This document shows positions 1 to 64,000 of a stretch of DNA of 64,000 nucleotides, in pieces. Every line of letters starts with the position of its first letter. Within the stretch, counting starts at the first letter, position 1. The position numbers and the translations under genes are program-made. Source of the stretch: Gracilimonas sp. (GTDB taxonomy: Bacteria; Bacteroidota; Rhodothermia; Balneolales; Balneolaceae); the NCBI GenBank assembly GCA_022450045.1, contig JAKURD010000013.1:25578-89577 (forward strand), in the 5' to 3' direction. Below the pieces are notes generated by a model, which saw nothing but the letters and a program-made list of their open reading frames with translations, did not search any database and was not told the origin of the DNA.

Positions 1-205
<205 letters not shown>

Positions 206-207
<2 letters not shown>

Positions 208-397
208 CGTGAGTTCGAGATAAGAACTAAGTTAAAAGGATAAAAATGGGTTCTTTTGGTCATTCCCGTGGAGACGGGAATCTAATGGCGGCCATAAATT
301 CCGTATTCGATACCTGACAAACCATAAGATTTCGGGCATTCGCCGCGAAATGACCGTTAACGTACTCAACAGATGGTCTTTATATCGAATTCACGTT
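206..397 (+). mobile_element. Family A MITE-like element, copy 1
   Basis: This 192-bp non-coding element has terminal inverted repeats: left end AACGTGAGTTCGAGATA, and right end complementary to AACGTGAATTCGATATA (15 of 17 match). It contains a strong hairpin ATTCCCGTGGAGACGGGAAT and a core running from GGTCATTCC (258) to GAAATGACC (355), which is itself bounded by inverted repeats. It is highly similar to 816-1006, 1481-1673 and 54008-54200. It sits directly on the katG stop codon and separates katG from its terminator. Flanks GAAGT and AAAGT are an imperfect possible target duplication. It encodes no transposase, so mobility would have to be supplied in trans; that is inference. Confidence 0.85.
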
Positions 398-432
398 AAA
401 GTAATTACATCAACATTTATTGACTATTCAAA

Positions 433-464
433 AGGCAGTCTGATTTTTCAGGCTGCCTTTTTTT
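433..464 (+). terminator. Rho-independent terminator, probably of katG
   Basis: An 11-bp stem AGGCAGTCTGA / TCAGGCTGCCT (one mismatch) with a TTTT loop is followed by a run of T. It lies 226 bases after the katG stop, with family A copy 1 in between. The simplest reading is that the element was inserted between the gene and its terminator. Confidence 0.8.
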
Positions 465-815
465 GTTATTGTTCAGTTCTTAAGTATTTTCTAATAGAAA
501 AAAACGGGGGAACAATTTAAAATCCTGAACTTCCCAAAAGGAGAACTTTTCGAAACTGTTCTTATTTAACATGAGTGCGGTATAATTATCCTCGTTACAG
601 CCTTTGAGTCACGGCCTGATGGCTCCGAGTCCACCTGACCGTTTGTTTGATTTGGGCTCCTGCGTCTTTTCCTTATCCTAATCCAACATCCTGCGCCAGC
701 GCCATCGATCAGATGGGTGATCCATCAGATCGAGTTCGAAAATGTGTAACCTGCCTCTCGTTCAGATGGATCTTGCAGCTATTTTAAAATTCTTTATCTC
801 AAACTCACGTTATTT

Positions 816-1006
816 AGCGTCCGTTCGAGATAAAATAAGTTAAAAGGATAAAAATGGATGCTTGTGGTCATTCCCGTGGAGACGGGAATCTAATGGTGGC
901 CATTACTTTCGTATTCGATACCTGACAAACCATAGGGTTTCGGGCATTGCCGCGAAATGAACCGTTCACCGTGTTCAACTTATTTTCTTTATATCGAATT
1001 CACGTT
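816..1006 (+). mobile_element. Family A MITE-like element, copy 2
   Basis: The element is about 191 bp. Its right end is intact (ATATCGAATTCACGTT) and its left end has decayed (AGCGTCCGTTCGAGATA). The internal hairpin and the core between GGTCATTCCC and CGAAATGAACC are recognisable. Just to the left, 793-812 is an inverted partial left end of the same family, so this locus may have received two insertions or a rearranged pair. Confidence 0.8.
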
Positions 1007-1274
1007 AATTTATTGATTCCTCATCAGTAAATATCCGGAATTCCTCACTTGAAAGTCTCCCCTTGAGGGGAGATCAATTCAAAAAGCCGTTCCTTTTTGA
1101 ATTTCGTGGGGTGTTGCAGCCAAGGGCTCTTCCGCCTTTACCACAACCTCTTTAAGAAAACCTAAGATTCAGGGTCTTCACCCCTAAAGTCGAGAGGTCA
1201 AGCCAAAAGTAGAAGTATAATTCCCCTCAAACTTTTTTGGACCGGAGGTCCGGGCAGGCATTCTCAACGAAGAC

Positions 1275-1372
1275 AGCCTGTGTGAAAAGTATTGTGCTAA
1301 AAAAGCAGGGCTAAGTTTATTAGGGAAACAGTTCGCTTTCGCAAAACCTCCAGGGATTTGGAACCCTTGGAA
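1275..1372 (+). repeat. Family B dispersed repeat, copy 1
   Basis: It begins AGCCTGTGTGAAAAGTATTG and contains GCAGGGCTAAGTTTATTAGG. It is strongly similar to 15993-16114 and 55290-55400. This copy ends in a small dyad around CCTCCAGGG...CCCTTGGA. It has no coding content; an open frame on the opposite strand that runs through it reads like translated repeat. Confidence 0.75.
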
Positions 1373-1480
1373 AACAGGGAAGGAGTTAGATCCCGGACAA
1401 AAAGTTATCCAATACCTGTTGATTTTTCTTTTTGATCTCTTCCAATTTTGCCATGACAACAAGAGTTAATTAGTTAATTT

Positions 1481-1673
1481 AACGTGAGTTAGAGATGGAA
1501 ACTAAGTTAAAAGGATAAAAATGGATGCTTGTGGTCATTCCCGTGGAGACGGGAATCTAATGGTAGCCATTACTTTCGTATTCGATACCTGACCAACCAT
1601 AGGATTTCGGGCATTCGCCGCGAAATGACCACTCAACGTACTCAACAGATGGTCTTTATATCGAATTCACGTT
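1481..1673 (+). mobile_element. Family A MITE-like element, copy 3
   Basis: A complete 193-bp copy with ends AACGTGAGTTAGAGATGG and TATATCGAATTCACGTT, in the same orientation as copies 1 and 2. It is flanked by the direct repeat AATTT on both sides (TTAATTT if the terminal TT is counted), which looks like a target-site duplication. The internal GGTCATTCCCGTGGAG hairpin is present. Confidence 0.85.
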
Positions 1674-1883
1674 AATTTAATATAGTAGTATAAGAAAGTG
1701 ATGGGGAAAGAGATAAGAACATTAAGGCTACTACAAGAGACTACTATAACAACTTGGCAAATAAACGGTGTCTTGGCCTTTTTGATTGGTAACGTGATTT
1801 AAACACAGACTTTTTATAAGACAATGAATATTAAAACTGCAATAAGCAGCCAAGCCCGAGTTGAAACACTGGTTAAACCTTCC

Positions 1884-2162
1884 TCAATCTACAAGTTCGA
1901 CTCTTAGCTTCTTGCCAAGCGCTTTGGCATATTTTTCAAGAGTTGAAAGGCGAATATCTTCCGCATGATTTTCAATACGGGAAACGGCGGTCTTTTTTGT
2001 ATTTAATTGTTGTGCTACTTGATCTTGGGTAAGACCTGCTTTTTCACGGGCTTGTTTTAGAAGCACACTAATTTTAAAATTTCGGAATCCTTCCTCATAT
2101 CCCTCTGAAAATTCAGGATCTGATTTCTTTCTTTCACTGATATAAGCTTGAAGATCACTCAT
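1884..2162 (-). CDS. XRE-family antitoxin (HigA-like)
   Basis: A 92-residue protein with a C-terminal helix-turn-helix of the XRE/Cro type. The HTH spans roughly residues 30-85, with recognisable AREKAGLTQDQVAQQL and TAVSRIENH. The acidic N-terminus is typical of antitoxins in reverse-order (toxin first) HigBA modules. In that arrangement the toxin gene lies directly upstream, and on this strand only the last 39 codons of such a toxin remain (2164-2283), ending one base before this ATG. AAAGGAGG just before the start is an unusually good ribosome-binding site for this genome. It likely binds its own promoter, but its normal promoter may have been lost with the toxin's 5' end. It may now be an orphan regulator. 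Confidence 0.8.
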   Translation of the reverse strand: MSDLQAYISERKKSDPEFSEGYEEGFRNFKISVLLKQAREKAGLTQDQVAQQLNTKKTAVSRIENHAEDIRLSTLEKYAKALGKKLRVELVD

Positions 2163-2163
2163 G

Positions 2164-2283
2164 TTATGTTCCTCCTTTATGAGATAGGTAATCGGCTTTT
2201 CGCTGTTCGGCTACCTCGATTTCCTGTTTGGATGTTTTCTGTGATTTTTTGGAAAATCCATTTGTTAGTATGCTGTGTTCAAG
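2164..2283 (-). pseudogene. HigB/Gp49-like toxin, C-terminal remnant
   Basis: Reading leftward, 39 codons end at TAA one base before the antitoxin ATG. The phrase SILTNGFSKKSQKTSKQEIE followed by VAEQRKADYL matches the C-terminus of HigB/RelE-superfamily (Gp49-like) mRNA interferases, whose family signature is roughly GF.KK(T/S)QKTP..EI..A..R..DYL. Two stops (TAA TGA) lie immediately upstream in this frame, no start codon is available, and the catalytic core is absent. It was probably cut by a deletion whose junction lies near 2265-2283, where the next gene also ends abruptly. Confidence 0.75.
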
Positions 2284-2546
2284 TCATTAGTAATTATTTC
2301 TCCTTCAAACATTTCTTCACCAGGTTTTAATAAGAATAACTGGAATATATGACCCGCTCCAGTATCATCTAATAATGAGTTCCCTTCTGATTTATAAACA
2401 ATTCTCCATTCACTTTGATCAATAGTAAAGGCAGGAGTATTTTTTATTCCATTGCCAGAAAACTTTTCTATTGTTTTCCATTCTTGTCCATAAGAAATAT
2501 TAAGGGTAAGGAGGAAAAAAATTGAAGGTAGAAGTATATTTTTCAT
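2265..2546 (-). pseudogene. Small secreted protein, probably 3'-truncated
   Basis: 93 residues starting with a clear signal peptide (MKNILLPSIFFLLTLNISYG, cut near residue 20). The mature part has AFTIDQSEWRIVY and FQLFLLKPG, a pattern I associate with small secreted proteins in which a C-terminal strand of the type YVYE..GTFYL should follow. Here the frame stops soon after GEIITNDLNTAY, exactly where the toxin remnant begins. I infer that the 3' end was lost in the same deletion that truncated the toxin. It could still be expressed as a short protein. Function unknown. Confidence 0.5.
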
Positions 2547-2584
2547 CTTGTGTATATTTTCTGAGTAAAATTAAAAACCTGAAA

Positions 2585-2830
2585 TTATTCAATTTCTTTA
2601 CCCCGAATTAACCTCGTAAGTGCTTCAATCAATTCAAGTATTGTATCTGGTTCTTTCAGATCCAATTCCGGTCCTATATTAAGAGCTTCTCCGTTTCCTC
2701 TGTATGATTGTATCCTAAGCACATCACCTTCAGACCAATCTTTAACACTTGAGCGGGACTGTTTTGAAACATAGGTAATACGAATATTTGAAACACTTAC
2801 AAATTGGTTACCTTTTTTATCTTTTGGCAT
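2585..2830 (-). CDS. Hypothetical protein, 81 aa
   Basis: A small soluble protein with no signal peptide or membrane segment. It has a charged N-terminus (MPKDKKGNQF), a middle portion likely to form beta strands (SVSNIRITYVSKQSRS), and a C-terminal amphipathic helix (TILELIEALTRLIRGKEIE). I do not recognise the family. It stands in the accessory strip behind the truncated secreted gene, separated from it by 38 bases, and is read in the same direction. Codon use looks ordinary. Confidence 0.5.
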   Translation of the reverse strand: MPKDKKGNQFVSVSNIRITYVSKQSRSSVKDWSEGDVLRIQSYRGNGEALNIGPELDLKEPDTILELIEALTRLIRGKEIE

Positions 2831-3223
2831 GAAATTGAATTCTATGGTTTACTTATTAGCCAGCTAACATAATATTATCCGAACGAGGGTATTGTTAGGG
2901 CGAACGAGCCGAAATCGCTTTTATCCGCCTTCCTGTACCTTTTCATTCGCATACTGTGATTTTTTGGGGTGTTATCCGAACGGCTGTTCGCCTAAGGTGT
3001 TCGTATACCCCCCCCGGTTTTGCCCCACCAATATAACACCTTAACCCATTATTGCAAGTGGAGATAGCACTAACACCCTCCGCCGGACCGAAATAATGGC
3101 ACCCAACCCGTTCTGCATTCGATGTTCCTTGCTTGATGTTGGAGGTTCACCTTCCCCTCTTTTTCGGAGCCTTAACCTTTTGCTATCCCGAAAGTCGGGA
3201 GGCCAAACCAAAAGTGGATGAAT
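2831..3223. other. Intergenic relic with short dyads
   Basis: No gene is seen. The phrase TTATCCGAACG occurs twice (around 2875 and 2982). CTAAGGTGTT near 2992-3001 pairs with AACACCTTA near 3036-3044 across a run of eight C. GCTAACA...TGTTAGGGCG around 2862-2901 loosely recalls integron attC boxes but does not form a convincing attC fold. CTGTGATTTTTTGG at about 2950 also occurs at about 2240 within the toxin remnant. Confidence 0.4.
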
Positions 3224-4486
3224 CTAATCCACCGCATCTTCATGATAGTGCTGCATCGCCTTCAAAAAGCTAACCGCAGCCAAAACCCCGCATACCGTAA
3301 ATACAAGCAACAGTGCTTTTGAAGGGCCGTACAGATCCGTAAAGATATTGTCGATGAGCCAGCCCGTTACCGGCGGTCCGATCCCAAATCCCACAATGCT
3401 GACTACGAATAAATAGACCGCGCCGGCCATTCCCCGCATGTCCGACTTCACAAAATACTGGATGAGCGCCGCCGCCACTCCGTTGTAAGAGGAGGCGATC
3501 ACATTCCCGATCCCAATTAATACAAAAGCCGTCATCACCGACTCCGCCATCAAGCCAAAATAGTAGAACGGGAGTCCGCCGAGGGCGGCTGCGATCCCCA
3601 TCACAAAACGTTTCTCCGGGCCGTATTTGATCGCCAGTTTATCGGCCAGCCATCCGGAAACATTCACCCCGGCCCCGGCCAGAAACATAAACCAGCCGTA
3701 TTGCGGGATAAGTGATGGAAACTCAAACGTATCATTCAGTACATTTCCGATGAAAGCTAAAATAGTGTAACCGCTGAGGGCCAAAGAGGAAAATCCAGCC
3801 AAATGATATCGTACCGCTTTTTTCCCAAGAATAAATTTTAGTACTTCAAAAAAACGGGAAGCTGAACGTTCACTTTTGCCAAATTTCCGAGCCGGTTCAC
3901 GAATCAACAAGTAACCAATAGCGGCTAAAATCAATCCCGGCCAACCCACAATCTTCATAGCCTCTCTCCAATCGTAAGCTTGCGCTACTGAGCCGCCGAT
4001 CAAAAATGAGAGCCCTACCCCAACAAAGATCCCTGAGGCGTACACTGAGAATACGCGTGCTCTTTTTTCAGGAGGAAAGTAATCGGCCAATAACGAATAT
4101 ACGGCAGGACTTAAAGCCGACTGACTCACCCCAACAAAAAATCTCGCTGTGACGAGGAAAAAGAAGGAGCTGGCAAATCCGCTGGCCACGGTCATCAGGC
4201 TCCAGATCACAAGTCCGGTGAGGATGATCCGCTTTCGGGAAAACTGATCAGCGAACCATCCCATAAAGATTCCGCATACGGCATAGATCAGGGAAAAAGC
4301 GGGGCCGTAGAGAACCCCGATCTGTGTGTTCGTAAAGCCAAGGTCATCCCGAATAGCCGTTCCCAATACTGCCACGATCTGCCGGTCCACAAAGCTGGAG
4401 ATGTAAATGAGGAATAATAATCCAAGTACCAGCCAGGCGTAGAATGCGGGAGAGCGGGCTTCGATTTTGTCATACAGAAATTTCAT
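3224..4486 (-). CDS. MFS transporter
   Basis: A 420-residue protein of the major facilitator superfamily with about twelve hydrophobic segments. The loop between segments 2 and 3 carries GWFADQFSRKR, the usual MFS motif A. The N-terminal phrase YISSFVDRQIVAVLG resembles the spinster/hexuronate-like branch (DR in helix 1). The substrate cannot be told. I chose the ATG at 4486 rather than the open frame extending to 4756, because the extension is low-complexity and membrane protein features begin at MKFLYDKIEARSP. TATCTTTG lies five bases upstream, so the transcript may have a very short leader. The gene stands alone between two repeat-rich gaps. Confidence 0.85.
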   Translation of the reverse strand: MKFLYDKIEARSPAFYAWLVLGLLFLIYISSFVDRQIVAVLGTAIRDDLGFTNTQIGVLYGPAFSLIYAVCGIFMGWFADQFSRKRIILTGLVIWSLMTVASGFASSFFFLVTARFFVGVSQSALSPAVYSLLADYFPPEKRARVFSVYASGIFVGVGLSFLIGGSVAQAYDWREAMKIVGWPGLILAAIGYLLIREPARKFGKSERSASRFFEVLKFILGKKAVRYHLAGFSSLALSGYTILAFIGNVLNDTFEFPSLIPQYGWFMFLAGAGVNVSGWLADKLAIKYGPEKRFVMGIAAALGGLPFYYFGLMAESVMTAFVLIGIGNVIASSYNGVAAALIQYFVKSDMRGMAGAVYLFVVSIVGFGIGPPVTGWLIDNIFTDLYGPSKALLLVFTVCGVLAAVSFLKAMQHYHEDAVD

Positions 4487-4490
4487 GGCG

Positions 4491-4498
4491 CAAAGATA
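4491..4498 (-). promoter_or_regulatory. Candidate -7 element of the MFS gene
   Basis: The minus strand reads TATCTTTG, an exact match to the Bacteroidota -7 consensus TAnnTTTG, only five bases upstream of the ATG at 4486. There is no clear TTG at the expected distance for a -33 box, so support is partial. Confidence 0.35.
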
Positions 4499-4763
4499 GA
4501 ACACAGATCGGTGGGATGGAAATTTGAACATCGAACAAGGAACGTCCAACTTTGAAGTTTTCTGGCTGCTCCTTTTTGGAATTTTCTTATCGTCCAGAGG
4601 TGAGGTGGAAGCTTGAGTTTCCAAGTATGCGTTCGCCAAGCCGGAGCTTGGGAATGAGGAAAAGGCGTCTTCCCCCCTAATTTTAGGGTAGAAACAAAGA
4701 GGGTTGCGAATACGGGCAGCCAAGTCTGCTTTACAAATTTGAATCCAAGTTACCAAACATTTC

Positions 4764-4965
4764 CACTTCCTCTTTCTTTTGTACCGACAAAAGAAACAAA
4801 AACTTCCGGCGGCGAAATAAATGCTAAAACGGACTCCATTCCACTAAAAGAAATCAATACTCCATAACCGGGCTTGCCAATATTCCGGTACCATGCAGTA
4901 TGATTTCTTTCTTAACGTTGCATTGCACCCGTTTCTTAACACATTTATTTCTAAGGCCGATTATC
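4764..4965. repeat. Family C long imperfect palindrome, copy 1
   Basis: It begins with a small dyad (CTTTTGTACCGACAAAAG) and continues into GCGAAATAAATGCTAAAACG, which is imperfectly complementary to the right side (about 4900-4955, ending CACATTTATTTCTAAGG). It aligns along its length with 17219-17420, including CTCCATTCC, AAATCAATRCTCCAT, and TTTATTTCT or TTTTTTCT followed by AAGGCC. Not coding. Confidence 0.6.
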
Positions 4966-5222
4966 GAATTCATCAGGGCAATCCTCCCATCACGAAAATC
5001 ATGGTTCAAAAACGAGACACTTGCCAGAGTCCCGGTGTTTTAATTGGCACCTATTTTCACCAAGGGATCTTCTCCCCTGTTTATAGGAGAGAAACAAAGG
5101 GGGGTACGAATTCGGTGAACCGGGGGTTGCCTCTTTTTTATAGAAATAATTCCACAAAAAGGGTTCAGAATACGTATTTTTCAGGCTCACTGATTTTTTA
5201 TTCAAACACTCACTTATTCAGC

Positions 5223-6272
5223 ATGAAAGTTGGAATATTAGGCGCAACCGGTGCTGTCGGCCAAAAATTTATTCGCTTACTTCAGGGACATCCCTGGTTT
5301 GAAATTGAGGCTTTGGGTGCCTCAGAGCGGTCTGCCGATAAGAAATATAAAGACGCCGCCAACTGGATTGAAGATGTGGTTCTTCCTGAATCCATCAAAG
5401 AGATGACGGTCAGGAATTGTAAGCCCGCCGAATTTGGTGACGTGGATTTTGTCTTTTCAGGATTGGATTCATCTGTTGCCGGAGAGATCGAAAAAGCTTT
5501 TGCTTCTGCCGGAATTCCGGTCATCTCCAATGCCAAAAATTATCGGCAAGATCCTACGGTTCCATTACTTATCCCGGAAATCAATCCCGATCATACTGAG
5601 CTCATCAAAAAGCAGACGTTCACCAAAGACGGCAGCGGATGGATCGTGACCAACCCTAACTGCGTGGCTGTCCCCCTCGCCATTTCGCTGAAACCATTGT
5701 ATGATGCTTTTGGGATCCAAGCGCTGATCCTAACTACCATGCAGGCGGTCTCCGGAGCAGGCTATCCCGGCGTGGCCAGTTTGGATATTTTGGGAAATGT
5801 GATTCCATTCATTTCAGGAGAAGAGCCTAAAGTTGGTCCTGAGACCCGAAAAATTTTAAGTACGCTGGAAGGAACCACCTTAGCGAAACCGCATTTTCCG
5901 GTTCAAGCTACGGCAACCAGGGTGCCTACCATCAACGGACACATGATCTCGGTAACCGCTAAGCTCGAAGATCCGCCCTCAAACTTTGAAGAATTGAAGG
6001 CAGCGTACACGAACTGGAAAAATCCAATCGGTGATCTTGATCTTCCCTTCTCTCCAAAAAAGCTATACAAGCTGCATGAGGAAGAACAGTATCCACAGCC
6101 GCGCTTACATGCCGATGCAGAAAACGGAATGCAGCTGCATTTAGGTCGATTAAGAAAAGCCGAAGTGTTTGATGTCAGCTTTGTGGCCATGGCGCATAAT
6201 ACCATTCGCGGTGCAGCGGGCGGTGCTATTTTAAATGCGGAATTGTTGGTGAAGAAAGGATTTTTGAAATAG
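5223..6272 (+). CDS. asd: Aspartate-semialdehyde dehydrogenase
   Basis: A 349-residue enzyme that reduces aspartyl phosphate to aspartate semialdehyde with NADPH, the branch point for lysine/diaminopimelate, threonine and methionine. It belongs to the archaeal/fungal-like ASADH branch (TIGR00978 type): GATGAVGQ at residues 7-14 forms the nucleotide loop, NPNCVAVP carries the catalytic Cys147, and SGAGYPG follows at about 182. I chose the ATG at 5223 because the Rossmann motif begins right after it; the longer open frame starting at 4893 adds 110 repeat-derived residues. It is convergent with the gene at 6334, and a palindromic terminator lies between. Confidence 0.95.
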   Translation: MKVGILGATGAVGQKFIRLLQGHPWFEIEALGASERSADKKYKDAANWIEDVVLPESIKEMTVRNCKPAEFGDVDFVFSGLDSSVAGEIEKAFASAGIPVISNAKNYRQDPTVPLLIPEINPDHTELIKKQTFTKDGSGWIVTNPNCVAVPLAISLKPLYDAFGIQALILTTMQAVSGAGYPGVASLDILGNVIPFISGEEPKVGPETRKILSTLEGTTLAKPHFPVQATATRVPTINGHMISVTAKLEDPPSNFEELKAAYTNWKNPIGDLDLPFSPKKLYKLHEEEQYPQPRLHADAENGMQLHLGRLRKAEVFDVSFVAMAHNTIRGAAGGAILNAELLVKKGFLK

Positions 6273-6288
6273 AATAATTAATTCCCTT

Positions 6289-6322
6289 AATGTAGAAACG
6301 CAAAATATTGCGTCTCTACATT
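6289..6322. terminator. Bidirectional palindromic terminator
   Basis: AATGTAGAAACGCAA and its near-complement TTGCGTCTCTACATT form a stem of about 15 bp (one mismatch) between convergent asd and the gene at 6334. From memory, this GTAGAGACGC palindrome is widely dispersed in bacterial genomes. Confidence 0.6.
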
Positions 6323-6333
6323 ATTGATAAATA

Positions 6334-6726
6334 TTATTCCCCATCCATGTCATCCAACCGTTGTTGTGACATGTACAGATTCAATTTTGTGGACATTCGG
6401 ATGGCCTCGCTTCGATCTCTTCTTTTGATATCCAGCTTGATCACTCCCTGATCGCTTCCGGGCAATGGTTCAAAAAATGCCCACTGATTGGCCTTTATAA
6501 TCAGCTTACCACCGGAAAATAAAAACCCTTTCTTGTACTGAATGCTTTTGATGTTATCCAACTGAATGGAAAATTTCGACAGGTTGCTGATCCCGTTACC
6601 ACTGACATCGTACACCTTATATTCGAACAGGAGTTCATTATCGGCAAAACTTAGAATGCCCTTCACTTCTTTGTACTTATTTAATTCAGTACCCTCATAC
6701 ATGGAATATTTATAGGGAATGCTCAT
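6334..6726 (-). CDS. PH-like domain protein, 130 aa (second of pair)
   Basis: A soluble protein predicted to be mainly beta strand with one C-terminal helix, the outline of a bacterial PH-like fold. Strand-rich phrases include GILSFADNELLFEYKVYD, KSIQYKKGFLFSGGKLIIKA and IKLDIKRRDRSEA, followed by a helix with NLYMSQQRLDDMD. It is a paralogue of the upstream gene (same order GIL, FEYK/FEFHKK, FKKG/YKKG, GGKL/GKMI, KRRDR/KRKNR, SEQKL/SQQRL). Its ATG overlaps the upstream stop as ATGA, so the two are likely translationally coupled and may form a heteromer. The fold is inference and the function is unknown. Confidence 0.65.
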   Translation of the reverse strand: MSIPYKYSMYEGTELNKYKEVKGILSFADNELLFEYKVYDVSGNGISNLSKFSIQLDNIKSIQYKKGFLFSGGKLIIKANQWAFFEPLPGSDQGVIKLDIKRRDRSEAIRMSTKLNLYMSQQRLDDMDGE

Positions 6727-7106
6727 TCTTCGTTATCCAATTCACTTAATTTCTGTTCTGATATCCTCAGGTTCAGGTTTGATGAGATAGAAGCGGCGGT
6801 TTCCCTGTTCTTGCGCTTTATTTTGAGTACACGTTCATTCAGGTCCTTTCCCGGCAGATCTCCAAATGATTTTGCTGTTTTCCCATGTAAAATCATCTTT
6901 CCGCTGAACCATCCTTTTTTGAACTCCAGCATATCAAGTTCGGAGAGAGGGATCTTAGCTGTCTTCAACTCAGACTGATAAGCCTCAACAACCGCATCTT
7001 TTTTGTGGAATTCAAAGACCAGATACTCTCCCTCCACGCGCAGGATTCCTTCCACTTTCATGAATCCGCCGTTTAAATTTTCGATACTAAAAGGTAAGCT
7101 TCGCAT
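6723..7106 (-). CDS. PH-like domain protein, 127 aa (first of pair)
   Basis: First gene of a two-gene leftward unit with its paralogue at 6334-6726. Recognisable shared pieces are VEGILRVEGEYLVFEFHKK, FKKGWFSGKMILHGK, LKIKRKNRETAASISS and SEQKLSELDNEE. No signal peptide or membrane segment is seen. The conserved KKGxxSG(G)KxI stretch followed by a basic strand resembles the beta5-beta6 region of bacterial PH domains. An alternative start at the internal Met16 (FMKVEGIL) would align better with the paralogue's core, but the first ATG keeps a normal spacing. Function unknown. Confidence 0.62.
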   Translation of the reverse strand: MRSLPFSIENLNGGFMKVEGILRVEGEYLVFEFHKKDAVVEAYQSELKTAKIPLSELDMLEFKKGWFSGKMILHGKTAKSFGDLPGKDLNERVLKIKRKNRETAASISSNLNLRISEQKLSELDNEE

Positions 7107-7229
7107 ATGCAGTATTGATTTTTATAGAGTTAGCTACTGATGGTCTTATTTATAAAAAAGTACAAAAAATCTGTAAGGAGTGCGCGTTTCATCGCTCTAA
7201 CTATATGGCTAACAAAAGAGAAATAACTA

Positions 7230-7308
7230 ATCATTGCCTTGGGGACCGGAAGATCCCCAATGTCCTTCCAGGGGTAAAAGGTGGAATATCCTTTTACCCT
7301 GTTTTTTG
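7230..7308 (+). terminator. Hairpin pair ending in an intrinsic terminator
   Basis: A first hairpin TTGGGGA...TCCCCAA (about 7238-7261) is followed by GGGTAAAAGG...CCTTTTACCC and then TGTTTTTT (about 7272-7307). The second is a good rho-independent terminator for rightward transcription, but no rightward gene lies upstream. It may end a small RNA, or act as an attenuator in the leader of the gene at 7390. Confidence 0.55.
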
Positions 7309-7389
7309 GCTTTGTTAAATGAGTATAACACTTGTCGTTAAGCCGGATCAAAGCTGATTTAATTTTTTCTTCGAGCTATTTCTTTCGGC

Positions 7390-10300
7390 ATGAAAAATTT
7401 ACTGCTTTTTATACTGATCGTACTGCCTGCTTTTGCTGCTGCTCAGACCGTTAATTTCGAAGATGGTTTCTCTGATGGAGATTATACTGCGAATCCCGCT
7501 TGGACAGGCAATACTGAAGATTTCGAAATTTTTGAATTGAACGGTAACAACGTAGTCCGTTTGTCTGGTCCGGGAGCTTCCACCTCTTACCTTTCAACCC
7601 CATCCGCAAATACAGTTGGTTATTGGGAGTTTTTTGTCCGTATAGATGGCGCAGCCCCCTCCGGTTCAAATAAAACTGAAATCTTTTTAATGAGTGATAT
7701 TCAGGATTTGACTGGTTCAGTTAATGGATATGCAGTCCGTGTTGGTGAAACCGGTGAAGATATTTTTCGTGTCGTTCGTTATGATTCCGGCTCTGAATCA
7801 AGTACTATTGTTTCCGATACGACAGTGGTACAATCCAGCAGTTCCTATCGGGTGAAAGTTGCACGTGATAGTTCGGGTAATTGGGCCATTGAAGTTGGCG
7901 AGGGTTACGCCGGGCAGTTAAAAACCTCAGGCAATACAGGAACGGATAACACCTATACCACCACCTCCTATTTTGGTTTTAAGGTCGATTATACTTCCAG
8001 CAGAATCGATGATTTTTACTTCGACTTTAAAATAGACATACCACCTTTAAAAATTGCTTCCATCTCTCCTGTTAGTGATACCGAAGTTGATATAACATTT
8101 TCAAGAGAAATTGATTTTGGAACGACTGATGTTTCTGATTTTACTTTAGATCCCGGGAGCATTAATCCTCAATCAACAGGCCAACAAAGTGCGAAGGTTG
8201 CCCGTCTTACTTTTTCAAACCCCTTCTCCGGTGGCGAGTACGAACTTACTATTAACGATATTGGCGATGCTGCCAATGAAACAACTCTGGCTGACACTTC
8301 CATCTCATTCGTGATCTTTGACGACTACCAGCCCGGCGATATCATTATCAACGAGTTCATGAAAGATCCACCCTCCGGGACAGCTGAATATGTGGAGCTT
8401 AAAAATATATCTGACCGCTATTTGAATTTACGGGATTGGAAGATAGGTGATAACAATACCTTTGAAACAATAACGGGATCAGATTTTGCCATTCTTCCCG
8501 ATAGTTTCGCTGTTGTGTCTGCTAATACATTGGCTTTAAGTAACTTTTATGGGAATGCTAATTACGTGCAGGCTTCACTGCCAGCTTTGAATAACGCAGG
8601 GGCTGAACAGGTTCGAATACGGGACAAAAGTGATATAACTCAAGACTCTCTCGAATATAATTCAAACTGGGGTGGCGTGGATGTAGCTATTGAACGCCGG
8701 GACCCCACCGTTTCATCCACTTTCATAGAAAATTGGGCAGACAGTCCCGCCGATAACTTTGGAACTCCCGGCTTCACGAACCAAATAGCTGAAGACATAA
8801 AGGCCCCGGAGATATCCAAGCTGTTGATCCAAAACAGCCAGACTATTATACTCGTTGCTTCGGAGCGCCTGGAAAACACATCAGCGGAAACGGTCGGCAA
8901 TTATGTTCTCAGCCAAAACCCTGAATCCGGAACCACTCCGCCTGCTATTCCAACGATCGCAGCCGCCACCCAAATTGCCGCTGACTCTGTGGAGCTTAGC
9001 TTAGATTCAAGCCTGGAAGAATACGATGGCAGCTGGATCTTAACTGCCGATAACCTGACCGATATTTTTGGCAATGCATCCGATGAACAAGCTGAATTTA
9101 CTTTTTCGAATCCCTTTACGATCTCTGAAGTCACAATGCCTTCTGACAGTGAAATTCTAATTCTCTTTAAAGAAAAGGTAAACTTTTCCTCCGTAGCAGC
9201 AGAGGATTTTACCGTGAATGAGGTGGTTTTAGGCGGCTCGTCAACTATAACTCAACCTGGAGCAGATCAGATCCTGATCGATCTTCCCTCAGCATTATCC
9301 TCCGGGCCCAACCTGATTGCCGTTTCTAATATTCAAAGTGTGACCGGCTGGAATATCCCCCAAAATACTCAATTCGAATTTTTTGTTTTTAACGACTACC
9401 AGCCCGGCGATATCATCATCAACGAATTCATGAAAGATCCACCCACCGGCACTGCTGAATATGTGGAGCTCAAAAATATTTCAGGGCGATATTTAAACTT
9501 GCGGGATTGGGAGATCGGTGATAATAGCTCTATCACTTCCATCAACGGTGCAGACTTCGTGATCCTCCCGGATAGCTTTGCAGTGATCTCAGCAGATACC
9601 GTTACCCTGAATTTATTTTACGGAGAAGCAAATTATATACAGGCTTCACTTCCCGCTCTGAATAATGCAGGAGATCAGATCCGCCTTTTCGATGACAGCG
9701 GAGTCTTAGCCGATTCGCTGGAATATAATTCAGACTGGGGCGGTGAAGATGTGGCCATTGAACGCCGAGACGCCAATGTTTCCTCCACTTTCAGAGAAAA
9801 CTGGGGAGACAGTCCCGCCGATAACTTTGGAACTCCGGGCTTTACCAATCAAATTCAATCTGATACAACACCCCCTGAAATTACATCACTCTCCGTATTG
9901 AACGACAGTACTTTTCAAGTGATATTTTCGGAGCGCATTCAGCCCGGGCCTGCCGGAGATAAAGCCAATTACAGCCTTTCGAAACCTGACGGACTTCCAT
10001 CTGCTCCGCCTTCTCTGGAATCTGCGGAATTTCTGGCGCCGGATACGGTCATCCTTTCCTACCCAAATGCGTTGCCCAGGCAGGAACAGGGCAGTGAGTA
10101 CGGGCTTACCATCGAAGGGCAATCGGATATATTTGGGAATATAGCACCAACCCTTGAAGATTCTTTTTTCCTGATCGATATTACCCAGGCCGACCCCGGC
10201 GATGTGGTCATCAACGAATTTATGTACGATCCGGGTACAGAGTTTTCTGAATTCATCGAACTGCATAATCCCACAGACAGAAATTTCGACCTTCAGGGAT

Positions 10301-12636
10301 GGACCTTCAATGACAATACCGGAAATCGCCGGGTTATATCGCATACAAATGTTGAATTGGTAACGGGTTCGTACGTTATTTTGGCGCCCGACAGTACGGT
10401 CATTAGTCTGTTCCCCGACCGGCGGATCATTGTAATGGGAACGAGGTTTCCATCCCTGAATAACGGCTCGGATGATATCGTGATCCGAAATGAACATGGC
10501 TCGCGTATCGACTCCCTCACCTATTTTTCTGAATGGGGCGGAAATGAGATTTCTTTGGAAAGACGCGCTCCTTCTGCACCATCTTTTTACCGGGAAAATT
10601 GGGGGGATTCGCCTTCAAATGAACTGGCAACTCCCGGGGCTGCCAATCAAATTCAACCCGATAACAGTCCGCCGGAGCTTAGCAATGCTTTCATAGCCGC
10701 CTCCGACTCTATTCGAATAACTTTTAATGAGCGCGTTGATTCTGCGTCAGCAAAAAATTCATCCAGCTATTCGATGGCCCCTGTGGTATCGATTGCTGAG
10801 ATCGCTGAATTTTCCGGGAATGCATTAACTGTTGTTTTAGGAACGTCATTAACTGATGGAGAAATGCACACCCTGACCATAGAAAATCAGGAAGATATCT
10901 TTGGTAATATTCGGGCTTCGCTTTCCACAGAACTTGAGTACACAGAATTCTATCCTGCTGAATTTGGAGATGTGATCGTAAATGAAATTCTCTACCGAAG
11001 GGAAAGTGCTGACTCAGAAGAATTTGTTGAGTTGTACAATAAAACGGAGAAAAACTTCAATCTTAGCAACTGGACCTTATCCGATGCTGCGGGATCAACT
11101 ACTATCCCGGAAGGCACTGAGATCAGGAGCGGTGAATACCTGGTACTTACCGGTCTGAAGGCCTTTGCCAATGAGATTCAGTACGGAGTTTACCTTTCCG
11201 GATTTCCTTCCCTGAATGATGATGAAGATGCGGTTGTGATTCGAAATGAAGATGGGATCATGATCGATAGTTTATTTTACAGCAACACATGGGGAGGCAA
11301 TGAACCGGGGGTTTCTCTGGAGCGCAAAGATCCTGAATCAGCTTCTAACGATGCATCGAACTGGGCGAGCAATGAAGGAAACGGGACCAGTGCCGGAGAC
11401 CAAAGCACTACTTTTGAGCCCGATGCAACTCCCCCTCAGATCTTATTCTCCAGACTACAGTTTGACGGGACCATTTTTGTGGCCTTCACGGAATTTGTGA
11501 ACATCAACAATGCCTCAGCTTTTGTGAATGAGCAACCTGCTTCCATTAACAACTATAGCGAGACGGACGGAAATATTGTGATCCTGGAAAACCCTGTTTC
11601 AGGATCAGTTTCCTCCGCAGCAAAAGCCAAAGAAAAGGCAAGCGAACCGCTTAACCTGACCTTTACCAACATCACCGATGTTCGTGGAAATGCCAGTCAG
11701 GAACTGGCTGTTGAAATTTCGCAGCCCATCAGCCCTGGTACGGTGGTGATCAATGAGATCTTATACAACCCTTTGGCCAATTCGGATGACAATCTTCCCG
11801 ACCAAACAGAGTATATTGAACTTTTTAACCCATCAGATTATGCCGTTTCTCTGGAGGGATTCTTTCTTCACGATGAGCCTGATGAAGATGGAGAAGTTCA
11901 GTCTTTGTTTCCGGTTTCTTCACAATATAAATGGATTCCGGCAGGAGCATACGTCGTAGTTTATGCCGAGGATGGGGCCACAAATTTCAGTGAAAGTCAG
12001 CTTGCCGAATATTTTGAACTGGAGAATGAAAGCGATCAGTTCAAGGCCCGAATTGACCGCACAAGCCTGAGCCTCTCTAATTCTGATGACGCTATTTACC
12101 TGGCCGACAGTGCCGGGACTACCATTGATTCCGTATTCTATGATGAAAGCTGGCAAAATCCCAATCTCTTTGATACAGATGGGGTTGCGCTTGAACGCAT
12201 AGACCCGGAAGGGCCCAGCAATGATCCGTCAAACTGGAGCTCAAGTACGCGTGTAAACGGGGGGACGCCCGGAGAACAAAATTCTATTTTCCAGGAATCC
12301 GGATCAGTGTTAGAAAATACGGGGATCACCTTTACACCGAATCCTTTTTCTCCTGATGACGATGGCTTTGAAGACAACCTGTTTATTAACTACAAACTGG
12401 ATGAATCGGATTATCTGCTGCGGGTACGCATTTTTGACCGTTACGGAAGGGAAGTCCGTGAACTGGCTGATGGGGTACAGGCCGGTTTCGAAGGCTCACT
12501 GATCTGGAACGGGCGTACTGATGATAATCGAAACAATCGTGTGGGCATTTATATCGTGCTTTTTGAGGCTTACAATAGTGCCAATGGCAAGAATGTAACC
12601 TTTAAAGAGACGGTAGTTTTGGCAAGGAAATTTTAA
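7390..12636 (+). CDS. Giant secreted lamin-tail-domain surface protein
   Basis: A 1748-residue exported protein. A signal peptide (MKNLLLFILIVLPAFAAAQ) is followed by a LamG/concanavalin-like domain (about 20-215). Then five repeats alternate a cadherin/SbsA-type Ig-like strand region with a lamin-tail domain. The lamin-tail domains begin near residues 317, 674, 938, 1194 and 1450, each with a GD(I/V)(I/V)INE(F/I) start, an (E/D)xxELxN phrase and a GTPG or TPG end. The C-terminus (about 1646-1748) has FTPNPFSPDDDGFEDN and WNGRTDDN, as in FlgD-like or CHU_C-type sorting domains, pointing to export by the type IX system. The first two repeats are nearly identical at DNA level over the domain start, indicating a recent 1.07-kb duplication. 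Likely a cell-surface adhesin or structural protein; lamin-tail domains also accompany secreted nucleases, but no nuclease domain is visible here. Confidence 0.88.
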   Translation: MKNLLLFILIVLPAFAAAQTVNFEDGFSDGDYTANPAWTGNTEDFEIFELNGNNVVRLSGPGASTSYLSTPSANTVGYWEFFVRIDGAAPSGSNKTEIFLMSDIQDLTGSVNGYAVRVGETGEDIFRVVRYDSGSESSTIVSDTTVVQSSSSYRVKVARDSSGNWAIEVGEGYAGQLKTSGNTGTDNTYTTTSYFGFKVDYTSSRIDDFYFDFKIDIPPLKIASISPVSDTEVDITFSREIDFGTTDVSDFTLDPGSINPQSTGQQSAKVARLTFSNPFSGGEYELTINDIGDAANETTLADTSISFVIFDDYQPGDIIINEFMKDPPSGTAEYVELKNISDRYLNLRDWKIGDNNTFETITGSDFAILPDSFAVVSANTLALSNFYGNANYVQASLPALNNAGAEQVRIRDKSDITQDSLEYNSNWGGVDVAIERRDPTVSSTFIENWADSPADNFGTPGFTNQIAEDIKAPEISKLLIQNSQTIILVASERLENTSAETVGNYVLSQNPESGTTPPAIPTIAAATQIAADSVELSLDSSLEEYDGSWILTADNLTDIFGNASDEQAEFTFSNPFTISEVTMPSDSEILILFKEKVNFSSVAAEDFTVNEVVLGGSSTITQPGADQILIDLPSALSSGPNLIAVSNIQSVTGWNIPQNTQFEFFVFNDYQPGDIIINEFMKDPPTGTAEYVELKNISGRYLNLRDWEIGDNSSITSINGADFVILPDSFAVISADTVTLNLFYGEANYIQASLPALNNAGDQIRLFDDSGVLADSLEYNSDWGGEDVAIERRDANVSSTFRENWGDSPADNFGTPGFTNQIQSDTTPPEITSLSVLNDSTFQVIFSERIQPGPAGDKANYSLSKPDGLPSAPPSLESAEFLAPDTVILSYPNALPRQEQGSEYGLTIEGQSDIFGNIAPTLEDSFFLIDITQADPGDVVINEFMYDPGTEFSEFIELHNPTDRNFDLQGWTFNDNTGNRRVISHTNVELVTGSYVILAPDSTVISLFPDRRIIVMGTRFPSLNNGSDDIVIRNEHGSRIDSLTYFSEWGGNEISLERRAPSAPSFYRENWGDSPSNELATPGAANQIQPDNSPPELSNAFIAASDSIRITFNERVDSASAKNSSSYSMAPVVSIAEIAEFSGNALTVVLGTSLTDGEMHTLTIENQEDIFGNIRASLSTELEYTEFYPAEFGDVIVNEILYRRESADSEEFVELYNKTEKNFNLSNWTLSDAAGSTTIPEGTEIRSGEYLVLTGLKAFANEIQYGVYLSGFPSLNDDEDAVVIRNEDGIMIDSLFYSNTWGGNEPGVSLERKDPESASNDASNWASNEGNGTSAGDQSTTFEPDATPPQILFSRLQFDGTIFVAFTEFVNINNASAFVNEQPASINNYSETDGNIVILENPVSGSVSSAAKAKEKASEPLNLTFTNITDVRGNASQELAVEISQPISPGTVVINEILYNPLANSDDNLPDQTEYIELFNPSDYAVSLEGFFLHDEPDEDGEVQSLFPVSSQYKWIPAGAYVVVYAEDGATNFSESQLAEYFELENESDQFKARIDRTSLSLSNSDDAIYLADSAGTTIDSVFYDESWQNPNLFDTDGVALERIDPEGPSNDPSNWSSSTRVNGGTPGEQNSIFQESGSVLENTGITFTPNPFSPDDDGFEDNLFINYKLDESDYLLRVRIFDRYGREVRELADGVQAGFEGSLIWNGRTDDNRNNRVGIYIVLFEAYNSANGKNVTFKETVVLARKF

Positions 12637-12698
12637 ATGTTGAATTTTGAATGTTAAATGGATCGAGCCATCTAACATTCAAAATTTATAATTCAACA
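12637..12698. terminator. Low-complexity palindrome between convergent genes
   Basis: TGTTGAATTTTGAATGTTA (and ATGG) on the left is complementary, with small mismatches, to CCATCTAACATTCAAAATTT...ATTCAACA on the right. The palindrome reaches into the 3' end of the TonB receptor gene, encoding its last residues NVEL and the stop. It probably acts as a terminator for both genes. Confidence 0.6.
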
Positions 12699-14761
12699 TT
12701 GAGTTTAACTCCTCCGAACCAGTTTCTTGGCGCTGCGGGTTGATAGTATCGGCCGCCAAAGGCATTCAGGTCATTCCCGAGGCTGTATTTTTCATCCAGC
12801 AGGTTATCAATTCCGGCAAAAATGTCAGCCGATACCCCTTCTTTGATTTGATGTTTGATCCCTGCTTTTAACTGAACCAAATGATAAGCATCGGAATAGA
12901 CCGTGTTGGCATCATTCAGCGGAATCTCATCCGTGAAGTTGTAGGATAATGAGCTGTAAAACCCTGCCTTTGTTTTAGTATTCAACGTAGAAACCAGGAT
13001 ATGAGGCGCTACTCCCGTCAGTTTATTTCCTGAGAAATCTTCCCCCTCCTTTTGGTAATCCTTGAACTCGAAATCATGATAGGTGTATGAAACGCCCCAA
13101 TCTAATTCCTGTAAAAATGCACTGCTGTTTCGAATTACGGCCCAGTTTAATGCGGCTTCGAGTCCATATTGATCCGTGCTTCCGGTGTTTTCAAAAATGA
13201 CGGTGGAATTTCTATCGGAGGGCTGCTGCACAATGGTCTCATCCAGCTTAAAAAAGAAAGTGGTGATATCATACGTAATGCGGGGCCCGATCAGTGTTCC
13301 CCGCGCTCCAACTTCATAATTCACTCCCTGCTCTGCTTCCAGATCCAGGGCAATACTCCCTTCATTGGTCCTAAACTCTTCGATGGTGGGTGGCGAAAAT
13401 CCATAGCTCACGCTCCCATGCAATGATAAGGCCGGCGAGAATTTCTTCAGAAGCCCTACCCGAGGTATGATCTCAGGATCAAAGGTTTTCTCAGCCAAAC
13501 CGGGTACATCACCTTGTAAATTTGTAACCAGGCGGTTCAGGCTATATTCCAGACGGTTGTAACTCAACCCTGCTGTCACATAAAATTCGTTGGGGAGATC
13601 GATCTCGGTATTCAAAAATATCAGAGAGGAACGGATCTTGATCTCATCATCAAAGTTAAGAGCCCCCACCTCGCTGCTGTCGTTCTCAAAATTTCGTGCT
13701 GCATAATTTGCAGACTGAAGCTCACCTCCCACAGTAAATCGTGTTCTAACTTCCCCTATATCCGTATCAAAATAAAACCGCGTTCTGCCTCCTCCCGATT
13801 TCCGGCTGTCCTTTTTGTAATCCAGGTTGAAAGGATTCTCGAATGCACTGAAGGTTCCATACAATGTGGTCAGGTTAGAAATGTTCTCCGATATCTGAGC
13901 GTCATGGCTGATCCCCGCCAAAAAAGCCTGTTGGTCGATGCTCGCATTTGCTTCCACACTGCCAAGCGCAAATGGATTTCCCTGCCGGGCCTGTGTTGGA
14001 TCCTGAGTAAACTGCTCTTCCGTCAGCGGGCCCGGAATCCCGTAATTCAGATCGGAGTATAGGAAACTTGTTTTGATGATCTGACTGTCATTCAGCTGAA
14101 ATCGCCCGGAAAGCTCGGCGGTCTCGCGGTTGAAAAAGGACTGCTCCCGGTATCCATCCGACTGCTGATTTGCATAGTTGAACCTGAAATTACCATCCTC
14201 GAACTGAGATTGTGCAAAAGCGGTATATCGAAGTAACCCGTAAGAACCAAACATGTGACCTGCACCAGCTTCATTTTCACTCGATTGCCGGCTTTCCAAC
14301 AACAAAGCTCCGCCATTTCCCGCTCCGTAAATACTACCTGCAGGCCCCTTGATAACCTCTACTTCCTGCATATTGATCACATCCAGCAGATTCAACGGCG
14401 TACTTCCTGAAGGTTCCGTAAATGGGATGTCGTTCCAGTAGATCTTCACATTCCTAACCCCAAAAGGAGAGCGAAGTGAACTTCCGCGAATGGCCACCCG
14501 ATAACTTCCGGGAGCACGTTGCTCAATTCGAACTCCCGGCACGGTATTCAGACCATACAACAAAGAGCCTTCATCGAAGCCGGTAATACGCTCAGGATCA
14601 ATATTGGCAATGGCTCCCGGCGATTCCATCACGCTGCGGTTGCCTTCGTAACCAACCACCACAACTTCTCCCAGATCACCTTTGAGGGTATCGGGTTCCT
14701 GTGCCAAAAGAAAAAATTGAGGTATAAAGACGATTAAAAAGAGTGCTGATATTTTGTTCAT
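12686..14761 (-). CDS. TonB-dependent outer-membrane receptor
   Basis: A 691-residue protein with a signal peptide (MNKISALFLIVFIPQFFLLA). A plug domain (about 30-150) carries PGVRIEQRAPGSYRVAIRGS and VEVIKGPAGSIYGAGNGG, the standard plug signatures. A beta-barrel rich in alternating aromatic strands ends in WFGGVKLNVEL. It should import a siderophore, haem or another large ligand across the outer membrane with TonB-ExbBD energy; the ligand cannot be told. It lacks the N-terminal carboxypeptidase-like extension of SusC proteins and has no SusD partner nearby, so a metal-complex role is more likely than glycan uptake. I prefer the ATG at 14761, which starts the signal peptide directly, over one five codons upstream. 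Confidence 0.88.
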   Translation of the reverse strand: MNKISALFLIVFIPQFFLLAQEPDTLKGDLGEVVVVGYEGNRSVMESPGAIANIDPERITGFDEGSLLYGLNTVPGVRIEQRAPGSYRVAIRGSSLRSPFGVRNVKIYWNDIPFTEPSGSTPLNLLDVINMQEVEVIKGPAGSIYGAGNGGALLLESRQSSENEAGAGHMFGSYGLLRYTAFAQSQFEDGNFRFNYANQQSDGYREQSFFNRETAELSGRFQLNDSQIIKTSFLYSDLNYGIPGPLTEEQFTQDPTQARQGNPFALGSVEANASIDQQAFLAGISHDAQISENISNLTTLYGTFSAFENPFNLDYKKDSRKSGGGRTRFYFDTDIGEVRTRFTVGGELQSANYAARNFENDSSEVGALNFDDEIKIRSSLIFLNTEIDLPNEFYVTAGLSYNRLEYSLNRLVTNLQGDVPGLAEKTFDPEIIPRVGLLKKFSPALSLHGSVSYGFSPPTIEEFRTNEGSIALDLEAEQGVNYEVGARGTLIGPRITYDITTFFFKLDETIVQQPSDRNSTVIFENTGSTDQYGLEAALNWAVIRNSSAFLQELDWGVSYTYHDFEFKDYQKEGEDFSGNKLTGVAPHILVSTLNTKTKAGFYSSLSYNFTDEIPLNDANTVYSDAYHLVQLKAGIKHQIKEGVSADIFAGIDNLLDEKYSLGNDLNAFGGRYYQPAAPRNWFGGVKLNVEL

Positions 14762-14866
14762 AGAAACAAAGTACAAAGGCTTGAATTAAGTTTTAAGAAT
14801 TGAATACCTTCCATTAACAAATAATTCCATAAACCAAAGTATTGTTCCGATTAAAAATCCGCTAAA

Positions 14867-14963
14867 GTCATTCCGCGGCGAATGCCCGGAATCTTGATGT
14901 ATATCAGGTTTCAGCCGTTGATAACTATAATCCATTTAGATCCCTGCCTCCGCAGGAATGACC
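14867..14963 (-). repeat. Stand-alone core of the family A element
   Basis: A 97-bp segment matching, in inverted orientation, only the inner core (between GGTCATTCC and GAAATGACC) of the family A elements. On the plus strand it begins GTCATTCCGCGGCGAATGCC and ends CCTCCGCAGGAATGACC. The outer AACGTGARTTCGA ends are absent. It lies between divergent TonB receptor and murI genes, within a gap of about 250 bases that holds nothing else recognisable. Confidence 0.65.
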
Positions 14964-15013
14964 TGGCTTTTTTGATTGATTTACTTTGATTTCTTGAACT
15001 CTAAACCATCGCT

Positions 15014-15823
15014 TTGCAAGATCTGAAAAACGCACCCATTGGTATTTTTGATTCCGGTATTGGCGGACTTACCGTTGCCAAGGCCGTGATCGATGCCCTT
15101 CCTAATGAAGACATCATCTATTTCGGGGATACCGCCCGGGTTCCCTACGGCATCAAATCAGAAGAAACCGTCCGGGCCTATGCGCTTCAGATCACTGATT
15201 TTTTATTGAAGCGCGGGGTTAAAATGATCCTGATCGCCTGTAATACGGTATCAGCTTCGGCAAAGGAAGAGATCATTCAGGCTGCCGGAGAAGTGCCTGT
15301 ACTGGATGTGATCACAGCCGGAACCAATAATGCAGTTTCCCTCCCGGATCATAAAAATATTGGGGTGATCGGTACGCTGGGAACCGTCAATTCCCGGGCC
15401 TACGTGGAAGCCATTCATGCTCATGATCCCACCATAAACGTACAACAGGAGGCATGTCCGTTGTTGGTGCCGCTGGCAGAGGAAGGCTGGATAGAGAATG
15501 AGGTGGCTCAAAAAACCCTGCATTATTACCTGGATGCGTTCGATGACAGTGATATCCAATCCCTGATCCTCGGATGTACCCATTACCCGCTTTTTAAAGA
15601 TGTGATCCCCAGGATCCTCAAGAACGGCAATATCGAGATCATTGATTCGGCAGAATCCATTGCGGAATCTGCTAAAGCTAAATTGGCAGAACTCGATCTC
15701 TTGAATATCTCCGGTGGAGATTTCCAGTGTTTTGTAAGTGACCGCCCGCAGCGTTTTCACGAACTGGCTGAGCGGTTTTTGGGAAAGCGATTGAGCGGAG
15801 TTGAGGTGATGGCGTTGGATTGA
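15014..15823 (+). CDS. murI: Glutamate racemase
   Basis: A 269-residue enzyme converting L- to D-glutamate for peptidoglycan. Both catalytic cysteines are visible: Cys76 in ACNTVSA and Cys188 in GCTHYPLF. The substrate-binding FDSGIGGLTV starts at about residue 12 and YFGDTARVPYG at about 36. The start is a TTG at 15014; an in-frame stop (TAA 15002-15004) rules out a longer form, and no ATG lies close to the N-terminal strand. Length is normal for bacterial MurI. It stands alone, divergent from the TonB receptor. Confidence 0.95.
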   Translation: MQDLKNAPIGIFDSGIGGLTVAKAVIDALPNEDIIYFGDTARVPYGIKSEETVRAYALQITDFLLKRGVKMILIACNTVSASAKEEIIQAAGEVPVLDVITAGTNNAVSLPDHKNIGVIGTLGTVNSRAYVEAIHAHDPTINVQQEACPLLVPLAEEGWIENEVAQKTLHYYLDAFDDSDIQSLILGCTHYPLFKDVIPRILKNGNIEIIDSAESIAESAKAKLAELDLLNISGGDFQCFVSDRPQRFHELAERFLGKRLSGVEVMALD

Positions 15824-15992
15824 GGAGGAGTAGCTGTCAGCTTTCAGACTTCAGCTATCAGCTGTTCTATTCACACATCGGTCGTTCGGTCCATCGGTTA
15901 TTCGCATTTTTCTCTCCTCTCCAGAGGGAATAAATTCTTTCGCTTTTGTAAAAGACGACTTTTTGCCTCTTTGCCTCGTTCCCAACGCCCTA

Positions 15993-16114
15993 AGCCTGTG
16001 TGAAAAGTATTATGCTAAAAAAGCAGGGCTAAGTTTATCGGGGAAAACAGTTTACTTTAGTAAACCCTCCAAATTAATAAATCCATTCACAAGTATTGAG
16101 TTTTCACACAGGCT
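15993..16114 (+). mobile_element. Family B element, copy 2, with terminal inverted repeats
   Basis: A 122-bp copy bounded by perfect 14-bp inverted repeats AGCCTGTGTGAAAA and TTTTCACACAGGCT. The interior shares GCTAAAAAAGCAGGGCTAAG with the copies at 1275 and 55290. It is non-coding. The ends make it MITE-like, although the other two copies lack the right-hand repeat. No target duplication is obvious. Confidence 0.72.
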
Positions 16115-16169
16115 GCCTTCGCGGGTAATGCTTGTCGGCACCTCCCGGTCTCACTTAAGCCATGCCGGA

Positions 16170-16199
16170 TTGAAATTGCCGATTTATTTTCTACATTTG
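16170..16199 (+). promoter_or_regulatory. Bacteroidota-type promoter
   Basis: TTG (16170-16172), a 19-base spacer and TACATTTG (16192-16199) match the TTG / TAnnTTTG promoter architecture. The start codon of the downstream gene is 30 bases further on. Confidence 0.5.
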
Positions 16200-16228
16200 C
16201 CGCTCAACTTTCACCTATTTTTATTGCC

Positions 16229-16705
16229 ATGAAAACCTTTCTCTTCATTCTTGGATTGGCCGTTTCCATTTTATCGCTTTCTGAAGCCCCCGCCTCTATA
16301 GATGAAATTCCTTTCGATATCAACGACTATACCTGGCTGGTCGGCTCTTGGGAAGGCAACGGGTTTGGCAGAATCTCTCACGAAACCTGGGAAAAACCGA
16401 TCAATAGCACCATGATGGGTATGTACCGGCATATCAATGCAAAAGATGAATTGGTATTCTATGAGTTTTTACTATTGGATGAGACCGGATTGCGCCTCAA
16501 ACATTTCAATCCTGACCTCACCGGATGGGAAGAAAAAGATGACATAATCAGCTTCAAAATGATCCGTTCTTCAAAAGACAACATTGAGATGGAAGGCCTG
16601 ACCTATGAACGGATATCAGATTCTGAGATTGAGATCCGGTTGGTGATGGATGATGGGAGTGAATCACATACTGAAATATTCAGGATGAAGAAGGTCAATC
16701 CTTAA
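16229..16705 (+). CDS. Secreted DUF6265-like protein
   Basis: 158 residues with an N-terminal signal peptide (MKTFLFILGLAVSILSLSEA). The mature part has YTWLVGSWEGNG, ETWEKP and MMGMYRH, the hallmark order (WL.G.W, E.W, G..R) of the DUF6265 lipocalin-like family, and later strands with FEF-type alternation (ELVFYEFLLLDETGLRLKH). Likely a small periplasmic calycin-type beta-barrel. Ligand unknown. It is monocistronic with its own promoter and converges on mscL with only 13 bases between stops. Confidence 0.72.
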   Translation: MKTFLFILGLAVSILSLSEAPASIDEIPFDINDYTWLVGSWEGNGFGRISHETWEKPINSTMMGMYRHINAKDELVFYEFLLLDETGLRLKHFNPDLTGWEEKDDIISFKMIRSSKDNIEMEGLTYERISDSEIEIRLVMDDGSESHTEIFRMKKVNP

Positions 16706-16718
16706 AATTTGTTACCTG

Positions 16719-17132
16719 CTACTTCTTCAGCAAATCCCTGATCTCAGTCAACAGCACTTCCTCTTTACTTGGTTGAGCCGGTGCAGGCTCAGGCTTTGCT
16801 TCTTCCTTTTTCATAAAGTCATTATAGCCCCTTACCACTATAAAAATAGCTGCGGATACAATTACAAAAGTGAGGATGGTATTGATGAAGGCTCCATAAT
16901 TGATGGTAATGGCTTCCAGGGTACCATCGGCTAAGGTACGCTCGGCGATCTGAAATTTGAGTTCAGCAAAATCAACCCCGGCAATAAGATATCCCACCGG
17001 CGGCATGATGATATCATTTACAAAAGATTTGACGATAGCTCCAAAGTAGGTAGCCATGATCAAGCCTACGGCCAGTTCTATGACATTGCCGCGGGAAACA
17101 AATTCTTTAAATTCTTTAATGAGACCTTTCAT
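16719..17132 (-). CDS. mscL: Large-conductance mechanosensitive channel
   Basis: A 137-residue inner-membrane channel that opens under membrane tension to release solutes on osmotic downshock. The N-terminal amphipathic helix with FKEFVSRGNVIELAVGLIM leads into TM1. A periplasmic loop (about 45-75) carries ELKFQIAERT, TM2 spans about 75-97, and the C-terminal helical bundle ends EEVLLTEIRDLLKK, all standard for MscL. A frame extending to 17255 was rejected because the extra residues are repeat-derived (family C) and the conserved helix begins at the ATG at 17132. Confidence 0.95.
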   Translation of the reverse strand: MKGLIKEFKEFVSRGNVIELAVGLIMATYFGAIVKSFVNDIIMPPVGYLIAGVDFAELKFQIAERTLADGTLEAITINYGAFINTILTFVIVSAAIFIVVRGYNDFMKKEEAKPEPAPAQPSKEEVLLTEIRDLLKK

Positions 17133-17552
17133 ATATGTTTTATTTTTTTGATTTGATTTGGGTGAATATGAGGATTGATTTAATTGAGAACAAATTAAGA
17201 ACTTACTCTGTCCTTGGCTACCTGGTTCATTTTGCCTTGATGCAAAACGAACCAAAAGATCAAGGCTGAGAAAAAAGAGCTAAAGCTGATTCCATTCCGC
17301 TAAAATAAATCAATGCTCCATCTCTGTATGAGATCGACCAATGTTTCTCAGCGGTATGATTTATTTCTTTACGCTTCATTCCATCATCTTCTTAACGCTC
17401 TTTTTTCTAAGGCCAACCTGAACTTATTCCCATTCGTTATTCAGGATTCAATGTTGAATATTCGACATTCACTTTAATTAGCCTCTTTACCTCATCTGCT
17501 TTATCTTTATAATGAATTTGATTCTCAATAATTAATCAGCCACACATACATT
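17133..17552. other. Intergenic gap with family C repeat
   Basis: A 420-base gap between divergent genes. It contains family C copy 2, then a word-like dyad ATTCAATGTTGAATATTCGA near 17448. No open frame looks real. Confidence 0.5.
17219..17420. repeat. Family C long imperfect palindrome, copy 2
   Basis: It starts with a dyad TTTTGCCTTGATGC...GATCAAGGC, then AAAGAGCTAAAGCTGATTCC, and closes with CTTAACGCTCTTTTTTCTAA, which is partly complementary to the left side. It aligns with 4764-4965. From memory, Bacteroidota genomes carry many relatives containing CTTGAT...CAAAAGATCAAG. Confidence 0.6.
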
Positions 17553-17798
17553 ATGAAAACCATTGCCCAGCTCACATACATTCCGTTATCCGAAGATGAT
17601 CCAAGAGAAAAAGTTCAGGAATTGCTGGAGCACCTTGCCCAATATGATGTAGAAATTGAAGTGGGATATCTATCCACCACCATCATTGGAGCACCAAAAG
17701 TTGTTTTTGAAGTAATAGCCGACCTGTACGACATCATGTCGATGGAAACCGAGAAGTTTCGTTTTCAGGTAGATCTTCTAAGCCCGACTAAGGAATAG
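17553..17798 (+). CDS. YkoF/DUF77-like thiamine-binding-domain protein
   Basis: 81 residues forming what looks like a single beta-alpha-beta-beta-alpha-beta (ferredoxin-like) domain. IAQLTYIPLSED is the first strand, DPREKVQELLEHLAQY the first helix, VEIEVGYLSTTIIGAPKVVF the paired strands, VIADLYDIMS the second helix, and KFRFQVDLLSP the last strand. This order resembles MTH1187/YkoF-type domains that bind thiamine or its precursors. No thiamine gene or TPP element is nearby, so the ligand is uncertain. It is convergent with phoH and separated from it by an imperfect palindrome. Confidence 0.5.
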   Translation: MKTIAQLTYIPLSEDDPREKVQELLEHLAQYDVEIEVGYLSTTIIGAPKVVFEVIADLYDIMSMETEKFRFQVDLLSPTKE

Positions 17799-17805
17799 GT
17801 TTTAG

Positions 17806-17862
17806 TGGCGAGGTTTTAGGTGTTAGAAATATTTGAATCTAAAACCTAACACCTTACAAAAG
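17806..17862. terminator. Word-like imperfect palindrome
   Basis: GAGGTTTTAGGTGTTAG pairs imperfectly with CTAAAACCTAACACCTT across a short loop between the convergent genes ending at 17798 and 17854, and probably terminates both transcripts. The right arm abuts the phoH stop. Confidence 0.5.
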
Positions 17863-19185
17863 TTTTGAAGCTAAATTCGCCAGGTCTGAGCGCTCTCCTT
17901 TCTCGAGGTTGATATGCGCATACAGATCATGATTATGCATTCGGTCCACTAAATAACTGAGTCCGTTGCTCTGCGCATCCAGATACGGCGTATCGATCTG
18001 GAAAATATCTCCGGTGAACACGATCTTGGTATTCTCACCTGCACGAGTGATGATGGTCTTCACTTCATGAGGGGTTAGGTTTTGGGCCTCATCAATAATA
18101 AAAATCACGTTAGAGAGGCTGCGCCCGCGAATGTACGCCAGCGGGACGATCCGGAGCTTATCCGTTTGCAGCATCTCATCAATTTTCTTAAAGGGCTTGC
18201 TGGTTTCCTTATACTGATTTTTGATGAAACTCAGGTTATCCCACAACGGCTGCATGTATGGGTCGATTTTCTGGTTGGCATCGCCTGGTAAAAATCCGAT
18301 ATCCTTATTGCTTAACGGTACAATAGGCCGTGCCAGATATACTTGTTTGAAATCACTACGCTGCTCCAGGGCACTTGCCAAAGCCAGTAAGGTTTTTCCG
18401 GTTCCCGCCGCCCCTGTTATGGAGGTACACAAAATGTTGGGATTTTGAAGCGCATGCAGCGCAAAGGTCTGCTCGGCATTTTTGGGTTGAATGCCATATG
18501 CATGCATCTTTTCCACCACCTCCACCATCTTGCTCTTGGGATTAAGCCATCCAAGTGCCGAGGAACCGTGACTTTTCATAATGTAATAATGATTGCAGGT
18601 TGGCTTTTCCTCGCCCAGCTCTTTCGGATCAATTTCACCCTCTTCATAAAACTTACTTATGAGTGACGGGTCATCGACATCAAGCTCAGTCTTTCCCCGA
18701 TATAACTGTTCAATATCTTTGATCTGTATCGTTTCATAATCTTCCGCCTCCAGATTCAACGCCCTGGCCTTCAGCCGCAGATTGATATCCTTTGAAACCA
18801 GGATCACCCGCTGATTGGGGTTTTCTTCCTTGAGGTGAAGCGCTGCATTTATGATGCGATGGTCATTTTTGTCGGAGCCGTACACCTGCGTGGCATCCTG
18901 AGAGTTGGCTCCCTGAGTTATCACCCGAAGCTTACCATGTGTACGCCCATTCATCGGGATCCAGTTCTGCAGCATATTGTCGTCTGAAATCCCGTCCAGG
19001 TACCGGATAAATTCCCGCGCATGCAGATTAATTACGTTGTTTCCTTTCTTAAAGGTATCCAGCTCTTCTAGAACGGTGATGGGAATGGCTACATCATTTT
19101 TTTCAAAGTTTCGAACGGCTTCATAATCATAGAGCAGAACCGAGGTGTCGAGTACGAAGATCTTCTTCTCTTTCTTCTTGGGCAT
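17854..19185 (-). CDS. PhoH family protein with PIN domain
   Basis: 443 residues. An N-terminal PIN domain (about 8-140; FVLDTSVLLYD with the first acidic residue, later TVLEELD and SDKNDHRI) is fused to a PhoH ATPase domain (about 240-440) with Walker A GAAGTGKTLLAL and Walker B IFIIDEAQN. PIN-PhoH (PhoH2-type) proteins are described as RNases with RNA helicase activity. The first ATG is kept, since the PIN core begins at residue 9. It is convergent with the YkoF-like gene. Confidence 0.9.
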   Translation of the reverse strand: MPKKKEKKIFVLDTSVLLYDYEAVRNFEKNDVAIPITVLEELDTFKKGNNVINLHAREFIRYLDGISDDNMLQNWIPMNGRTHGKLRVITQGANSQDATQVYGSDKNDHRIINAALHLKEENPNQRVILVSKDINLRLKARALNLEAEDYETIQIKDIEQLYRGKTELDVDDPSLISKFYEEGEIDPKELGEEKPTCNHYYIMKSHGSSALGWLNPKSKMVEVVEKMHAYGIQPKNAEQTFALHALQNPNILCTSITGAAGTGKTLLALASALEQRSDFKQVYLARPIVPLSNKDIGFLPGDANQKIDPYMQPLWDNLSFIKNQYKETSKPFKKIDEMLQTDKLRIVPLAYIRGRSLSNVIFIIDEAQNLTPHEVKTIITRAGENTKIVFTGDIFQIDTPYLDAQSNGLSYLVDRMHNHDLYAHINLEKGERSDLANLASKLL

Positions 19186-19325
19186 AGAGGGGAGATTTGA
19201 TTTGCGATATCTATTGTACCAGCCATAGTAGATGAATTGTGAACGGCTTGTGAAATAAAGCTAAAGCGTAAGTCATTTGCAATGGGCAATCGGGATTTAA
19301 CGGAGAATTATTATAGTGAGGAAGA

Positions 19326-19350
19326 GAAAGTTGAAAGTTGATAGGGTGAT
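19326..19350 (+). repeat. Left inverted repeat bracketing the S23 gene
   Basis: A 25-bp sequence ending TTGAAAGTTGATAGGGTGAT. It is the inverted partner of 19837-19861 (23 of 25 match). The same sequence forms the empty palindrome at 42214-42286. Confidence 0.8.
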
Positions 19351-19428
19351 GAAAGTTTTTAAAAAAATTTTGTAAGGAATGCTATCGGGAAGGCTCTAAC
19401 TAAAAAATCAGAATAAGTTTGCTCAATA

Positions 19429-19836
19429 ATGACATTTAGGGAATGGGAAAGAAAAATACCGATTGAAATTAAGGAAGATGTAGCATGGAAAATGGAAGCA
19501 TACAGGTTGAGTCTGTTTCTATCTGACGCATGCTGGGAAGACACGAATATCATTCTTTTAGAAAAAAGATTTTCACTTGCCGACCAACTTTATCGTTCAG
19601 TGGGTTCTATAAGTGCAAATATTATTGAAGGATATTCACGAAAATCCAAGAAAGAAAAGGCGCGATTTTATGAAATATCTCTTGGTTCCGCCCGAGAAGC
19701 AAAAGATTGGTATTTCAAATCCAGACATTTATTATCAGAAAATAAATCTACATCCAGGATCAAAATGCTAACTTCCATTATAAAATTACTTCAAAAAATG
19801 ATCTCTGATCAAAGATGGAAAAGTAGAAATACATAA
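19429..19836 (+). CDS. Four-helix-bundle (S23/IVP-type) protein
   Basis: 135 residues of the four-helix-bundle family (TIGR02436), best known from genes inside 23S rRNA intervening sequences and related to the Avd protein of diversity-generating retroelements. Typical features are AYRLSLFLSDACW, the helix-turn FSLADQLYRSVGSISANIIE, GYSRKSKKEKARFYEISLGS and AREAKDWY. The gene is rightward and its TAA is followed with no gap by the right inverted repeat; the left repeat lies in its leader. It converges on the SpoU methyltransferase gene, whose last codons are encoded by the right repeat. The fill of AT-rich DNA (AAAAAAATTTTG) in the leader is unlike its neighbours. Function unknown; I infer a small inserted unit. 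Confidence 0.85.
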   Translation: MTFREWERKIPIEIKEDVAWKMEAYRLSLFLSDACWEDTNIILLEKRFSLADQLYRSVGSISANIIEGYSRKSKKEKARFYEISLGSAREAKDWYFKSRHLLSENKSTSRIKMLTSIIKLLQKMISDQRWKSRNT

Positions 19837-19861
19837 ATCACCCTGTCAACTTTCAACTCTC
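19837..19861 (-). repeat. Right inverted repeat bracketing the S23 gene
   Basis: The plus strand reads ATCACCCTGTCAACTTTCAA followed by CTCTC. It begins at the base after the S23 stop codon and includes the stop and last five codons (LRVES) of the SpoU methyltransferase gene on the other strand. Confidence 0.8.
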
Positions 19862-20619
19862 AATTTCCACAAAGCTATCGAAACCGCCACCGCCGCATTC
19901 AGGCTTTCCACGGTCTCTTGTCCGGGAGCCGATTCGATCTTCACTTTTTTTCTTTCAGAATTCAGGAGTTTTTTGCCAATGCCATTCCCTTCATTCCCCA
20001 CAACCAATATCGTTTTTTCTGCGGGTTGAACCGATCCCAAAGATTCCGCCTCATCTCCGCCATCTAACAACATCACTTGCCAGCCTGATCTTTCAAACTC
20101 ACTGAAAACCTCCTCAAGATCTCCGGCTAAAACAGAAGTGCTTCCGGTAGCTCCTGCTGTACTTCTTACCACTTTGGGGTGATAGACATCCACGCTGCCC
20201 TTTCCGGCAATCAAAGCCTTGGCTCCAAACCAAGCCGCTGTCCTTAGAATAGTTCCCATATTCCCTGGGTCCTGGATGGCATCGGTCGCTACGATGATTC
20301 CCCTTTCTCCGGCCAATTTTTCAGGCTGAATTTCTTCCGGCATCTTGCAAACCGCCAATATCCCCTGCGGGCTCTCCGTATCCGCCACTTCAGTAAGAAT
20401 TTCTTCCTCTAACATACAAAGCTCAACCCCCTTAAACCTTGCCTCTTGCACCTTAAACCTTGCCTCTAAAAAAACCGTCTCCACTTCAATCAACTCATTT
20501 TTGACCACCTGCTCAACGGCACGCTCCCCTTCTACCACAAACCGCTGCTCTTTCTCGCGATATTTTTTACGGGCTAGTTTTCGTAATAGTTTGATCTCGT
20601 TGTTTGATGCTTTTCTCAT
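19846..20619 (-). CDS. SpoU/TrmH-family RNA 2'-O-methyltransferase
   Basis: 257 residues. An N-terminal substrate-binding domain (about 1-95; LLRKLARKKYREKEQRFVVE) is followed by a SPOUT knot domain with the three SpoU motifs: DPGNMGTILRTA at about 118, NEGNGIG at about 208, and SLNAAVAVSIALW near the C-terminus. These enzymes methylate ribose in tRNA or rRNA, and the order fits an RlmB-like rRNA enzyme. The 3' end is odd: the final LRVES and stop are encoded by a dispersed inverted repeat. The N-terminal domain contains EARFK twice (residues 52-56 and 59-63), encoded by a 17-bp direct repeat that looks like an in-frame insertion of intergenic repeat sequence. Confidence 0.88.
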   Translation of the reverse strand: MRKASNNEIKLLRKLARKKYREKEQRFVVEGERAVEQVVKNELIEVETVFLEARFKVQEARFKGVELCMLEEEILTEVADTESPQGILAVCKMPEEIQPEKLAGERGIIVATDAIQDPGNMGTILRTAAWFGAKALIAGKGSVDVYHPKVVRSTAGATGSTSVLAGDLEEVFSEFERSGWQVMLLDGGDEAESLGSVQPAEKTILVVGNEGNGIGKKLLNSERKKVKIESAPGQETVESLNAAVAVSIALWKLRVES

Positions 20620-20624
20620 GGAGG

Positions 20625-20750
20625 AAGAATACAGAACTCAGAATTCAGAATACAGGAATAAAATACTTCAATGTTCAATATTCCTTGTTCGATATTCGAT
20701 GTTCTGCTTCTGTATTCTGACTGCTTACTTTCCTATCTTCATTCAAAATT
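20625..20750. repeat. Imperfect word-like palindrome
   Basis: GAATACAGAACTCAGAATTC on the left is loosely complementary to the right side ending CTTCTGTATTCTGAC, with ATTCAA/TTCGAT words between. It sits in the divergent gap between the SpoU gene and the ALDH gene, so it must overlap both promoters or leaders. Confidence 0.45.
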
Positions 20751-20767
20751 CAGCAAAAAATTATGTT

Positions 20768-22276
20768 ATGGAGTTTCTGAAAACATTAGGTATCGAAGGG
20801 ATTAATCCGGGAACAAGCACCGGGCGCAAGCATATGGAAAGCAAGGAGACCATCAGCAGCTATACGCCCACCGATGGTGAACGAATTGCTACCGTTGGGG
20901 TAACCTCCCGAGAACAATATGACCATGTGGTTGAAGAAGCTCAGAAAGCTTTTGAGATTTGGAAAAATACCCCGGCTCCTGAACGGGGTGAGATCGTCCG
21001 GCAAATCGGACAAAAACTCCGCGAATTCAAGGAGCCGCTTGGAAAACTGGTAACCTATGAAATGGGTAAGATCTATCAGGAAGGCCTGGGCGAGGTTCAG
21101 GAAATGATCGATATCTGTGATTTCGCCGTGGGTCAGTCACGTATGATGTATGGAAAAACGATGCATAGTGAGCGGCCTCAGCATCGAATGTATGAGCAAT
21201 GGCATCCGCTGGGAATTGTAGGTATCATTTCCGCATTCAACTTCCCCGTAGCCGTATGGAGCTGGAATGCTATGATCGCTGCTGTATGTGGGAATGTGAT
21301 GATATGGAAAGGCTCTGAAAAAACGCCTTTGTGTGCCGTTGCGATTCAAAAGATTGTGGCAAAGGTCCTTAAAGAAAATGACCTGCCTGAAGGAATCTTC
21401 AATCTTGTTACCGGCGACCATCAGGTTGGTGAATGGATGACCGAAGACGAGCGTATTCCGCTGATCTCAGCAACCGGGTCTATCCGGATGGGGAAAGAAG
21501 TTGGAAAAACCGTGGCTTCCCGTTTAGGAAAAACTATCCTCGAACTGGGAGGGAACAACGCCATTATAATCTCGGAAAATGCAGATCTTGAAATGGCGAT
21601 TCGGGCTACTGTTTTTGGAGCTGTTGGAACCTGTGGTCAGCGCTGCACAAGTACCCGCCGACTTATTATTCACGAATCCGTGTATGATCAGGTGAAGGAA
21701 AGATTAATGAGCATTTATGAGAATATAACTATTGGAGACCCGCTTGAAGAAGGCACATTGGTTGGACCAATGATAGATCAGGACGCTATTGATGCGATGC
21801 AGAATGCCCTCAAAGAAATTGAAAAAGAAGGCGGCAAAGTAATCTACGGTGGCGAGCCTTTGGATGAAGACGGCTTTTATGTGCGCCCCGCCCTGGCTGA
21901 AGTGGAAAACCATTATAATATTGTACAGGAAGAGACCTTTGCACCTATCCTTTATCTTATGAGATATAAGACCACCGAAGAAGCTATTGAAATGCACAAC
22001 GGAGTAAAACAAGGACTCAGTTCCTCCATGTTTACCCTAAATATGCGGGAAGCCGAGCGTTTCCTGAGCGTTGGCGGGTCTGATTGCGGTATCGCTAATA
22101 TCAATATTGGAACGAGTGGTGCGGAAATAGGCGGGGCATTCGGTGGTGAAAAAGAGACGGGTGGCGGACGTGAATCTGGCTCCGATTCCTGGAAAGCGTA
22201 CATGCGCCGACAGACCAATACCATGAACTGGGGAGATTCACTCCCTCTTGCACAGGGTATCGACTTTGATGTATAA
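20768..22276 (+). CDS. ALDH7-type semialdehyde dehydrogenase
   Basis: A 502-residue NAD(P)-dependent aldehyde dehydrogenase most like the ALDH7 (antiquitin / alpha-aminoadipate semialdehyde) branch, which oxidises lysine-derived semialdehydes. The general base Glu259 lies in LELGGNNA and the nucleophile Cys293 in GTCGQRCTSTRR. FNFPVAVWSWN is the usual ALDH7 cofactor-side phrase, and GGAFGGEKETGGGRESGSDS near the C-terminus is also characteristic. The start at 20768 is the ATG opening the conserved LKTLGI sequence; the open frame to the left (from 20345) runs antisense through the SpoU gene. No other lysine degradation gene is nearby, so the substrate is an inference from the family. Confidence 0.88.
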   Translation: MEFLKTLGIEGINPGTSTGRKHMESKETISSYTPTDGERIATVGVTSREQYDHVVEEAQKAFEIWKNTPAPERGEIVRQIGQKLREFKEPLGKLVTYEMGKIYQEGLGEVQEMIDICDFAVGQSRMMYGKTMHSERPQHRMYEQWHPLGIVGIISAFNFPVAVWSWNAMIAAVCGNVMIWKGSEKTPLCAVAIQKIVAKVLKENDLPEGIFNLVTGDHQVGEWMTEDERIPLISATGSIRMGKEVGKTVASRLGKTILELGGNNAIIISENADLEMAIRATVFGAVGTCGQRCTSTRRLIIHESVYDQVKERLMSIYENITIGDPLEEGTLVGPMIDQDAIDAMQNALKEIEKEGGKVIYGGEPLDEDGFYVRPALAEVENHYNIVQEETFAPILYLMRYKTTEEAIEMHNGVKQGLSSSMFTLNMREAERFLSVGGSDCGIANINIGTSGAEIGGAFGGEKETGGGRESGSDSWKAYMRRQTNTMNWGDSLPLAQGIDFDV

Positions 22277-22298
22277 GATTTTAAATGCTATAAACCCC

Positions 22299-22327
22299 CT
22301 CGCTCCTACGCTCTGCGTTGGAGCGAG
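22299..22327. terminator. Palindrome between convergent genes
   Basis: CTCGCTCC...GGAGCGAG closes a loop containing TACGCTCTGCGTT. It resembles the widely dispersed CCCACGCTCTGCGTGGG palindrome of many bacteria (from memory). It separates the convergent ALDH and PfpI genes. Confidence 0.5.
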
Positions 22328-22333
22328 TTCGGA

Positions 22334-22918
22334 TTAATTGTGCGTAATCTCTGTACCTAATACTTTTAGAAATTCCGCCAGCCATTTTTGGTGTCCGGGC
22401 CATGCGGGTGAGGTCACAAGGTTACCATCCACTACAGCTTCAGTTGGCGGAACCTCTTTATAATTAGCCCCACATGCTTCCATTTCAGGTCCGCAAGCAG
22501 GATAAGCAGTCAATGTTTTTCCTTCAATTCCACCCGTTCTGGCAAAGATCTGCAAACCATGACAAATCGCTGCTATAGGTTTATCCTCATCAAGGAAGTG
22601 CTTCACTTTTGAGATCACTTCATCGTTGAGCCGTAAATATTCGGGAGCTCTTCCACCCGGCAATACCAAAGCATCATAATCTTTCGCATTTGCTTTATCA
22701 AAATCATAGTTCAGTGTGAAGTTATGTCCCCGCAATTCCTTATAGGTTTGATCTCCCACAAAATCATGAACGGCAGTCGGACAAGTATCCCCTTTCTTCT
22801 TGTCTGGACAAACCGCATGTACTTCATGTCCTACCATCTGCAGTGCCTGAAACGGCACCATGATCTCAAGGTCTTCCCCGTAATCTCCTACTATCATCAA
22901 AATCTTCTTACCAGCCAT
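22334..22918 (-). CDS. DJ-1/PfpI family protein
   Basis: 194 residues with a class I glutamine-amidotransferase-like fold. The start [20 protein letters not shown] carries the conserved Glu, [14 protein letters not shown] is the oxyanion region, and [10 protein letters not shown] holds the nucleophilic Cys at about residue 119. It is close to the PfpI/YhbO and DR1199 type, linked to stress protection, glyoxalase/deglycase-like activity or proteolysis; which activity applies cannot be told. The gene is monocistronic, converging on the ALDH gene. Confidence 0.85.
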
Positions 22919-22997
22919 AAGTGTACTCCTGTTTATTTGCGATTGTAGTATTACAATGAATTTCAGGTTTAAAAGGTTCTTTTGTAGATTTTAACCC

Positions 22998-23243
22998 ATG
23001 AAACTTAACGTACCCACAGAGGAAGAACACAAAAGAGATGCAAGAAGAAAACGGATTCATGGCATAGTCGGTCTTCTTTTTGGATTGATCTTCTTCGGTT
23101 TAGTTGGGACTAAAATCTTCAGATATGGCTTTAATGAAGTTGAGATCTATACCTGGATAGCTCTTAGTTTTGGTATTGTCTCTTTTGGATGGTTAGCTTA
23201 CAAATTTGGCGAGACTTTTTGGAATACGTTGTTCAGAAATTAG
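22998..23243 (+). CDS. Small two-helix membrane protein
   Basis: 81 residues. A basic N-terminus (EEEHKRDARRKRIHG) is followed by two hydrophobic segments, GIVGLLFGLIFFGLVGTKIF (about 27-46) and YTWIALSFGIVSFGWLAYKF (about 51-70). I do not recognise the family. The gene has a clean ATG, its own bidirectional terminator after the stop and no overlapping alternative, so it is likely real. It converges on hppA. Confidence 0.6.
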   Translation: MKLNVPTEEEHKRDARRKRIHGIVGLLFGLIFFGLVGTKIFRYGFNEVEIYTWIALSFGIVSFGWLAYKFGETFWNTLFRN

Positions 23244-23248
23244 AGCCA

Positions 23249-23299
23249 CAAAAAAAGCCCCATACATAAAGTTATGTACGGGGCTTTGAATTTTTTTGC
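23249..23299. terminator. Bidirectional rho-independent terminator
   Basis: AAAGCCCCATACATAA and TTATGTACGGGGCTTT form a 16-bp stem with one mismatch, preceded by a run of A and followed by TTTTTTT a few bases on. It serves the gene ending at 23243 and hppA. Confidence 0.85.
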
Positions 23300-23310
23300 T
23301 TAGCTAAGCT

Positions 23311-25536
23311 TTAGATCATGGTAGCAATTACCAGAGCTACTACTGACATCAGCTTGAGTAAGATGTTCAGAGACGGACCTGATGTATCCTTGAACGGATC
23401 ACCTACCGTATCTCCAACAACACCAGCTTTGTGAGGCTCAGAGCCTTTTCCATACTTAACACCGTCGATGGTCACGCCTTCTTCGATCATTTTCTTAGCG
23501 TTATCCCATGCTCCACCAGCGTTAGACTGGAAGAGTGCCATTAGGACACCGGCAGAAGTTACCCCTGCAAGAAGTCCGCCCAGCATCTCAGCACCAAGGG
23601 TCGGGCTATCGCTGATAAATCCCGGAACAAAGCCGAAAAGAACGGGAACAATTACAGCTAAAAGTCCTGGAACCACCATCTCGCGAATAGAAGCCTGAGT
23701 TGAGATCTCAACACATTTTTCATACTCAGCTTTACCGTCAGCAGCTTCAAAAGTAGTACGGTCTTCGTCAGACCAGTCCGTTAATTTCTTGCCTTCATTT
23801 CGGTTCATGGCTGAGAGCGCTTTGGTCAATTCGGGAATATCACGGAACTGACGGCGCACTTCTTCGATCATGCTCATTGCGGCACGTCCTACTGCATTCA
23901 TAGAAAGCGCAGAGAACAGGAATGGCAACATTGCACCTACAAATAATGCGGCCATCACAGAAGGATTGGTTACACTAATAATAACCTCTACTCCGGGGTT
24001 TACAGCCTCAAAAGCTGTAATGAAAGCTGCAAAAAGAGCCAGTGCTGTTAAGGCCGCAGAGCCGATCGCAAATCCTTTACCGATAGCAGCCGTAGTATTA
24101 CCTACCGCATCAAGCTTATCGGTACGCTCCCGAACTTCCCCGGGAAGTTCAGCCATCTCTGCAATGCCACCGGCGTTATCGGAAATCGGTCCGTAGGCAT
24201 CAACAGCTAACTGAATACCGGTATTTGACAGCATACCGACAGCGGCAATTGCAATACCATACAGCCCCGCAAATTCATAAGCACCAATAATTGCAACAGC
24301 GATAATAAGAATAGGAATCGCAGTTGAGATCATGCCTACTCCAAGTCCGGCAATGATATTTGTAGCAGATCCTGTAACAGACTGCTTCACAATTGACCAA
24401 ACCGGCTTAGTTCCGGTTCCGGTGTAATGCTCAGTGATCAACCCAATTCCAAGGCCGGCAGCAAGGCCAAATATAGTAGCCCAAAAAACGCCGGAGCTGT
24501 TGTACACTTCACCATTAAATGTCCAGGTTTCAGGAAGCATCCATGTGATAATGAAATAAGAAGCAACCAACATGACTGCCGCGGAAAGAAATTCGCCAAG
24601 GTTCAATGCTTTTTGCGGGTCTCCGCCTTCTTTAACACGTACAAAGAATGTCCCGAGAATAGAAGTCAAGATTCCAACGCCTGCAAGAACAAGCGGAAGG
24701 ATCACAGCAGAAAGCCCGTTAAAGGAATCCGACCAAACGGCTCCGTCAATAGTTGCTCCGGCGATAAATGCAGCACCCAATACCATAGTACCGATAATGG
24801 ATCCAACATAAGATTCAAAAAGGTCCGCACCCATTCCGGCCACATCACCTACGTTATCACCAACGTTATCTGCGATAGTAGCAGGATTTAACGGGTGATC
24901 TTCAGGGATCCCGGCTTCAACTTTACCTACCAAGTCAGCTCCAACATCAGCAGCTTTAGTATAAATACCACCGCCAACACGGGCGAAGAGTGCAATAGAA
25001 GAAGCACCGAATGAAAATCCGGTTACAACAGCCAATACTTTATTTACGGCACCGGCACCTTCAAGTCCAAATACATTACCAAAAATGATAAACAACCCAC
25101 TTAATCCTAAAACACCTAAGCCAACTACGCCAAGCCCCATAACAGAACCTCCGGCAAAAGCAACTTCAAGGCCTTTTCCAAGGCTTGTTCGTGCAGCATG
25201 AGTGGTTCTGACATTGGCTTTGGTAGCAACTTTCATTCCTATGAATCCTGCCAATCCTGAACAGACAGCACCAACCACAAAGGAGATGGCTACCATCCAG
25301 CTTGATGTGGTCGGATCGGCACTGAAGCCAAGTATTACAGCTACCACCAGTACAAATACGGAAAGTACCCGATATTCAGCTTTTAGGAATGCCATGGCAC
25401 CGCTCGCAATACTTTTGCTGATACGCTCCATGCGCTCGGTTCCGATCTCCTGTTTAGTCACCCAGGATGTTTTAAAGACAGTGTACAGAAGTGCTATCAC
25501 TCCGGCCACCGGTATTAAATAGATTATTGTATCCAT
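23311..25536 (-). CDS. hppA: Membrane-bound ion-translocating pyrophosphatase
   Basis: A 741-residue integral membrane protein with about 16 hydrophobic segments that couples hydrolysis of pyrophosphate to H+ (or Na+) export. The catalytic loop [19 protein letters not shown] and [20 protein letters not shown] are intact. The later motif reads [15 protein letters not shown]; Ala after NTT, rather than Lys, marks the K+-dependent class. H+ versus Na+ specificity is not decided by what I can see. The C-terminal [20 protein letters not shown] is the third conserved catalytic region. The gene is monocistronic, with a strong terminator. Confidence 0.95.
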
Positions 25537-25587
25537 TGTTTCCCGTTACGTTAGTTTAAGTTCAATCGACCGATTCTTCGGCCATTA

Positions 25588-26145
25588 TTAATTAAAATTA
25601 TTCATCGTTTTTACGATGCCGTCTCTCACAAAATTGAGCGACGCATCATGGGCTTGTTGAATGCCCTCCTCTAAATACTTTTGATCTGCATTGGTAAAAG
25701 GCGACAGCACAAAATCAACTTGCCGGCCTCGCGGAAAATCATTCCCGATCCCAAATCGAAGCCGGGGAAATTCCCTGCTTCCCAGCTCATCAATGATGCT
25801 TTGTATGCCGTTGTGGCCGCCGGCACTTCCCTGCGCCCTCAACCTGACATCACCAACATCCAAATTCAGGTCATCATAAATGATCAGGCAATGCTCTATA
25901 TCTGTATTGTAAACTGAAAGAGCTTTTCGTACCGCTTTCCCACTTCTATTCATAAAAGTTGTAGGCTTGATGAGTACTACATTCCTTCCTCTGTGCCTGC
26001 CCTCTGCAACCACAAAAGGCCCGTCGCCCGGGCCAAATGTAGTGGAAAGAGTTTCAGCCAATGCATCAACAACTTCAAATCCTATGTTGTGTCGCGTCCC
26101 CTCATATTCCTGTCCAATATTTCCTAAACCTATAATAAGGGACAT
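25588..26145 (-). CDS. pth: Peptidyl-tRNA hydrolase
   Basis: 185 residues, normal length. It cleaves peptidyl-tRNAs dropped from ribosomes. GLGNIGQEYEGTRHNIGFEV holds the catalytic His and Asn of Pth, KPTTFMNRSGKAV the second conserved Asn region, and YDDLNLDVGDVRLRAQGSAG the third, followed by GGHNG. It is the last gene of the prs-rplY-pth cluster, 42 bases behind rplY, an arrangement conserved in many bacteria. Confidence 0.95.
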   Translation of the reverse strand: MSLIIGLGNIGQEYEGTRHNIGFEVVDALAETLSTTFGPGDGPFVVAEGRHRGRNVVLIKPTTFMNRSGKAVRKALSVYNTDIEHCLIIYDDLNLDVGDVRLRAQGSAGGHNGIQSIIDELGSREFPRLRFGIGNDFPRGRQVDFVLSPFTNADQKYLEEGIQQAHDASLNFVRDGIVKTMNNFN

Positions 26146-26187
26146 GTCAAAGAGGTTACGTTACAACTTTCCGTAATTATTAAAGGA

Positions 26188-26910
26188 CTACCCTTCTGAT
26201 TTCTCTTCAGAGGAATCTTCGCCTTCCTCACCTTCAGCACCTTCTTCGCCTTCGGCAAGTTCTTCACCTTCAGCCACTTCTTCGCCTTCAGCAACCACTT
26301 CTTCTTCTGTATCGTCAGTAACACCGGATACAAGATTTTCGAGGAAGTCAGCTCCTTTAGGAGGACGAATGGTTACGATAGTTCGGCTCATATCATCCAA
26401 AGGAATGATTCCTTCCAGCTCCAGATCGGATATATGGAAAGACTGACCGATCTCAAGCGGAGAAATGTCAATTTCAAATTCAGCCGGAATGGCTGACGGA
26501 AGTACTCTAATGCGAATAAAATTCATTGGTTTGAAAACACGTCCACCATTTTCAACCACTCCTTTAGCGTTTCCTGAAATCTTGATGGGAACACGAAGTG
26601 TTACTTTTTGTCCGTCTGCAAGAACATAAAAATCTGCATGAACAGGACGATCGGTAACAGGGTCAAATTCAGTTCTTTTCAGAAGTGTTTTGTACGTTTT
26701 TCCATCAACGGTCAATTCCTGAAGCTTGGTCTGAGGCTTTCTAAGAATTTTTTCCAATTCCAATTCATCAATGGAAAAGTGAATATTTTCTTCAACTTCC
26801 GGGCCATAGAGAACAGCAGGTACCCGTAATTCTTCACGAAGTGCTTTATTCGCTTTTTTACTGGTCTCTCTTACTTTTCCTTCAAGTTTTACTAATTCTG
26901 GGTGTGCCAT
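26188..26910 (-). CDS. rplY: 50S ribosomal protein L25 (TL5/Ctc type)
   Basis: 240 residues. An L25 domain (about 5-95; binds 5S rRNA) is followed by the TL5 C-terminal beta domain (about 96-185; VTLRVPIKISGNAKGVVENG). The tail, from about residue 206, is a strongly acidic low-complexity run of EGEE-type repeats (EVVAEGEEVAEGEELAEGEE) ending SSEEKSEG, encoded by short imperfect direct repeats of GAAGG(C/T)GAAGAA type. The tail is probably disordered and variable in length. It is 19 bases downstream of prs and likely cotranscribed. Confidence 0.93.
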   Translation of the reverse strand: MAHPELVKLEGKVRETSKKANKALREELRVPAVLYGPEVEENIHFSIDELELEKILRKPQTKLQELTVDGKTYKTLLKRTEFDPVTDRPVHADFYVLADGQKVTLRVPIKISGNAKGVVENGGRVFKPMNFIRIRVLPSAIPAEFEIDISPLEIGQSFHISDLELEGIIPLDDMSRTIVTIRPPKGADFLENLVSGVTDDTEEEVVAEGEEVAEGEELAEGEEGAEGEEGEDSSEEKSEG

Positions 26911-26929
26911 AATGCGTTTACCTTAATCA

Positions 26930-27862
26930 TTAATTATCAAACAGTGCACTGATAGTGTCGTTAGTATGTATGCGTTGTATAGCTTCAGCAAAAATATTCG
27001 CAATGCTCAATACCTTTATCTTTTCAGAAGGCTGGCGAAGCTGAACCGTATCTGTTACCAACAACTCATCAATTGGCGAATCTTCGATTCGCTGATATGC
27101 CGGACCCGATAAAATCGGATGTGTACAAATTGCGATAATGCTTAGTGCCCCTCTTTCTTTTAAAGCGGCGGCGGCATTCGTCAATGTTCCGGCGGTGTCG
27201 ATCAAATCATCGACTATTAACACATTCTTTCCTTCCACTTCACCAATCAAGTTCATGATCTCTGACTCATTGGCCTTTGGCCTTCTTTTATCAATAAAAG
27301 CCAGACTCGCTCCCAGTTTTTTAGAATACGCCCTAGCCATTTTTAAGCTTCCTACATCAGGAGCTACCACAGCCAAATTATCAATTGGGTTGGAGGTGAA
27401 GTGATCAATAAAAGCCCGGCTTGCATATAAATGATCAAGCGGGATATCAAAAAATCCTTGTATCTGGGCCGCATGCAGATCCATAGTCAAAATACGATCG
27501 GCGCCTGCTTTTACCAACAGGTTGGCCATCAGTTTTGAACCAATAGAAACACGCGGCTGATCTTTTCGGTCTTGCCGTGCATATCCAAAATATGGAATTA
27601 CGGCTGTTACTCTTTTTACCGAAGCCCTTTTTGCTGCATCCAAAAGAAGCAATAACTCAATAATGTTATCACCGGGAGGCGGGGTGGACTGGATTACAAA
27701 AATATCTTCTCCCCGAATGCTTTGCTCGTATTTGACATATTGTTCTCCATCAGAAAACTTTTTAATCGTCAAATCTCCCAAAGATGCCCCATATTCCTCA
27801 GCAATTGCTCTTGCTAAAGCCGGGTTACTTGTTCCGGAAAATATCGCCAGGGGAGTGTCCAC
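26930..27862 (-). CDS. prs: Ribose-phosphate pyrophosphokinase
   Basis: 310 residues making PRPP from ribose 5-phosphate and ATP, the precursor for nucleotides, His and Trp. FSDGEQYVKYEQSIRGEDIF and VIQSTPPPGDNI form the N-terminal domain. DRILTMDLHAAQIQGFFDIP is the PRPP synthase signature. NVLIVDDLIDTAGTL is the ribose-phosphate loop. This is the class I bacterial type. It is the first gene of prs-rplY-pth, so PRPP synthesis is co-expressed with translation factors. Confidence 0.96.
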   Translation of the reverse strand: MDTPLAIFSGTSNPALARAIAEEYGASLGDLTIKKFSDGEQYVKYEQSIRGEDIFVIQSTPPPGDNIIELLLLLDAAKRASVKRVTAVIPYFGYARQDRKDQPRVSIGSKLMANLLVKAGADRILTMDLHAAQIQGFFDIPLDHLYASRAFIDHFTSNPIDNLAVVAPDVGSLKMARAYSKKLGASLAFIDKRRPKANESEIMNLIGEVEGKNVLIVDDLIDTAGTLTNAAAALKERGALSIIAICTHPILSGPAYQRIEDSPIDELLVTDTVQLRQPSEKIKVLSIANIFAEAIQRIHTNDTISALFDN

Positions 27863-27926
27863 GTTACAGGCTTAGTGTTCAGGTTATAACTATGAAAAAA
27901 TCACCAATAAATGCTGACCAATAAAC

Positions 27927-27955
27927 AAAAAGGATGGCTTCTCAGTCATCCTTTA
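27927..27955 (-). terminator. Terminator of tRNA-Gln
   Basis: On the minus strand AAAGGATG...CATCCTTT with a ten-base loop is followed by TTG and T-rich sequence, 11 bases beyond the 3' end of tRNA-Gln. It insulates the tRNA from the downstream prs cluster. Confidence 0.7.
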
Positions 27956-27965
27956 TAAAATTGTG

Positions 27966-28036
27966 TTGCCCGGGGAGGATTCGAACCCCCACTGCCTGGA
28001 CCAAAACCAGGTGTCCTGCCATTAGACGACCGGGCA
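27966..28036 (-). tRNA. tRNA-Gln (anticodon TTG)
   Basis: A 71-nt cloverleaf without encoded CCA. The acceptor TGCCCGG pairs fully with CCGGGCA and the discriminator is A. The D-arm is GTCTAATGGCAGGAC. The anticodon arm CCTGG-TTTTGGT-CCAGG gives anticodon TTG. The T-loop is TTCGAAT. All helices pair well. Confidence 0.95.
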
Positions 28037-28057
28037 ATTCGTGTCATTGACAGACTC

Positions 28058-28088
28058 CAAAGATAGAAATCACTTTAAAAGCAATCAA
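28058..28088 (-). promoter_or_regulatory. Promoter of tRNA-Gln
   Basis: On the minus strand TTG (28088-28086), a 20-base spacer and TATCTTTG (28065-28058) fit the Bacteroidota promoter consensus. The -7 element ends 21 bases upstream of the mature tRNA 5' end. It overlaps the 3' end of the DUF2851 gene slightly. Confidence 0.5.
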
Positions 28089-29251
28089 GACTCAATCGCA
28101 TTTTTTAGCACAAAACATTCTGAGCACCGGAGATCATCACAATATGATTTCAATTGATGGATAGCACCCAGTTTCTTACGATATGCTGAGCTGTTGAGGT
28201 TTAACGATTTGAATCTTTTAAGTAAAGATATGGGAATTGGAGTTTTTAACTGCTTCCACCCTGAGAGTGCTTGCTGTGAAAGTTTCTGATGAGCAAATAA
28301 ATTTCCCAGTACATAGATGGAAGGCAAAAAAGCTGTTCCGTATAATATTTCAATGCGCGAAGATCTTCGCAAACCTGCCGCTTCAATCCATACTTTCCAT
28401 ACCTCGATTGAGCGGGAAGTGATTAAATTTTTGAACGGTTCATTCAAAATCAAAGCCGTAAGTTCTACAGCTTCTGTTATTCTCTGTTTTGGATGATTTG
28501 CCGGGCGAACTGACTTTAAGTTCCAGCGAATATCAGAACCATCATTATTGAGACCCGCAATGCTGAAAGCACATTCTATTCCCTCTTTTACAGAAGTGCC
28601 CGACCATTCCTTAAGCAATTGACGTGCGGTTTCCTGCATCGGTTCTCTGTTGTGAGCAATCCCAAGCCCATCCCATAATGATAGGATCAATGCATCTTTC
28701 CATGCTTTTGATGGAAGTTTTTCCGGATCGTAAAAGCGCAGAATATCATTCGATTTCTTTTCGAAATATTCAATATGTGCTTTTTCAATTTGTTGAAGGA
28801 ATGCTTCTTCAGATATAAAGCTGACGCTTCTGCTGCAAGGCAGGGCTTCAGGATCTTCAAATCCCTTTAGAAACAGCCTCAACTGTTTTGGCAAGTATGG
28901 TATCAAGTTCAGAGTATAAGGAGTGCTTCCATTACGTGTCATAACCGATTGGGGATTTCCGTCAGTAACAACATGTAAAATTACAGTATTGAAGTTGGCA
29001 TCATCCTGGTGATCATGGGCGTTCCACCCCTTGCTTTTCACATGAATTTCCACATCCCCGTGCCATATAATATTATCGACCTCAATAGCTGCTTGTGTAA
29101 AATCGGGCCCGTCAGTGGTATTTAATATACCCTGTTTTATGATATTTAATGATCTGCCGCATGTGGTTTTAAGATCCGTGAAATCAAACAGCAGATTTTC
29201 CCATATCCATTGTAAAAAAGCTTCTGAATGTTGAAATCCAGACTTATCCAT
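28085..29251 (-). CDS. DUF2851 family protein
   Basis: 388 residues of a family restricted mostly to Bacteroidota. The N-terminal half contains NTTDGPDFTQAAIEVDNIIW and HGDVEIHVKSKGWNAHDHQD, the most conserved part, with WHGDVEIH recalling a metal or nuclease-like active site, though no activity is established to my knowledge. The C-terminal portion ends with a cysteine-containing piece YCDDLRCSECFVLKNAIES. No signal peptide or membrane segments are seen. The start overlaps the end of the YtxH gene by 8 bases, suggesting coupling. Confidence 0.82.
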   Translation of the reverse strand: MDKSGFQHSEAFLQWIWENLLFDFTDLKTTCGRSLNIIKQGILNTTDGPDFTQAAIEVDNIIWHGDVEIHVKSKGWNAHDHQDDANFNTVILHVVTDGNPQSVMTRNGSTPYTLNLIPYLPKQLRLFLKGFEDPEALPCSRSVSFISEEAFLQQIEKAHIEYFEKKSNDILRFYDPEKLPSKAWKDALILSLWDGLGIAHNREPMQETARQLLKEWSGTSVKEGIECAFSIAGLNNDGSDIRWNLKSVRPANHPKQRITEAVELTALILNEPFKNLITSRSIEVWKVWIEAAGLRRSSRIEILYGTAFLPSIYVLGNLFAHQKLSQQALSGWKQLKTPIPISLLKRFKSLNLNSSAYRKKLGAIHQLKSYCDDLRCSECFVLKNAIES

Positions 29252-29522
29252 GCTTTGTTATTTCTTCGATCTCTTCCTCTTCGGAAAAATCGAGATTCTC
29301 CGTTGCCGCATAAAGATCGGGAAACGTATCCTCCACAGTTTTTTTGATCCCCTTTGAAACCTGGTCTATTCTCATTTCACCGTCTTTTTTAAGCTTACGG
29401 CCTTGAACTTCCAGCCAGCGCAGGTTTTCTTTTCCACTTTTTGGGGTTAATAACAAGCCGGCTATTACACCTCCGGCAAAAGCTGTTGCTCCAAATAATA
29501 ATGCTCCAATTCCTCTTTTCAT
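29244..29522 (-). CDS. YtxH-domain small membrane protein
   Basis: 92 residues. One N-terminal membrane segment rich in Gly/Ala (GALLFGATAFAGGVIAGLLL) is followed by TPKSGKENLRWL, the YtxH signature, a helical charged region and an acidic tail (DFSEEEEIEEI). Members of this family are often linked to envelope or general stress responses. It overlaps the downstream DUF2851 gene by 8 bases, so the two form an operon. It is divergent from the PyrR-like gene at 29642. Confidence 0.75.
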   Translation of the reverse strand: MKRGIGALLFGATAFAGGVIAGLLLTPKSGKENLRWLEVQGRKLKKDGEMRIDQVSKGIKKTVEDTFPDLYAATENLDFSEEEEIEEITKHG

Positions 29523-29641
29523 GGTTCTCTCTTTAAGGTTGAGGTTAACGCTGTTAAGATACGAATTTTCCTATCGTTTTTCGTTATTTTTTAACACTGA
29601 GTATATAAAATTGTACCTTCTTCTGAAATTAAAAGTAACCG

Positions 29642-30139
29642 ATGAAAAAGCAAATAACATTGATGGACCGCCCCCGGATGCAGCGTACCCTGCATCGTAT
29701 AGCAATACAGGTTTGGGAGCGCATGGGAAACGATAAAGAATTGGTGATCATTGGCCTTAATGAAAGAGGGTATGCAATAGCTTTGGAACTTTTGGGGAAT
29801 ATTGCTGATTTATTGGGCAAGGATATATCAGCGCATCGGTATGAAGTAAGTGGAAACAGTTCTGAAACTCCATTGCCGGATTGCAACGATAAGTTCGTTT
29901 TACTTGTGGATGATGTGATCTTTTCAGGAAAAACCATGTTTGACGCTCTTTCAACCATCTGCAGTATGTACGAACCTGACATTATTGAAATTGCCGTATT
30001 GATAGACCGCGGCCACCGCAAATATCCGTTACTTACGCATATGTCCGGAATCACTGTCCCCACTAAAGCCGGAGAACATATTGAGGTCATGCTGAAAGAT
30101 TCAAAACTCAAAGAAGCTATACTTTTCAAAAACACGTAA
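29642..30139 (+). CDS. PyrR-like phosphoribosyltransferase
   Basis: 165 residues of the type I PRTase fold. The PRPP-binding loop reads FVLLVDDVIFSGKTMFDAL (about residues 80-99), and VLIDRGHRKYPLL and an RMQRTLHRIA start are as in PyrR (uracil PRTase / pyr operon regulator). In many bacteria PyrR binds pyr mRNA to attenuate transcription; no such leader is recognisable here and pyrF is 6.5 kb away. It is 11 bases from the next gene and may be cotranscribed with the DUF3078 gene and the decarboxylase. It could be a general uracil salvage enzyme instead. Confidence 0.8.
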   Translation: MKKQITLMDRPRMQRTLHRIAIQVWERMGNDKELVIIGLNERGYAIALELLGNIADLLGKDISAHRYEVSGNSSETPLPDCNDKFVLLVDDVIFSGKTMFDALSTICSMYEPDIIEIAVLIDRGHRKYPLLTHMSGITVPTKAGEHIEVMLKDSKLKEAILFKNT

Positions 30140-30150
30140 TTAAATAAACA

Positions 30151-31026
30151 ATGAAAGCATTTTTACATTCTACGATCGCAATATTAATGTTAATGATATG
30201 CAGTATATCTGCCTCTGCTCAAAATATTTCTATTCCTGATACCCTGAAAGGGTGGGATCAAAGCTGGGTGGCAAGTTTAAACGGCTCCCAGGCGGCATAT
30301 AACAATTGGTCCCAGGGTGGTGTCAGTTCTATAAGTGGAACAGGATCGTCTATCTTTACCGTCTATTACAAGCAAGGGCAATTCAGCTACGGGTTCAGAA
30401 CCAATTTGAAGTATGGGCAATCTAATATCAAGGGGCAGGGTGTTCGAAAAACCGACGATTTGATCTCGATTCGGAATCGCTTTAACTATACTTTTAGAGA
30501 AGATGGAACCCTTTCCGGCTATGGCACCATTAATTTCAGAACCCAGTTTGACCAAGGTTTTGAATATGCTACCGAAGAGGGACAGCCGGATGTTCTGATC
30601 TCAAATTTTTTCGCGCCGGCTTATTTAAGTGAAGGCATTGGTATTGCCTACGACCCTGTACCGGCGTTTACTTTTGAAGCGGGTTTAGGACTTAAACAAA
30701 CCTTTGTAACCGATGATGACCTTGCTGTCAATTACGGGCTTGATGCCGGAGATAATTTCAGATCTGAGGGTGGTCTGACTACGGGAATAAACTTCGAGAA
30801 AGAGATTTTTGAAGATATCCTGTATGCAAGTTCGGTAGAAACATTTACAAATTTCCTGATTCCTATAAACGAAACTGATATATTCTGGTCTAATGAACTG
30901 ATCGGCCAGATCAACAGTATTGTAAGTGCTTCGTTTCAGTTTGAGCTCCGATACGATAATGACTTTTCCAATGAAATCCAGCTTAAACAAGTTCTTTCTG
31001 CAGGCGTTTCAGTAAATCTCTATTAA
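30151..31026 (+). CDS. DUF3078 outer-membrane protein
   Basis: 291 residues. A signal peptide (MKAFLHSTIAILMLMICSIS, cut near ASAQ) is followed by GWDQSWVASLNGSQAAYNNW and SQGGVSSISGTGS, the hallmark of the DUF3078 family of Bacteroidota. Many amphipathic beta strands follow (FRTNLKYGQSNIKG, ISIRNRFNYTF), ending LKQVLSAGVSVNLY with a terminal aromatic, suggesting an outer-membrane beta-barrel. Function unknown. Its stop overlaps the start of the following decarboxylase gene by one base (TAATG). Confidence 0.8.
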   Translation: MKAFLHSTIAILMLMICSISASAQNISIPDTLKGWDQSWVASLNGSQAAYNNWSQGGVSSISGTGSSIFTVYYKQGQFSYGFRTNLKYGQSNIKGQGVRKTDDLISIRNRFNYTFREDGTLSGYGTINFRTQFDQGFEYATEEGQPDVLISNFFAPAYLSEGIGIAYDPVPAFTFEAGLGLKQTFVTDDDLAVNYGLDAGDNFRSEGGLTTGINFEKEIFEDILYASSVETFTNFLIPINETDIFWSNELIGQINSIVSASFQFELRYDNDFSNEIQLKQVLSAGVSVNLY

Positions 31027-32363
31027 TGAACGCTTCCTCCAAAAACATCTTAGATAATTCCCTTACCACTTTAAAAGAGTGGCAAGACTCTTTTGGAGAA
31101 TGGAGGCAGGACCCAACACTTGAAGTTTCTAATGAAAGGATTGAAGCCACTTTTAATCGACTGGCTCAGCGACTGAAATGTAATTTCCCTTTTCACCATC
31201 CTGTCTATGCCGGGCAAATGCTAAAACCACCCCACCCATTAACCTGGGCTGCCTATGCAATGGCCATGAGTATCAACCCAAATAATCATGCGCTCGATGG
31301 CGGACCTCCTTCCTCAGAAATGGAGAAAGAAGCTTTAACTGAACTAGCTCATTTTTTTGGCTATGGGGATGAATTTTTGGGACATCTTACTGCCAGCGGC
31401 ACCATCGCAAACCTGGAAGCACTTTGGGTAGCCCGGGAATCTCATCCCGATAAAAAGATCGCCTTCTCACCACATGCACATTACACCCATGAACGAATGT
31501 GCTCTGTTTTAAGGATAGAAGGAGTTAAGATTCCGGTTTTTGAAGACGGAGCTTTTGATCTGAGTTCCATTAATGCTGACGATATCGGGACTATTGTAGT
31601 CACCTTAGGTACCACGGGGCTTGGAGAGGTGGAGCCACTTGATCAAATTTTACCATGGGCAAAGGAGTATGGGATAAGAGTTCACATTGATGCTGCTTAT
31701 GGAGGTTTTTTCAGAACATTGAAAGACACTGATCTGATCGATGGAACTTCTTGGGAATTAATGGAACACGCCGATAGTATCGTTGTTGACCCTCACAAGC
31801 ACGGACTTCAGCCTTATGGTTGCGGATGTGTTTTATTTAAAGATCCTGCTGTCGGAAAATTTTATAAGCATGATTCTCCTTATACCTATTTCACTTCCGA
31901 AGATCTGCATCTTGGAGAGATCAGCCTGGAATGTTCAAGAGCAGGAGCGGCAGCAGTCGCACTTTGGGCTACACTTCAACTATTCCCATTGAAAGAGAAA
32001 GAAGGATTTGGGCCAATCCTTGGCAAATGCCGTAATGCTGCTCTTAAAATGTATGAACTGACCGACTCGAGTTCAAAATTTAAACCTTTCAAAAAGCCTG
32101 AGCTTGATATCCTTGGGTATTTCCCATCCGGTGTAACCACAACTTCTGAGATCTCTTCAAAATCTAAAGAAATCTTTGATAATGGTATGAAGGATCGGTC
32201 TTTTTATCTTTCCTTGTATCGAATTCCGGCAGAGGTTTTTACTAAACTTCATCCCGAATTTGAAGTTGACTCCGAATATGTTACGATCTTAAGAAGTGTA
32301 TTTATGAAACCTGAGCATGAAGCATTCATACCTGAGCTTTTGGAGCGTATCGGGCAGGTATAG
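31026..32363 (+). CDS. PLP-dependent group II amino acid decarboxylase
   Basis: 445 residues of the pyridoxal-phosphate decarboxylase family (tyrosine/aspartate/glutamate-type). The cofactor Lys258 is in VDPHKHGLQPYGC, the cofactor-Asp phrase is HIDAAYGGFF at about 223, and FGYGDEFLGHLTASGTIANL precedes it. DGGPPSSEMEKEA is the N-terminal conserved segment. The substrate could be L-aspartate (beta-alanine for CoA), tyrosine or glutamate; the sequence alone does not decide. Translation is likely coupled to the DUF3078 gene through the TAATG overlap. Confidence 0.82.
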   Translation: MNASSKNILDNSLTTLKEWQDSFGEWRQDPTLEVSNERIEATFNRLAQRLKCNFPFHHPVYAGQMLKPPHPLTWAAYAMAMSINPNNHALDGGPPSSEMEKEALTELAHFFGYGDEFLGHLTASGTIANLEALWVARESHPDKKIAFSPHAHYTHERMCSVLRIEGVKIPVFEDGAFDLSSINADDIGTIVVTLGTTGLGEVEPLDQILPWAKEYGIRVHIDAAYGGFFRTLKDTDLIDGTSWELMEHADSIVVDPHKHGLQPYGCGCVLFKDPAVGKFYKHDSPYTYFTSEDLHLGEISLECSRAGAAAVALWATLQLFPLKEKEGFGPILGKCRNAALKMYELTDSSSKFKPFKKPELDILGYFPSGVTTTSEISSKSKEIFDNGMKDRSFYLSLYRIPAEVFTKLHPEFEVDSEYVTILRSVFMKPEHEAFIPELLERIGQV

Positions 32364-32409
32364 TTAGTTGAGCTTCAAGTTTTAACTTTGAACACCTTTT
32401 AAAGACACA

Positions 32410-33078
32410 ATGGTAATGAATATTTTTAAACTCATATTCCACCACGACCAGCGACTTGACAAACTCGCCGAACGTAATACCCGTGATAATTCCAGGCAAA
32501 TGGAAACTTCGCTGGAGGATTTTATGAAGCCTGATCCTACTTATTCCAGGTTTTATTTTACCGGAACCGATCTATCTGAAGAGCGTTTTGGACTTAACAC
32601 GCTTTCCGCTTATGATGAAGTGATCAGCGCTTTGGAAATTGCTTTTACTGATAAGAACATCTTCACATACAAAACCCAATTTCCCTCTATTCAAAAAGCT
32701 ATTCAGGATCTGGAAATGGGCGAAGTTTTCCTTCTCACAGATAAGGATGAAGTCCAACTCTATATAGCTGCTTTGCATATTGATGTAAACTCCAATGTTG
32801 GGCATCTGAAGGAAGAATTGAAAGAAGCACTGGAGGCAGGCCATATTGTAGTGTATAAGGACCAGGCTAAAGACGGTTTTGACCTGCACATGTTCTCCAA
32901 AAAGAATGTATATCGTGAGATGTTCTTTCCCCTTCAAAAATTAGTTCCGGAAGCCTTTCGCTTTTTCAGCATTAACGGAAAGAAATTCAGGTCGGAACGC
33001 CATTTCTATTTCGAGACCTGGACGCTGGAAAAACCTCCCCACGGTTTTGAAGAAGTCCACCCTGAGACGGTTTTGTAG
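32410..33078 (+). CDS. Hypothetical protein, 222 aa
   Basis: I do not recognise this family. It is soluble, with a helical charged N-terminus (LDKLAERNTRDNSRQMETSL) and a mixed alpha-beta body in which YDEVISALEIAFTDKNIFTY and VFLLTDKDEVQLYIAALHID stand out. The C-terminal part FRFFSINGKKFRSERHFYFE is aromatic-rich. No signal or membrane segment. It follows the decarboxylase after 46 bases and is probably in the same transcript. An alternative start is the ATG two codons later (MNIFKLIFHH). Confidence 0.6.
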   Translation: MVMNIFKLIFHHDQRLDKLAERNTRDNSRQMETSLEDFMKPDPTYSRFYFTGTDLSEERFGLNTLSAYDEVISALEIAFTDKNIFTYKTQFPSIQKAIQDLEMGEVFLLTDKDEVQLYIAALHIDVNSNVGHLKEELKEALEAGHIVVYKDQAKDGFDLHMFSKKNVYREMFFPLQKLVPEAFRFFSINGKKFRSERHFYFETWTLEKPPHGFEEVHPETVL

Positions 33079-33106
33079 TGTTACGGTGTCGCACACTAAT
33101 ACTATA

Positions 33107-36100
33107 CTACTTATCAACTCCGGGAACTCCCAAAGGCTCATTATTCTGCCACCAAAACGTGGGTAGTTCTTTCTGGGTCGGGGATACCTCATTCAGGGTT
33201 TCCGCTTCGTACATATATCCATTTTTCATGATGTAGCGGATGTCTTTGGAATTGCGGATGTTTTCCAGGGGATTCGAATTCAGGATCAGAAGATCAGCCA
33301 ATTTTCCTTCTTCTATGGTTCCGAGATCGGTATCCAATCCAATGGCTTCGGCTCCCTGTATAGTGGCTACTTTCAGGATATCATGTTCGGATATACCTCC
33401 GGCCTGCATCGCCCACAACTCCCAATGATAACCAAGTCCCTGAAGCTGTCCGTGACTTCCAACACCCGCGCGGCCGCCCGCTTCAACCAGGTCTTTCACA
33501 AATACAGATTGCTCCTCAAATACATGTTCCTCCTCCATAAACCACCCTGCATTACGTCGCCGTGTTCTCTCATCTAAATTTTGATGGGGCATAAATCGTT
33601 GCAGCTTAAGCTCGTCGTGTGGACGTTCTGTAGCATAATAATAGTTCTCTGCCCACGGGCCGCCATACGCGACCAGCAATGTTGGCGTGTAAACCGTTCT
33701 TGAAAAAGCCACCAAATCAATAACATCTTGATACAATGGGAATACCGGGAATGAATGCTCATGTCCGGGATACCCATCGATCACCTGTGTGAGGTTTTCT
33801 TTAAAGTCGAGCGAGCCTTCGGTGGTTGGCATAAGCTCTTGTTCTTTGGCAGCCTGAATGATCCACTGCCGCTGCTCACGATTTCCGGCTCCATACATCT
33901 TGATGGTTTTCGTGTCGTAATATTCGCTATAACGCTTAAGTACTTTTCTGGCATGCTCAAGGTCTTTGATATTCTCACTGCTAAAAACCCCAGGCCCGGT
34001 AGAGTACACTCTTGGGCCAAGCAGTTTTCCGGCATGTACCAGATCCTGATAGGTCAGTACATCCGTAGTCGCCGTTTGCGGGTCTCTTGTAGTGATAACG
34101 CCGTACGCCAGATTCGTCAGGTAGCTCCAAAATTCACCACGGTGCAAATTCACAGGATGACGAAAGTGCGCATGTGTATCCACAAATCCCGGAATGATGG
34201 TCTTTCCCGAAACATCTTTGAGCTCTGCGCCCGATGGTATCTGAACTTCACCCCGTGCTCCAATCCCGGTAATACGATTGTTTTCGATCAGGAGGTCAGC
34301 ATTTTCGATGATCTCGTCGCCGTTCATTGTGATAACCGTTGCACCGCGAAGTACCAAAACACCTTCCGGAATATCACGATCGGCCATAACACTTATCTCA
34401 ATTTCCTGTGGTTTGTAGGCTTCCTCTTTTTCATCTTCTTTTTCTTCATTCTCATCCTCTTCATCAGAGCCAGGCTCTTCGGTTTCTTCCGCAATTTCCT
34501 TGGCGGCCTCTACGCTATCTTTGTAAGCTTTTTCCTCCTCAAAATCGTAGATCACATGTGCGTTACCAATTGACCAATGAACACGACTGGCATCCCAACT
34601 CCATGCCGGAAACTGCCCCCCAATATCCGTTAGCTTAGTGTTTGGAAAAGCACTTGAAGAACCTCCTACAGTTATTATGGGCGCATCTCCGCCAACCTGA
34701 GGTACAGTTACCACAAAGAGATCGGTACTTATCTGAGCCAGCGCCTGATCACCTTCCGGAGCCATGCGGATCCAGGATGCCCTTCCGCCACCACTTCGGG
34801 TTATTTCCAGATGTTCTTTCTCATCGGTCCCATCCCAGCGAATAGAAGTCAATCCGCTCCGGCTTGAAAGATAGATCCGATCTGATCCTTTCACAAAGTG
34901 AGGGTTGGATCGCCCGTTGGTGTAGGTGATGAAGTTATTCTCACTTCCATCCGAGTCGATCCAAACAAGATCACTGGTTCCCTGAAACGCCGAACGCCGC
35001 GTGGCATTTCGGAAATCCTGAGGCTGCCCTTTGATCAAAACAATGCAATCGCCGGCGTTATTCCAAACCGGATCCTGAAATACCCCTTCCTCTTCATTCA
35101 ATTGCTGCAGTCGCCGGCCACTTGGTCGAATTTTATACAGTTTCCCGGTTTCCGGAGTCCAGGTTACAAAAGCGATCCATTCGCCGTCAGGTGACCAAAC
35201 CGGTTGTGCCTGTGTTTCATCGAGTTCTACCAGTTTGCGAGGTTCTCCATCCGGCAACTCCACAGTGTAGATCTCATTCAAAGCAGTAAATGCAATTTTA
35301 CTTCCGTCAGGAGACGGCACCGCATCCCGGATCTGAGTGATCTCAAACTGAGGGGTATCTTCAATGGGATAATCAAAATCGAGCTCAGGCCCCAGATCAA
35401 TATTCCCACTTACACGAAACGGTATCTCCTCAGCATCTCCGCCATGTATGGGGAGTTTCCAGATCTTGCCTCCGTATGAGGTTACCACAAATTTATTATC
35501 AGGGGTGAAAGACATTCCCGGCAGCACATCCCTCGAAGCTCTCGATTCCTGATCATCATGCTGAACTGGATATGCAAGCCAGCTTTCATCTCCGGTTTCA
35601 AGGTTTCGTTTTACCAAACCGGTGTGTTCATCATGGCGTGTACCGTACACCAGCCACTTGCCATCACTCGAAAGCGTGGCTCGAAATGAAGATCCATACC
35701 TGTCACTTTGCGTGGTGATATCACCCGTTTCCCGATCGTAAGTTGCAATTTGATACTGTGGAAGTGATGCATTGTAGTTCCAGTTTCCTGACCTTCTGGA
35801 GAACCACACGTACCGTTCATCTGCGCCAAATGCTCCTTCAGTCATACGGAGATTACCGGGCTCATCAACTAAAGGTGTTCCTGAACCGCCATCAATGTGG
35901 TACAACCAGATCTTGTGGTTCCCGGGGTCGTCTTTAGAGGCGATCACATATTTGCCATCCGGTGTCCATTCGGGCGACTGATATTCGTTTTCTTTTCCGC
36001 GAGTCAATTGTTCGGTTTCTTCGGTTTCAAGATCATAGATCCAAACACCCTCTCCGCCTGAAACATCAGATATAAAAGCTATTTTATTTCCGTCAGGGCT

Positions 36101-36427
36101 GAACCGGGGCTGGCTGTCAAACTGCATTCCTTCAGTAATCTGCGTGGCTTCACCGCCTTCCATGGGGATGGTGTAAAGATCTCCTAAAAAGTCGAAGACG
36201 ACCGTTTTCCCATCGGGACTCACATCCAGTGAGATCCACGAACCTTCTGTAAGATCAAAAGAAAACTCACGACCAGGCTCCAGGGGCAGCTCGTTAAGCT
36301 CTTCTGATTCTGTTGAATCTGGTTCAGCTTCACCATCCTGAGCCCTCACCATTTCGGAGGATAAAAGCATGATGAAAATCATTACAAAAAATTTTAAATA
36401 AATGGATATGGCATCGATCAGTCTCAT
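33107..36427 (-). CDS. TolB-propeller/amidohydrolase fusion, exported
   Basis: 1106 residues. An N-terminal signal peptide (FFVMIFIMLLSSEMVRAQ) and an acidic linker are followed by WD40-like PD40 beta-propeller blades (about 50-620; repeated SPDG(K/N)KI or WSPDGEWIAF phrases). An acidic linker with runs of E and K (about 655-690) leads to a C-terminal amidohydrolase (about 700-1090) with GKTIIPGFVDTHAHFRHPV (HxH metal ligands) and AVGSHG-like HGQLQGLGYH late. IGLDTDLGTIEEGKLADLLI is the usual imidazolonepropionase-like ending. Likely a periplasmic cyclic amide or dipeptide hydrolase; the substrate is unknown. The stop lies 28 bases from that of the convergent gene at 33078. Confidence 0.85.
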   Translation of the reverse strand: MRLIDAISIYLKFFVMIFIMLLSSEMVRAQDGEAEPDSTESEELNELPLEPGREFSFDLTEGSWISLDVSPDGKTVVFDFLGDLYTIPMEGGEATQITEGMQFDSQPRFSPDGNKIAFISDVSGGEGVWIYDLETEETEQLTRGKENEYQSPEWTPDGKYVIASKDDPGNHKIWLYHIDGGSGTPLVDEPGNLRMTEGAFGADERYVWFSRRSGNWNYNASLPQYQIATYDRETGDITTQSDRYGSSFRATLSSDGKWLVYGTRHDEHTGLVKRNLETGDESWLAYPVQHDDQESRASRDVLPGMSFTPDNKFVVTSYGGKIWKLPIHGGDAEEIPFRVSGNIDLGPELDFDYPIEDTPQFEITQIRDAVPSPDGSKIAFTALNEIYTVELPDGEPRKLVELDETQAQPVWSPDGEWIAFVTWTPETGKLYKIRPSGRRLQQLNEEEGVFQDPVWNNAGDCIVLIKGQPQDFRNATRRSAFQGTSDLVWIDSDGSENNFITYTNGRSNPHFVKGSDRIYLSSRSGLTSIRWDGTDEKEHLEITRSGGGRASWIRMAPEGDQALAQISTDLFVVTVPQVGGDAPIITVGGSSSAFPNTKLTDIGGQFPAWSWDASRVHWSIGNAHVIYDFEEEKAYKDSVEAAKEIAEETEEPGSDEEDENEEKEDEKEEAYKPQEIEISVMADRDIPEGVLVLRGATVITMNGDEIIENADLLIENNRITGIGARGEVQIPSGAELKDVSGKTIIPGFVDTHAHFRHPVNLHRGEFWSYLTNLAYGVITTRDPQTATTDVLTYQDLVHAGKLLGPRVYSTGPGVFSSENIKDLEHARKVLKRYSEYYDTKTIKMYGAGNREQRQWIIQAAKEQELMPTTEGSLDFKENLTQVIDGYPGHEHSFPVFPLYQDVIDLVAFSRTVYTPTLLVAYGGPWAENYYYATERPHDELKLQRFMPHQNLDERTRRRNAGWFMEEEHVFEEQSVFVKDLVEAGGRAGVGSHGQLQGLGYHWELWAMQAGGISEHDILKVATIQGAEAIGLDTDLGTIEEGKLADLLILNSNPLENIRNSKDIRYIMKNGYMYEAETLNEVSPTQKELPTFWWQNNEPLGVPGVDK

Positions 36428-36621
36428 AGTATGCTGTTTGTTTTGATGAATGTGGGAAGCTAAAAAATTTAAATGCTCAGCCCAATGCTTTTACAAGTAT
36501 AAACAAGTCGTTTGGAAAGCGCTAAAAAGGCACGTAATTCATGGCTTTGGGTTTCATGGCAATTTCATTGTCATAAAATATTAGATATAAGAAATGTTAT
36601 CTTTCTCAAAAATTTTCATCT

Positions 36622-37461
36622 ATGACTTTTCTCCAAAAATTAAAAAAATCGGTACTCCGCGCCGGATCGGTATTATGTGTAGGGTTGGATCCCAATCTCG
36701 ATCTGCTCCCCCAACCGATCAAAGGCCAATTTAACACGCCTGAAGAACAAGTGGTCTATTTCTGTAAACTGGTGGTCGATTACACTTCCGAATATTGTGC
36801 GGCTTTCAAGCTCAATCTCGCTTTTTTTGAGGCATTAGGATCAAATGGACTTTCAGTTTTAGAAGAAGTCATCAGCCATATACCGGATGATAAGATCATC
36901 GTAGCCGATGCGAAGCGCGGAGATATAAGCTCTACGGCAGAGCATTACAGAAAGGCTTTCTGGGGTAAATTTAATGTGGATGCCATCACCTTAAATCCAC
37001 TCATGGGCTTTGATACACTGGAGGCATTCTCTAAAGATGACACAAAAGGAATTTACGTCCTTACTCTTACCTCTAATACCGGGGCCGCAGATTTTCTTAA
37101 AAGACCATTTTTCGGCTTTGACATGATGAGTCAGTTTATTGCAGATCAGCTTTATAAAAGATCGTCTGGTTCAAGATCACATTTAGGGATGGTGATTGGG
37201 GCCACCCAGGCAGAAGAAGCGGAATCCGTTTTATCACATCACCCCAATGGAGCATTATTGATCCCGGGAATTGGTGCTCAGGGAGGATCTATTTCGGAAC
37301 TTGCAAAAGCACTGAAAGATCACAAAGGAATTCCATTGATCAACTCCAGCCGCGGAATCATCTATGCGGGAAAAGATGAAGGTGATTGGCCTGAATATGT
37401 AGCTGATGCCGCAAAATCAATGAAACAGAAATTGAACCAGATCACCCAGCAGTATGTCTAA
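36622..37461 (+). CDS. pyrF: Orotidine 5'-phosphate decarboxylase (type 2)
   Basis: 279 residues; last step of UMP synthesis. [15 protein letters not shown] opens the barrel, [14 protein letters not shown] is the substrate-Lys strand, and [20 protein letters not shown] carries the catalytic DxKxxD set with Lys98. VIGATQ and [13 protein letters not shown] are the phosphate-binding ends typical of the longer (type 2) enzyme. It overlaps rnhA by 8 bases. A PyrR-like protein lies about 6.5 kb upstream but no shared regulatory element was seen. Confidence 0.94.
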
Positions 37462-37897
37462 GAAACCAGAAGTTATAGTTTACACCGACGGAGCCTGCAG
37501 CGGGAATCCTGGTTCGGGTGGCTGGGGGGCCATCCTAAAATGGAATGGGAAGGAAAAAGAATTATCCGGCGGTGATCCTCTTACCACCAATAACCGGATG
37601 GAGATGCAGGCAGTCATCGAGGCGTTGAAAGCTCTAAAAAAACCTTGCGTGGTCAAAATTCACAGTGACAGCGCCCTCATCATTAATGCATTTACTAAGG
37701 GCTGGATCGAAAACTGGCAAAAGAAGGGCTGGCGAAAATCAGACAAAAAACCGGTCGAAAACAAAGAGCTTTGGCAGGACATGCTTGAAGCCATGAAACC
37801 CCATGAAGTTGTTTGGGTAAAGGTGAAAGGACATTCCGGCATTGAATTGAACGAACGAGCAGATCAACTGGCTGTTGCTGAATCGAAGAAATTTTAA
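37454..37897 (+). CDS. rnhA: Ribonuclease HI
   Basis: 147 residues, normal length. It removes RNA from RNA-DNA hybrids. The catalytic acidic set is visible: Asp12 in [12 protein letters not shown], Glu in [13 protein letters not shown], Asp in IHSDSALI and Asp in [25 protein letters not shown] is the second strand pair. The ATG overlaps the pyrF 3' end by 8 bases, suggesting translational coupling. It is convergent with tsaD across an AT-rich palindrome. Confidence 0.95.
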
Positions 37898-37965
37898 GTG
37901 AAATAATTTTAAATATTAAATAGTTAGTGTCTCATTTAACATTTAAAATTAAGCATTCAACATTC
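37898..37965. terminator. AT-rich word-like palindrome
   Basis: TTTTAAATATTAAATAG pairs imperfectly with ATTTAACATTTAAAATTA between the convergent rnhA and tsaD genes, followed by GCATTCAACATTCAC. Same style as the palindromes at 12637 and 42214. Confidence 0.5.
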
Positions 37966-38950
37966 ACGACAGTGAAGAAAAAGGCACCATATCCAAGTCA
38001 TCAAACTGGCCCAGATCTGCTTTCATTTTTCCCGTAATTGCGATCATGGCGGCGTTATCCGTACAGTAGCTTATTTTTGGGGAATAAAGCCGCACTTCCA
38101 TTTCCTCTGCCATCTTTTCTGATTTCTCCCGAAGCATGGAATTGGCTGAAACCCCTCCGGCCAGCAATACTGTTCTCACTCCTGTTTGCTTGACCGCCCG
38201 TTTCAGCTTTTTCACTAAAACTTCCGCTATCGCAAAAGACACACTGGCACAAATATCATTCAGATGCGTCTGGATCCAATCTTCCTCTTTATCCTGCAAA
38301 TAATACAGTACGCTTGTTTTTAACCCTGAAAAACTGAAATCAAGTCCTTCTTGAAGCAAGGCTTGCGGGAATTTGTGGAATTTGGGATCTCCATTTTTGG
38401 CCAATTTATCCACGTGTGGGCCGGCGGGATAGGGTAATCCCAATAGTTTACCGATCTTGTCAAAAGCTTCACCGGCGGCATCATCGCGGGTTTTACCAAT
38501 AACCTCATGCACGAAGGGAGATCTTACATGCACAAGCTGGGTATGCCCCCCTGAGACGGTGAGTGCAACCAGTGGAAATTCGGGTTGGTGATCAATGAAA
38601 TTGGCATAGATGTGCGCATCCATATGGTTCACCCCGATAAGTGGAATATTCCTGGAAAGCGCCAACCCTTTTGCAAAACAAATTCCCACCAATAATGAAC
38701 CAAGCAATCCCGGCCCCTGGGTTACGGCGATCGCTTCAATGTCATCTAAGGAAGTGTCTCCTTCTTTAAGTGCCTGTTGTACTGTTTGAGTGATCGTTTT
38801 CTGATGTGCACGGGATGCTAATTCCGGCACCACGCCGCCAAATTGCAGGTGTACCGATTGAGAAGCGATAATATTGGATTGGATGCCCTGATCGGTCAAA
38901 ACCGCCGCAGAGGTGTCGTCACAAGATGATTCAATAGCTAAAATATTCAT
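37964..38950 (-). CDS. tsaD: tRNA N6-adenosine threonylcarbamoyltransferase
   Basis: 328 residues of the Kae1/TsaD family, which transfers threonylcarbamoyl to A37 of ANN-decoding tRNAs with TsaB and TsaE. The start NILAIESSCDDTSAAVL is the ASKHA phosphate loop, and NHMDAHIYANF holds the two metal-binding His. VSGGHTQLVHV and SFSGLKTSVLYYL follow, and LAGGVSANSMLRE with YCTDNAAMIA closes the site. A TATCTTTG -7 motif lies just upstream. Confidence 0.95.
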   Translation of the reverse strand: MNILAIESSCDDTSAAVLTDQGIQSNIIASQSVHLQFGGVVPELASRAHQKTITQTVQQALKEGDTSLDDIEAIAVTQGPGLLGSLLVGICFAKGLALSRNIPLIGVNHMDAHIYANFIDHQPEFPLVALTVSGGHTQLVHVRSPFVHEVIGKTRDDAAGEAFDKIGKLLGLPYPAGPHVDKLAKNGDPKFHKFPQALLQEGLDFSFSGLKTSVLYYLQDKEEDWIQTHLNDICASVSFAIAEVLVKKLKRAVKQTGVRTVLLAGGVSANSMLREKSEKMAEEMEVRLYSPKISYCTDNAAMIAITGKMKADLGQFDDLDMVPFSSLS

Positions 38951-38954
38951 ACCT

Positions 38955-38962
38955 CAAAGATA
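38955..38962 (-). promoter_or_regulatory. Candidate -7 element of tsaD
   Basis: The minus strand reads TATCTTTG (TAnnTTTG consensus), four bases upstream of the tsaD ATG. No TTG lies at the usual distance, so the -33 box is weak or absent. Confidence 0.35.
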
Positions 38963-39116
38963 CGCACCATTCCAAGTTAATTCTTACTTTATCAAAATTA
39001 AAAATCCTCTTCAAAATCTTTAGATATAATTCATTAAGGGTCAAGACAACTTAGTATATTTAGTTATAAACAATTGAATTAAATACTTATATCTATGACA
39101 AACAAATAAAATTCAT

Positions 39117-39153
39117 AAAAATACCGCCTCGGAAAACCAAAGCGGGATTTAAC
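39117..39153 (-). terminator. Terminator after the tRNA-Leu-like gene
   Basis: On the minus strand AAATCCCGCTTTGG...CCGAGGCGGTATTTTT forms a stem-loop ending in T. It is nearly identical in sequence to the dnaK terminator at 39486-39524. Confidence 0.6.
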
Positions 39154-39155
39154 TG

Positions 39156-39262
39156 TGGGAGCAAAGGGATTCGAACCCTTACGACTGTTAAGTCAAAGCT
39201 TTGTTCAGAAATCTCAAAATCTCTGCGCAAAAGCTTCGTGTCTGCCATTCCACCATGCTCCC
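39156..39262 (-). tRNA. tRNA-Leu-like gene with enlarged anticodon arm
   Basis: 107 nt. The acceptor GGGAGCA pairs fully with TGCTCCC. The Leu-type D-arm is GTGGAATGGCAGACAC, the long variable arm GACT-TAAC-AGTC, and the T-arm AAGGG-TTCGAAT-CCCTT. The anticodon region is abnormal: AAGCTTT and AAAGCTT pair and enclose a further hairpin CAGAGA...TTTCTG, so no 7-base anticodon loop forms. Without about 20-24 of these bases, the length would be the usual 83-87 nt for tRNA-Leu. The insert contains a tandem GAGATTTT/GAGATTTC. It may be a pseudo-tRNA, an intron-like insertion or a specialised tRNA-like RNA. No anticodon can be assigned. Confidence 0.6.
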
Positions 39263-39485
39263 AATTTTATTAATACTACCCTTTTATCTTTCTCGGGTCA
39301 TTGCCAGGCTTGATAGTATTTTTTTCTCTAATTTTTTGATCTCTACCCTTAATACTCACTTCTCCACCGCCTTTAAGTTCCTAATAAGCAGATCATAAGC
39401 ATAAGTCATTAATATTCATAATAACTATTGCAAGATTATTTTGAGTTCCTGGCACCAAAGTATCCCACCTAAATAGGGCTAAACA
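39263..39485. other. Intergenic region, nothing recognised
   Basis: AT-rich DNA between the tRNA-Leu-like gene and the dnaK terminator. It presumably holds the promoter of the tRNA-like gene; no TTG/TAnnTTTG pair is convincing close to its 5' end. Confidence 0.4.
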
Positions 39486-39524
39486 AAAAAATCCCGCCCC
39501 GGAAAAACCGAAGCGGGATTTAAA
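39486..39524 (-). terminator. Terminator of dnaK
   Basis: On the minus strand AAATCCCGCTTCGG, a T-rich loop, then CCGGGGCGGGATTTTTTT: a strong GC stem followed by a T run, 30 bases after the dnaK stop. Confidence 0.85.
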
Positions 39525-39553
39525 TTTATCTAAAGTAAGTGAGAGAGCTCAGC

Positions 39554-41491
39554 TTACTTTTTCTCGTCATCATCAACAACTTCATAGTCGGCGTCAACGG
39601 CATCGTCGCCGCCTTCTTCGCCATCACCAGAAGTAGCCTGACCTTCAGCGCTTGCGCCGGCACCATCAGCACCAGCGGCGGCTTCTTCCTGAGTAGCTTT
39701 ATAGATCTCTTCAGAAGCACCGGACCAAGCCTTATTCACGGCTTCGATAGCGGAATCAATCTCTTCGATGTTTTCTTCTTTATGAGCTTTCTCAAGGTTT
39801 TCAATAGCCTCTTCGATCGCTTTCTTATTGTCATCGGAGATCTTGTCGCCGTATTCATCAAGCTGCTTCTTGGTGGAGAAGATCAGACTGTCGGCCTGAT
39901 TCAATTTCTCTATACGCTCTTTGATCTGCTTGTCTTCTTCTGCGTGCTCCTCGGCAGCTTTCTTCATTTTTTCGATCTCCTCTTCGGATAGTCCTGAAGA
40001 AGATTCGATGCGAATACTTTGCTCTTTTCCGGTTCCCTTGTCTTTGGCAGTAATGTTTAACACACCATTTGCATCAATATCGAATGTTACTTCAATCTGA
40101 GGTACTCCCCGCGGAGCAGGTGGAATTCCATCTAAATGGAAACGGCCAAGAGTTCTGTTGTCCTGGGCTTTGGCACGTTCACCCTGCAATACATGAATTT
40201 CTACACTGGACTGATTATCAGCTGCGGTAGAAAATGTCTGAGACTTGCTGGTTGGGATCGTGCTGTTGGCTTCTATGAGCGGAGTCATCACGCCACCCAT
40301 TGTTTCAATACCAAGAGTAAGCGGGGTCACGTCGAGAAGAACAACATCTTCTACATCACCTGACATCACACCACCTTGGATAGCAGCACCAACGGCGACT
40401 ACTTCATCAGGATTAACGCCTTTACTTGGGTCTTTACCGAAGAAGGCTTTTACCTCTTCCTGAATTTTTGGAATCCGGGTTGAACCACCCACGAGAATTA
40501 CCTGATCAATATCAGACTTGCTCAAGCCGGCATCATCAAGGGCTTTTTTGCAAGGATCAATGGATCGTTTTACAAGGTCATCAACAAGCTGCTCAAATTT
40601 AGCACGGCTCAGGTCGATGTTCAGGTGTTTTGGCCCTGAATCCGTTGCCGTCACAAATGGCAGGTTGATATTGGTTTTCTGTGAGCTTGAAAGCTCGATC
40701 TTGGCTTTCTCAGCAGCATCTTTCAGTCGCTGCATCGCCATTGGATCTTTGCGAAGGTCAATGCCTTCATCTTTCTTAAATTCGTCTGCCAGGAAGTCAA
40801 TGATGCGCTGATCAAAGTCATCACCACCAAGGTGGGTATCACCATTGGTTGATTTCACTTCAAATACACCGTCACCGAGTTCGAGAATAGAAACGTCAAA
40901 AGTACCACCACCGAGGTCATACACTGCGATGGTTTGATCCTGATTTTTCTTATCCAATCCGTATGCCAAAGAAGCAGCGGTCGGCTCGTTGATGATACGC
41001 TTCACCTCAAGTCCGGCAATTTTACCGGCTTCCTGAGTAGCTTTACGCTGAGCATCATTAAAGTAAGCAGGAACCGTAATAACGGCTTCAGTTACTTTTT
41101 CGCCCAGATATTCTTCAGCAGTTTGCTTCATTTTCTGAAGTACCATTGCTGAAATTTCCTGTGGTGCATATTTGCGGTCTTCGACCTGAACACGTGCCGT
41201 GTTGTCGTCACCTTTCACCACTTTATAAGAAACCTGCTTGGCTTCGTCTTTCACTTCGTCAAACATGCGGCCCATGAAACGTTTCACGGATGCCACGGTC
41301 TTATCCGGATTGGTGATAGCCTGTCGTTTTGCAGGGGCACCTACCAGACGTTCACCGTCTTTGGTGAAAGCCACAACAGAAGGAGTAGTTCGCCCACCCT
41401 CACTATTCTGGATCACCACCGGTTCGTTACCTTCCATTACAGCAACGCATGAGTTGGTAGTTCCTAAGTCAATTCCTATGATTTTTCCCAT
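39554..41491 (-). CDS. dnaK: Chaperone protein DnaK (Hsp70)
   Basis: 645 residues. The ATPase domain (1-385) starts [17 protein letters not shown] and includes [34 protein letters not shown] and [14 protein letters not shown]. The linker contains [18 protein letters not shown], a beta substrate-binding domain follows, then a helical lid and a tail rich in G and A ending [13 protein letters not shown] (EEVD-like). All functional motifs are intact. grpE and dnaJ are not adjacent. The hsp20 gene lies 130 bases upstream on the same strand, so a heat-shock grouping is likely; no CIRCE element was seen in the gap. Confidence 0.97.
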
Positions 41492-41621
41492 TGGTCTGAT
41501 CTATTTGCTTTAATTGTTATAAATATTCTTTTGATATGATTTTTCTTCAAAAATCAATCTTTTCATTTGTGATGAAGCAGGCTAAATTTTACTATCGGCC
41601 TACTTTATCATTCATCACTCC

Positions 41622-42056
41622 CTATTTAACCGGAATGGATTGTGAATCCTTTAATGCCTCCGATTTGGGCATGGCGATCGTGAGTACGCCGTTTCTGAAA
41701 CTGGCTGACACTTCAGCCGCATTCACATTTTGCGGAATCGCAAACGCGCGGGCAAAAGCACCGCGACGTCGTTCCTTTCGTTTAAACTCTTCACCGTCTC
41801 CCGCTTCGACCTCACGTTCACCTTTCACCGTCAGCACATTGTTTTTCAGGGATATCCCGATCTCTTTTTTTGATAATCCGGGAAGGTCGAGCAGGATCTT
41901 GAATTCCTCTTCACTTTCCAGGATATCGCAATCGGGAGCGAAATCTTTATCTTCATTGGCTAAAGGCACCACTTTTTCTACAAACTGTTGTATATCTTTT
42001 CCCAGCTTGGACAGGTGCCGCTCAATTTCGATACCAAATTCTGTAAAATCTCCCAT
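41622..42056 (-). CDS. Small heat-shock protein, Hsp20 family
   Basis: 144 residues. The alpha-crystallin domain (about 40-140) has EEEFKILLDLPGLSKKEIGI, VLTVKGEREV and RGAFARAFAIPQNVNAAEVS, followed by ASFRNGVLTIAMPKSE, the family's closing A.x.nGvL.i..PK motif, and a C-terminal IPVK for oligomer contacts. It holds unfolding proteins in an ATP-independent way for DnaK to refold. It is read in the same direction as dnaK, 130 bases upstream. Confidence 0.93.
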   Translation of the reverse strand: MGDFTEFGIEIERHLSKLGKDIQQFVEKVVPLANEDKDFAPDCDILESEEEFKILLDLPGLSKKEIGISLKNNVLTVKGEREVEAGDGEEFKRKERRRGAFARAFAIPQNVNAAEVSASFRNGVLTIAMPKSEALKDSQSIPVK

Positions 42057-42213
42057 GTGCGTGTTGGTTTGTTCAAGTTCACCATTAGATAAGCAATACC
42101 AATGCCAATTACGGATGGCGGGAAGAAAACTGACGTATTGACCGACGTATTGTCAGGAAGCCGGTGGAACATTGACCATTAAACAAAGAACACCGAACTC
42201 AGAAGTGATTTTT

Positions 42214-42286
42214 TTGAAAGTTGAAAGTTGATAGGGTGATATTTGTACGAACAAATTCTATCACCCTATCAACTTTCAACTTTCAA
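42214..42286. repeat. Near-perfect palindrome after aroA (empty form)
   Basis: TTGAAAGTTGAAAGTTGATA and the following GGGTGAT pair perfectly with the inverted copy at 42260-42286. Inside, ATTTGT pairs with ACAAAT around a small ACGA loop. The total stem exceeds 30 bp with one bulge. The right arm encodes the last codons (LKVES) and stop of aroA. It probably terminates aroA. The same arms at 19326-19350 and 19837-19861 enclose the S23 gene. Confidence 0.8.
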
Positions 42287-43561
42287 CATATCGAGATCTT
42301 CCCAGAAGGTGGGGTAAGAAACTCCAGCAGATTCTGCATCTTTGATCTTGCTTTCTTTCTGTCCTTTTAGAGATAATACAGCTGATGCCATGGCAATGCG
42401 GTGATCGTGAAAGGATTCGAATTCAGCAGACTTAAACCTAAATTCAGGATCGCCGTGGATGATGAGGCCGTCTTCTTTTTCCTCGAAATTGGCTCCTACA
42501 GCTTTTAGCATTTTGGACATGGCCATGATGCGATCGGTTTCCTTATGGCGGAGTTCTTCGGCGCCGGAGATTATGGAAGTTCCCTCTGCAAACAACATAG
42601 CCACGGCAAGGATGGGCAGTTCGTCAATGCAGTTGGGGATTATCTTGGGATCGATTTCTATCGCTTTTAGATCAGAGTCCTTTACAATAATATCTCCTGC
42701 AGGTTCTGCCCCTTCTATGCGTTCATTTTCGATGATGATGCCGGCTCCCATTTCACCCAAAATATCTAAAAGTGCATTTCGGGTTGGGTTTAATCCAACA
42801 TTCTCGATCAGAATTTCAGCATCATTCTGAATGGCACCGGCCACCAGCCAAAATGCGGCTGCTGAGAAATCTCCGGGAATGAGGTAACTTTGATTTGGGA
42901 TTTCATCCGACAAACTTGCAGAAATGATCTTTCTCCCCTGTACTAATTTTTGATCAAGATTCAACAGGCGCTCGGTATGATCGCGACTTGGCAGAATTTC
43001 AATCACCTGTGTCCTTTCTTCCCCAAACAATCCGGCCAGAAGAACGCAGGATTTTAACTGTGCACTTGGGATTGGAAGCTCAAACTTTAGCGGTTTCAAC
43101 GGTTCATTCCGATTGATAAAAAGCGGAGCATAGGCCAAATTCCTCGCTAAGATATGCGCACCCATTTGCTCCAATGGGTTGATGATACGTGTCATTGTTC
43201 GTCCGCACAATGACTCATCTCCCACCAATTTTGCCGAAATACCCGATCCTGCTAAAACTCCTGAAAGCAAACGCATTGCGGTGCCTGAATTGCCACAATC
43301 CAAATCACTTGCTGGTTGTTGAATTCCTTGTCGCCCTGTTCCCTGGATAATGAGTTTCCCACTTTCTTCCCTTATTTCAGCACCAAGCTGCTGTACACAA
43401 CTGAGCGTACTTCGAGGATCCTGAGCGGAGGAATAATTTCCAACTTCAGAAATGCCGTCATGCAACAATGAAAAAATAGCTGCACGTTGAGAAATAGATT
43501 TGTCAGGGGGAAGTATAATTTCACCTTTCAGCGAATTTGCAGGAACTACTTTTTTTATCAT
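42269..43561 (-). CDS. aroA: 3-phosphoshikimate 1-carboxyvinyltransferase
   Basis: 430 residues; makes EPSP in the shikimate pathway. LPPDKSISQRAAIFSLLHDG holds the phosphate-binding Lys, DCGNSGTAMRLLSG the second conserved loop, and SLCGRTMTRIINPLEQMG and RHKETDRIMAM later motifs. Its ATG overlaps the stop of the upstream TPR gene (ATGA), so it is the last gene of the leftward cluster that starts at 51251. The extreme C-terminus LKVES and stop come from a dispersed palindrome. Confidence 0.95.
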   Translation of the reverse strand: MIKKVVPANSLKGEIILPPDKSISQRAAIFSLLHDGISEVGNYSSAQDPRSTLSCVQQLGAEIREESGKLIIQGTGRQGIQQPASDLDCGNSGTAMRLLSGVLAGSGISAKLVGDESLCGRTMTRIINPLEQMGAHILARNLAYAPLFINRNEPLKPLKFELPIPSAQLKSCVLLAGLFGEERTQVIEILPSRDHTERLLNLDQKLVQGRKIISASLSDEIPNQSYLIPGDFSAAAFWLVAGAIQNDAEILIENVGLNPTRNALLDILGEMGAGIIIENERIEGAEPAGDIIVKDSDLKAIEIDPKIIPNCIDELPILAVAMLFAEGTSIISGAEELRHKETDRIMAMSKMLKAVGANFEEKEDGLIIHGDPEFRFKSAEFESFHDHRIAMASAVLSLKGQKESKIKDAESAGVSYPTFWEDLDMLKVES

Positions 43562-46554
43562 GACTCCGTTCTGCTGAGCAATTCCCGGGCTTTTCGCTCG
43601 GCTTCAGTATTCGGATATGACATAATGATGGAATTCAGTATGGTCATGGCCTCCCCGCGGTTGCCTAATCTGATGTGGGATTCCGCGCTGTTATACATAG
43701 CTTCGGATACCCACTCATCAAAGGCTTCGAAAAGCACTTTCACTTTTGCATACTCTTCAATAGCCGCATTGAATTCCCCTTGTTCTTGTAAGATCTTACC
43801 CAGGTAATACTGAGCTTCAGCACCAACCTCAGTGGTACTTTCATCAGCAATGGGTCTTAACAATTCCTCTGCCCTTTCATAATTTTCTTCGGCAATTGCG
43901 ATTTTACCAAGCCCTACTTTGGCGGACTGACTTCCGGAATTCACTTCCAATGCAGATTCATACTCTTCCCTTGCGCGGTCAATATTATCCTGAGCTAAAC
44001 TGGCATTACCCATTCCTACATAGGCTTCCTGCCGATATCTCGGAGCCGTCTCCAAAAGCTGAGCATAGTTGGAGTACGAGGCTTCGAAATCCCCGCGTTC
44101 ATAATTTAGAGAACCTAAGGAAGTCAGCGCAGAAGAAGCCAGATCATCTTCAGGGAATTCCACTACAATAGTTTGGTACGCCTCAATTGCATTTTCAACC
44201 TGACCGAGCTGACGGTATGATTCTGCCAAATTTGAATATGCTTCGGGCATCCGGCTTTCAGAATTGGTAACCCGCAAATATTGTCTGAATTCATTTACTG
44301 CATTTTCATAATCTCCGGATTGAAACACATTCAATGCCTGACGATAGCGTAGCTGATCGGCCGTTGCACTGGTTGGGTTATCACTGAGAAATTCTTCCAG
44401 AATCACCGAACTGCTGTCGGAGCGCCCCGCAGAAAGCTGTGCATACTGAATGCCATTTATCGCTTCTATAATATAATCACTACGCGGATATTCATCCAAC
44501 ACTCGCTGATAAGCCGATATCGCCCGGTCATATTCCCCGGCATTGTAGTAGGCATCCCCGATGTTATACTGAGAGCGGGCTGCCCAATCAGTATTGGGAT
44601 ATTTATTGATCACGGTCTGAAATTCTTCCACTGCCTGTGAGTAATTATTGGTATTCAGATAGATGTAAGCAATGTTATACTGGGCTTGCTCCCGCAAACG
44701 ACTGAATGGATAGATGCGTAATGTTTTACGGAAATTGGAAACGGCATCAAAGGTACGGCCTGCTCTGTAGTAGCTGTTTGCAATCTGGAACATAGCATAA
44801 TCTCCTCCAGGCTCAGCACCGATTGCTTTGTTGTAGCTTTCAATGGCTTCCCGATAGTTTCCAATAGCGTAGTGGGCGTCACCTATGCGAAGCTGGGTAT
44901 CGGTGTCATAAGGAAATAAAGCTGTTTCCGGCGGCTCATAGTTTTCAAGAAAATCCTCTAAAGGTCCTATCGCCTGCTGGTAATTGCCCATTTCAAAATA
45001 ACTCCACCCCAAAGAGTATAGCGCAGCGCCCATCATATCACTTTCCGGGAAATTATCGGTGTATATTTTAAAACGCCGTGCAGCATCACTGTATTGGCGC
45101 ATCTTGTAGTGACTGTCAGCACTCCAAAACAACGCTTCCCTTCCAATATCTGAGTTCGAAGCCTCCACATACACTTCCTCAAAAATGGGTTGTGCTTGTT
45201 CATAAGCCTGATTTCGATATAGAATCCATGCTTTTTGGAATCTTGCTTGTCTTTTTAATGCCGGGTCAATATTCCCAACAGCTTCTGCTTCTTCGAATGC
45301 CTGAATAGCCCTTGTATATTCTGCATTTGCAAAGAAAGCCTCTCCCAGCATGCTGTAGATCTTAGCCGGATCTTTAAGCTCGGTATCACTTCGAACCAGA
45401 TCCAGCAATACCTCAACAGACTCATCATAGCGGGATGCCTCGAATGCAGAAACCGACCATTCATAATACGCTTCTTCCACCCAAAGTCCGGTCTTGAAAC
45501 GATCTCCAAAATCCCGAAATGAATTCAGAGACTTCCCGTATTGTGCACCTAATTTCTCGTTAACAGCCTTATAATATTGTGCCTTCCTGGCGATCTCATC
45601 ATCCCCAACCGAAGCTTTTCCAAACGATTCTGCCGCCCAGTGATAGATTTCTTGTTTATGATACACCCAACCTAATCCATAGTGCGCAATTCGTTCTTCA
45701 GGGGTGCCTTTGGTTAAGTTTATATAGCGAAGGTATGATTTCGAAGCTTCTCCGTAATCCCCCAAATAATTATGGCTTTCCGCGATCAGGAATACCGCTT
45801 TAGTAGTAGATTCTTCATTCAGGTAGGGCAGGGCCGACTGTAAAGATTCGATCGCCTTTTCATATTTTCCCTGTTGATAATAAGACTCACCAAGAGCCGT
45901 GCCTACTCGTCGGGTGATCTCGTTGTTGGGAAACCGGTCTCGTAATACTTCAAATGCTGAAGAAGCTGCATTGTATTGTTGCTGACTAAGGTACAGCCGG
46001 CCTCTGGCATACAAAGCTTTCGGAGCCCATTCTGAGCGGGGGTAATCATTGGCTACATCCATAAAGAAGACACGTGCATCGGAGTAATCACCATTTTCAG
46101 CGGCGGCCTCAGCAATCCAGTATTTGGTTTGAGCTGCATTTTTATCACTCATCCAGGAATCCATGGCCTGTTGGTAATAAGTGATCGCAGATTCGTAATC
46201 GCCGGAGGCCGTGAACCGGTGCCCCAGGTCTCTGAGCAATACCTCCGATAGTTCACTTCCCGGATACCTTTGTACAAATTTTTGATAATAGGATTCAATG
46301 TTTGTTGAGTCCATTCCGGTTTTCGCCCTTGCCAGGTAGAAATCAGAAGAAATACGCAGACCATGATCGGGATAGGCGCTGCTAAATTCTTCAAAATTTT
46401 TTGCGGCTTCCTCAAAAAAACCGCTCTCGTATAACGTTATCCCCGAGTCATATAATTGGGTTGAGGGTGATTGAATATCCTGAGCAGATACCAAATTCAC
46501 TATAAAGAATACGCATAGAACTGAAAGAAAGCTGCTTTTTGGAACGGAGAGCAT
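43558..46554 (-). CDS. Exported tetratricopeptide-repeat protein
   Basis: 998 residues. A signal peptide (FLSVLCVFFIVNLVSAQ) is followed by an almost continuous TPR array; repeated phrases include YYNAGEYDRAISAYQRVLDE, YPRSDYIIEA and GNYREAIESYNKAIGAEPGG. Roughly 25 repeats are visible. Such periplasmic TPR proteins in Bacteroidota scaffold envelope complexes (compare TolA-interacting YbgF/CpoB-like repeats). It lies between a CBS protein gene and aroA, overlapping aroA by 4 bases. Function unknown. Confidence 0.82.
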   Translation of the reverse strand: MLSVPKSSFLSVLCVFFIVNLVSAQDIQSPSTQLYDSGITLYESGFFEEAAKNFEEFSSAYPDHGLRISSDFYLARAKTGMDSTNIESYYQKFVQRYPGSELSEVLLRDLGHRFTASGDYESAITYYQQAMDSWMSDKNAAQTKYWIAEAAAENGDYSDARVFFMDVANDYPRSEWAPKALYARGRLYLSQQQYNAASSAFEVLRDRFPNNEITRRVGTALGESYYQQGKYEKAIESLQSALPYLNEESTTKAVFLIAESHNYLGDYGEASKSYLRYINLTKGTPEERIAHYGLGWVYHKQEIYHWAAESFGKASVGDDEIARKAQYYKAVNEKLGAQYGKSLNSFRDFGDRFKTGLWVEEAYYEWSVSAFEASRYDESVEVLLDLVRSDTELKDPAKIYSMLGEAFFANAEYTRAIQAFEEAEAVGNIDPALKRQARFQKAWILYRNQAYEQAQPIFEEVYVEASNSDIGREALFWSADSHYKMRQYSDAARRFKIYTDNFPESDMMGAALYSLGWSYFEMGNYQQAIGPLEDFLENYEPPETALFPYDTDTQLRIGDAHYAIGNYREAIESYNKAIGAEPGGDYAMFQIANSYYRAGRTFDAVSNFRKTLRIYPFSRLREQAQYNIAYIYLNTNNYSQAVEEFQTVINKYPNTDWAARSQYNIGDAYYNAGEYDRAISAYQRVLDEYPRSDYIIEAINGIQYAQLSAGRSDSSSVILEEFLSDNPTSATADQLRYRQALNVFQSGDYENAVNEFRQYLRVTNSESRMPEAYSNLAESYRQLGQVENAIEAYQTIVVEFPEDDLASSALTSLGSLNYERGDFEASYSNYAQLLETAPRYRQEAYVGMGNASLAQDNIDRAREEYESALEVNSGSQSAKVGLGKIAIAEENYERAEELLRPIADESTTEVGAEAQYYLGKILQEQGEFNAAIEEYAKVKVLFEAFDEWVSEAMYNSAESHIRLGNRGEAMTILNSIIMSYPNTEAERKARELLSRTES

Positions 46555-46591
46555 GAAACTCGTGGGGATAAAAAAGGTTAATAGTTACTTC

Positions 46592-47257
46592 TTATATGTC
46601 AAGATAGCGAATAAGTTCATCAGCACGATCAGAAAAATTATGCTCCAGCACTTCGCTGTTAGCTTCTGATATTACTGTATAGCCAAACCGCTTTAATCCT
46701 GCACTTACAACTGAAGAATCTTCCAAATTCAATTTAAAGGAAATACGATAGGAAGGATTTTCAGCCCTTGGCTGCTGTACGGCTACTCCTAATATCTTAG
46801 CGCCCTCCATCTCAATGATGCGAACAAGATCAGATAAAGTGAAATCAACCTGGCTTAATTCAACTGCAATTACAGAACCAAAAGTCGAGAGATTGAATAC
46901 ATCTCCCAAGGCCGTAAGTACGTTGCGTTTTTTGATCATGCCTTGAAATATCATTTCATTATCAGCAACAGGCATTAAATACAATTCTTTAGCAAGCATT
47001 ACCCTTGAGGCTTCGAACAAGTGTTGTTCTTGAGGTACAAAAAGAGGTTCTTCAAGCTCGATCTCCGATAATTGAGAGTTTTCATCGATCACTTCGATCA
47101 GTTTTTCGAGCGCAGCCATACCTGCTATCTTTCCTGATTCATCGATCACACAAAACTTAGTGGTATGCAATAGCTCGATCTTCATCAAGGCCGTAGCTAC
47201 GGTGTCCGTCAATCTAAGCGGAGATATTTCGGTATTTAGGATCTCTTTTACTAACAT
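46592..47257 (-). CDS. CBS-pair protein with ACT-like C-terminus
   Basis: 221 residues. Two CBS motifs (about 7-55 and 70-115; TDTVATALMKIELLHTTKFC and HLFEASRVMLAKELYLMPV) form a Bateman module that usually binds adenosyl ligands. The C-terminal part (about 130-195; VELSQVDFTLSDLVRIIEM, then SYRISFKLNLEDSSVV) looks like an ACT-type regulatory fold. There is no enzyme domain, so it is probably a stand-alone sensor. The gap to hflX is two bases. Confidence 0.8.
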   Translation of the reverse strand: MLVKEILNTEISPLRLTDTVATALMKIELLHTTKFCVIDESGKIAGMAALEKLIEVIDENSQLSEIELEEPLFVPQEQHLFEASRVMLAKELYLMPVADNEMIFQGMIKKRNVLTALGDVFNLSTFGSVIAVELSQVDFTLSDLVRIIEMEGAKILGVAVQQPRAENPSYRISFKLNLEDSSVVSAGLKRFGYTVISEANSEVLEHNFSDRADELIRYLDI

Positions 47258-47259
47258 AG

Positions 47260-48549
47260 TTATACAACTTCGCCGTTTGTCCCAATAGTATCTAACAAAT
47301 GGGATAATTGCTTAAAATCTTTTTTTGCGATGTGAAAAGTCAGTTCCACATCCGTTCCTTCATAGGATTCTTCTTCTACCGTTGCTTTTTCATAAATAAA
47401 AGCAACTGCTTTGTATTTTGAAACCGGAATTTGCATCGTATGGCGGCTATATTCCAACTCGATCATGTCTTCAATACTTTTCTCAAGCTCTTTTAAGCCG
47501 ATTCGCTGTTCTGCTGAAACAAAGACGGCATTCGGATATGCGCGTTTCATTTCCGAAACCTGATCCGCACTCATCTTATCAACTTTATTGAATACTAAAA
47601 TAGTTCTTTTGTTCGTGGCTTCGATCTCTTTGAGCGTTTCTTCAACCACCTCAATATACTCATGGGCCATTTTTGAAGAGGCATCAACCACATGTAATAA
47701 TATATCAGCTTCTCTAACCTCATCTAAAGTAGATTTAAAACTCTCTACCAAATTATGGGGAAGTTTTCGGATAAACCCTACGGTATCCGACAGTAATACC
47801 GAGTGATTTTCCATTTCATGGCGGCGTACCGTTGAATCCAAAGTAGCAAAAAGCCGGTCTTCAGCAAATACTCCGGATTCTGTCAGCGCATTCATCAAAG
47901 TTGACTTGCCGGCGTTGGTATATCCAACCAGTGATATGCGGTTCATGCCTTCCCTGCCTTTACGCTGGGTAGTTCGCTGCTTACTGAGCTTTTCCAGCTT
48001 ATCCTTTAGAACCGCAATGCGCCTGCCGATCAGTCTTCTATCCGTCTCTATCTGTGTTTCACCGGGACCTTTCGTTCCAATCCCCCCTTTCTGTCGGGAA
48101 AGGTGAGTCCAGTATCGGGTAAGTCGGGGCAACAGATATTGCAACTGAGCTAACTCAACCTGAGTTTTGGCAGCGGCTGTTTTAGCACGGGATGCAAAAA
48201 TATCAAGGATCAATGAACTTCGGTCCAGCACTTTGGAATCGGTGCCCTTTTCAATATTACGAAGCTGGGTCGGTGAGAGGTCATCGTCGAAAATCACCGT
48301 ATCGATGTTCTTGTTTTCCATGATCCGCTTCAGCTCTTTCAGCTTACCTTTACCAATGTAGGTAGAGGAATCGGGATGTGTTTTGTTTTGGAGGATCTTT
48401 TCACCTGTGATCCCTCCGGCGGTATCTGCTAACAGAGCAAGCTCTTCTAAATATTCTTCAGCCTGAAAACGTGTTGTTTCCGGGCCATAAAGCCCTACTA
48501 ATACAACTCGTTCTCGTTCTATATCGGAATTTTTTACGTCGTCTAACAA
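47260..48549 (-). CDS. hflX: Ribosome-associated GTPase HflX
   Basis: 429 residues. An N-terminal HflX domain (about 1-190; PDSSTYIGKGKLKELKRIME, FDDDLSPTQLRNIEKG and RTKAAKTQVELAQLQYLLPR type) and glycine-rich GGIGTKGPGETQIETDRR precede the G domain, with G1 GYTNAGKSTLMNAL, G3 DTVGFIRKLP and G4 FNKVDKM. HflX splits stalled or heat-damaged ribosomes. It sits in the cluster between the CBS gene and a small membrane protein. Confidence 0.95.
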   Translation of the reverse strand: MLDDVKNSDIERERVVLVGLYGPETTRFQAEEYLEELALLADTAGGITGEKILQNKTHPDSSTYIGKGKLKELKRIMENKNIDTVIFDDDLSPTQLRNIEKGTDSKVLDRSSLILDIFASRAKTAAAKTQVELAQLQYLLPRLTRYWTHLSRQKGGIGTKGPGETQIETDRRLIGRRIAVLKDKLEKLSKQRTTQRKGREGMNRISLVGYTNAGKSTLMNALTESGVFAEDRLFATLDSTVRRHEMENHSVLLSDTVGFIRKLPHNLVESFKSTLDEVREADILLHVVDASSKMAHEYIEVVEETLKEIEATNKRTILVFNKVDKMSADQVSEMKRAYPNAVFVSAEQRIGLKELEKSIEDMIELEYSRHTMQIPVSKYKAVAFIYEKATVEEESYEGTDVELTFHIAKKDFKQLSHLLDTIGTNGEVV

Positions 48550-48564
48550 ATGGGTAAACCTTAA

Positions 48565-49149
48565 TTAATCTTCTTGAATTCTCTTGAGGTCGATATCCGG
48601 GATAGATTGCCCTTCAAACTTATTTCCTATCTTCAAAGATACAATTTTTTTAACTGTCTTATATCTCTTCTGTGGGACGAATAATTTTAGCTGTTTAAAT
48701 CCTTCAGATAAGGGTTTGTCCATTTCTGAATAATTAAAAAGATATTCTACACCTTCCTTTTTGGGGTACTCTACATAATCAAGGATCTGAAACCAGGGAA
48801 TTGTTTGGGAAGGCTCGTTGATATTCTTAACGATTCCGTAATCGGTTATGTAACACTTGGATGCCAGGTAACTTGCTATAAACCACATACTACCGATCCA
48901 CATATAAGCGGCAAAAATGGGATATCGGGATACGTCTCCGGTAAATATTACTATAGCTGACAGGATCATTATCACTCCAATAAAAACCGTGGCAAAAAGC
49001 GGATATCCCTTCAACTTACCGGCCCTCCAGCTCATCCGCACTGTTCTAAGCCGTAATTTATTCTGTAATGAATAACCGGCAAGTAAGGTAGATGCGATGG
49101 TAAACATCACAATAACCCCTCTAAAAAATATCGCTAAGAATTCTTCCAT
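48565..49149 (-). CDS. Membrane protein with PH-like tail, 194 aa
   Basis: Three hydrophobic segments (about 8-27, 50-70 and 78-100) are followed by a cytoplasmic domain starting KCYITDYGIVKNI and including IPWFQILDYVEYP, reminiscent of the bacterial PH-type (YdbS/DUF304-like) strand order, and a basic C-terminus KRYKTVKKIVSLKIGN. I cannot name a family. It shares the TAATG overlap with the upstream BatA-like gene, so the two products are probably made together. Confidence 0.6.
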   Translation of the reverse strand: MEEFLAIFFRGVIVMFTIASTLLAGYSLQNKLRLRTVRMSWRAGKLKGYPLFATVFIGVIMILSAIVIFTGDVSRYPIFAAYMWIGSMWFIASYLASKCYITDYGIVKNINEPSQTIPWFQILDYVEYPKKEGVEYLFNYSEMDKPLSEGFKQLKLFVPQKRYKTVKKIVSLKIGNKFEGQSIPDIDLKRIQED

Positions 49150-51251
49150 TAACTCACTGTTTCTGCTTTATACCACATGGATACCAATGATTCCATTACT
49201 AAAAATAATAAGCCTGCCAACATAAACCAGCTCCATATTTCTCTACCAAAACCTGAGGCCATGATCTCTTCCTGAAGTTCCTCTTCTCCAAGCTCGCCGG
49301 CAGGAACCCACATTAGGTCTGCTTCTTCCATCAAATTCACAAGCTGTTCCTCATTCATGGAGGTAAAATCGGATTCATCCGGACTTAGGTTTGATGAGAT
49401 TATATAACTGCGGGACTCATCTTTAATGGTGATCCACCCTGGTTGCCATTCTTCCGCAGGATAGCTCAACCTGATTCCTGAAGGCACAACATCCACCGTT
49501 GGCTTGATGACATCTTCGCCTATCTCAATAACGGCATTTTCACTATCAATATTTCCTCGCCAGCTGAATGCATTTCCCAATCTATGAGCTGCAAATCCAC
49601 CCTGATCAGAAGATGCGGAATACAATAAAAGCCTGTAATAGAATGGTGCAAAAAGTGGTTTAACTGAGAAATTAGACCATCCGGGATCATTTCCGATAGC
49701 AGAAATTATCAGTGAACCTTCTCCAAATCTTTTTTCATAAAACAGAACATCCCCATTATTCATGGTCATAAGGTCAAATCCTGTTCCCGAGTTTGGCTTC
49801 ACCAGCTTCAAATAATAATAGATATCGGGCGCCGTAAAGCGAAGGTCTTCATTTTCCTCTCGTTCAAATAATCCCGTGAAAGCAGGATGGTCTTCTAATA
49901 GTTCATCTGCTGTCGCCACTGTTCTGAAGGAGGCATATTTCCCCTGAATACTCCCAAACTTTCCGGCATTGAATTGAGAAAAAAGGCTGTTATAGTTGCT
50001 TATGTCTCCACCTTCAGAAGGAAAAAACATTACTCCTCCCCCATTTTGCACATAATCTTGTAAAAGTTCGAAGCTATACTCAGGGATGTTCTCAACTCCA
50101 TCTATGAGTACTGCACTGAATTCACTCAGGCCATCGGTCTCTAAAATATCTACAGTGGCTTGCCGGTACGAAAGCTGTGCATCATTCTCACCGGCTGCAC
50201 GGAGCATTGTACCGGTGTATGAAATAAATTCAGGATTCTGATTCCCCTCATTAATCCAAAGTATATTGCGGCTTTCAGGAACCTGGACAGTAAAATAAAA
50301 TTCGTTATCCGGCTGAAATTCGTCTCCTTCGATCTCGATCTTTCCCTTTGCAGAACCGGTTTTCGAGGGGGTAATTTCAAAGGTAAAGATCTTCTCTTCA
50401 TTAGGTTCAAGCGCTACGGAATATTGCCCCGCATTTTCACCTTCAAATTCGAGAGATACAAATTGATTGACGGCGTTTATATCACCTTGATTGGCTAATT
50501 CCACATTCAGGACAAATGGAATATCCGCCCCGATCATGTTTGTGGATGTGCTGATTTCAGTCACCTTGGTATTTTGTACTTCAACATCACCTACATCAAT
50601 AACTGTGAGTTTAATATCCTCCAACTCCTGATCCTGAAGTTCCTGAAGCTGGCTGAACTGTCCGTCGGTAATAATGAAGATATTCTTGTTTTGATAGGGG
50701 GCCTCCCTAACGGAAGTGATCAGTTCTTGCAATCGTTTATCTATGAAATTACCTGCCGGTTTTACTTCTACACTTTCCAGTGATTTTTGAATATTTGCAT
50801 GGCTCATTATACTGCCATACTCGCCCTCACCATTGGTTAGTTGCAACATGAAGCGGTCTTCGTCTTTAGAAGATTCCTCAATTTTTTTTATGATCTCAAG
50901 CCCATATTCAAAAAGCGGACCCTGGGTTCCAATACGAGACATGCTTATACTATTATCTAACAAAATGGCGTTGAGGGTAGGTGCCTGAGCATTCCCTCCG
51001 CCCGACAACCCCGGAGGTAAAAAAGGGCGCGCCAGTACCATTGCCAAACAAGCAATAGCGGCCAGACGTAGCAGAAGCAGCAGGTATTTTTTTATCCGAA
51101 TACGGCGGATGGTTGTATTTTTCAGCTCCCTGAAAAATGCTAATGTAGAAAATGATACCTTCTGCGGTCGCCTGAGGTTTAACAAGTGAATGAGAAGAGG
51201 CACTCCCACAGCAATTAAAGCAAGTAAAAAAATTGGATTCAGAAAACTCAT
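49149..51251 (-). CDS. BatA-like membrane-anchored vWA protein
   Basis: 700 residues. The N-terminus is the BatA/DUF1550 module: FLNPIFLLALIAVGVPLLIH, NLRRPQKVSFSTLAFF, then a second membrane helix. A von Willebrand A-like domain (about 85-230) has the partial MIDAS LLDNSISMSRIG and FIITDGQFSQL. Ig-like CARDB-type strands follow (about 235-340), then a glutamine-amidotransferase-like segment (LQDYVQNGGGVMFFPSEGG), and a C-terminal membrane helix (WFMLAGLLFLVMESLVS). Homologues accompany MoxR and Bat genes in aerotolerance-type operons, but no MoxR is nearby. First gene of the leftward cluster to aroA. Confidence 0.82.
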   Translation of the reverse strand: MSFLNPIFLLALIAVGVPLLIHLLNLRRPQKVSFSTLAFFRELKNTTIRRIRIKKYLLLLLRLAAIACLAMVLARPFLPPGLSGGGNAQAPTLNAILLDNSISMSRIGTQGPLFEYGLEIIKKIEESSKDEDRFMLQLTNGEGEYGSIMSHANIQKSLESVEVKPAGNFIDKRLQELITSVREAPYQNKNIFIITDGQFSQLQELQDQELEDIKLTVIDVGDVEVQNTKVTEISTSTNMIGADIPFVLNVELANQGDINAVNQFVSLEFEGENAGQYSVALEPNEEKIFTFEITPSKTGSAKGKIEIEGDEFQPDNEFYFTVQVPESRNILWINEGNQNPEFISYTGTMLRAAGENDAQLSYRQATVDILETDGLSEFSAVLIDGVENIPEYSFELLQDYVQNGGGVMFFPSEGGDISNYNSLFSQFNAGKFGSIQGKYASFRTVATADELLEDHPAFTGLFEREENEDLRFTAPDIYYYLKLVKPNSGTGFDLMTMNNGDVLFYEKRFGEGSLIISAIGNDPGWSNFSVKPLFAPFYYRLLLYSASSDQGGFAAHRLGNAFSWRGNIDSENAVIEIGEDVIKPTVDVVPSGIRLSYPAEEWQPGWITIKDESRSYIISSNLSPDESDFTSMNEEQLVNLMEEADLMWVPAGELGEEELQEEIMASGFGREIWSWFMLAGLLFLVMESLVSMWYKAETVS

Positions 51252-51355
51252 TTAGCACTCAAAAAATGTTACCTTTATATTTTATAACGGAACTTTTTAA
51301 TCTTCCGGAAATTAGCCCTTACAGTATAATATCTTAAACAGCTTATTTTTTCTTA

Positions 51356-53989
51356 TTGATGCAACGCTTAATTCAGATCTTAATTACCTTTTTCATCATT
51401 GGCCAATTTACCAACTGTTCATCAGTTCCAAATAAGGATTGGTACGCATTAATTCCGGAAAATACCACACTGATCGTTGTCCCTGAACCGGGTATGAATG
51501 TACAAGATATAGTTAACAAACAATATGCCTCTTATCTTGATGACCTCACTCCTTCTGCGATTCAGCAAATATCAGGGCTGGATACAGAAGTCAGCAACCG
51601 GCTTCAAGTTAAAGCACTTGCTTTGAATCCCACTACTTCGGTTTCATCAAGCTTGCTGTGGATCACTGATTCACCAGATCAGAATTTAAAAACCTGGGCC
51701 CAACGCTTCTATCAACCTTTTACTCAGAATAATTACGAATTTAACGGGCTTACCATTCATAAACTTTTTTTCAATAGACAAAATGTTTTTGCGGCACAGG
51801 TCAAAGACCATCTCATACTTTCCGAGTCAAGTTTACTTATCGAGAACTCAATTCGCAGTTATCTCGGGCAATCACCATCTATTCAGCTTGATGAAAATCC
51901 TGAGATTTCAACCCTGGTATTAAACACTCCTGAACTCGATAACTGGATCGCACAGTTTTCTTTAGTGAGTTATCGTCCGGCCATCATAAATAAATTCTCC
52001 GGTACCGAACCGGTATCATTTACGTTGAACACAGCTGAGGACACTACCGATAATATTCATCTATCCGGGCGAATTCAACTTCAAGAAAGCCGTTCAGTTT
52101 TAGTTGACGCCTTTTCCTATGAAAACTCTCCTATTACATTAGACCGCCATATAGCTAGTAATTCAGCAGGTTTTGCGATTCTGAGGTTACCACCGTTATC
52201 CGTCCCTGTTGAACCTGCCGACGGAATCATCACCCCTTTAGATTCCCTCTTACTCAACGACCTCGATACTTATCAGGAATTGGCTGACAAACTTAGCACC
52301 GAGTTTGCCTTTGAGGCTTTCCCCGAATCCGGGTTATTAGAAACCGGTGAGTCCCTGTTTATGCGCAAGGTGAATGACCGCGCAGGATTTCGTAATCAAT
52401 TGAACGAGCTTGTGAGAAAGGGGGTCGTCAATCGTTCGGATAATTCCTACCAAATGAGCAGCCGGGTTATGGCTGAGCTTATCGGTTCTGAATTAAGCAC
52501 TCTCAGAGATTTTTATCTCTCCTTTTCCAATGATGTGGTTGTAATTGCCAAAAGAAGAGGTCTTGCCGAAAGTGTAAATGCGGATCGTATTCGGCGAAGG
52601 GTTATCTATTATGATGAGACCTACTCCGGAATCAGAGATGATTTGCCTGATGAAGTAAGCGGTTTTATATGGGGAAACTCGGCTGAATTTCTAAGATTCA
52701 TCAACCCAAAACTAAAAACTGGTAATATTGCGGCTGGCTTGCTTAGCAGGTTTGACATCATCTCTATGGCCATGACAGCCGGAGATAATACCGTAGATCT
52801 TAGCTTGAATACCTACTCACAAGAAGGCTCATCCCTTCCATATGAAGAACTCTGGGTGCTTCCACTGTCAAACTTTGAGCTAAGCGGTGAGCCTGTACTT
52901 GGCGATATTGTTGGAAGCAGTACGGAAGAAATTATTATCTCTACAAATGACGGCAGAGTATATGGCCTTGCCATAGACGGTACCATTGTCATGCAAACTT
53001 CAACTGAAGGATTATCTCCTGTGGGCGGCCCGCAATTATATGATTGGTATGGGAACAATCAGCAAATTGTGTTTCTTGCCGCAGGATCAAAGATCTTTGC
53101 CTGGAATGAAAAGGGGAAATTGCTCCCCCGCTTTCCTCTTGAGATGGATGAGCAAATTACCGCTCCAGTCTTGGTAGAGGATATACTCCGTAATGGAGTT
53201 CCTGAGATCGTGGTTGCTACGGATGACCGCAAGGTACATGTTCTTGATGGGAGAGGTGAAAACGTCCGCGGATGGCCGCAAAACACGAATACAGTTGTCA
53301 CTTCCAAGCCTGTTTTTGAAATAAAAGATGATGTCTGGTCGATCTGGGCTTTTTCTGAGAATGCTCTTCACAGCTGGCTTAGAAACGGGAACGCCCGCCC
53401 TGGGTATCCACAGTTTATAAATGCCCGATTTACGGGGTCTCCCGCTATCTATCAAAATCAAATAATTGCAAGTGCCGCAGACGGATACCTTTATTCTATT
53501 GGACTAAACCCTGTATTTCCTGATTCTGCAGGCATCACTATGTCAGAAGATTCTGTTTCCGTACGATCATTTTATGTGGCCAACAGCGAGCTTTCTTCGG
53601 TGCGTGTCGAAGAAAACGTACTCCTGAAAGATTCTACGAACTTTTTTAGGGAAGATCTTTTTGTGACTCAAAGTACTAATGGATCAGTATTCTTATATAA
53701 CACCGAGGGTGAACTCAGATTCACCAAAAGCCTTGGTCAGCCCGGTTCCAATACCTTTGTTCCGCAGTTAGCGGATATTAATTCTGACCGCAATCAGGAA
53801 CTGCTGGCACTGGCTGAATTTGGACGATTGTTTGCGTGGGAGATCCTAACGGAAGAACGCTTATTCGGACTTCCCACTTCCGGAATGAAATACCCGGTCA
53901 TCACGGATCTGAATGGAGATGGGCAAAAAGAATTGATCGCTCAAACCCGGGAAGGGTTGAGATGCTGGACAATTATAAAGGGGGATTAA
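51356..53989 (+). CDS. Lipoprotein with C-terminal beta-propeller
   Basis: 877 residues. The N-terminus MMQRLIQILITFFIIGQFTN ends at Cys21-Ser-Ser, a probable lipoprotein signal. The first ~500 residues have a DUF3352-like layout (YALIPENTTLIVVPEPG, repeated weak alpha-beta units). From about residue 500, PQQ/FG-GAP-like propeller blades follow: FELSGEPVLGDIVGSSTEEI, GVPEIVVATDDRKVHVLDGR and VITDLNGDGQKELIAQTREG. It is divergent from the BatA-like gene. Probably an outer-membrane or periplasmic assembly protein; function unknown. Family A copy 4 lies 18 bases beyond the stop. Confidence 0.75.
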   Translation: MMQRLIQILITFFIIGQFTNCSSVPNKDWYALIPENTTLIVVPEPGMNVQDIVNKQYASYLDDLTPSAIQQISGLDTEVSNRLQVKALALNPTTSVSSSLLWITDSPDQNLKTWAQRFYQPFTQNNYEFNGLTIHKLFFNRQNVFAAQVKDHLILSESSLLIENSIRSYLGQSPSIQLDENPEISTLVLNTPELDNWIAQFSLVSYRPAIINKFSGTEPVSFTLNTAEDTTDNIHLSGRIQLQESRSVLVDAFSYENSPITLDRHIASNSAGFAILRLPPLSVPVEPADGIITPLDSLLLNDLDTYQELADKLSTEFAFEAFPESGLLETGESLFMRKVNDRAGFRNQLNELVRKGVVNRSDNSYQMSSRVMAELIGSELSTLRDFYLSFSNDVVVIAKRRGLAESVNADRIRRRVIYYDETYSGIRDDLPDEVSGFIWGNSAEFLRFINPKLKTGNIAAGLLSRFDIISMAMTAGDNTVDLSLNTYSQEGSSLPYEELWVLPLSNFELSGEPVLGDIVGSSTEEIIISTNDGRVYGLAIDGTIVMQTSTEGLSPVGGPQLYDWYGNNQQIVFLAAGSKIFAWNEKGKLLPRFPLEMDEQITAPVLVEDILRNGVPEIVVATDDRKVHVLDGRGENVRGWPQNTNTVVTSKPVFEIKDDVWSIWAFSENALHSWLRNGNARPGYPQFINARFTGSPAIYQNQIIASAADGYLYSIGLNPVFPDSAGITMSEDSVSVRSFYVANSELSSVRVEENVLLKDSTNFFREDLFVTQSTNGSVFLYNTEGELRFTKSLGQPGSNTFVPQLADINSDRNQELLALAEFGRLFAWEILTEERLFGLPTSGMKYPVITDLNGDGQKELIAQTREGLRCWTIIKGD

Positions 53990-54007
53990 AGACGAGGTGT
54001 TAGGTTT

Positions 54008-54200
54008 AACGTCAGTTCGAGATAAGAACTAAGTTAAAAGGATAAAAATGGGTGCTTGTGGTCATTCCCGTGGAGACGGGAATCTAATTATTGCTATTCA
54101 TTCAGTATTCGATACCTGACCAGCCATAGGATTTCGGGCATTCGCTGTGAAATGACCATTTAAGGTGTTCAACAGATGGTCTTAATATCGAATTCACGTT
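54008..54200 (+). mobile_element. Family A MITE-like element, copy 4
   Basis: A 193-bp copy with ends AACGTCAGTTCGAGATA and ATATCGAATTCACGTT, very similar to the copies near katG more than 50 kb away. It is flanked by the direct repeat AGGTTT on both sides. Removing the element rejoins GAGGTGTTAGGTTT with AGGTGC, restoring an arm that is imperfectly complementary to CACACCTAATACCTG at 54230-54245. The element therefore appears to have inserted into a palindromic spacer between convergent genes. Confidence 0.87.
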
Positions 54201-54246
54201 AGGTTTAGGTGCAATAAAATTTTAGAACCTCACACCTAATACCTGA

Positions 54247-55143
54247 CTACAAAATATCCGCTAAGGCTTCTTCCAACTCTTCAAAGCGAAATTCAAATCC
54301 CGCTACCTGCAGTTTATTAGGCTGCATCCGAATACTGTCGGTTACCGGTTTAGAAGCTTCTCCCAATACTATATCCAAAACAAATTTGGGGACTCGAAAC
54401 ATTGATGGGCGGCTCATCACATCTCCTAAAACCTTCGCGAATTCCTTCATTGTTACCGGAGTTGGGGCGCATACGTTATAAGGACCTGCCAATTCCTTAT
54501 TTTTCAATGGAAAGATCAACGCCTCACAAAGATCCTGGCGATGAACCCAACTCATGTATTGCTCTCCTGTCCCAATTGGCCCGCCTATAAAAAACCGAAA
54601 AGCAGGGATCATTTTTTCGAGTGCCCCTCCTCCCTTTTCCAAAACAATTCCAATTCTGGGGTTTACAACCCGAACTCCCAATTCCTTAGCTTTATGAGAC
54701 GCTTTTTCCCATTCTTTACACACTCCTGCCAAAAAATCGTCGGCAGGGGGTTCTTCTTCAGTGATGATATCATCTCCTCTGTGGCCGTAATACCCTGATG
54801 CGGAAGCCGAGATGAAAACGTCGGGTTTATTTTGTGCAGCACCCATGGCTTCAACAAGTTGTTCGGTAGAACGAATACGGCTGTCCATAATCCGTTTTTT
54901 AACATGATCCGTCCAACGCTGGCCAAATATATTCTCGCCGGCCAGATTGATCACGGCATCCATGTTTTCCATTTCAGAAGCCAGATCATCGTCCCATGAA
55001 ATAAACCGCTGGTTTTTGGCGTTTTCATCTTCGTACTTTTTGGGGTTTCTTGTTATGATCACAAGATTGTGCCCTTCCTTCAAAAGCATGGTTCGCAGTT
55101 CAATTCCAACAAAGCCGGTACCGCCTGTGATAAATATATTCAT
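54247..55143 (-). CDS. TIGR01777 family NAD-dependent epimerase (YfcH-like)
   Basis: 298 residues of the extended short-chain dehydrogenase fold. NIFITGGTGFVGIELRTMLL is the Rossmann nucleotide loop, and VINLAGENIFGQRWTDHVKK, SASGYYGHRGDDIITEE (YGHRGD signature with Tyr) and PFNVCAP-like GPYNVCAPTPVTMKEFA are the family marks. The C-terminal DUF1731 part is FRVPKFVLDIVLGEASKPVT. Substrate unknown. I prefer the ATG at 55143 (MNIF...) over one five codons upstream, since the strand starts there. Confidence 0.88.
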   Translation of the reverse strand: MNIFITGGTGFVGIELRTMLLKEGHNLVIITRNPKKYEDENAKNQRFISWDDDLASEMENMDAVINLAGENIFGQRWTDHVKKRIMDSRIRSTEQLVEAMGAAQNKPDVFISASASGYYGHRGDDIITEEEPPADDFLAGVCKEWEKASHKAKELGVRVVNPRIGIVLEKGGGALEKMIPAFRFFIGGPIGTGEQYMSWVHRQDLCEALIFPLKNKELAGPYNVCAPTPVTMKEFAKVLGDVMSRPSMFRVPKFVLDIVLGEASKPVTDSIRMQPNKLQVAGFEFRFEELEEALADIL

Positions 55144-55289
55144 TGATTCATTATTCAAAGTTTTAAGCTGACTGTGAATATAAGAATCCTAAACAAGGTC
55201 AATACATTCCAAATGTAGAATTTAAAAAATGTCGGTATCGGTTCTGCAGACTTTTGAATGCGTAAAAACTTTCTTGTTACGACCCTCCC

Positions 55290-55400
55290 AGCCTGCGTGA
55301 AAAGTATGATGCTAAAAAAGCAGGGCTAAGTTTATTAGGGAAAACCGTTCACTTTAGCAAACCCTCTAAGGATTCTAAATCCTTGGAGGTTCGTAACGAG
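55290..55400 (+). repeat. Family B dispersed repeat, copy 3
   Basis: It begins AGCCTGCGTGAAAAGTATGA, shares GCAGGGCTAAGTTTATTAGG with the copy at 1275, and ends in a dyad around CTCTAAGGATT...AATCCTTGGAGG. An outer inverted pair TTGTTACGACCCTCC (55274-55288) and GGAGGTTCGTAACGAG surrounds it, unlike the 14-bp ends of the copy at 15993. Confidence 0.72.
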
Positions 55401-55436
55401 AAAATGACTCCCACACAATGTTTTTCAAATGCCTGA

Positions 55437-56468
55437 TTAGTTTATTACCCCAAATCCTGGATTGTCCGATAGAATAATTTTTAACTTCTCATCCACTGTT
55501 AAACCCCCAAACGGATCATTACTAATCAACAGATGTCCATCCAAGTCAGCATATTCTGCATTGAGAGCTACCAAAGCCCCGGCTGCATTCGCCAGCGAAC
55601 TTTCGATCATGCAGCCAACCATTACCCGAAGTCCTTTTTCATGAGCCTGATTCAGCACTCTTCTTGCTTTCATTATGCTGCCCATCTTCATGAGTTTTAT
55701 ATTGATCACATGAAAAGCCTGCGCTATTTGCCGGAGGTCTTCATCCCCTATAAAACTTTCGTCGGCAGCCAGCGGCAATGGTGACCATTCTTTGAGCTGC
55801 TTCATCAACTTGAATTCTGAAGCGGGCATGGGTTGCTCTATCAACTCTACATTTTGTGTGTCTAAAAATTCGATCTCCTTTTGAGCTTGTTCAAGTGTGG
55901 CCCAGCCTTCATTGGCGTCAACACGAAGCGGTTTATCGGTGACCTCCCGAATGGCTTCAATGGTCTCCCGATCACGTTCCGTTCCCAGTTTAATTTTGTA
56001 CACCGGATATTGCTCAGCATCTCTGATCTTGGCCTGCATTTTCTCAGGGGAATCGATCCCAATGGTAAATGAAGTTACAGGGGTAATCGAAGTTTTCTCA
56101 CCCAAAAGCTTCCACAAAGGCTGACCCTGTGATTTTGCCCACCAATCAAGCCAAGCCATCTCGATAGCCATTTTTGCAGATTGTACGGGCTCGGGATTTA
56201 GATTCCCGATCATGGATTCTACTTCATCCGGGGAGGATATATCATCGAAAAAGCCGTAAGGGATACTTTCAAAGTCAGAGACTACTATTTCAGGTGTTTC
56301 GTTATATCTGGTATTAGGGCCTGCTTCCCCATATCCGGTGATCCCATCTTTAGTGATGGAGAGAAACACGTTAGAAACTTCAGATCTTGAACTTCTTGAA
56401 ATGGTAAACACTTCTTTTAATGTAAGCGGAATGATCTCCCACTCAATTTTAAAACCCGACATAACCAA
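55437..56468 (-). CDS. Dipeptide epimerase (enolase superfamily)
   Basis: 343 residues of the muconate-lactonizing subgroup, closest in layout to L-Ala-D/L-Glu epimerases used in recycling murein peptides. PVYKIKLGTERDRETIEAIR carries the first catalytic Lys (KxK region), LRVDANEGW and VELIEQPMPAS supply Asp and Glu ligands, AADESF the third, and INIKLMKMGSI the second catalytic Lys. Other dipeptide specificities are possible. The 5' end overlaps the upstream cdsA by 20 bases, so it ends the operon starting at accA. Confidence 0.87.
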   Translation of the reverse strand: MVMSGFKIEWEIIPLTLKEVFTISRSSRSEVSNVFLSITKDGITGYGEAGPNTRYNETPEIVVSDFESIPYGFFDDISSPDEVESMIGNLNPEPVQSAKMAIEMAWLDWWAKSQGQPLWKLLGEKTSITPVTSFTIGIDSPEKMQAKIRDAEQYPVYKIKLGTERDRETIEAIREVTDKPLRVDANEGWATLEQAQKEIEFLDTQNVELIEQPMPASEFKLMKQLKEWSPLPLAADESFIGDEDLRQIAQAFHVINIKLMKMGSIMKARRVLNQAHEKGLRVMVGCMIESSLANAAGALVALNAEYADLDGHLLISNDPFGGLTVDEKLKIILSDNPGFGVIN

Positions 56469-57270
56469 ATTCCTGGATAAGTTTTATATAGATATAAACT
56501 GCCGGAGCCGACAGCAGCAAAGCATCAAAACGATCGAAAAATCCACCGTGTCCTGGCAATAAGTTGGAGGAATCCTTTACCCCGGCTTTTCTCTTGATCT
56601 TGCTTTCGATCAAATCCCCAATGGGGCCAAAGGTGCCAACAAGCAATACCAACGGCAGAGCAAGAGTGAGTGTCAGCCCGGTTTCAATGGGCAGTAAATA
56701 AATGGCGGCAGCCAATCCGACAAAACAACCGAAATAGCCTGAAAAAAATCCTTCCCATGTTTTATTGGGGCTTATATCCGGAGCCAGCTTTCTTTTCCCG
56801 AAAGACTTCCCGCCAAAGTAGGCCAAAATATCCCCGCCCCAGACCATAAATACAGTGGCCATAGTAAGAAGAAAACCAGTTTCATGAGTACCTATATCAC
56901 GAAGCAACATAAGGGTTAAAAGCCCAACAGGGGCATATAATCCTGCAAAAAATGAGGTGCTCAGCTGTGTAATGCTTTCTTCAGAAATGTTAAAAGTCTG
57001 GATGGCGATAAAGATCAAAAGTATGGCAAGGCCGATCTCCGCTGCAAATGGTATTATCGGAAATAACATCACCCATAAACCGATGGTATAAGGGAAGTAT
57101 TGATCGGTCGGATTTCCAGAGGCGTCCAATAAGCGCATCACTTCTTGTTGGATAAAGAATCCTATGATGATGATGAAGGCTTTAAAATACCAGTCGCCGA
57201 GCCAGGTCAAGTAAATAAATAGTGCGGCGGCAGGAACAGCAAATAAAACACGTTTTAGAAGTTCATTCAA
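56449..57270 (-). CDS. cdsA: Phosphatidate cytidylyltransferase
   Basis: 273 residues, about eight membrane segments. It makes CDP-diacylglycerol for phospholipid synthesis. The C-terminal signature is GPIGDLIESKIKRKAGVKDS followed by LLPGHGGFFDRFDAL, both intact, and GKSFGKRKLAPDISPNKTWE is the middle conserved loop. Eleven bases separate it from the DUF2007 gene upstream, and its end overlaps the epimerase start. Confidence 0.95.
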   Translation of the reverse strand: MNELLKRVLFAVPAAALFIYLTWLGDWYFKAFIIIIGFFIQQEVMRLLDASGNPTDQYFPYTIGLWVMLFPIIPFAAEIGLAILLIFIAIQTFNISEESITQLSTSFFAGLYAPVGLLTLMLLRDIGTHETGFLLTMATVFMVWGGDILAYFGGKSFGKRKLAPDISPNKTWEGFFSGYFGCFVGLAAAIYLLPIETGLTLTLALPLVLLVGTFGPIGDLIESKIKRKAGVKDSSNLLPGHGGFFDRFDALLLSAPAVYIYIKLIQEFGYVGF

Positions 57271-57281
57271 ACCAATCTCCT

Positions 57282-57563
57282 TTATTCAGCATCCAAATTA
57301 AAACCGGGATCTTCCTCTTCAAGATCAGCTAAAGCTTTCCGGGCTTTTTTCTCAAATTCCTTTGGCACATAAAGGTAAACCATGGCCATTTCTCCAATAT
57401 TTAAGCTATATGCAGAATCACGTTTAGACAAGATATTGGAAGGAATTTTAAAATTTGACAAATAATTCTTGGCCATTTCAACTTCCAGATCTGTGTTTGC
57501 TTCGAGCACACAAACCCAGTTGTCAATATCATTTGGTTTTGGAGCATCAGAGAAAAACCCCAT
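57282..57563 (-). CDS. DUF2007-like putative signal-transducing protein
   Basis: 93 residues. WVCVLEANTDLEVEMAKNYL, then NFKIPSNILSKRDSAYSLN and VYLYVPKEFEKKARKALADL match the alpha-beta order of the DUF2007 (GlnB-like fold) family, with an acidic tail. It carries no enzyme signature. It sits four bases after the CPBP protease gene and 11 before cdsA, inside the operon. Confidence 0.68.
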   Translation of the reverse strand: MGFFSDAPKPNDIDNWVCVLEANTDLEVEMAKNYLSNFKIPSNILSKRDSAYSLNIGEMAMVYLYVPKEFEKKARKALADLEEEDPGFNLDAE

Positions 57564-57566
57564 TAC

Positions 57567-58514
57567 TCAATCCCCTTTAGGTTTCAAGGAATATAAATAA
57601 TACAGTATGCCGGTGGTTAGTGCCAAACTCAGCACAATCAGAAGAACGGGGATATCCATTCCAGGGGTGATCTTTTCATCCAGCATTTCAGGATAAAAAT
57701 TACTGGCAACGACCTGTCCCCCATTATTCACAAAATGAGCTACCATAGCCGGTACCAAACTGTCCGAAATATAGGTCAGGTAAGCAAGGAATACTCCAAG
57801 TGTTGCCAATGGCAGAAAATTTGAGATCTGCAAGTGATAGGCTCCGAAAATAGCACCCGAAATTAATATTGCAGCTACAATCCCCCAGCTTTTTTCGAAT
57901 GCTCGCTGAACATATCCCCTATACATGATCTCCTCACAAACAGCAGGAACCACCCCAATATGAAAGACTCCCGAAAGAAGTACATTATCTGACCTTAAGA
58001 AATTGGCGATCATTTCGGCCATGGTTTCCTGCATTTCAGCCATTGCCTGCGGAACCGGAACGAATGAGTTCAACCAACCCAGAAACAGGATGGTTGGCTG
58101 TGCCACTATAAAAAGTATAGCTCCCAAAGCTGTTACCCGCCATACATTTTCTGATAGTTTAAGCCGGAGGAACTCTTTTCGTTCGCCCTTTACCGCATGC
58201 AGTTTTACAACCAATAAGGTAGCCAGTGCCATTACAAGGATCTGCCCTGATGAATTGGCGAGAAACAGAATGTCAAAATTACTTGACAACTGCTCTACCA
58301 TTGTTTCCAGGTCAAGACTTTCTGATGTAGCCAACACCCCGGCCACTCCAACTACTACCCCAACAACATTAAAAGCGATCAGCGCTACCAATACCCAGGC
58401 AACAGCTATAACCCAATGGGCAAAACCATTTCGTTCTACCCATGGGGACGGCTTATTCTCTTGATAAATTTGTTTGTATTCGCTTGATGAAGAGATATTT
58501 ACCTGCTGATCCAT
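57567..58514 (-). CDS. CPBP-family intramembrane protease
   Basis: 315 residues with about eight membrane segments. The Abi/CAAX-like motifs are present: EEIMYRGYVQRAFE (motif 1), GAIFGAYHLQ (motif 2 His) and VPAMVAHFVNNGGQ (motif 3). Bacterial members are implicated in peptide maturation, bacteriocin immunity and stress signalling; the substrate is unknown. The N-terminus has an unusual soluble stretch of about 30 residues (SSSEYKQIYQENKPSPWVER). Confidence 0.85.
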   Translation of the reverse strand: MDQQVNISSSSEYKQIYQENKPSPWVERNGFAHWVIAVAWVLVALIAFNVVGVVVGVAGVLATSESLDLETMVEQLSSNFDILFLANSSGQILVMALATLLVVKLHAVKGERKEFLRLKLSENVWRVTALGAILFIVAQPTILFLGWLNSFVPVPQAMAEMQETMAEMIANFLRSDNVLLSGVFHIGVVPAVCEEIMYRGYVQRAFEKSWGIVAAILISGAIFGAYHLQISNFLPLATLGVFLAYLTYISDSLVPAMVAHFVNNGGQVVASNFYPEMLDEKITPGMDIPVLLIVLSLALTTGILYYLYSLKPKGD

Positions 58515-58523
58515 TAATTCCTG

Positions 58524-59069
58524 TTATTCTTCTGAGGCAAAAACTTTAGCGCCGATTAACCCTGATATTACATTCACTATTCCTAAACCTATGAAGGTAA
58601 ATAAGGCTTGTAAACCAATATTTTGTAAAGAGTTGGGATCATCAAATCCGGCAATTGCCTGTTCTCTTGCCTCTGCAGGCATCTGCATTGCTTCCAGATT
58701 TTGAATATTCCATTCTATCAGTGCCTCCTGGAAACCGGGATCTATAACATTCCAAATTTGAGAAATTATCACTGAAAAGATGGTGGCTCCTAAACCTACC
58801 ATTAATCCCAAAAGTGCTCCCTTACCGATCTTATAGGTTACGTCATTTTCTTTCACATAATGCCAGTTTGCAAATAAACCGCCTAATGCACCAACAAGGC
58901 ATCCTATTGTACTAAACAATTGTGCTGAACTGAAGAAAGATCCCGAAGGCTCAGACCCTAAGGTCATGTATCCGCCGATCAGTGAAAAGGCAGTCACTAA
59001 AATAGCAGTTATAAGTGAGGCTAAAATTACCGAATTCCAATAGCTTGGTTGTGTCTGTTCGTTTTCCAT
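58524..59069 (-). CDS. DUF4199-like membrane protein
   Basis: 181 residues. About four hydrophobic segments (VILASLITAILVTAFSLIGG; LFSTIGCLVGALGGLFANWH; ALLGLMVGLGATIFSVIISQ; and a C-terminal ALFTFIGLGIVNVISGLIGA) with a soluble loop between the third and fourth. The arrangement resembles DUF4199 proteins of Bacteroidota, but the match is not certain. Nine bases follow its stop before the CPBP gene. Function unknown. Confidence 0.6.
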   Translation of the reverse strand: MENEQTQPSYWNSVILASLITAILVTAFSLIGGYMTLGSEPSGSFFSSAQLFSTIGCLVGALGGLFANWHYVKENDVTYKIGKGALLGLMVGLGATIFSVIISQIWNVIDPGFQEALIEWNIQNLEAMQMPAEAREQAIAGFDDPNSLQNIGLQALFTFIGLGIVNVISGLIGAKVFASEE

Positions 59070-59070
59070 G

Positions 59071-59544
59071 TTACTCCGATTTATTTAATGTGAAAAATTC
59101 ATTAGTCAAGATCAGTGCCAGTGTTATTCCAAAAGCACCTCCCAATAAAAACCTGCTTATATGGGTATTCGACCATATCCCGAAATAGTTACCTATTACG
59201 TCTGCTAAATTTAAAAGAATAGCGGCAATTAACCAGTTTATTTCTTCTTTTTGCAAAGAAGGTTTAAACCGGGCAAATACCGGCATACTCACCATCCCAA
59301 AAAAGAAAAATCCATAAATGCTAATACATCGCGAGCAAACAGCCATCTGTACCCCGGTGATATTAAATGACCTCGCGGGGTCTTGATGGCAAAGCAATTC
59401 AAAAATCTGATATTGCCAGCTACCAAAACTTTCTGGAGCTTTTACCCCTAATAACCCGGGGCCCAAAGCTGCCAAAAATAAAAAACCGGCACCGGTTAAA
59501 ACACTAAGGTAGAGTGCTTTGTTATGCGCTTGTAGTTGCATCAC
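59071..59544 (-). CDS. DUF2085 membrane protein
   Basis: 157 residues, about four hydrophobic segments. LLCHQDPARSFNITGVQMAV followed by CSRCISIYGFF is the DUF2085 signature, with Cys and His that may bind metal. Function unknown. One base separates its stop from the next gene's start, consistent with tight operon packing. Confidence 0.78.
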   Translation of the reverse strand: MMQLQAHNKALYLSVLTGAGFLFLAALGPGLLGVKAPESFGSWQYQIFELLCHQDPARSFNITGVQMAVCSRCISIYGFFFFGMVSMPVFARFKPSLQKEEINWLIAAILLNLADVIGNYFGIWSNTHISRFLLGGAFGITLALILTNEFFTLNKSE

Positions 59545-59547
59545 ATT

Positions 59548-59985
59548 TCAGGCCTTAAGTGTATTTTCGAAACTTTCAATAAACAACTTTGGAGCACGAC
59601 ATGGCTTTCGGGTCTCGGCATCGGCAAAGCAGAGACTGACTTCCCCGTAAACGTGCACTGCGTCTGACTGCCCGGTTCTCACTTCATAAAATGTTTGTAA
59701 TCTAACTTTTGGAAGATCATAAACCATCACTTTTACAAACATTTCCTCATCATACAAAATGGGGATCTTATACTCGATCTCAGAGTGAATTACCGGAAGC
59801 ATCATTCCGGATTCCTCCATTTCTCTGTAAGAAAGGCCATAGGAGCGGATCATCTCTGTTCTGGCAACTTCGAAATATTCCAGATATCTCCCATAGTACA
59901 CATAGCCCATTCGGTCTGTTTCCCCATACCGGCTGCGAAGGGTATGAGTATATTCTACAATGGGAGGTTTATCAGGAAACTTCAA
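59548..59985 (-). CDS. Acyl-CoA thioesterase (hotdog, YbgC-like)
   Basis: 145 residues. The start of the hotdog helix, RSRYGETDRMGYVYYGRYLE, holds the active Asp of the YbgC/4HBT class, with YFEVARTEMIRSYG next and later strands VRLQTFYEVRTG and VYGEVSLCFAD. It hydrolyses short acyl- or hydroxybenzoyl-CoA thioesters. Its position next to accA and upstream of cdsA fits lipid metabolism. Confidence 0.86.
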   Translation of the reverse strand: MKFPDKPPIVEYTHTLRSRYGETDRMGYVYYGRYLEYFEVARTEMIRSYGLSYREMEESGMMLPVIHSEIEYKIPILYDEEMFVKVMVYDLPKVRLQTFYEVRTGQSDAVHVYGEVSLCFADAETRKPCRAPKLFIESFENTLKA

Positions 59986-59991
59986 AGTGAG

Positions 59992-60948
59992 CTATTTAAC
60001 CGTTTTCCATGCACCCATAGATGCATATTTTTCAATTCGCTGTTCGATGAGCTTTTCCGGATTTAGTTTTTTAAGTCGTTTCAAACTCTGCAATATCTGC
60101 TTTTTGACAGCCTCTGCGGATACTTCATGATTCCGATGAGCTCCTCCCAATGGTTCTGGTATCACACCGTCAATTACTTTGAGTTCTTTAAGGTCCGGTG
60201 CCGTCAATTTTAGCACAGCAGCAGCTTGTTCTTTATAATCCCATGTTTTCCATAATATGGAAGAACAAGATTCAGGTGAGATCACCGAATACCAGGTATT
60301 TTCCATCATATATACCTCGTTACCCATTCCAATTCCAATTGCACCGCCGCTGGCTCCTTCACCAATCACAACAGTGATAAAGGGAACTTTTAGCATAGCC
60401 ATCATTTTCAAATTTTTAGCTATGGCCTCGGCTTGTCCCCTTTCTTCGGCCTCCAGTCCGGGAAATGCACCCGGTGTATCCAAAAGAGTGATAATGGGAA
60501 CATCAAATTTCTCGGCAAGTTTCATCAAGCGATGGGCTTTCCGATATCCTTCCGGATTCGCCATCCCAAAATTCCGGTATTTTCTACTGGTGGTATCTCG
60601 CCCTTTTTGATGCCCGATGATCATAACCGACTGCCCGTCAATAGTAGCAAACCCACCTACAATTGCTTTGTCATCTGCATGGTAGCGATCTCCGTGTAGC
60701 TCCACAAAATTTTCGGTCATCTTGAAAATATAATCGAGGGAATATGGCCGGTCTGGATGGCGTGCAAGTTGTACGCGTTGCCATCTTGTAAGATTTGTAA
60801 ATATGGACTTTCGAAGCTTATCAACCCGCTTTCTTAGACTGTCAATTTCTTTATCAAGTACCCCATCGCTTACATTTGAGAGATTTTTAAGCTCTTCAAT
60901 TTTACTTTCTAATTCTGCAATGGGTTGTTCAAAATCTAAATACTGCAT
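59992..60948 (-). CDS. accA: Acetyl-CoA carboxylase carboxyltransferase alpha
   Basis: 318 residues, normal length. With AccD it transfers CO2 from carboxybiotin to acetyl-CoA, the first step of fatty acid synthesis. N-terminal helices ([16 protein letters not shown]) are followed by the crotonase-like fold: [55 protein letters not shown] and [20 protein letters not shown]. First gene of the operon running to 55437. Confidence 0.96.
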
Positions 60949-61016
60949 ATCTGCTTTTTAGTTTTAATCTAAAATAATATAAGCAATCTTATACTGATGT
61001 GAGAACGTAAGTATGC

Positions 61017-61748
61017 TCAAAGCGTTCCAAATATACTTCGAAATTTTAATGCCCAAACCCGCCAAATAGCTTCCCTTACAATAGCCTTAGACATTTTTGA
61101 TACACCTTCTTCCCTTTCGCGGAACACGATTGAGACTTCTTTTAAATTGAACCCTGCTTTCCAGGCTCTGAAGTGTAGCTCGATTTGAAAAGCATATCCG
61201 TTCGACTTTATTCGATCGATCGAAATTTTTTCAAGTACTTTACGGTGAATGCACTTAAAACCGGCGGTGGTATCAAAAATCGGCAAGCCCGTAATAGTAC
61301 TGGCATAAATATTGGCACAGTATGAAAGTATAAGTCGGCTGAGCGGCCAGTTAATAATACTAATTCCATTTTTATACCGGGAACCTATAGCCACATCAGT
61401 GTTACCCGATCTAACTTCATTAATGAGCCGGTCTGCATCCTCAGGATCATGTGAAAAATCTGCATCCATTTCGCAAATGTATTGGTAGTTTTTATCCAAT
61501 GCGTATTCAAATCCTTTTACATAAGCTGTTCCCAGCCCTAATTTTCCTGGACGCTCAATCAACGCCACTCTATCCTGAAACTTTGCCTGTGCATTTTTTA
61601 CAAAGTCAGCCGTTTTATCAGGAGAGCCGTCATCAATTACCAAAACATCTACCTCATTATCCAACTCCATCAGTTTATCGATGAGCCGTTCAATGTTATG
61701 TGCTTCATTATATGTGGGAATAACGATCAAAGTATCCGAAGCCATCAC
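61017..61748 (-). CDS. Polyprenol-phosphate mannosyltransferase-like GT2
   Basis: 243 residues, family 2 glycosyltransferase of the DPM1 type. LIVIPTYNEAHNIERLIDKL, VLVIDDGSPDKTADFV and YICEMDADFSHDPED (the DxD metal motif) are followed by TAGFKCIHRKVLEKI and NGYAFQIELHFRAWKAGF, typical for dolichol/polyprenol-phosphate mannose synthase without membrane tail. It would charge a lipid carrier with a sugar for surface glycans or protein glycosylation. It is 68 bases upstream of accA on the same strand but probably separate. Confidence 0.88.
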   Translation of the reverse strand: MMASDTLIVIPTYNEAHNIERLIDKLMELDNEVDVLVIDDGSPDKTADFVKNAQAKFQDRVALIERPGKLGLGTAYVKGFEYALDKNYQYICEMDADFSHDPEDADRLINEVRSGNTDVAIGSRYKNGISIINWPLSRLILSYCANIYASTITGLPIFDTTAGFKCIHRKVLEKISIDRIKSNGYAFQIELHFRAWKAGFNLKEVSIVFREREEGVSKMSKAIVREAIWRVWALKFRSIFGTL

Positions 61749-61988
61749 TATTGTCCCTGTCCTTTTATTATGGTGAAAATCGTATTTATCAAAATTTTGT
61801 GTCTATCTTTAATGATGCGTTTTCGATATTAAAAAGATCAAAGCTCCAAGAATACTGGTAAAAATAACTTCCCGATATCTTTTTAACTTAAACACGATGT
61901 TTTATACTTAGCCACTTAATTTTAAGATTGCCAAAATAAGGAATTTTGGATAGGCTGCATAACCCCATAAACTTTAAATTTATTTAGA

Positions 61989-63116
61989 TTGTACGAACTA
62001 AAACAGACTTGTTCTACCACCAAAGCACGACTTGGAGAATTAACAACGGATCACGGCTCTATTCAAACTCCGATATTCATGCCGGTTGGCACTTTGGGTA
62101 CGGTAAAAGGTGTTTCCCAGGATACATTGATAGAGCAGATAAAAACCCAGATCATTTTAGGAAACACCTATCATTTATACCTGCGGCCGGGCTGTGATAT
62201 CATCAATGAAGCCGGCGGACTTCACGCTTTCATGAAGTGGGATCTTCCCATCCTTACCGATTCCGGCGGATATCAAATATTTTCACTTTCCGACATCAGA
62301 GATCTTGATGAAGAAGGTGCCCACTTCCAAAGCCATATTGATGGGTCAAAACACTCCTTCACTCCGGAAAATGTAGTGAATACACAGCGTATTTTAGGTT
62401 CAGACATCATGATGTTGCTTGATGAGTGCCCTCCTTATCCAAGTTCCTATGAGTATGCAAAAAAATCCATGGAGCTCACTCACCGCTGGGCCAAAAGAGG
62501 ACGAAAAGCATTTTTAGAAACAGAACCATTATATAGCCATAAACAAGTTCAGTTTGGCATTGTGCAAGGTGGAACCTATAAAGACCTTCGAATTGAATCT
62601 TCCAAATTTATGGCTGACCAAGATTTTGAAGGCATTGCCATTGGCGGGTTAAGCGTGGGCGAACCCATCGAATTGATGTATGAATTCACAGATTTGAATA
62701 CCGATTATCTCCCCAAAGATAAAGCCCGATACCTGATGGGGGTCGGGACTCCGGCAAATTTGTTGGAAGGAGTAGCCCGCGGGGTTGATATGTTTGACTG
62801 CGTGATGCCGACCCGAAATGCCCGTAACGGAACTATTTTCACCAAGAATGGCCGCGTAAACATTCGAAATGCGCAATGGAAAAATCATCATGACTATTTA
62901 GATTCTGATTTCCCCAGCGACCTTTGTAGTAAATATACCATGGCCTATATTCATCACCTTATCAGGAACAATGAGATCTTAGGATTGGTGCTGGCTTCCA
63001 TTCATAACCTGACCTTTTATCTCTGGCTGATGGAAGAAGTCAGAAACAGAATTGCAGATGATACTTTTGGAGAATGGTATCCCGGAATGGTGGAACGATT
63101 AGAGCACCGGATCTAA
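61989..63116 (+). CDS. tgt: Queuine tRNA-ribosyltransferase
   Basis: 375 residues. It swaps guanine 34 for preQ1 in tRNAs with GUN anticodons. The nucleophile region is MFDCVMPTRNARNGTIF, the base-binding parts LTDSGGYQIFSLSD and IAIGGLSVGEP, and VGTPANLLEGVARGVD is intact. The usual C-terminal CxCxxC zinc ligands are mostly absent: the segment reads FPSDLCSKYTMAYIHHL, so only the third Cys and the His remain. The start is a TTG at 61989; no ATG precedes the conserved strand closely. Confidence 0.93.
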   Translation: MYELKQTCSTTKARLGELTTDHGSIQTPIFMPVGTLGTVKGVSQDTLIEQIKTQIILGNTYHLYLRPGCDIINEAGGLHAFMKWDLPILTDSGGYQIFSLSDIRDLDEEGAHFQSHIDGSKHSFTPENVVNTQRILGSDIMMLLDECPPYPSSYEYAKKSMELTHRWAKRGRKAFLETEPLYSHKQVQFGIVQGGTYKDLRIESSKFMADQDFEGIAIGGLSVGEPIELMYEFTDLNTDYLPKDKARYLMGVGTPANLLEGVARGVDMFDCVMPTRNARNGTIFTKNGRVNIRNAQWKNHHDYLDSDFPSDLCSKYTMAYIHHLIRNNEILGLVLASIHNLTFYLWLMEEVRNRIADDTFGEWYPGMVERLEHRI

Positions 63117-63529
63117 CCTTTTGCTCCACGCTGTTCTTCAAGGATCTCTATCGGATGTGGCTTACTGAATATGGTTTTGAGGATGATATTAATATCCATA
63201 CATGCAGTATAGTTTTGCAAATGATATAACGCAAAATTTTCTACTTCTTTTTGGTACGGGTCTTATTCCTGTTGATCTGAATAATTCCGCTGATTCCTTT
63301 TTTGCCACATGTTCAGAGTTTGATGGATTTGAGTATTTGAATTTGACCTCAACCAATGGTACTGCTTCCATGTACTCCACATTTAATTTCCCAAGAATAA
63401 AGTCCATGAAATCGGATATTAATTTTAAAAGGGGCTGAAGTAGCTAAGCCCTGAGTAAGGTACTAAATCAGTTACTATGTATGAACGTAAAAAAAGAATG
63501 CCTGGTAATGGAAATTCTTTAGGGGGAAT
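63117..63529. other. Gap between tgt and the rRNA operon
   Basis: No gene is convincing. Overlapping open frames of about 70-80 codons on both strands (63189-63438) lack recognisable domains. Nothing else is seen before the 5S terminator. Confidence 0.5.
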
Positions 63530-63568
63530 AAAAAAAGCCTCCGGGGTCGTTAGACCGGGGAGGCTTGG
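63530..63568 (-). terminator. Terminator of the rRNA operon
   Basis: On the minus strand AAGCCTCCCCGG...CCCCGGAGGCTT then TTTTT: a strong GC stem followed by T, 13 bases after the 5S 3' end. Confidence 0.9.
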
Positions 63569-63580
63569 GGAAAAAAGGAA

Positions 63581-63688
63581 GAAGGCGACGACCTACTCTA
63601 CCGCAATTGCAGTACCATCGGCGCTGCAGGGCTTAACGGCCGTGTTCGGGATGGGAACGGGTGGGGCCCCTGCGCTGGAGTCACCTTC
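63581..63688 (-). rRNA. rrf: 5S ribosomal RNA
   Basis: About 108 nt on the minus strand. The ends GAAGGTGAC and GTCGCCTTC pair as helix I, and CCCATCCCGAACACGG and the loop with AGTAG are the conserved 5S segments. Exact ends may differ by a few bases. Confidence 0.93.
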
Positions 63689-63781
63689 AAAAAAGGGTCA
63701 ATATATCTGTTCTTTGACATGATGAGGCAATAGCATTCGTTGGGGTCTGAGCAAGATGTGTTATTAAACTGCTTAGTCAGC

Positions 63782-63807
63782 GGCTTGCACGGGGACCCGT
63801 GCAAGCC
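63782..63807. other. Perfect hairpin in the 23S-5S spacer
   Basis: GGCTTGCACGGG and CCCGTGCAAGCC form a perfect 12-bp stem with a GA turn, just beyond the 3' end of 23S. It is probably a processing signal for precursor rRNA. Confidence 0.6.
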
Positions 63808-63815
63808 ATATAAAT

Positions 63816-64000
63816 AAAGCCTGTGGCCTGATTAGTATAGCTCGGCTAAACACGTTACCGTGCGTACACCTGCTACCTATCTACCTGGTCGTCTCCCAGG
63901 AGGCTCTTAGGGAATACTTATCTTGGAGCGTGCTTCGCGCTTAGATGCATTCAGCGGCTTATCACTTCCGCACATAGCTACCCTGCGATGCATGCGACCA
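63816..64000 (-). rRNA. rrl: 23S ribosomal RNA, 3' end (partial)
   Basis: Minus-strand sequence with the highly conserved 3' segment of 23S (plus-strand GATGCATTCAGCGGCTTATC and CTGATTAGTATAGCTCGG). It runs off the right edge; the 3' end near 63816 is estimated. Confidence 0.92.

Follow-up and report, generated by a model that had tools for sequence, protein, structure and literature searches.

Open reading frames (ORFs) for S23 proteins are carried by 23S rRNA intervening sequences (IVSs) in Coxiella and Leptospira, and IVSs are found in Salmonella too. Passages of PMC4990558 state that the function of S23, or 'four helix bundle', proteins is not known and call the function and origin of rRNA IVSs unclear; they also quote an older proposal in which the IVS is mobile and depends on its ORF to move, and argue that the S23 protein of the Coxiella IVS is probably not produced in vivo and is decaying. 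A second related system is that of the RAYT-linked REPINs, which, as described in PMC3116915, combine hairpin-forming inverted repeats, many gene-less copies and a linked protein gene. The element that we describe here, from a Gracilimonas sp. genome (G000), shares these three features with REPINs; unlike them, it has its gene inside the palindrome, this gene is PF05635 and not a Y1 transposase, its product is a small four-helix bundle without a known nuclease site, and the arms are heptad arrays. As in a 23S rRNA IVS, an S23 ORF sits in the loop of a stem, with inverted arms around the ORF. Unlike IVSs, elements of this type are intergenic, have family-specific arms, and occur as gene-less closed palindromes, and this single genome holds 15 PF05635 matches, 14 of them above the cut-off. 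The arrangement takes the IVS beyond rRNA, to an element that lies between genes, occurs across phyla, has heptads as its signature and, in the genus, bears a competence-type motif.

The window (the whole stretch of 64,000 nt that was analysed) contains one such unit. The left arm, a heptad-type quasi-repeat (GAAAGTTGAAAGTTGATAGGGTGAT, positions 19326–19350, plus strand, with fainter pairing up to 19360), differs from the reverse complement of the right arm (19837–19861, plus strand) at two of 25 positions, and in a repeat search of the window the pairing reaches 35 nt, at 83%. Between the arms lie a 31-nt promoter-like motif, TTGTAAGG-N16-CTCTAAC (19370–19400, plus strand), and a 135-aa S23 gene (PF05635, four-helix bundle; 19429–19836, plus strand), whose stop codon is followed directly by the first base of the right arm. 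A preliminary description of this DNA had reported this geometry (25-bp inverted arms matching at 23 of 25 positions, a single enclosed gene, and a right arm that begins right after the stop), and all of it was borne out. The same is true of its observation that these arms also form an empty hairpin at 42214–42286, a closed palindrome that follows the end of a gene judged by eye to be aroA-like, and in which 28-bp arms are fully complementary around a 17-nt loop; as single-stranded DNA (ssDNA) this hairpin has a folding energy of -33.1 kcal/mol, against a mean of -6.3 for shuffled sequences, and none of 200 shuffles was as good. The element is flanked by a PIN-PhoH gene (17854–19185, minus strand) and by a SpoU rRNA methylase gene (19846–20619, minus strand) that is convergent to S23, has its stop codon inside the right arm, and serves below as the anchor of an orthologous-site comparison. 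Two further palindromes are a closed one at 12629–12700, between two convergent gene ends, whose AATGTTGAATTTTGAATG-type arms resemble those of an S23 locus in another species (L119 in G003), and a hairpin at 20635–20730 with outer arms of the CAGAATTCAG type and, by eye, inner arms of the GTTCAATATTC type. Hairpin-forming inverted repeats are dispersed in the genome, as REPINs are. (Note that Rfam places rRNA in the window only at 63580–64000, so the S23 element lies outside any 23S rRNA gene.)

The preliminary description had allowed that the arm might be frequent enough for flanking pairs to occur by chance, which is not the case. The arm core, with up to two mismatches, has 27 copies in the 3.5 Mb genome versus 5 for the reversed control, and is therefore too rare to flank a gene by accident. 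Moreover, only 0.30% of 5000 random window spans equal the arm score of the window pair, even though some of these spans possibly contain the window arms themselves. Arm-core counts and random-span controls together rule out a chance origin of the pairing.

The protein encoded by the window gene scores 67 bits against PF05635 (cut-off 33.8) and 74 bits against TIGR02436 (cut-off 24). Its structure model is a helical bundle with a mean pLDDT of 97.7, and the modelled fold matches the solved S23 proteins 2RLD and 2GSC with TM scores, by target, of 0.85–0.90. The solved S23 relatives have five chains in every entry, and passages of PMC4990558 describe the S23 protein of Xanthomonas as a homopentamer. 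Counted from the second ATG, the net charge of the window protein is +9 (the family mean is +3, and 56 of 71 members are positive). A recognised catalytic motif is absent from S23, and some S23 genes are interrupted by internal stops. The fold is similar also to that of Avd, the accessory protein of diversity-generating retroelements (DGRs), which is itself a pentamer: by target length, the TM scores of the model are 0.75 with 4DWL and 0.79 with 8UBE, at Foldseek E values above 1. This likeness raises the idea of a retroelement in which S23 acts as Avd does and the hairpin is copied out of RNA by a reverse transcriptase; RVT_1 matches are absent, however, from eight of ten genomes of the genus, including that of the window, which makes reverse transcription unlikely in the genus, and we regard this account as very improbable.

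The arrangement seen in the window is common around S23 genes. Inverted arms with a score of at least 26 flank 65 of the 83 S23 loci listed in the ten genus genomes, compared to 1.2% of 5000 random window spans. (Arms were called with one fixed scoring of both 250-nt flanks. The 83 loci are the S23 matches listed, not necessarily all; L015, which is under the Pfam cut-off, was excluded, L010, at a contig edge, was kept as a miss, L161 duplicates L071 and was not used, and homologues of the window S23 in G003–G005 came to light separately, via motif matches.) In an order-wide set that includes the window's own genome and the genus (L010 and L070 excluded), 31 of 42 loci score at least 24, against 3.1% of controls. 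Across phyla, a score of at least 26 is reached by 63 of 76 S23 loci, but by only 3.0% of 1500 control spans, which were taken from these loci's own flanks; note that this set consists of the best 80 of at least 579 confirmed stretches, in named genomes, and so leans towards the query family and Bacteroidota, and that L216, L250, L258 and L259 were excluded since their flanks were too short. By record title, the cross-phylum bacteria include members of Bacteroidota, Acidobacteria, Planctomycetes, Nitrospirae, Proteobacteria, Chloroflexi, Elusimicrobia and Gracilibacteria, and further loci are in Methanophagales archaea. The proposal in the preliminary description that S23 genes repeatedly sit between inverted arms agrees with both the genus and the cross-phylum counts. 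The presence of the arm-S23-arm arrangement in many phyla points to a mobile element that is widespread and has no known transposase; in the literature that we searched (mostly open-access journals, preprints excluded) we found no account of heptad arms around intergenic S23 genes.

We also scored 414 ORFs in a 464-kb sample of the window's own genome, comprising the window and further sequence picked partly for arm copies and S23 genes. Five ORFs score at least 35, four of which are S23 genes, and another S23 gene scores 29; one Y1-like ORF (by eye) scores 27, with a GC-rich repeat of a different kind. Of 24 hairpins tested in this sample, only eight matched S23 arms better than every shuffled or random sequence did, four of them being of the arm type of the window element. 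A general tie of closed palindromes to S23 arms was therefore not upheld.

The arms have a characteristic internal structure, in that they are arrays of about five 7-nt quasi-repeats. Identity within arms is 0.55–0.64 at a lag of 7 and 0.52–0.64 at a lag of 14, compared to 0.27–0.28 in controls. Of the 65 left arms from the genus, 61 have a best period of 7; among the 63 from the cross-phylum set, 59 have one of 7 or 8. Read inward, arms contain about 10–11% C and 25–27% G, whereas controls contain 21% C and 24% G. The median array length at genus loci is 34 nt, or 4.9 heptads, a value measured from the aligned arm and hence dependent on the arm call; the match between five heptads and five S23 subunits is suggestive only. 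Heptanucleotide arrays between genes are also known from cyanobacteria as STRR, short tandemly repeated heptanucleotides, which we set beside the S23 arms by description only and for which we know of no link to S23. Tandem 7-nt repeats are placed just upstream of the S23 ORF of the Coxiella 23S rRNA IVS in passages of PMC4990558, and such arrays are thus not limited to intergenic copies. On this point the connection to IVSs that the preliminary description had drawn turns out to be closer than it had noted. Concerted evolution of both arms of a locus was considered and is unsupported, as the score of left against right arms within loci (34.3) is below the scores between species (45.0 and 47.6). 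By eye, GC-rich repeats of other kinds are inserted inside or beside heptad palindromes at four loci (L188 in G003, L185 in G005, L192 in G008 and L196 in G006).

We then asked how arm sequence relates to S23 family, with loci assigned to sites by flank similarity (three of the 83 loci, fragments shorter than 75 aa, were excluded) and pairs restricted to loci with good arms. Arms were shared in 24 of 29 different-site pairs whose S23 similarity is at least 0.6, versus 9 of 1735 less similar pairs, and none of 2000 permutations was as extreme. (Note that the shared-arm pairs are non-independent, a few families contributing them.) FAM1 occupies three sites, with two occurrences in G004; FAM4 occupies two sites, with two occurrences in G007; and FAM7 occupies two sites. 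The FAM3 loci at sites 0 and 7 are both beside thiolase genes (by eye), so that this pair may have arisen by duplication of a segment. FAM5 and FAM11 occupy two sites each, with arm scores (23 and 20) that are under the threshold. Homologues of the window S23 located elsewhere in G003, G004 and G005 carry, by eye, GTGATA-type arms, which the window arms resemble in their inner half only. That arms follow the S23 family wherever it is located argues that they belong to the element and that the unit is arm-S23-arm. The preliminary description had instead proposed that S23 may travel as a loop insertion, the gene inserting alone into existing ordinary intergenic palindromes of any sequence. This proposal is largely refuted by the association of arms with family, and we now consider it improbable; the recurrent position of S23 between arms stands, but the idea that the target supplies the palindrome does not, since the unit brings its own arms.

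Orthologous sites, at which states and arm types were read by eye, provide a further comparison. At the SpoU site S23 is present only in G000. The SpoU orthologue was found in eight other genus genomes, and in six of them the site has a gene-less closed palindrome, as the preliminary description had anticipated for SpoU loci that lack S23. These palindromes are of the GTGATA type in G004, G005, G007 and G008 and of the CAGTGAACAGT type in G001 and G006. G002 has other sequence at this site, and in G021, from another genus, a palindrome is absent. Closed palindromes in six other species and a gene in G000 only are what loop insertion would produce; however, at a second site (site 9) the empty sites of G002, G004 and G009 are clean and without a palindrome. 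Because homologues of the window S23 elsewhere bear GTGATA arms, the SpoU palindromes of the four relatives with this type look like gene-less family members. In G003 (L077), compared by eye with the window from 42286 onward, SpoU is joined to the end of an aroA-like gene through GTGATA-type arms, which are separated by other repeats that span about 330 bp; in the window these two gene ends bear one and the same arm type, which suggests a rearrangement between palindromes.

Other sites are found in a range of states. Site 9, clean and empty in the three genomes just named, is filled in G001, G006 and G008, internally deleted in G005 with both arms and both gene ends kept, one-armed in G000 (two loci) and G007, and preceded by a different upstream neighbour in G003. 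(At L286 and L290 in G000 and L285 in G007, the deletion seemingly fused the first S23 codons to the start of the next gene, which is thereby given an altered N terminus.) Site 13, read without G002 and L190, is filled in G001 and G008, internally deleted in G005 with an inserted further repeat, and without the element in G000 and G007; G006 has its own small hairpin there, G003 has other repeats next to a right arm of the GTGATA type, and G004 has a different neighbour. Site 20 is filled in G004 and holds a closed palindrome of the same arm type in G007, a left arm plus other sequence in G001, G006 and G008, a different palindrome type in G002 and G005, and none in G000 (the site was not found in G003 and G009). 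At site 10, read without L296–L299, S23 is present in G006 and G008 and as a fragment in G002, G005 has a decayed remnant, G007 has a palindrome of yet another type, and G001 has a different closed palindrome with a right flank 99% identical to that of G008. Taken together, these states show gain or exchange, plus decay, and the G005 deletions at sites 9 and 13 indicate that gene-less palindromes can arise by gene loss. The same unit occurs at different sites and is missing at some orthologous ones, as with insertion sequences and MITEs, and, as in these, copies with and without the gene bear the same terminal inverted repeats; unlike them, the unit has no transposase gene. No target-site duplication was seen by eye when empty and filled versions of site 9 were compared. 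From these comparisons we infer that the element moves.

The positions of arms relative to neighbouring genes bear on a non-mobile account, in which host palindromes such as terminators or insulators stand at gene ends, S23 binds its cognate palindromes as a regulator or in repair, and the two co-evolve. At the 65 genus loci with good arms, where the neighbour turns its 3' end to the element, no more than 30 nt separate it from the arm at 21 of 21 right arms and 29 of 38 left arms (medians of 2 nt); where it turns its 5' end, this holds at 30 of 43 right arms and 11 of 27 left arms. As 5' ends too are often near arms, a preference for stop codons is not cleanly separable from small gaps. As a host function would have it, several closed palindromes fit closely into the gaps where convergent genes end, and several S23 loci are at one site in many species of the genus; S23 also shares with recA and ssb the motif described below. 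Nonetheless, presence and absence at orthologous sites, internal deletions, one-armed remnants, S23 genes with internal stops, and the occurrence of one family at more than one site per genome (FAM1 in G004, FAM4 in G007) all argue against it, and we think this account unlikely.

The motif ahead of the window S23 has the consensus TTGTAAGG-N16-CTCTWAC. With at most one mismatch it has 16 matches in the window's own genome, versus 4 for the control: six precede S23 genes, seven precede genes for ComM/YifB, RecF, SSB, RecA, ComEC, RecQ and an integron integrase, and three precede other genes (Pfam was run on the 10 non-S23 matches; other genes were named by eye). Each of the ten genomes of the genus has 16–33 matches, and the controls 0–4. 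In G001–G005, 14 of 136 matches precede listed S23 genes (14 of 38 such genes, where chance predicts 0.05), and the motif precedes 16 of 37 listed Y1_Tnp matches (chance 0.07), counting up to 350 nt upstream of S23 and up to 550 nt upstream of Y1, with some matches below the Pfam cut-off. In G004, where 20 of 32 motif matches were examined (10 with Pfam, the rest named by eye), it is also found before RadC, two integron integrases, a Y1_Tnp gene and three nuclease-domain genes. Among genus S23 loci with good arms, 31 of 65 have the motif within two mismatches and 34 of 65 lack it (at least five mismatches); for random window pieces the count is 8 of 2000, the window itself containing two copies. 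Outside the genus, 4 of 18 loci of the order have it. In other bacteria comEC, comM, ssb and radC are members of the competence regulon, and integron and Y1 enzymes act on single-stranded hairpins. Given these roles, the 31-nt motif is probably the promoter of a competence or ssDNA-handling regulon; control of a DNA-repair regulon is also possible. The integron-integrase genes with the motif (TIGR02249; L338 on C19 of G000, and L343 and L345 in G004) hint that integron activity may be tied to DNA uptake in the genus. The second window copy, at 7171–7201 and with one mismatch, is upstream of a gene for a Lamin Tail Domain protein with a signal-like start, and a G004 motif match (L350) precedes a protein that looks similar by eye.

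The motif at Y1_Tnp genes bears on a further account, in which the palindromes are moved in trans by IS200-like (Y1/RAYT) transposases of the genus, with S23 as a mere passenger. Y1_Tnp matches are present in all ten genus genomes, 16 of the 37 listed in G001–G005 have the motif, and the RAYT-linked REPINs described in PMC3116915 are a known precedent. Genomes G014, G015 and G022, however, have 5, 8 and 6 S23 matches and zero Y1_Tnp matches, and four of the five highest-scoring ORFs of the 464-kb sample are S23 genes. The S23-bearing genomes without a Y1 match weaken the case for Y1 transposases as the sole cause; we find the passenger account unlikely, and Y1 transposases may help the element to move.

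At the level of sequence, then, the comparisons establish an arm-gene-arm unit with family-specific arms, heptad structure, presence and absence at sites, decay products and a common motif. Our preferred reading, to which we assign a probability of roughly 0.55, is that this unit is a selfish hairpin element, with S23 between family-specific heptad arrays, that is active on ssDNA during competence. The motif would drive S23 as part of a competence-type regulon, and the S23 ring, a pentamer in solved relatives, would recognise the heptad array on the single strand that is there, in folded form, while DNA is taken up, perhaps with one subunit per heptad. S23 would thus be a targeting subunit rather than an enzyme, and host recombination or replication enzymes would copy the hairpin, with or without the S23 gene, beside gene ends. 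Internal deletion leaves one-armed or gene-less remnants; closed palindromes such as that at 42214–42286 would be gene-less copies or remnants, and the 23S rRNA IVSs would be the subset that landed in rRNA. We advance more tentatively, as a possibility with less than even odds, the broader idea that S23 is central to a class of mobile hairpins that lack a transposase, extend to bacteria at large and to some archaea, and include the IVS as one branch. In this view about five heptads would be read by a pentamer and, in the genus, the element would be expressed in competence and move through ssDNA, as integron integrases and Y1 act there too.

Should S23 prove to be the gene of a heptad-arm element, the protein would gain a role in arm recognition, rRNA insertions and intergenic palindromes would be united, and one class of intergenic repeats that look simple, and that many phyla have, would be explained. 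The motif common to comEC, comM, ssb, recA, integron integrases and Y1 further raises the question of whether mobile hairpins are woken by DNA uptake.

Two other features of the window are of note. At 39156–39262, Rfam reports a 107-nt tRNA match (44 bits) that is absent from the ARAGORN output. In addition, MITE-like units of about 190 bp, with 16-bp inverted ends (AACGTGAGTTCGAGAT / ATATCGAATTCACGTT), are present at 206–397, 1481–1673 and 54008–54200, with partial copies near 796–831 and 991–1006; the pattern that defines these units has 10 matches, where 1.7 are expected.
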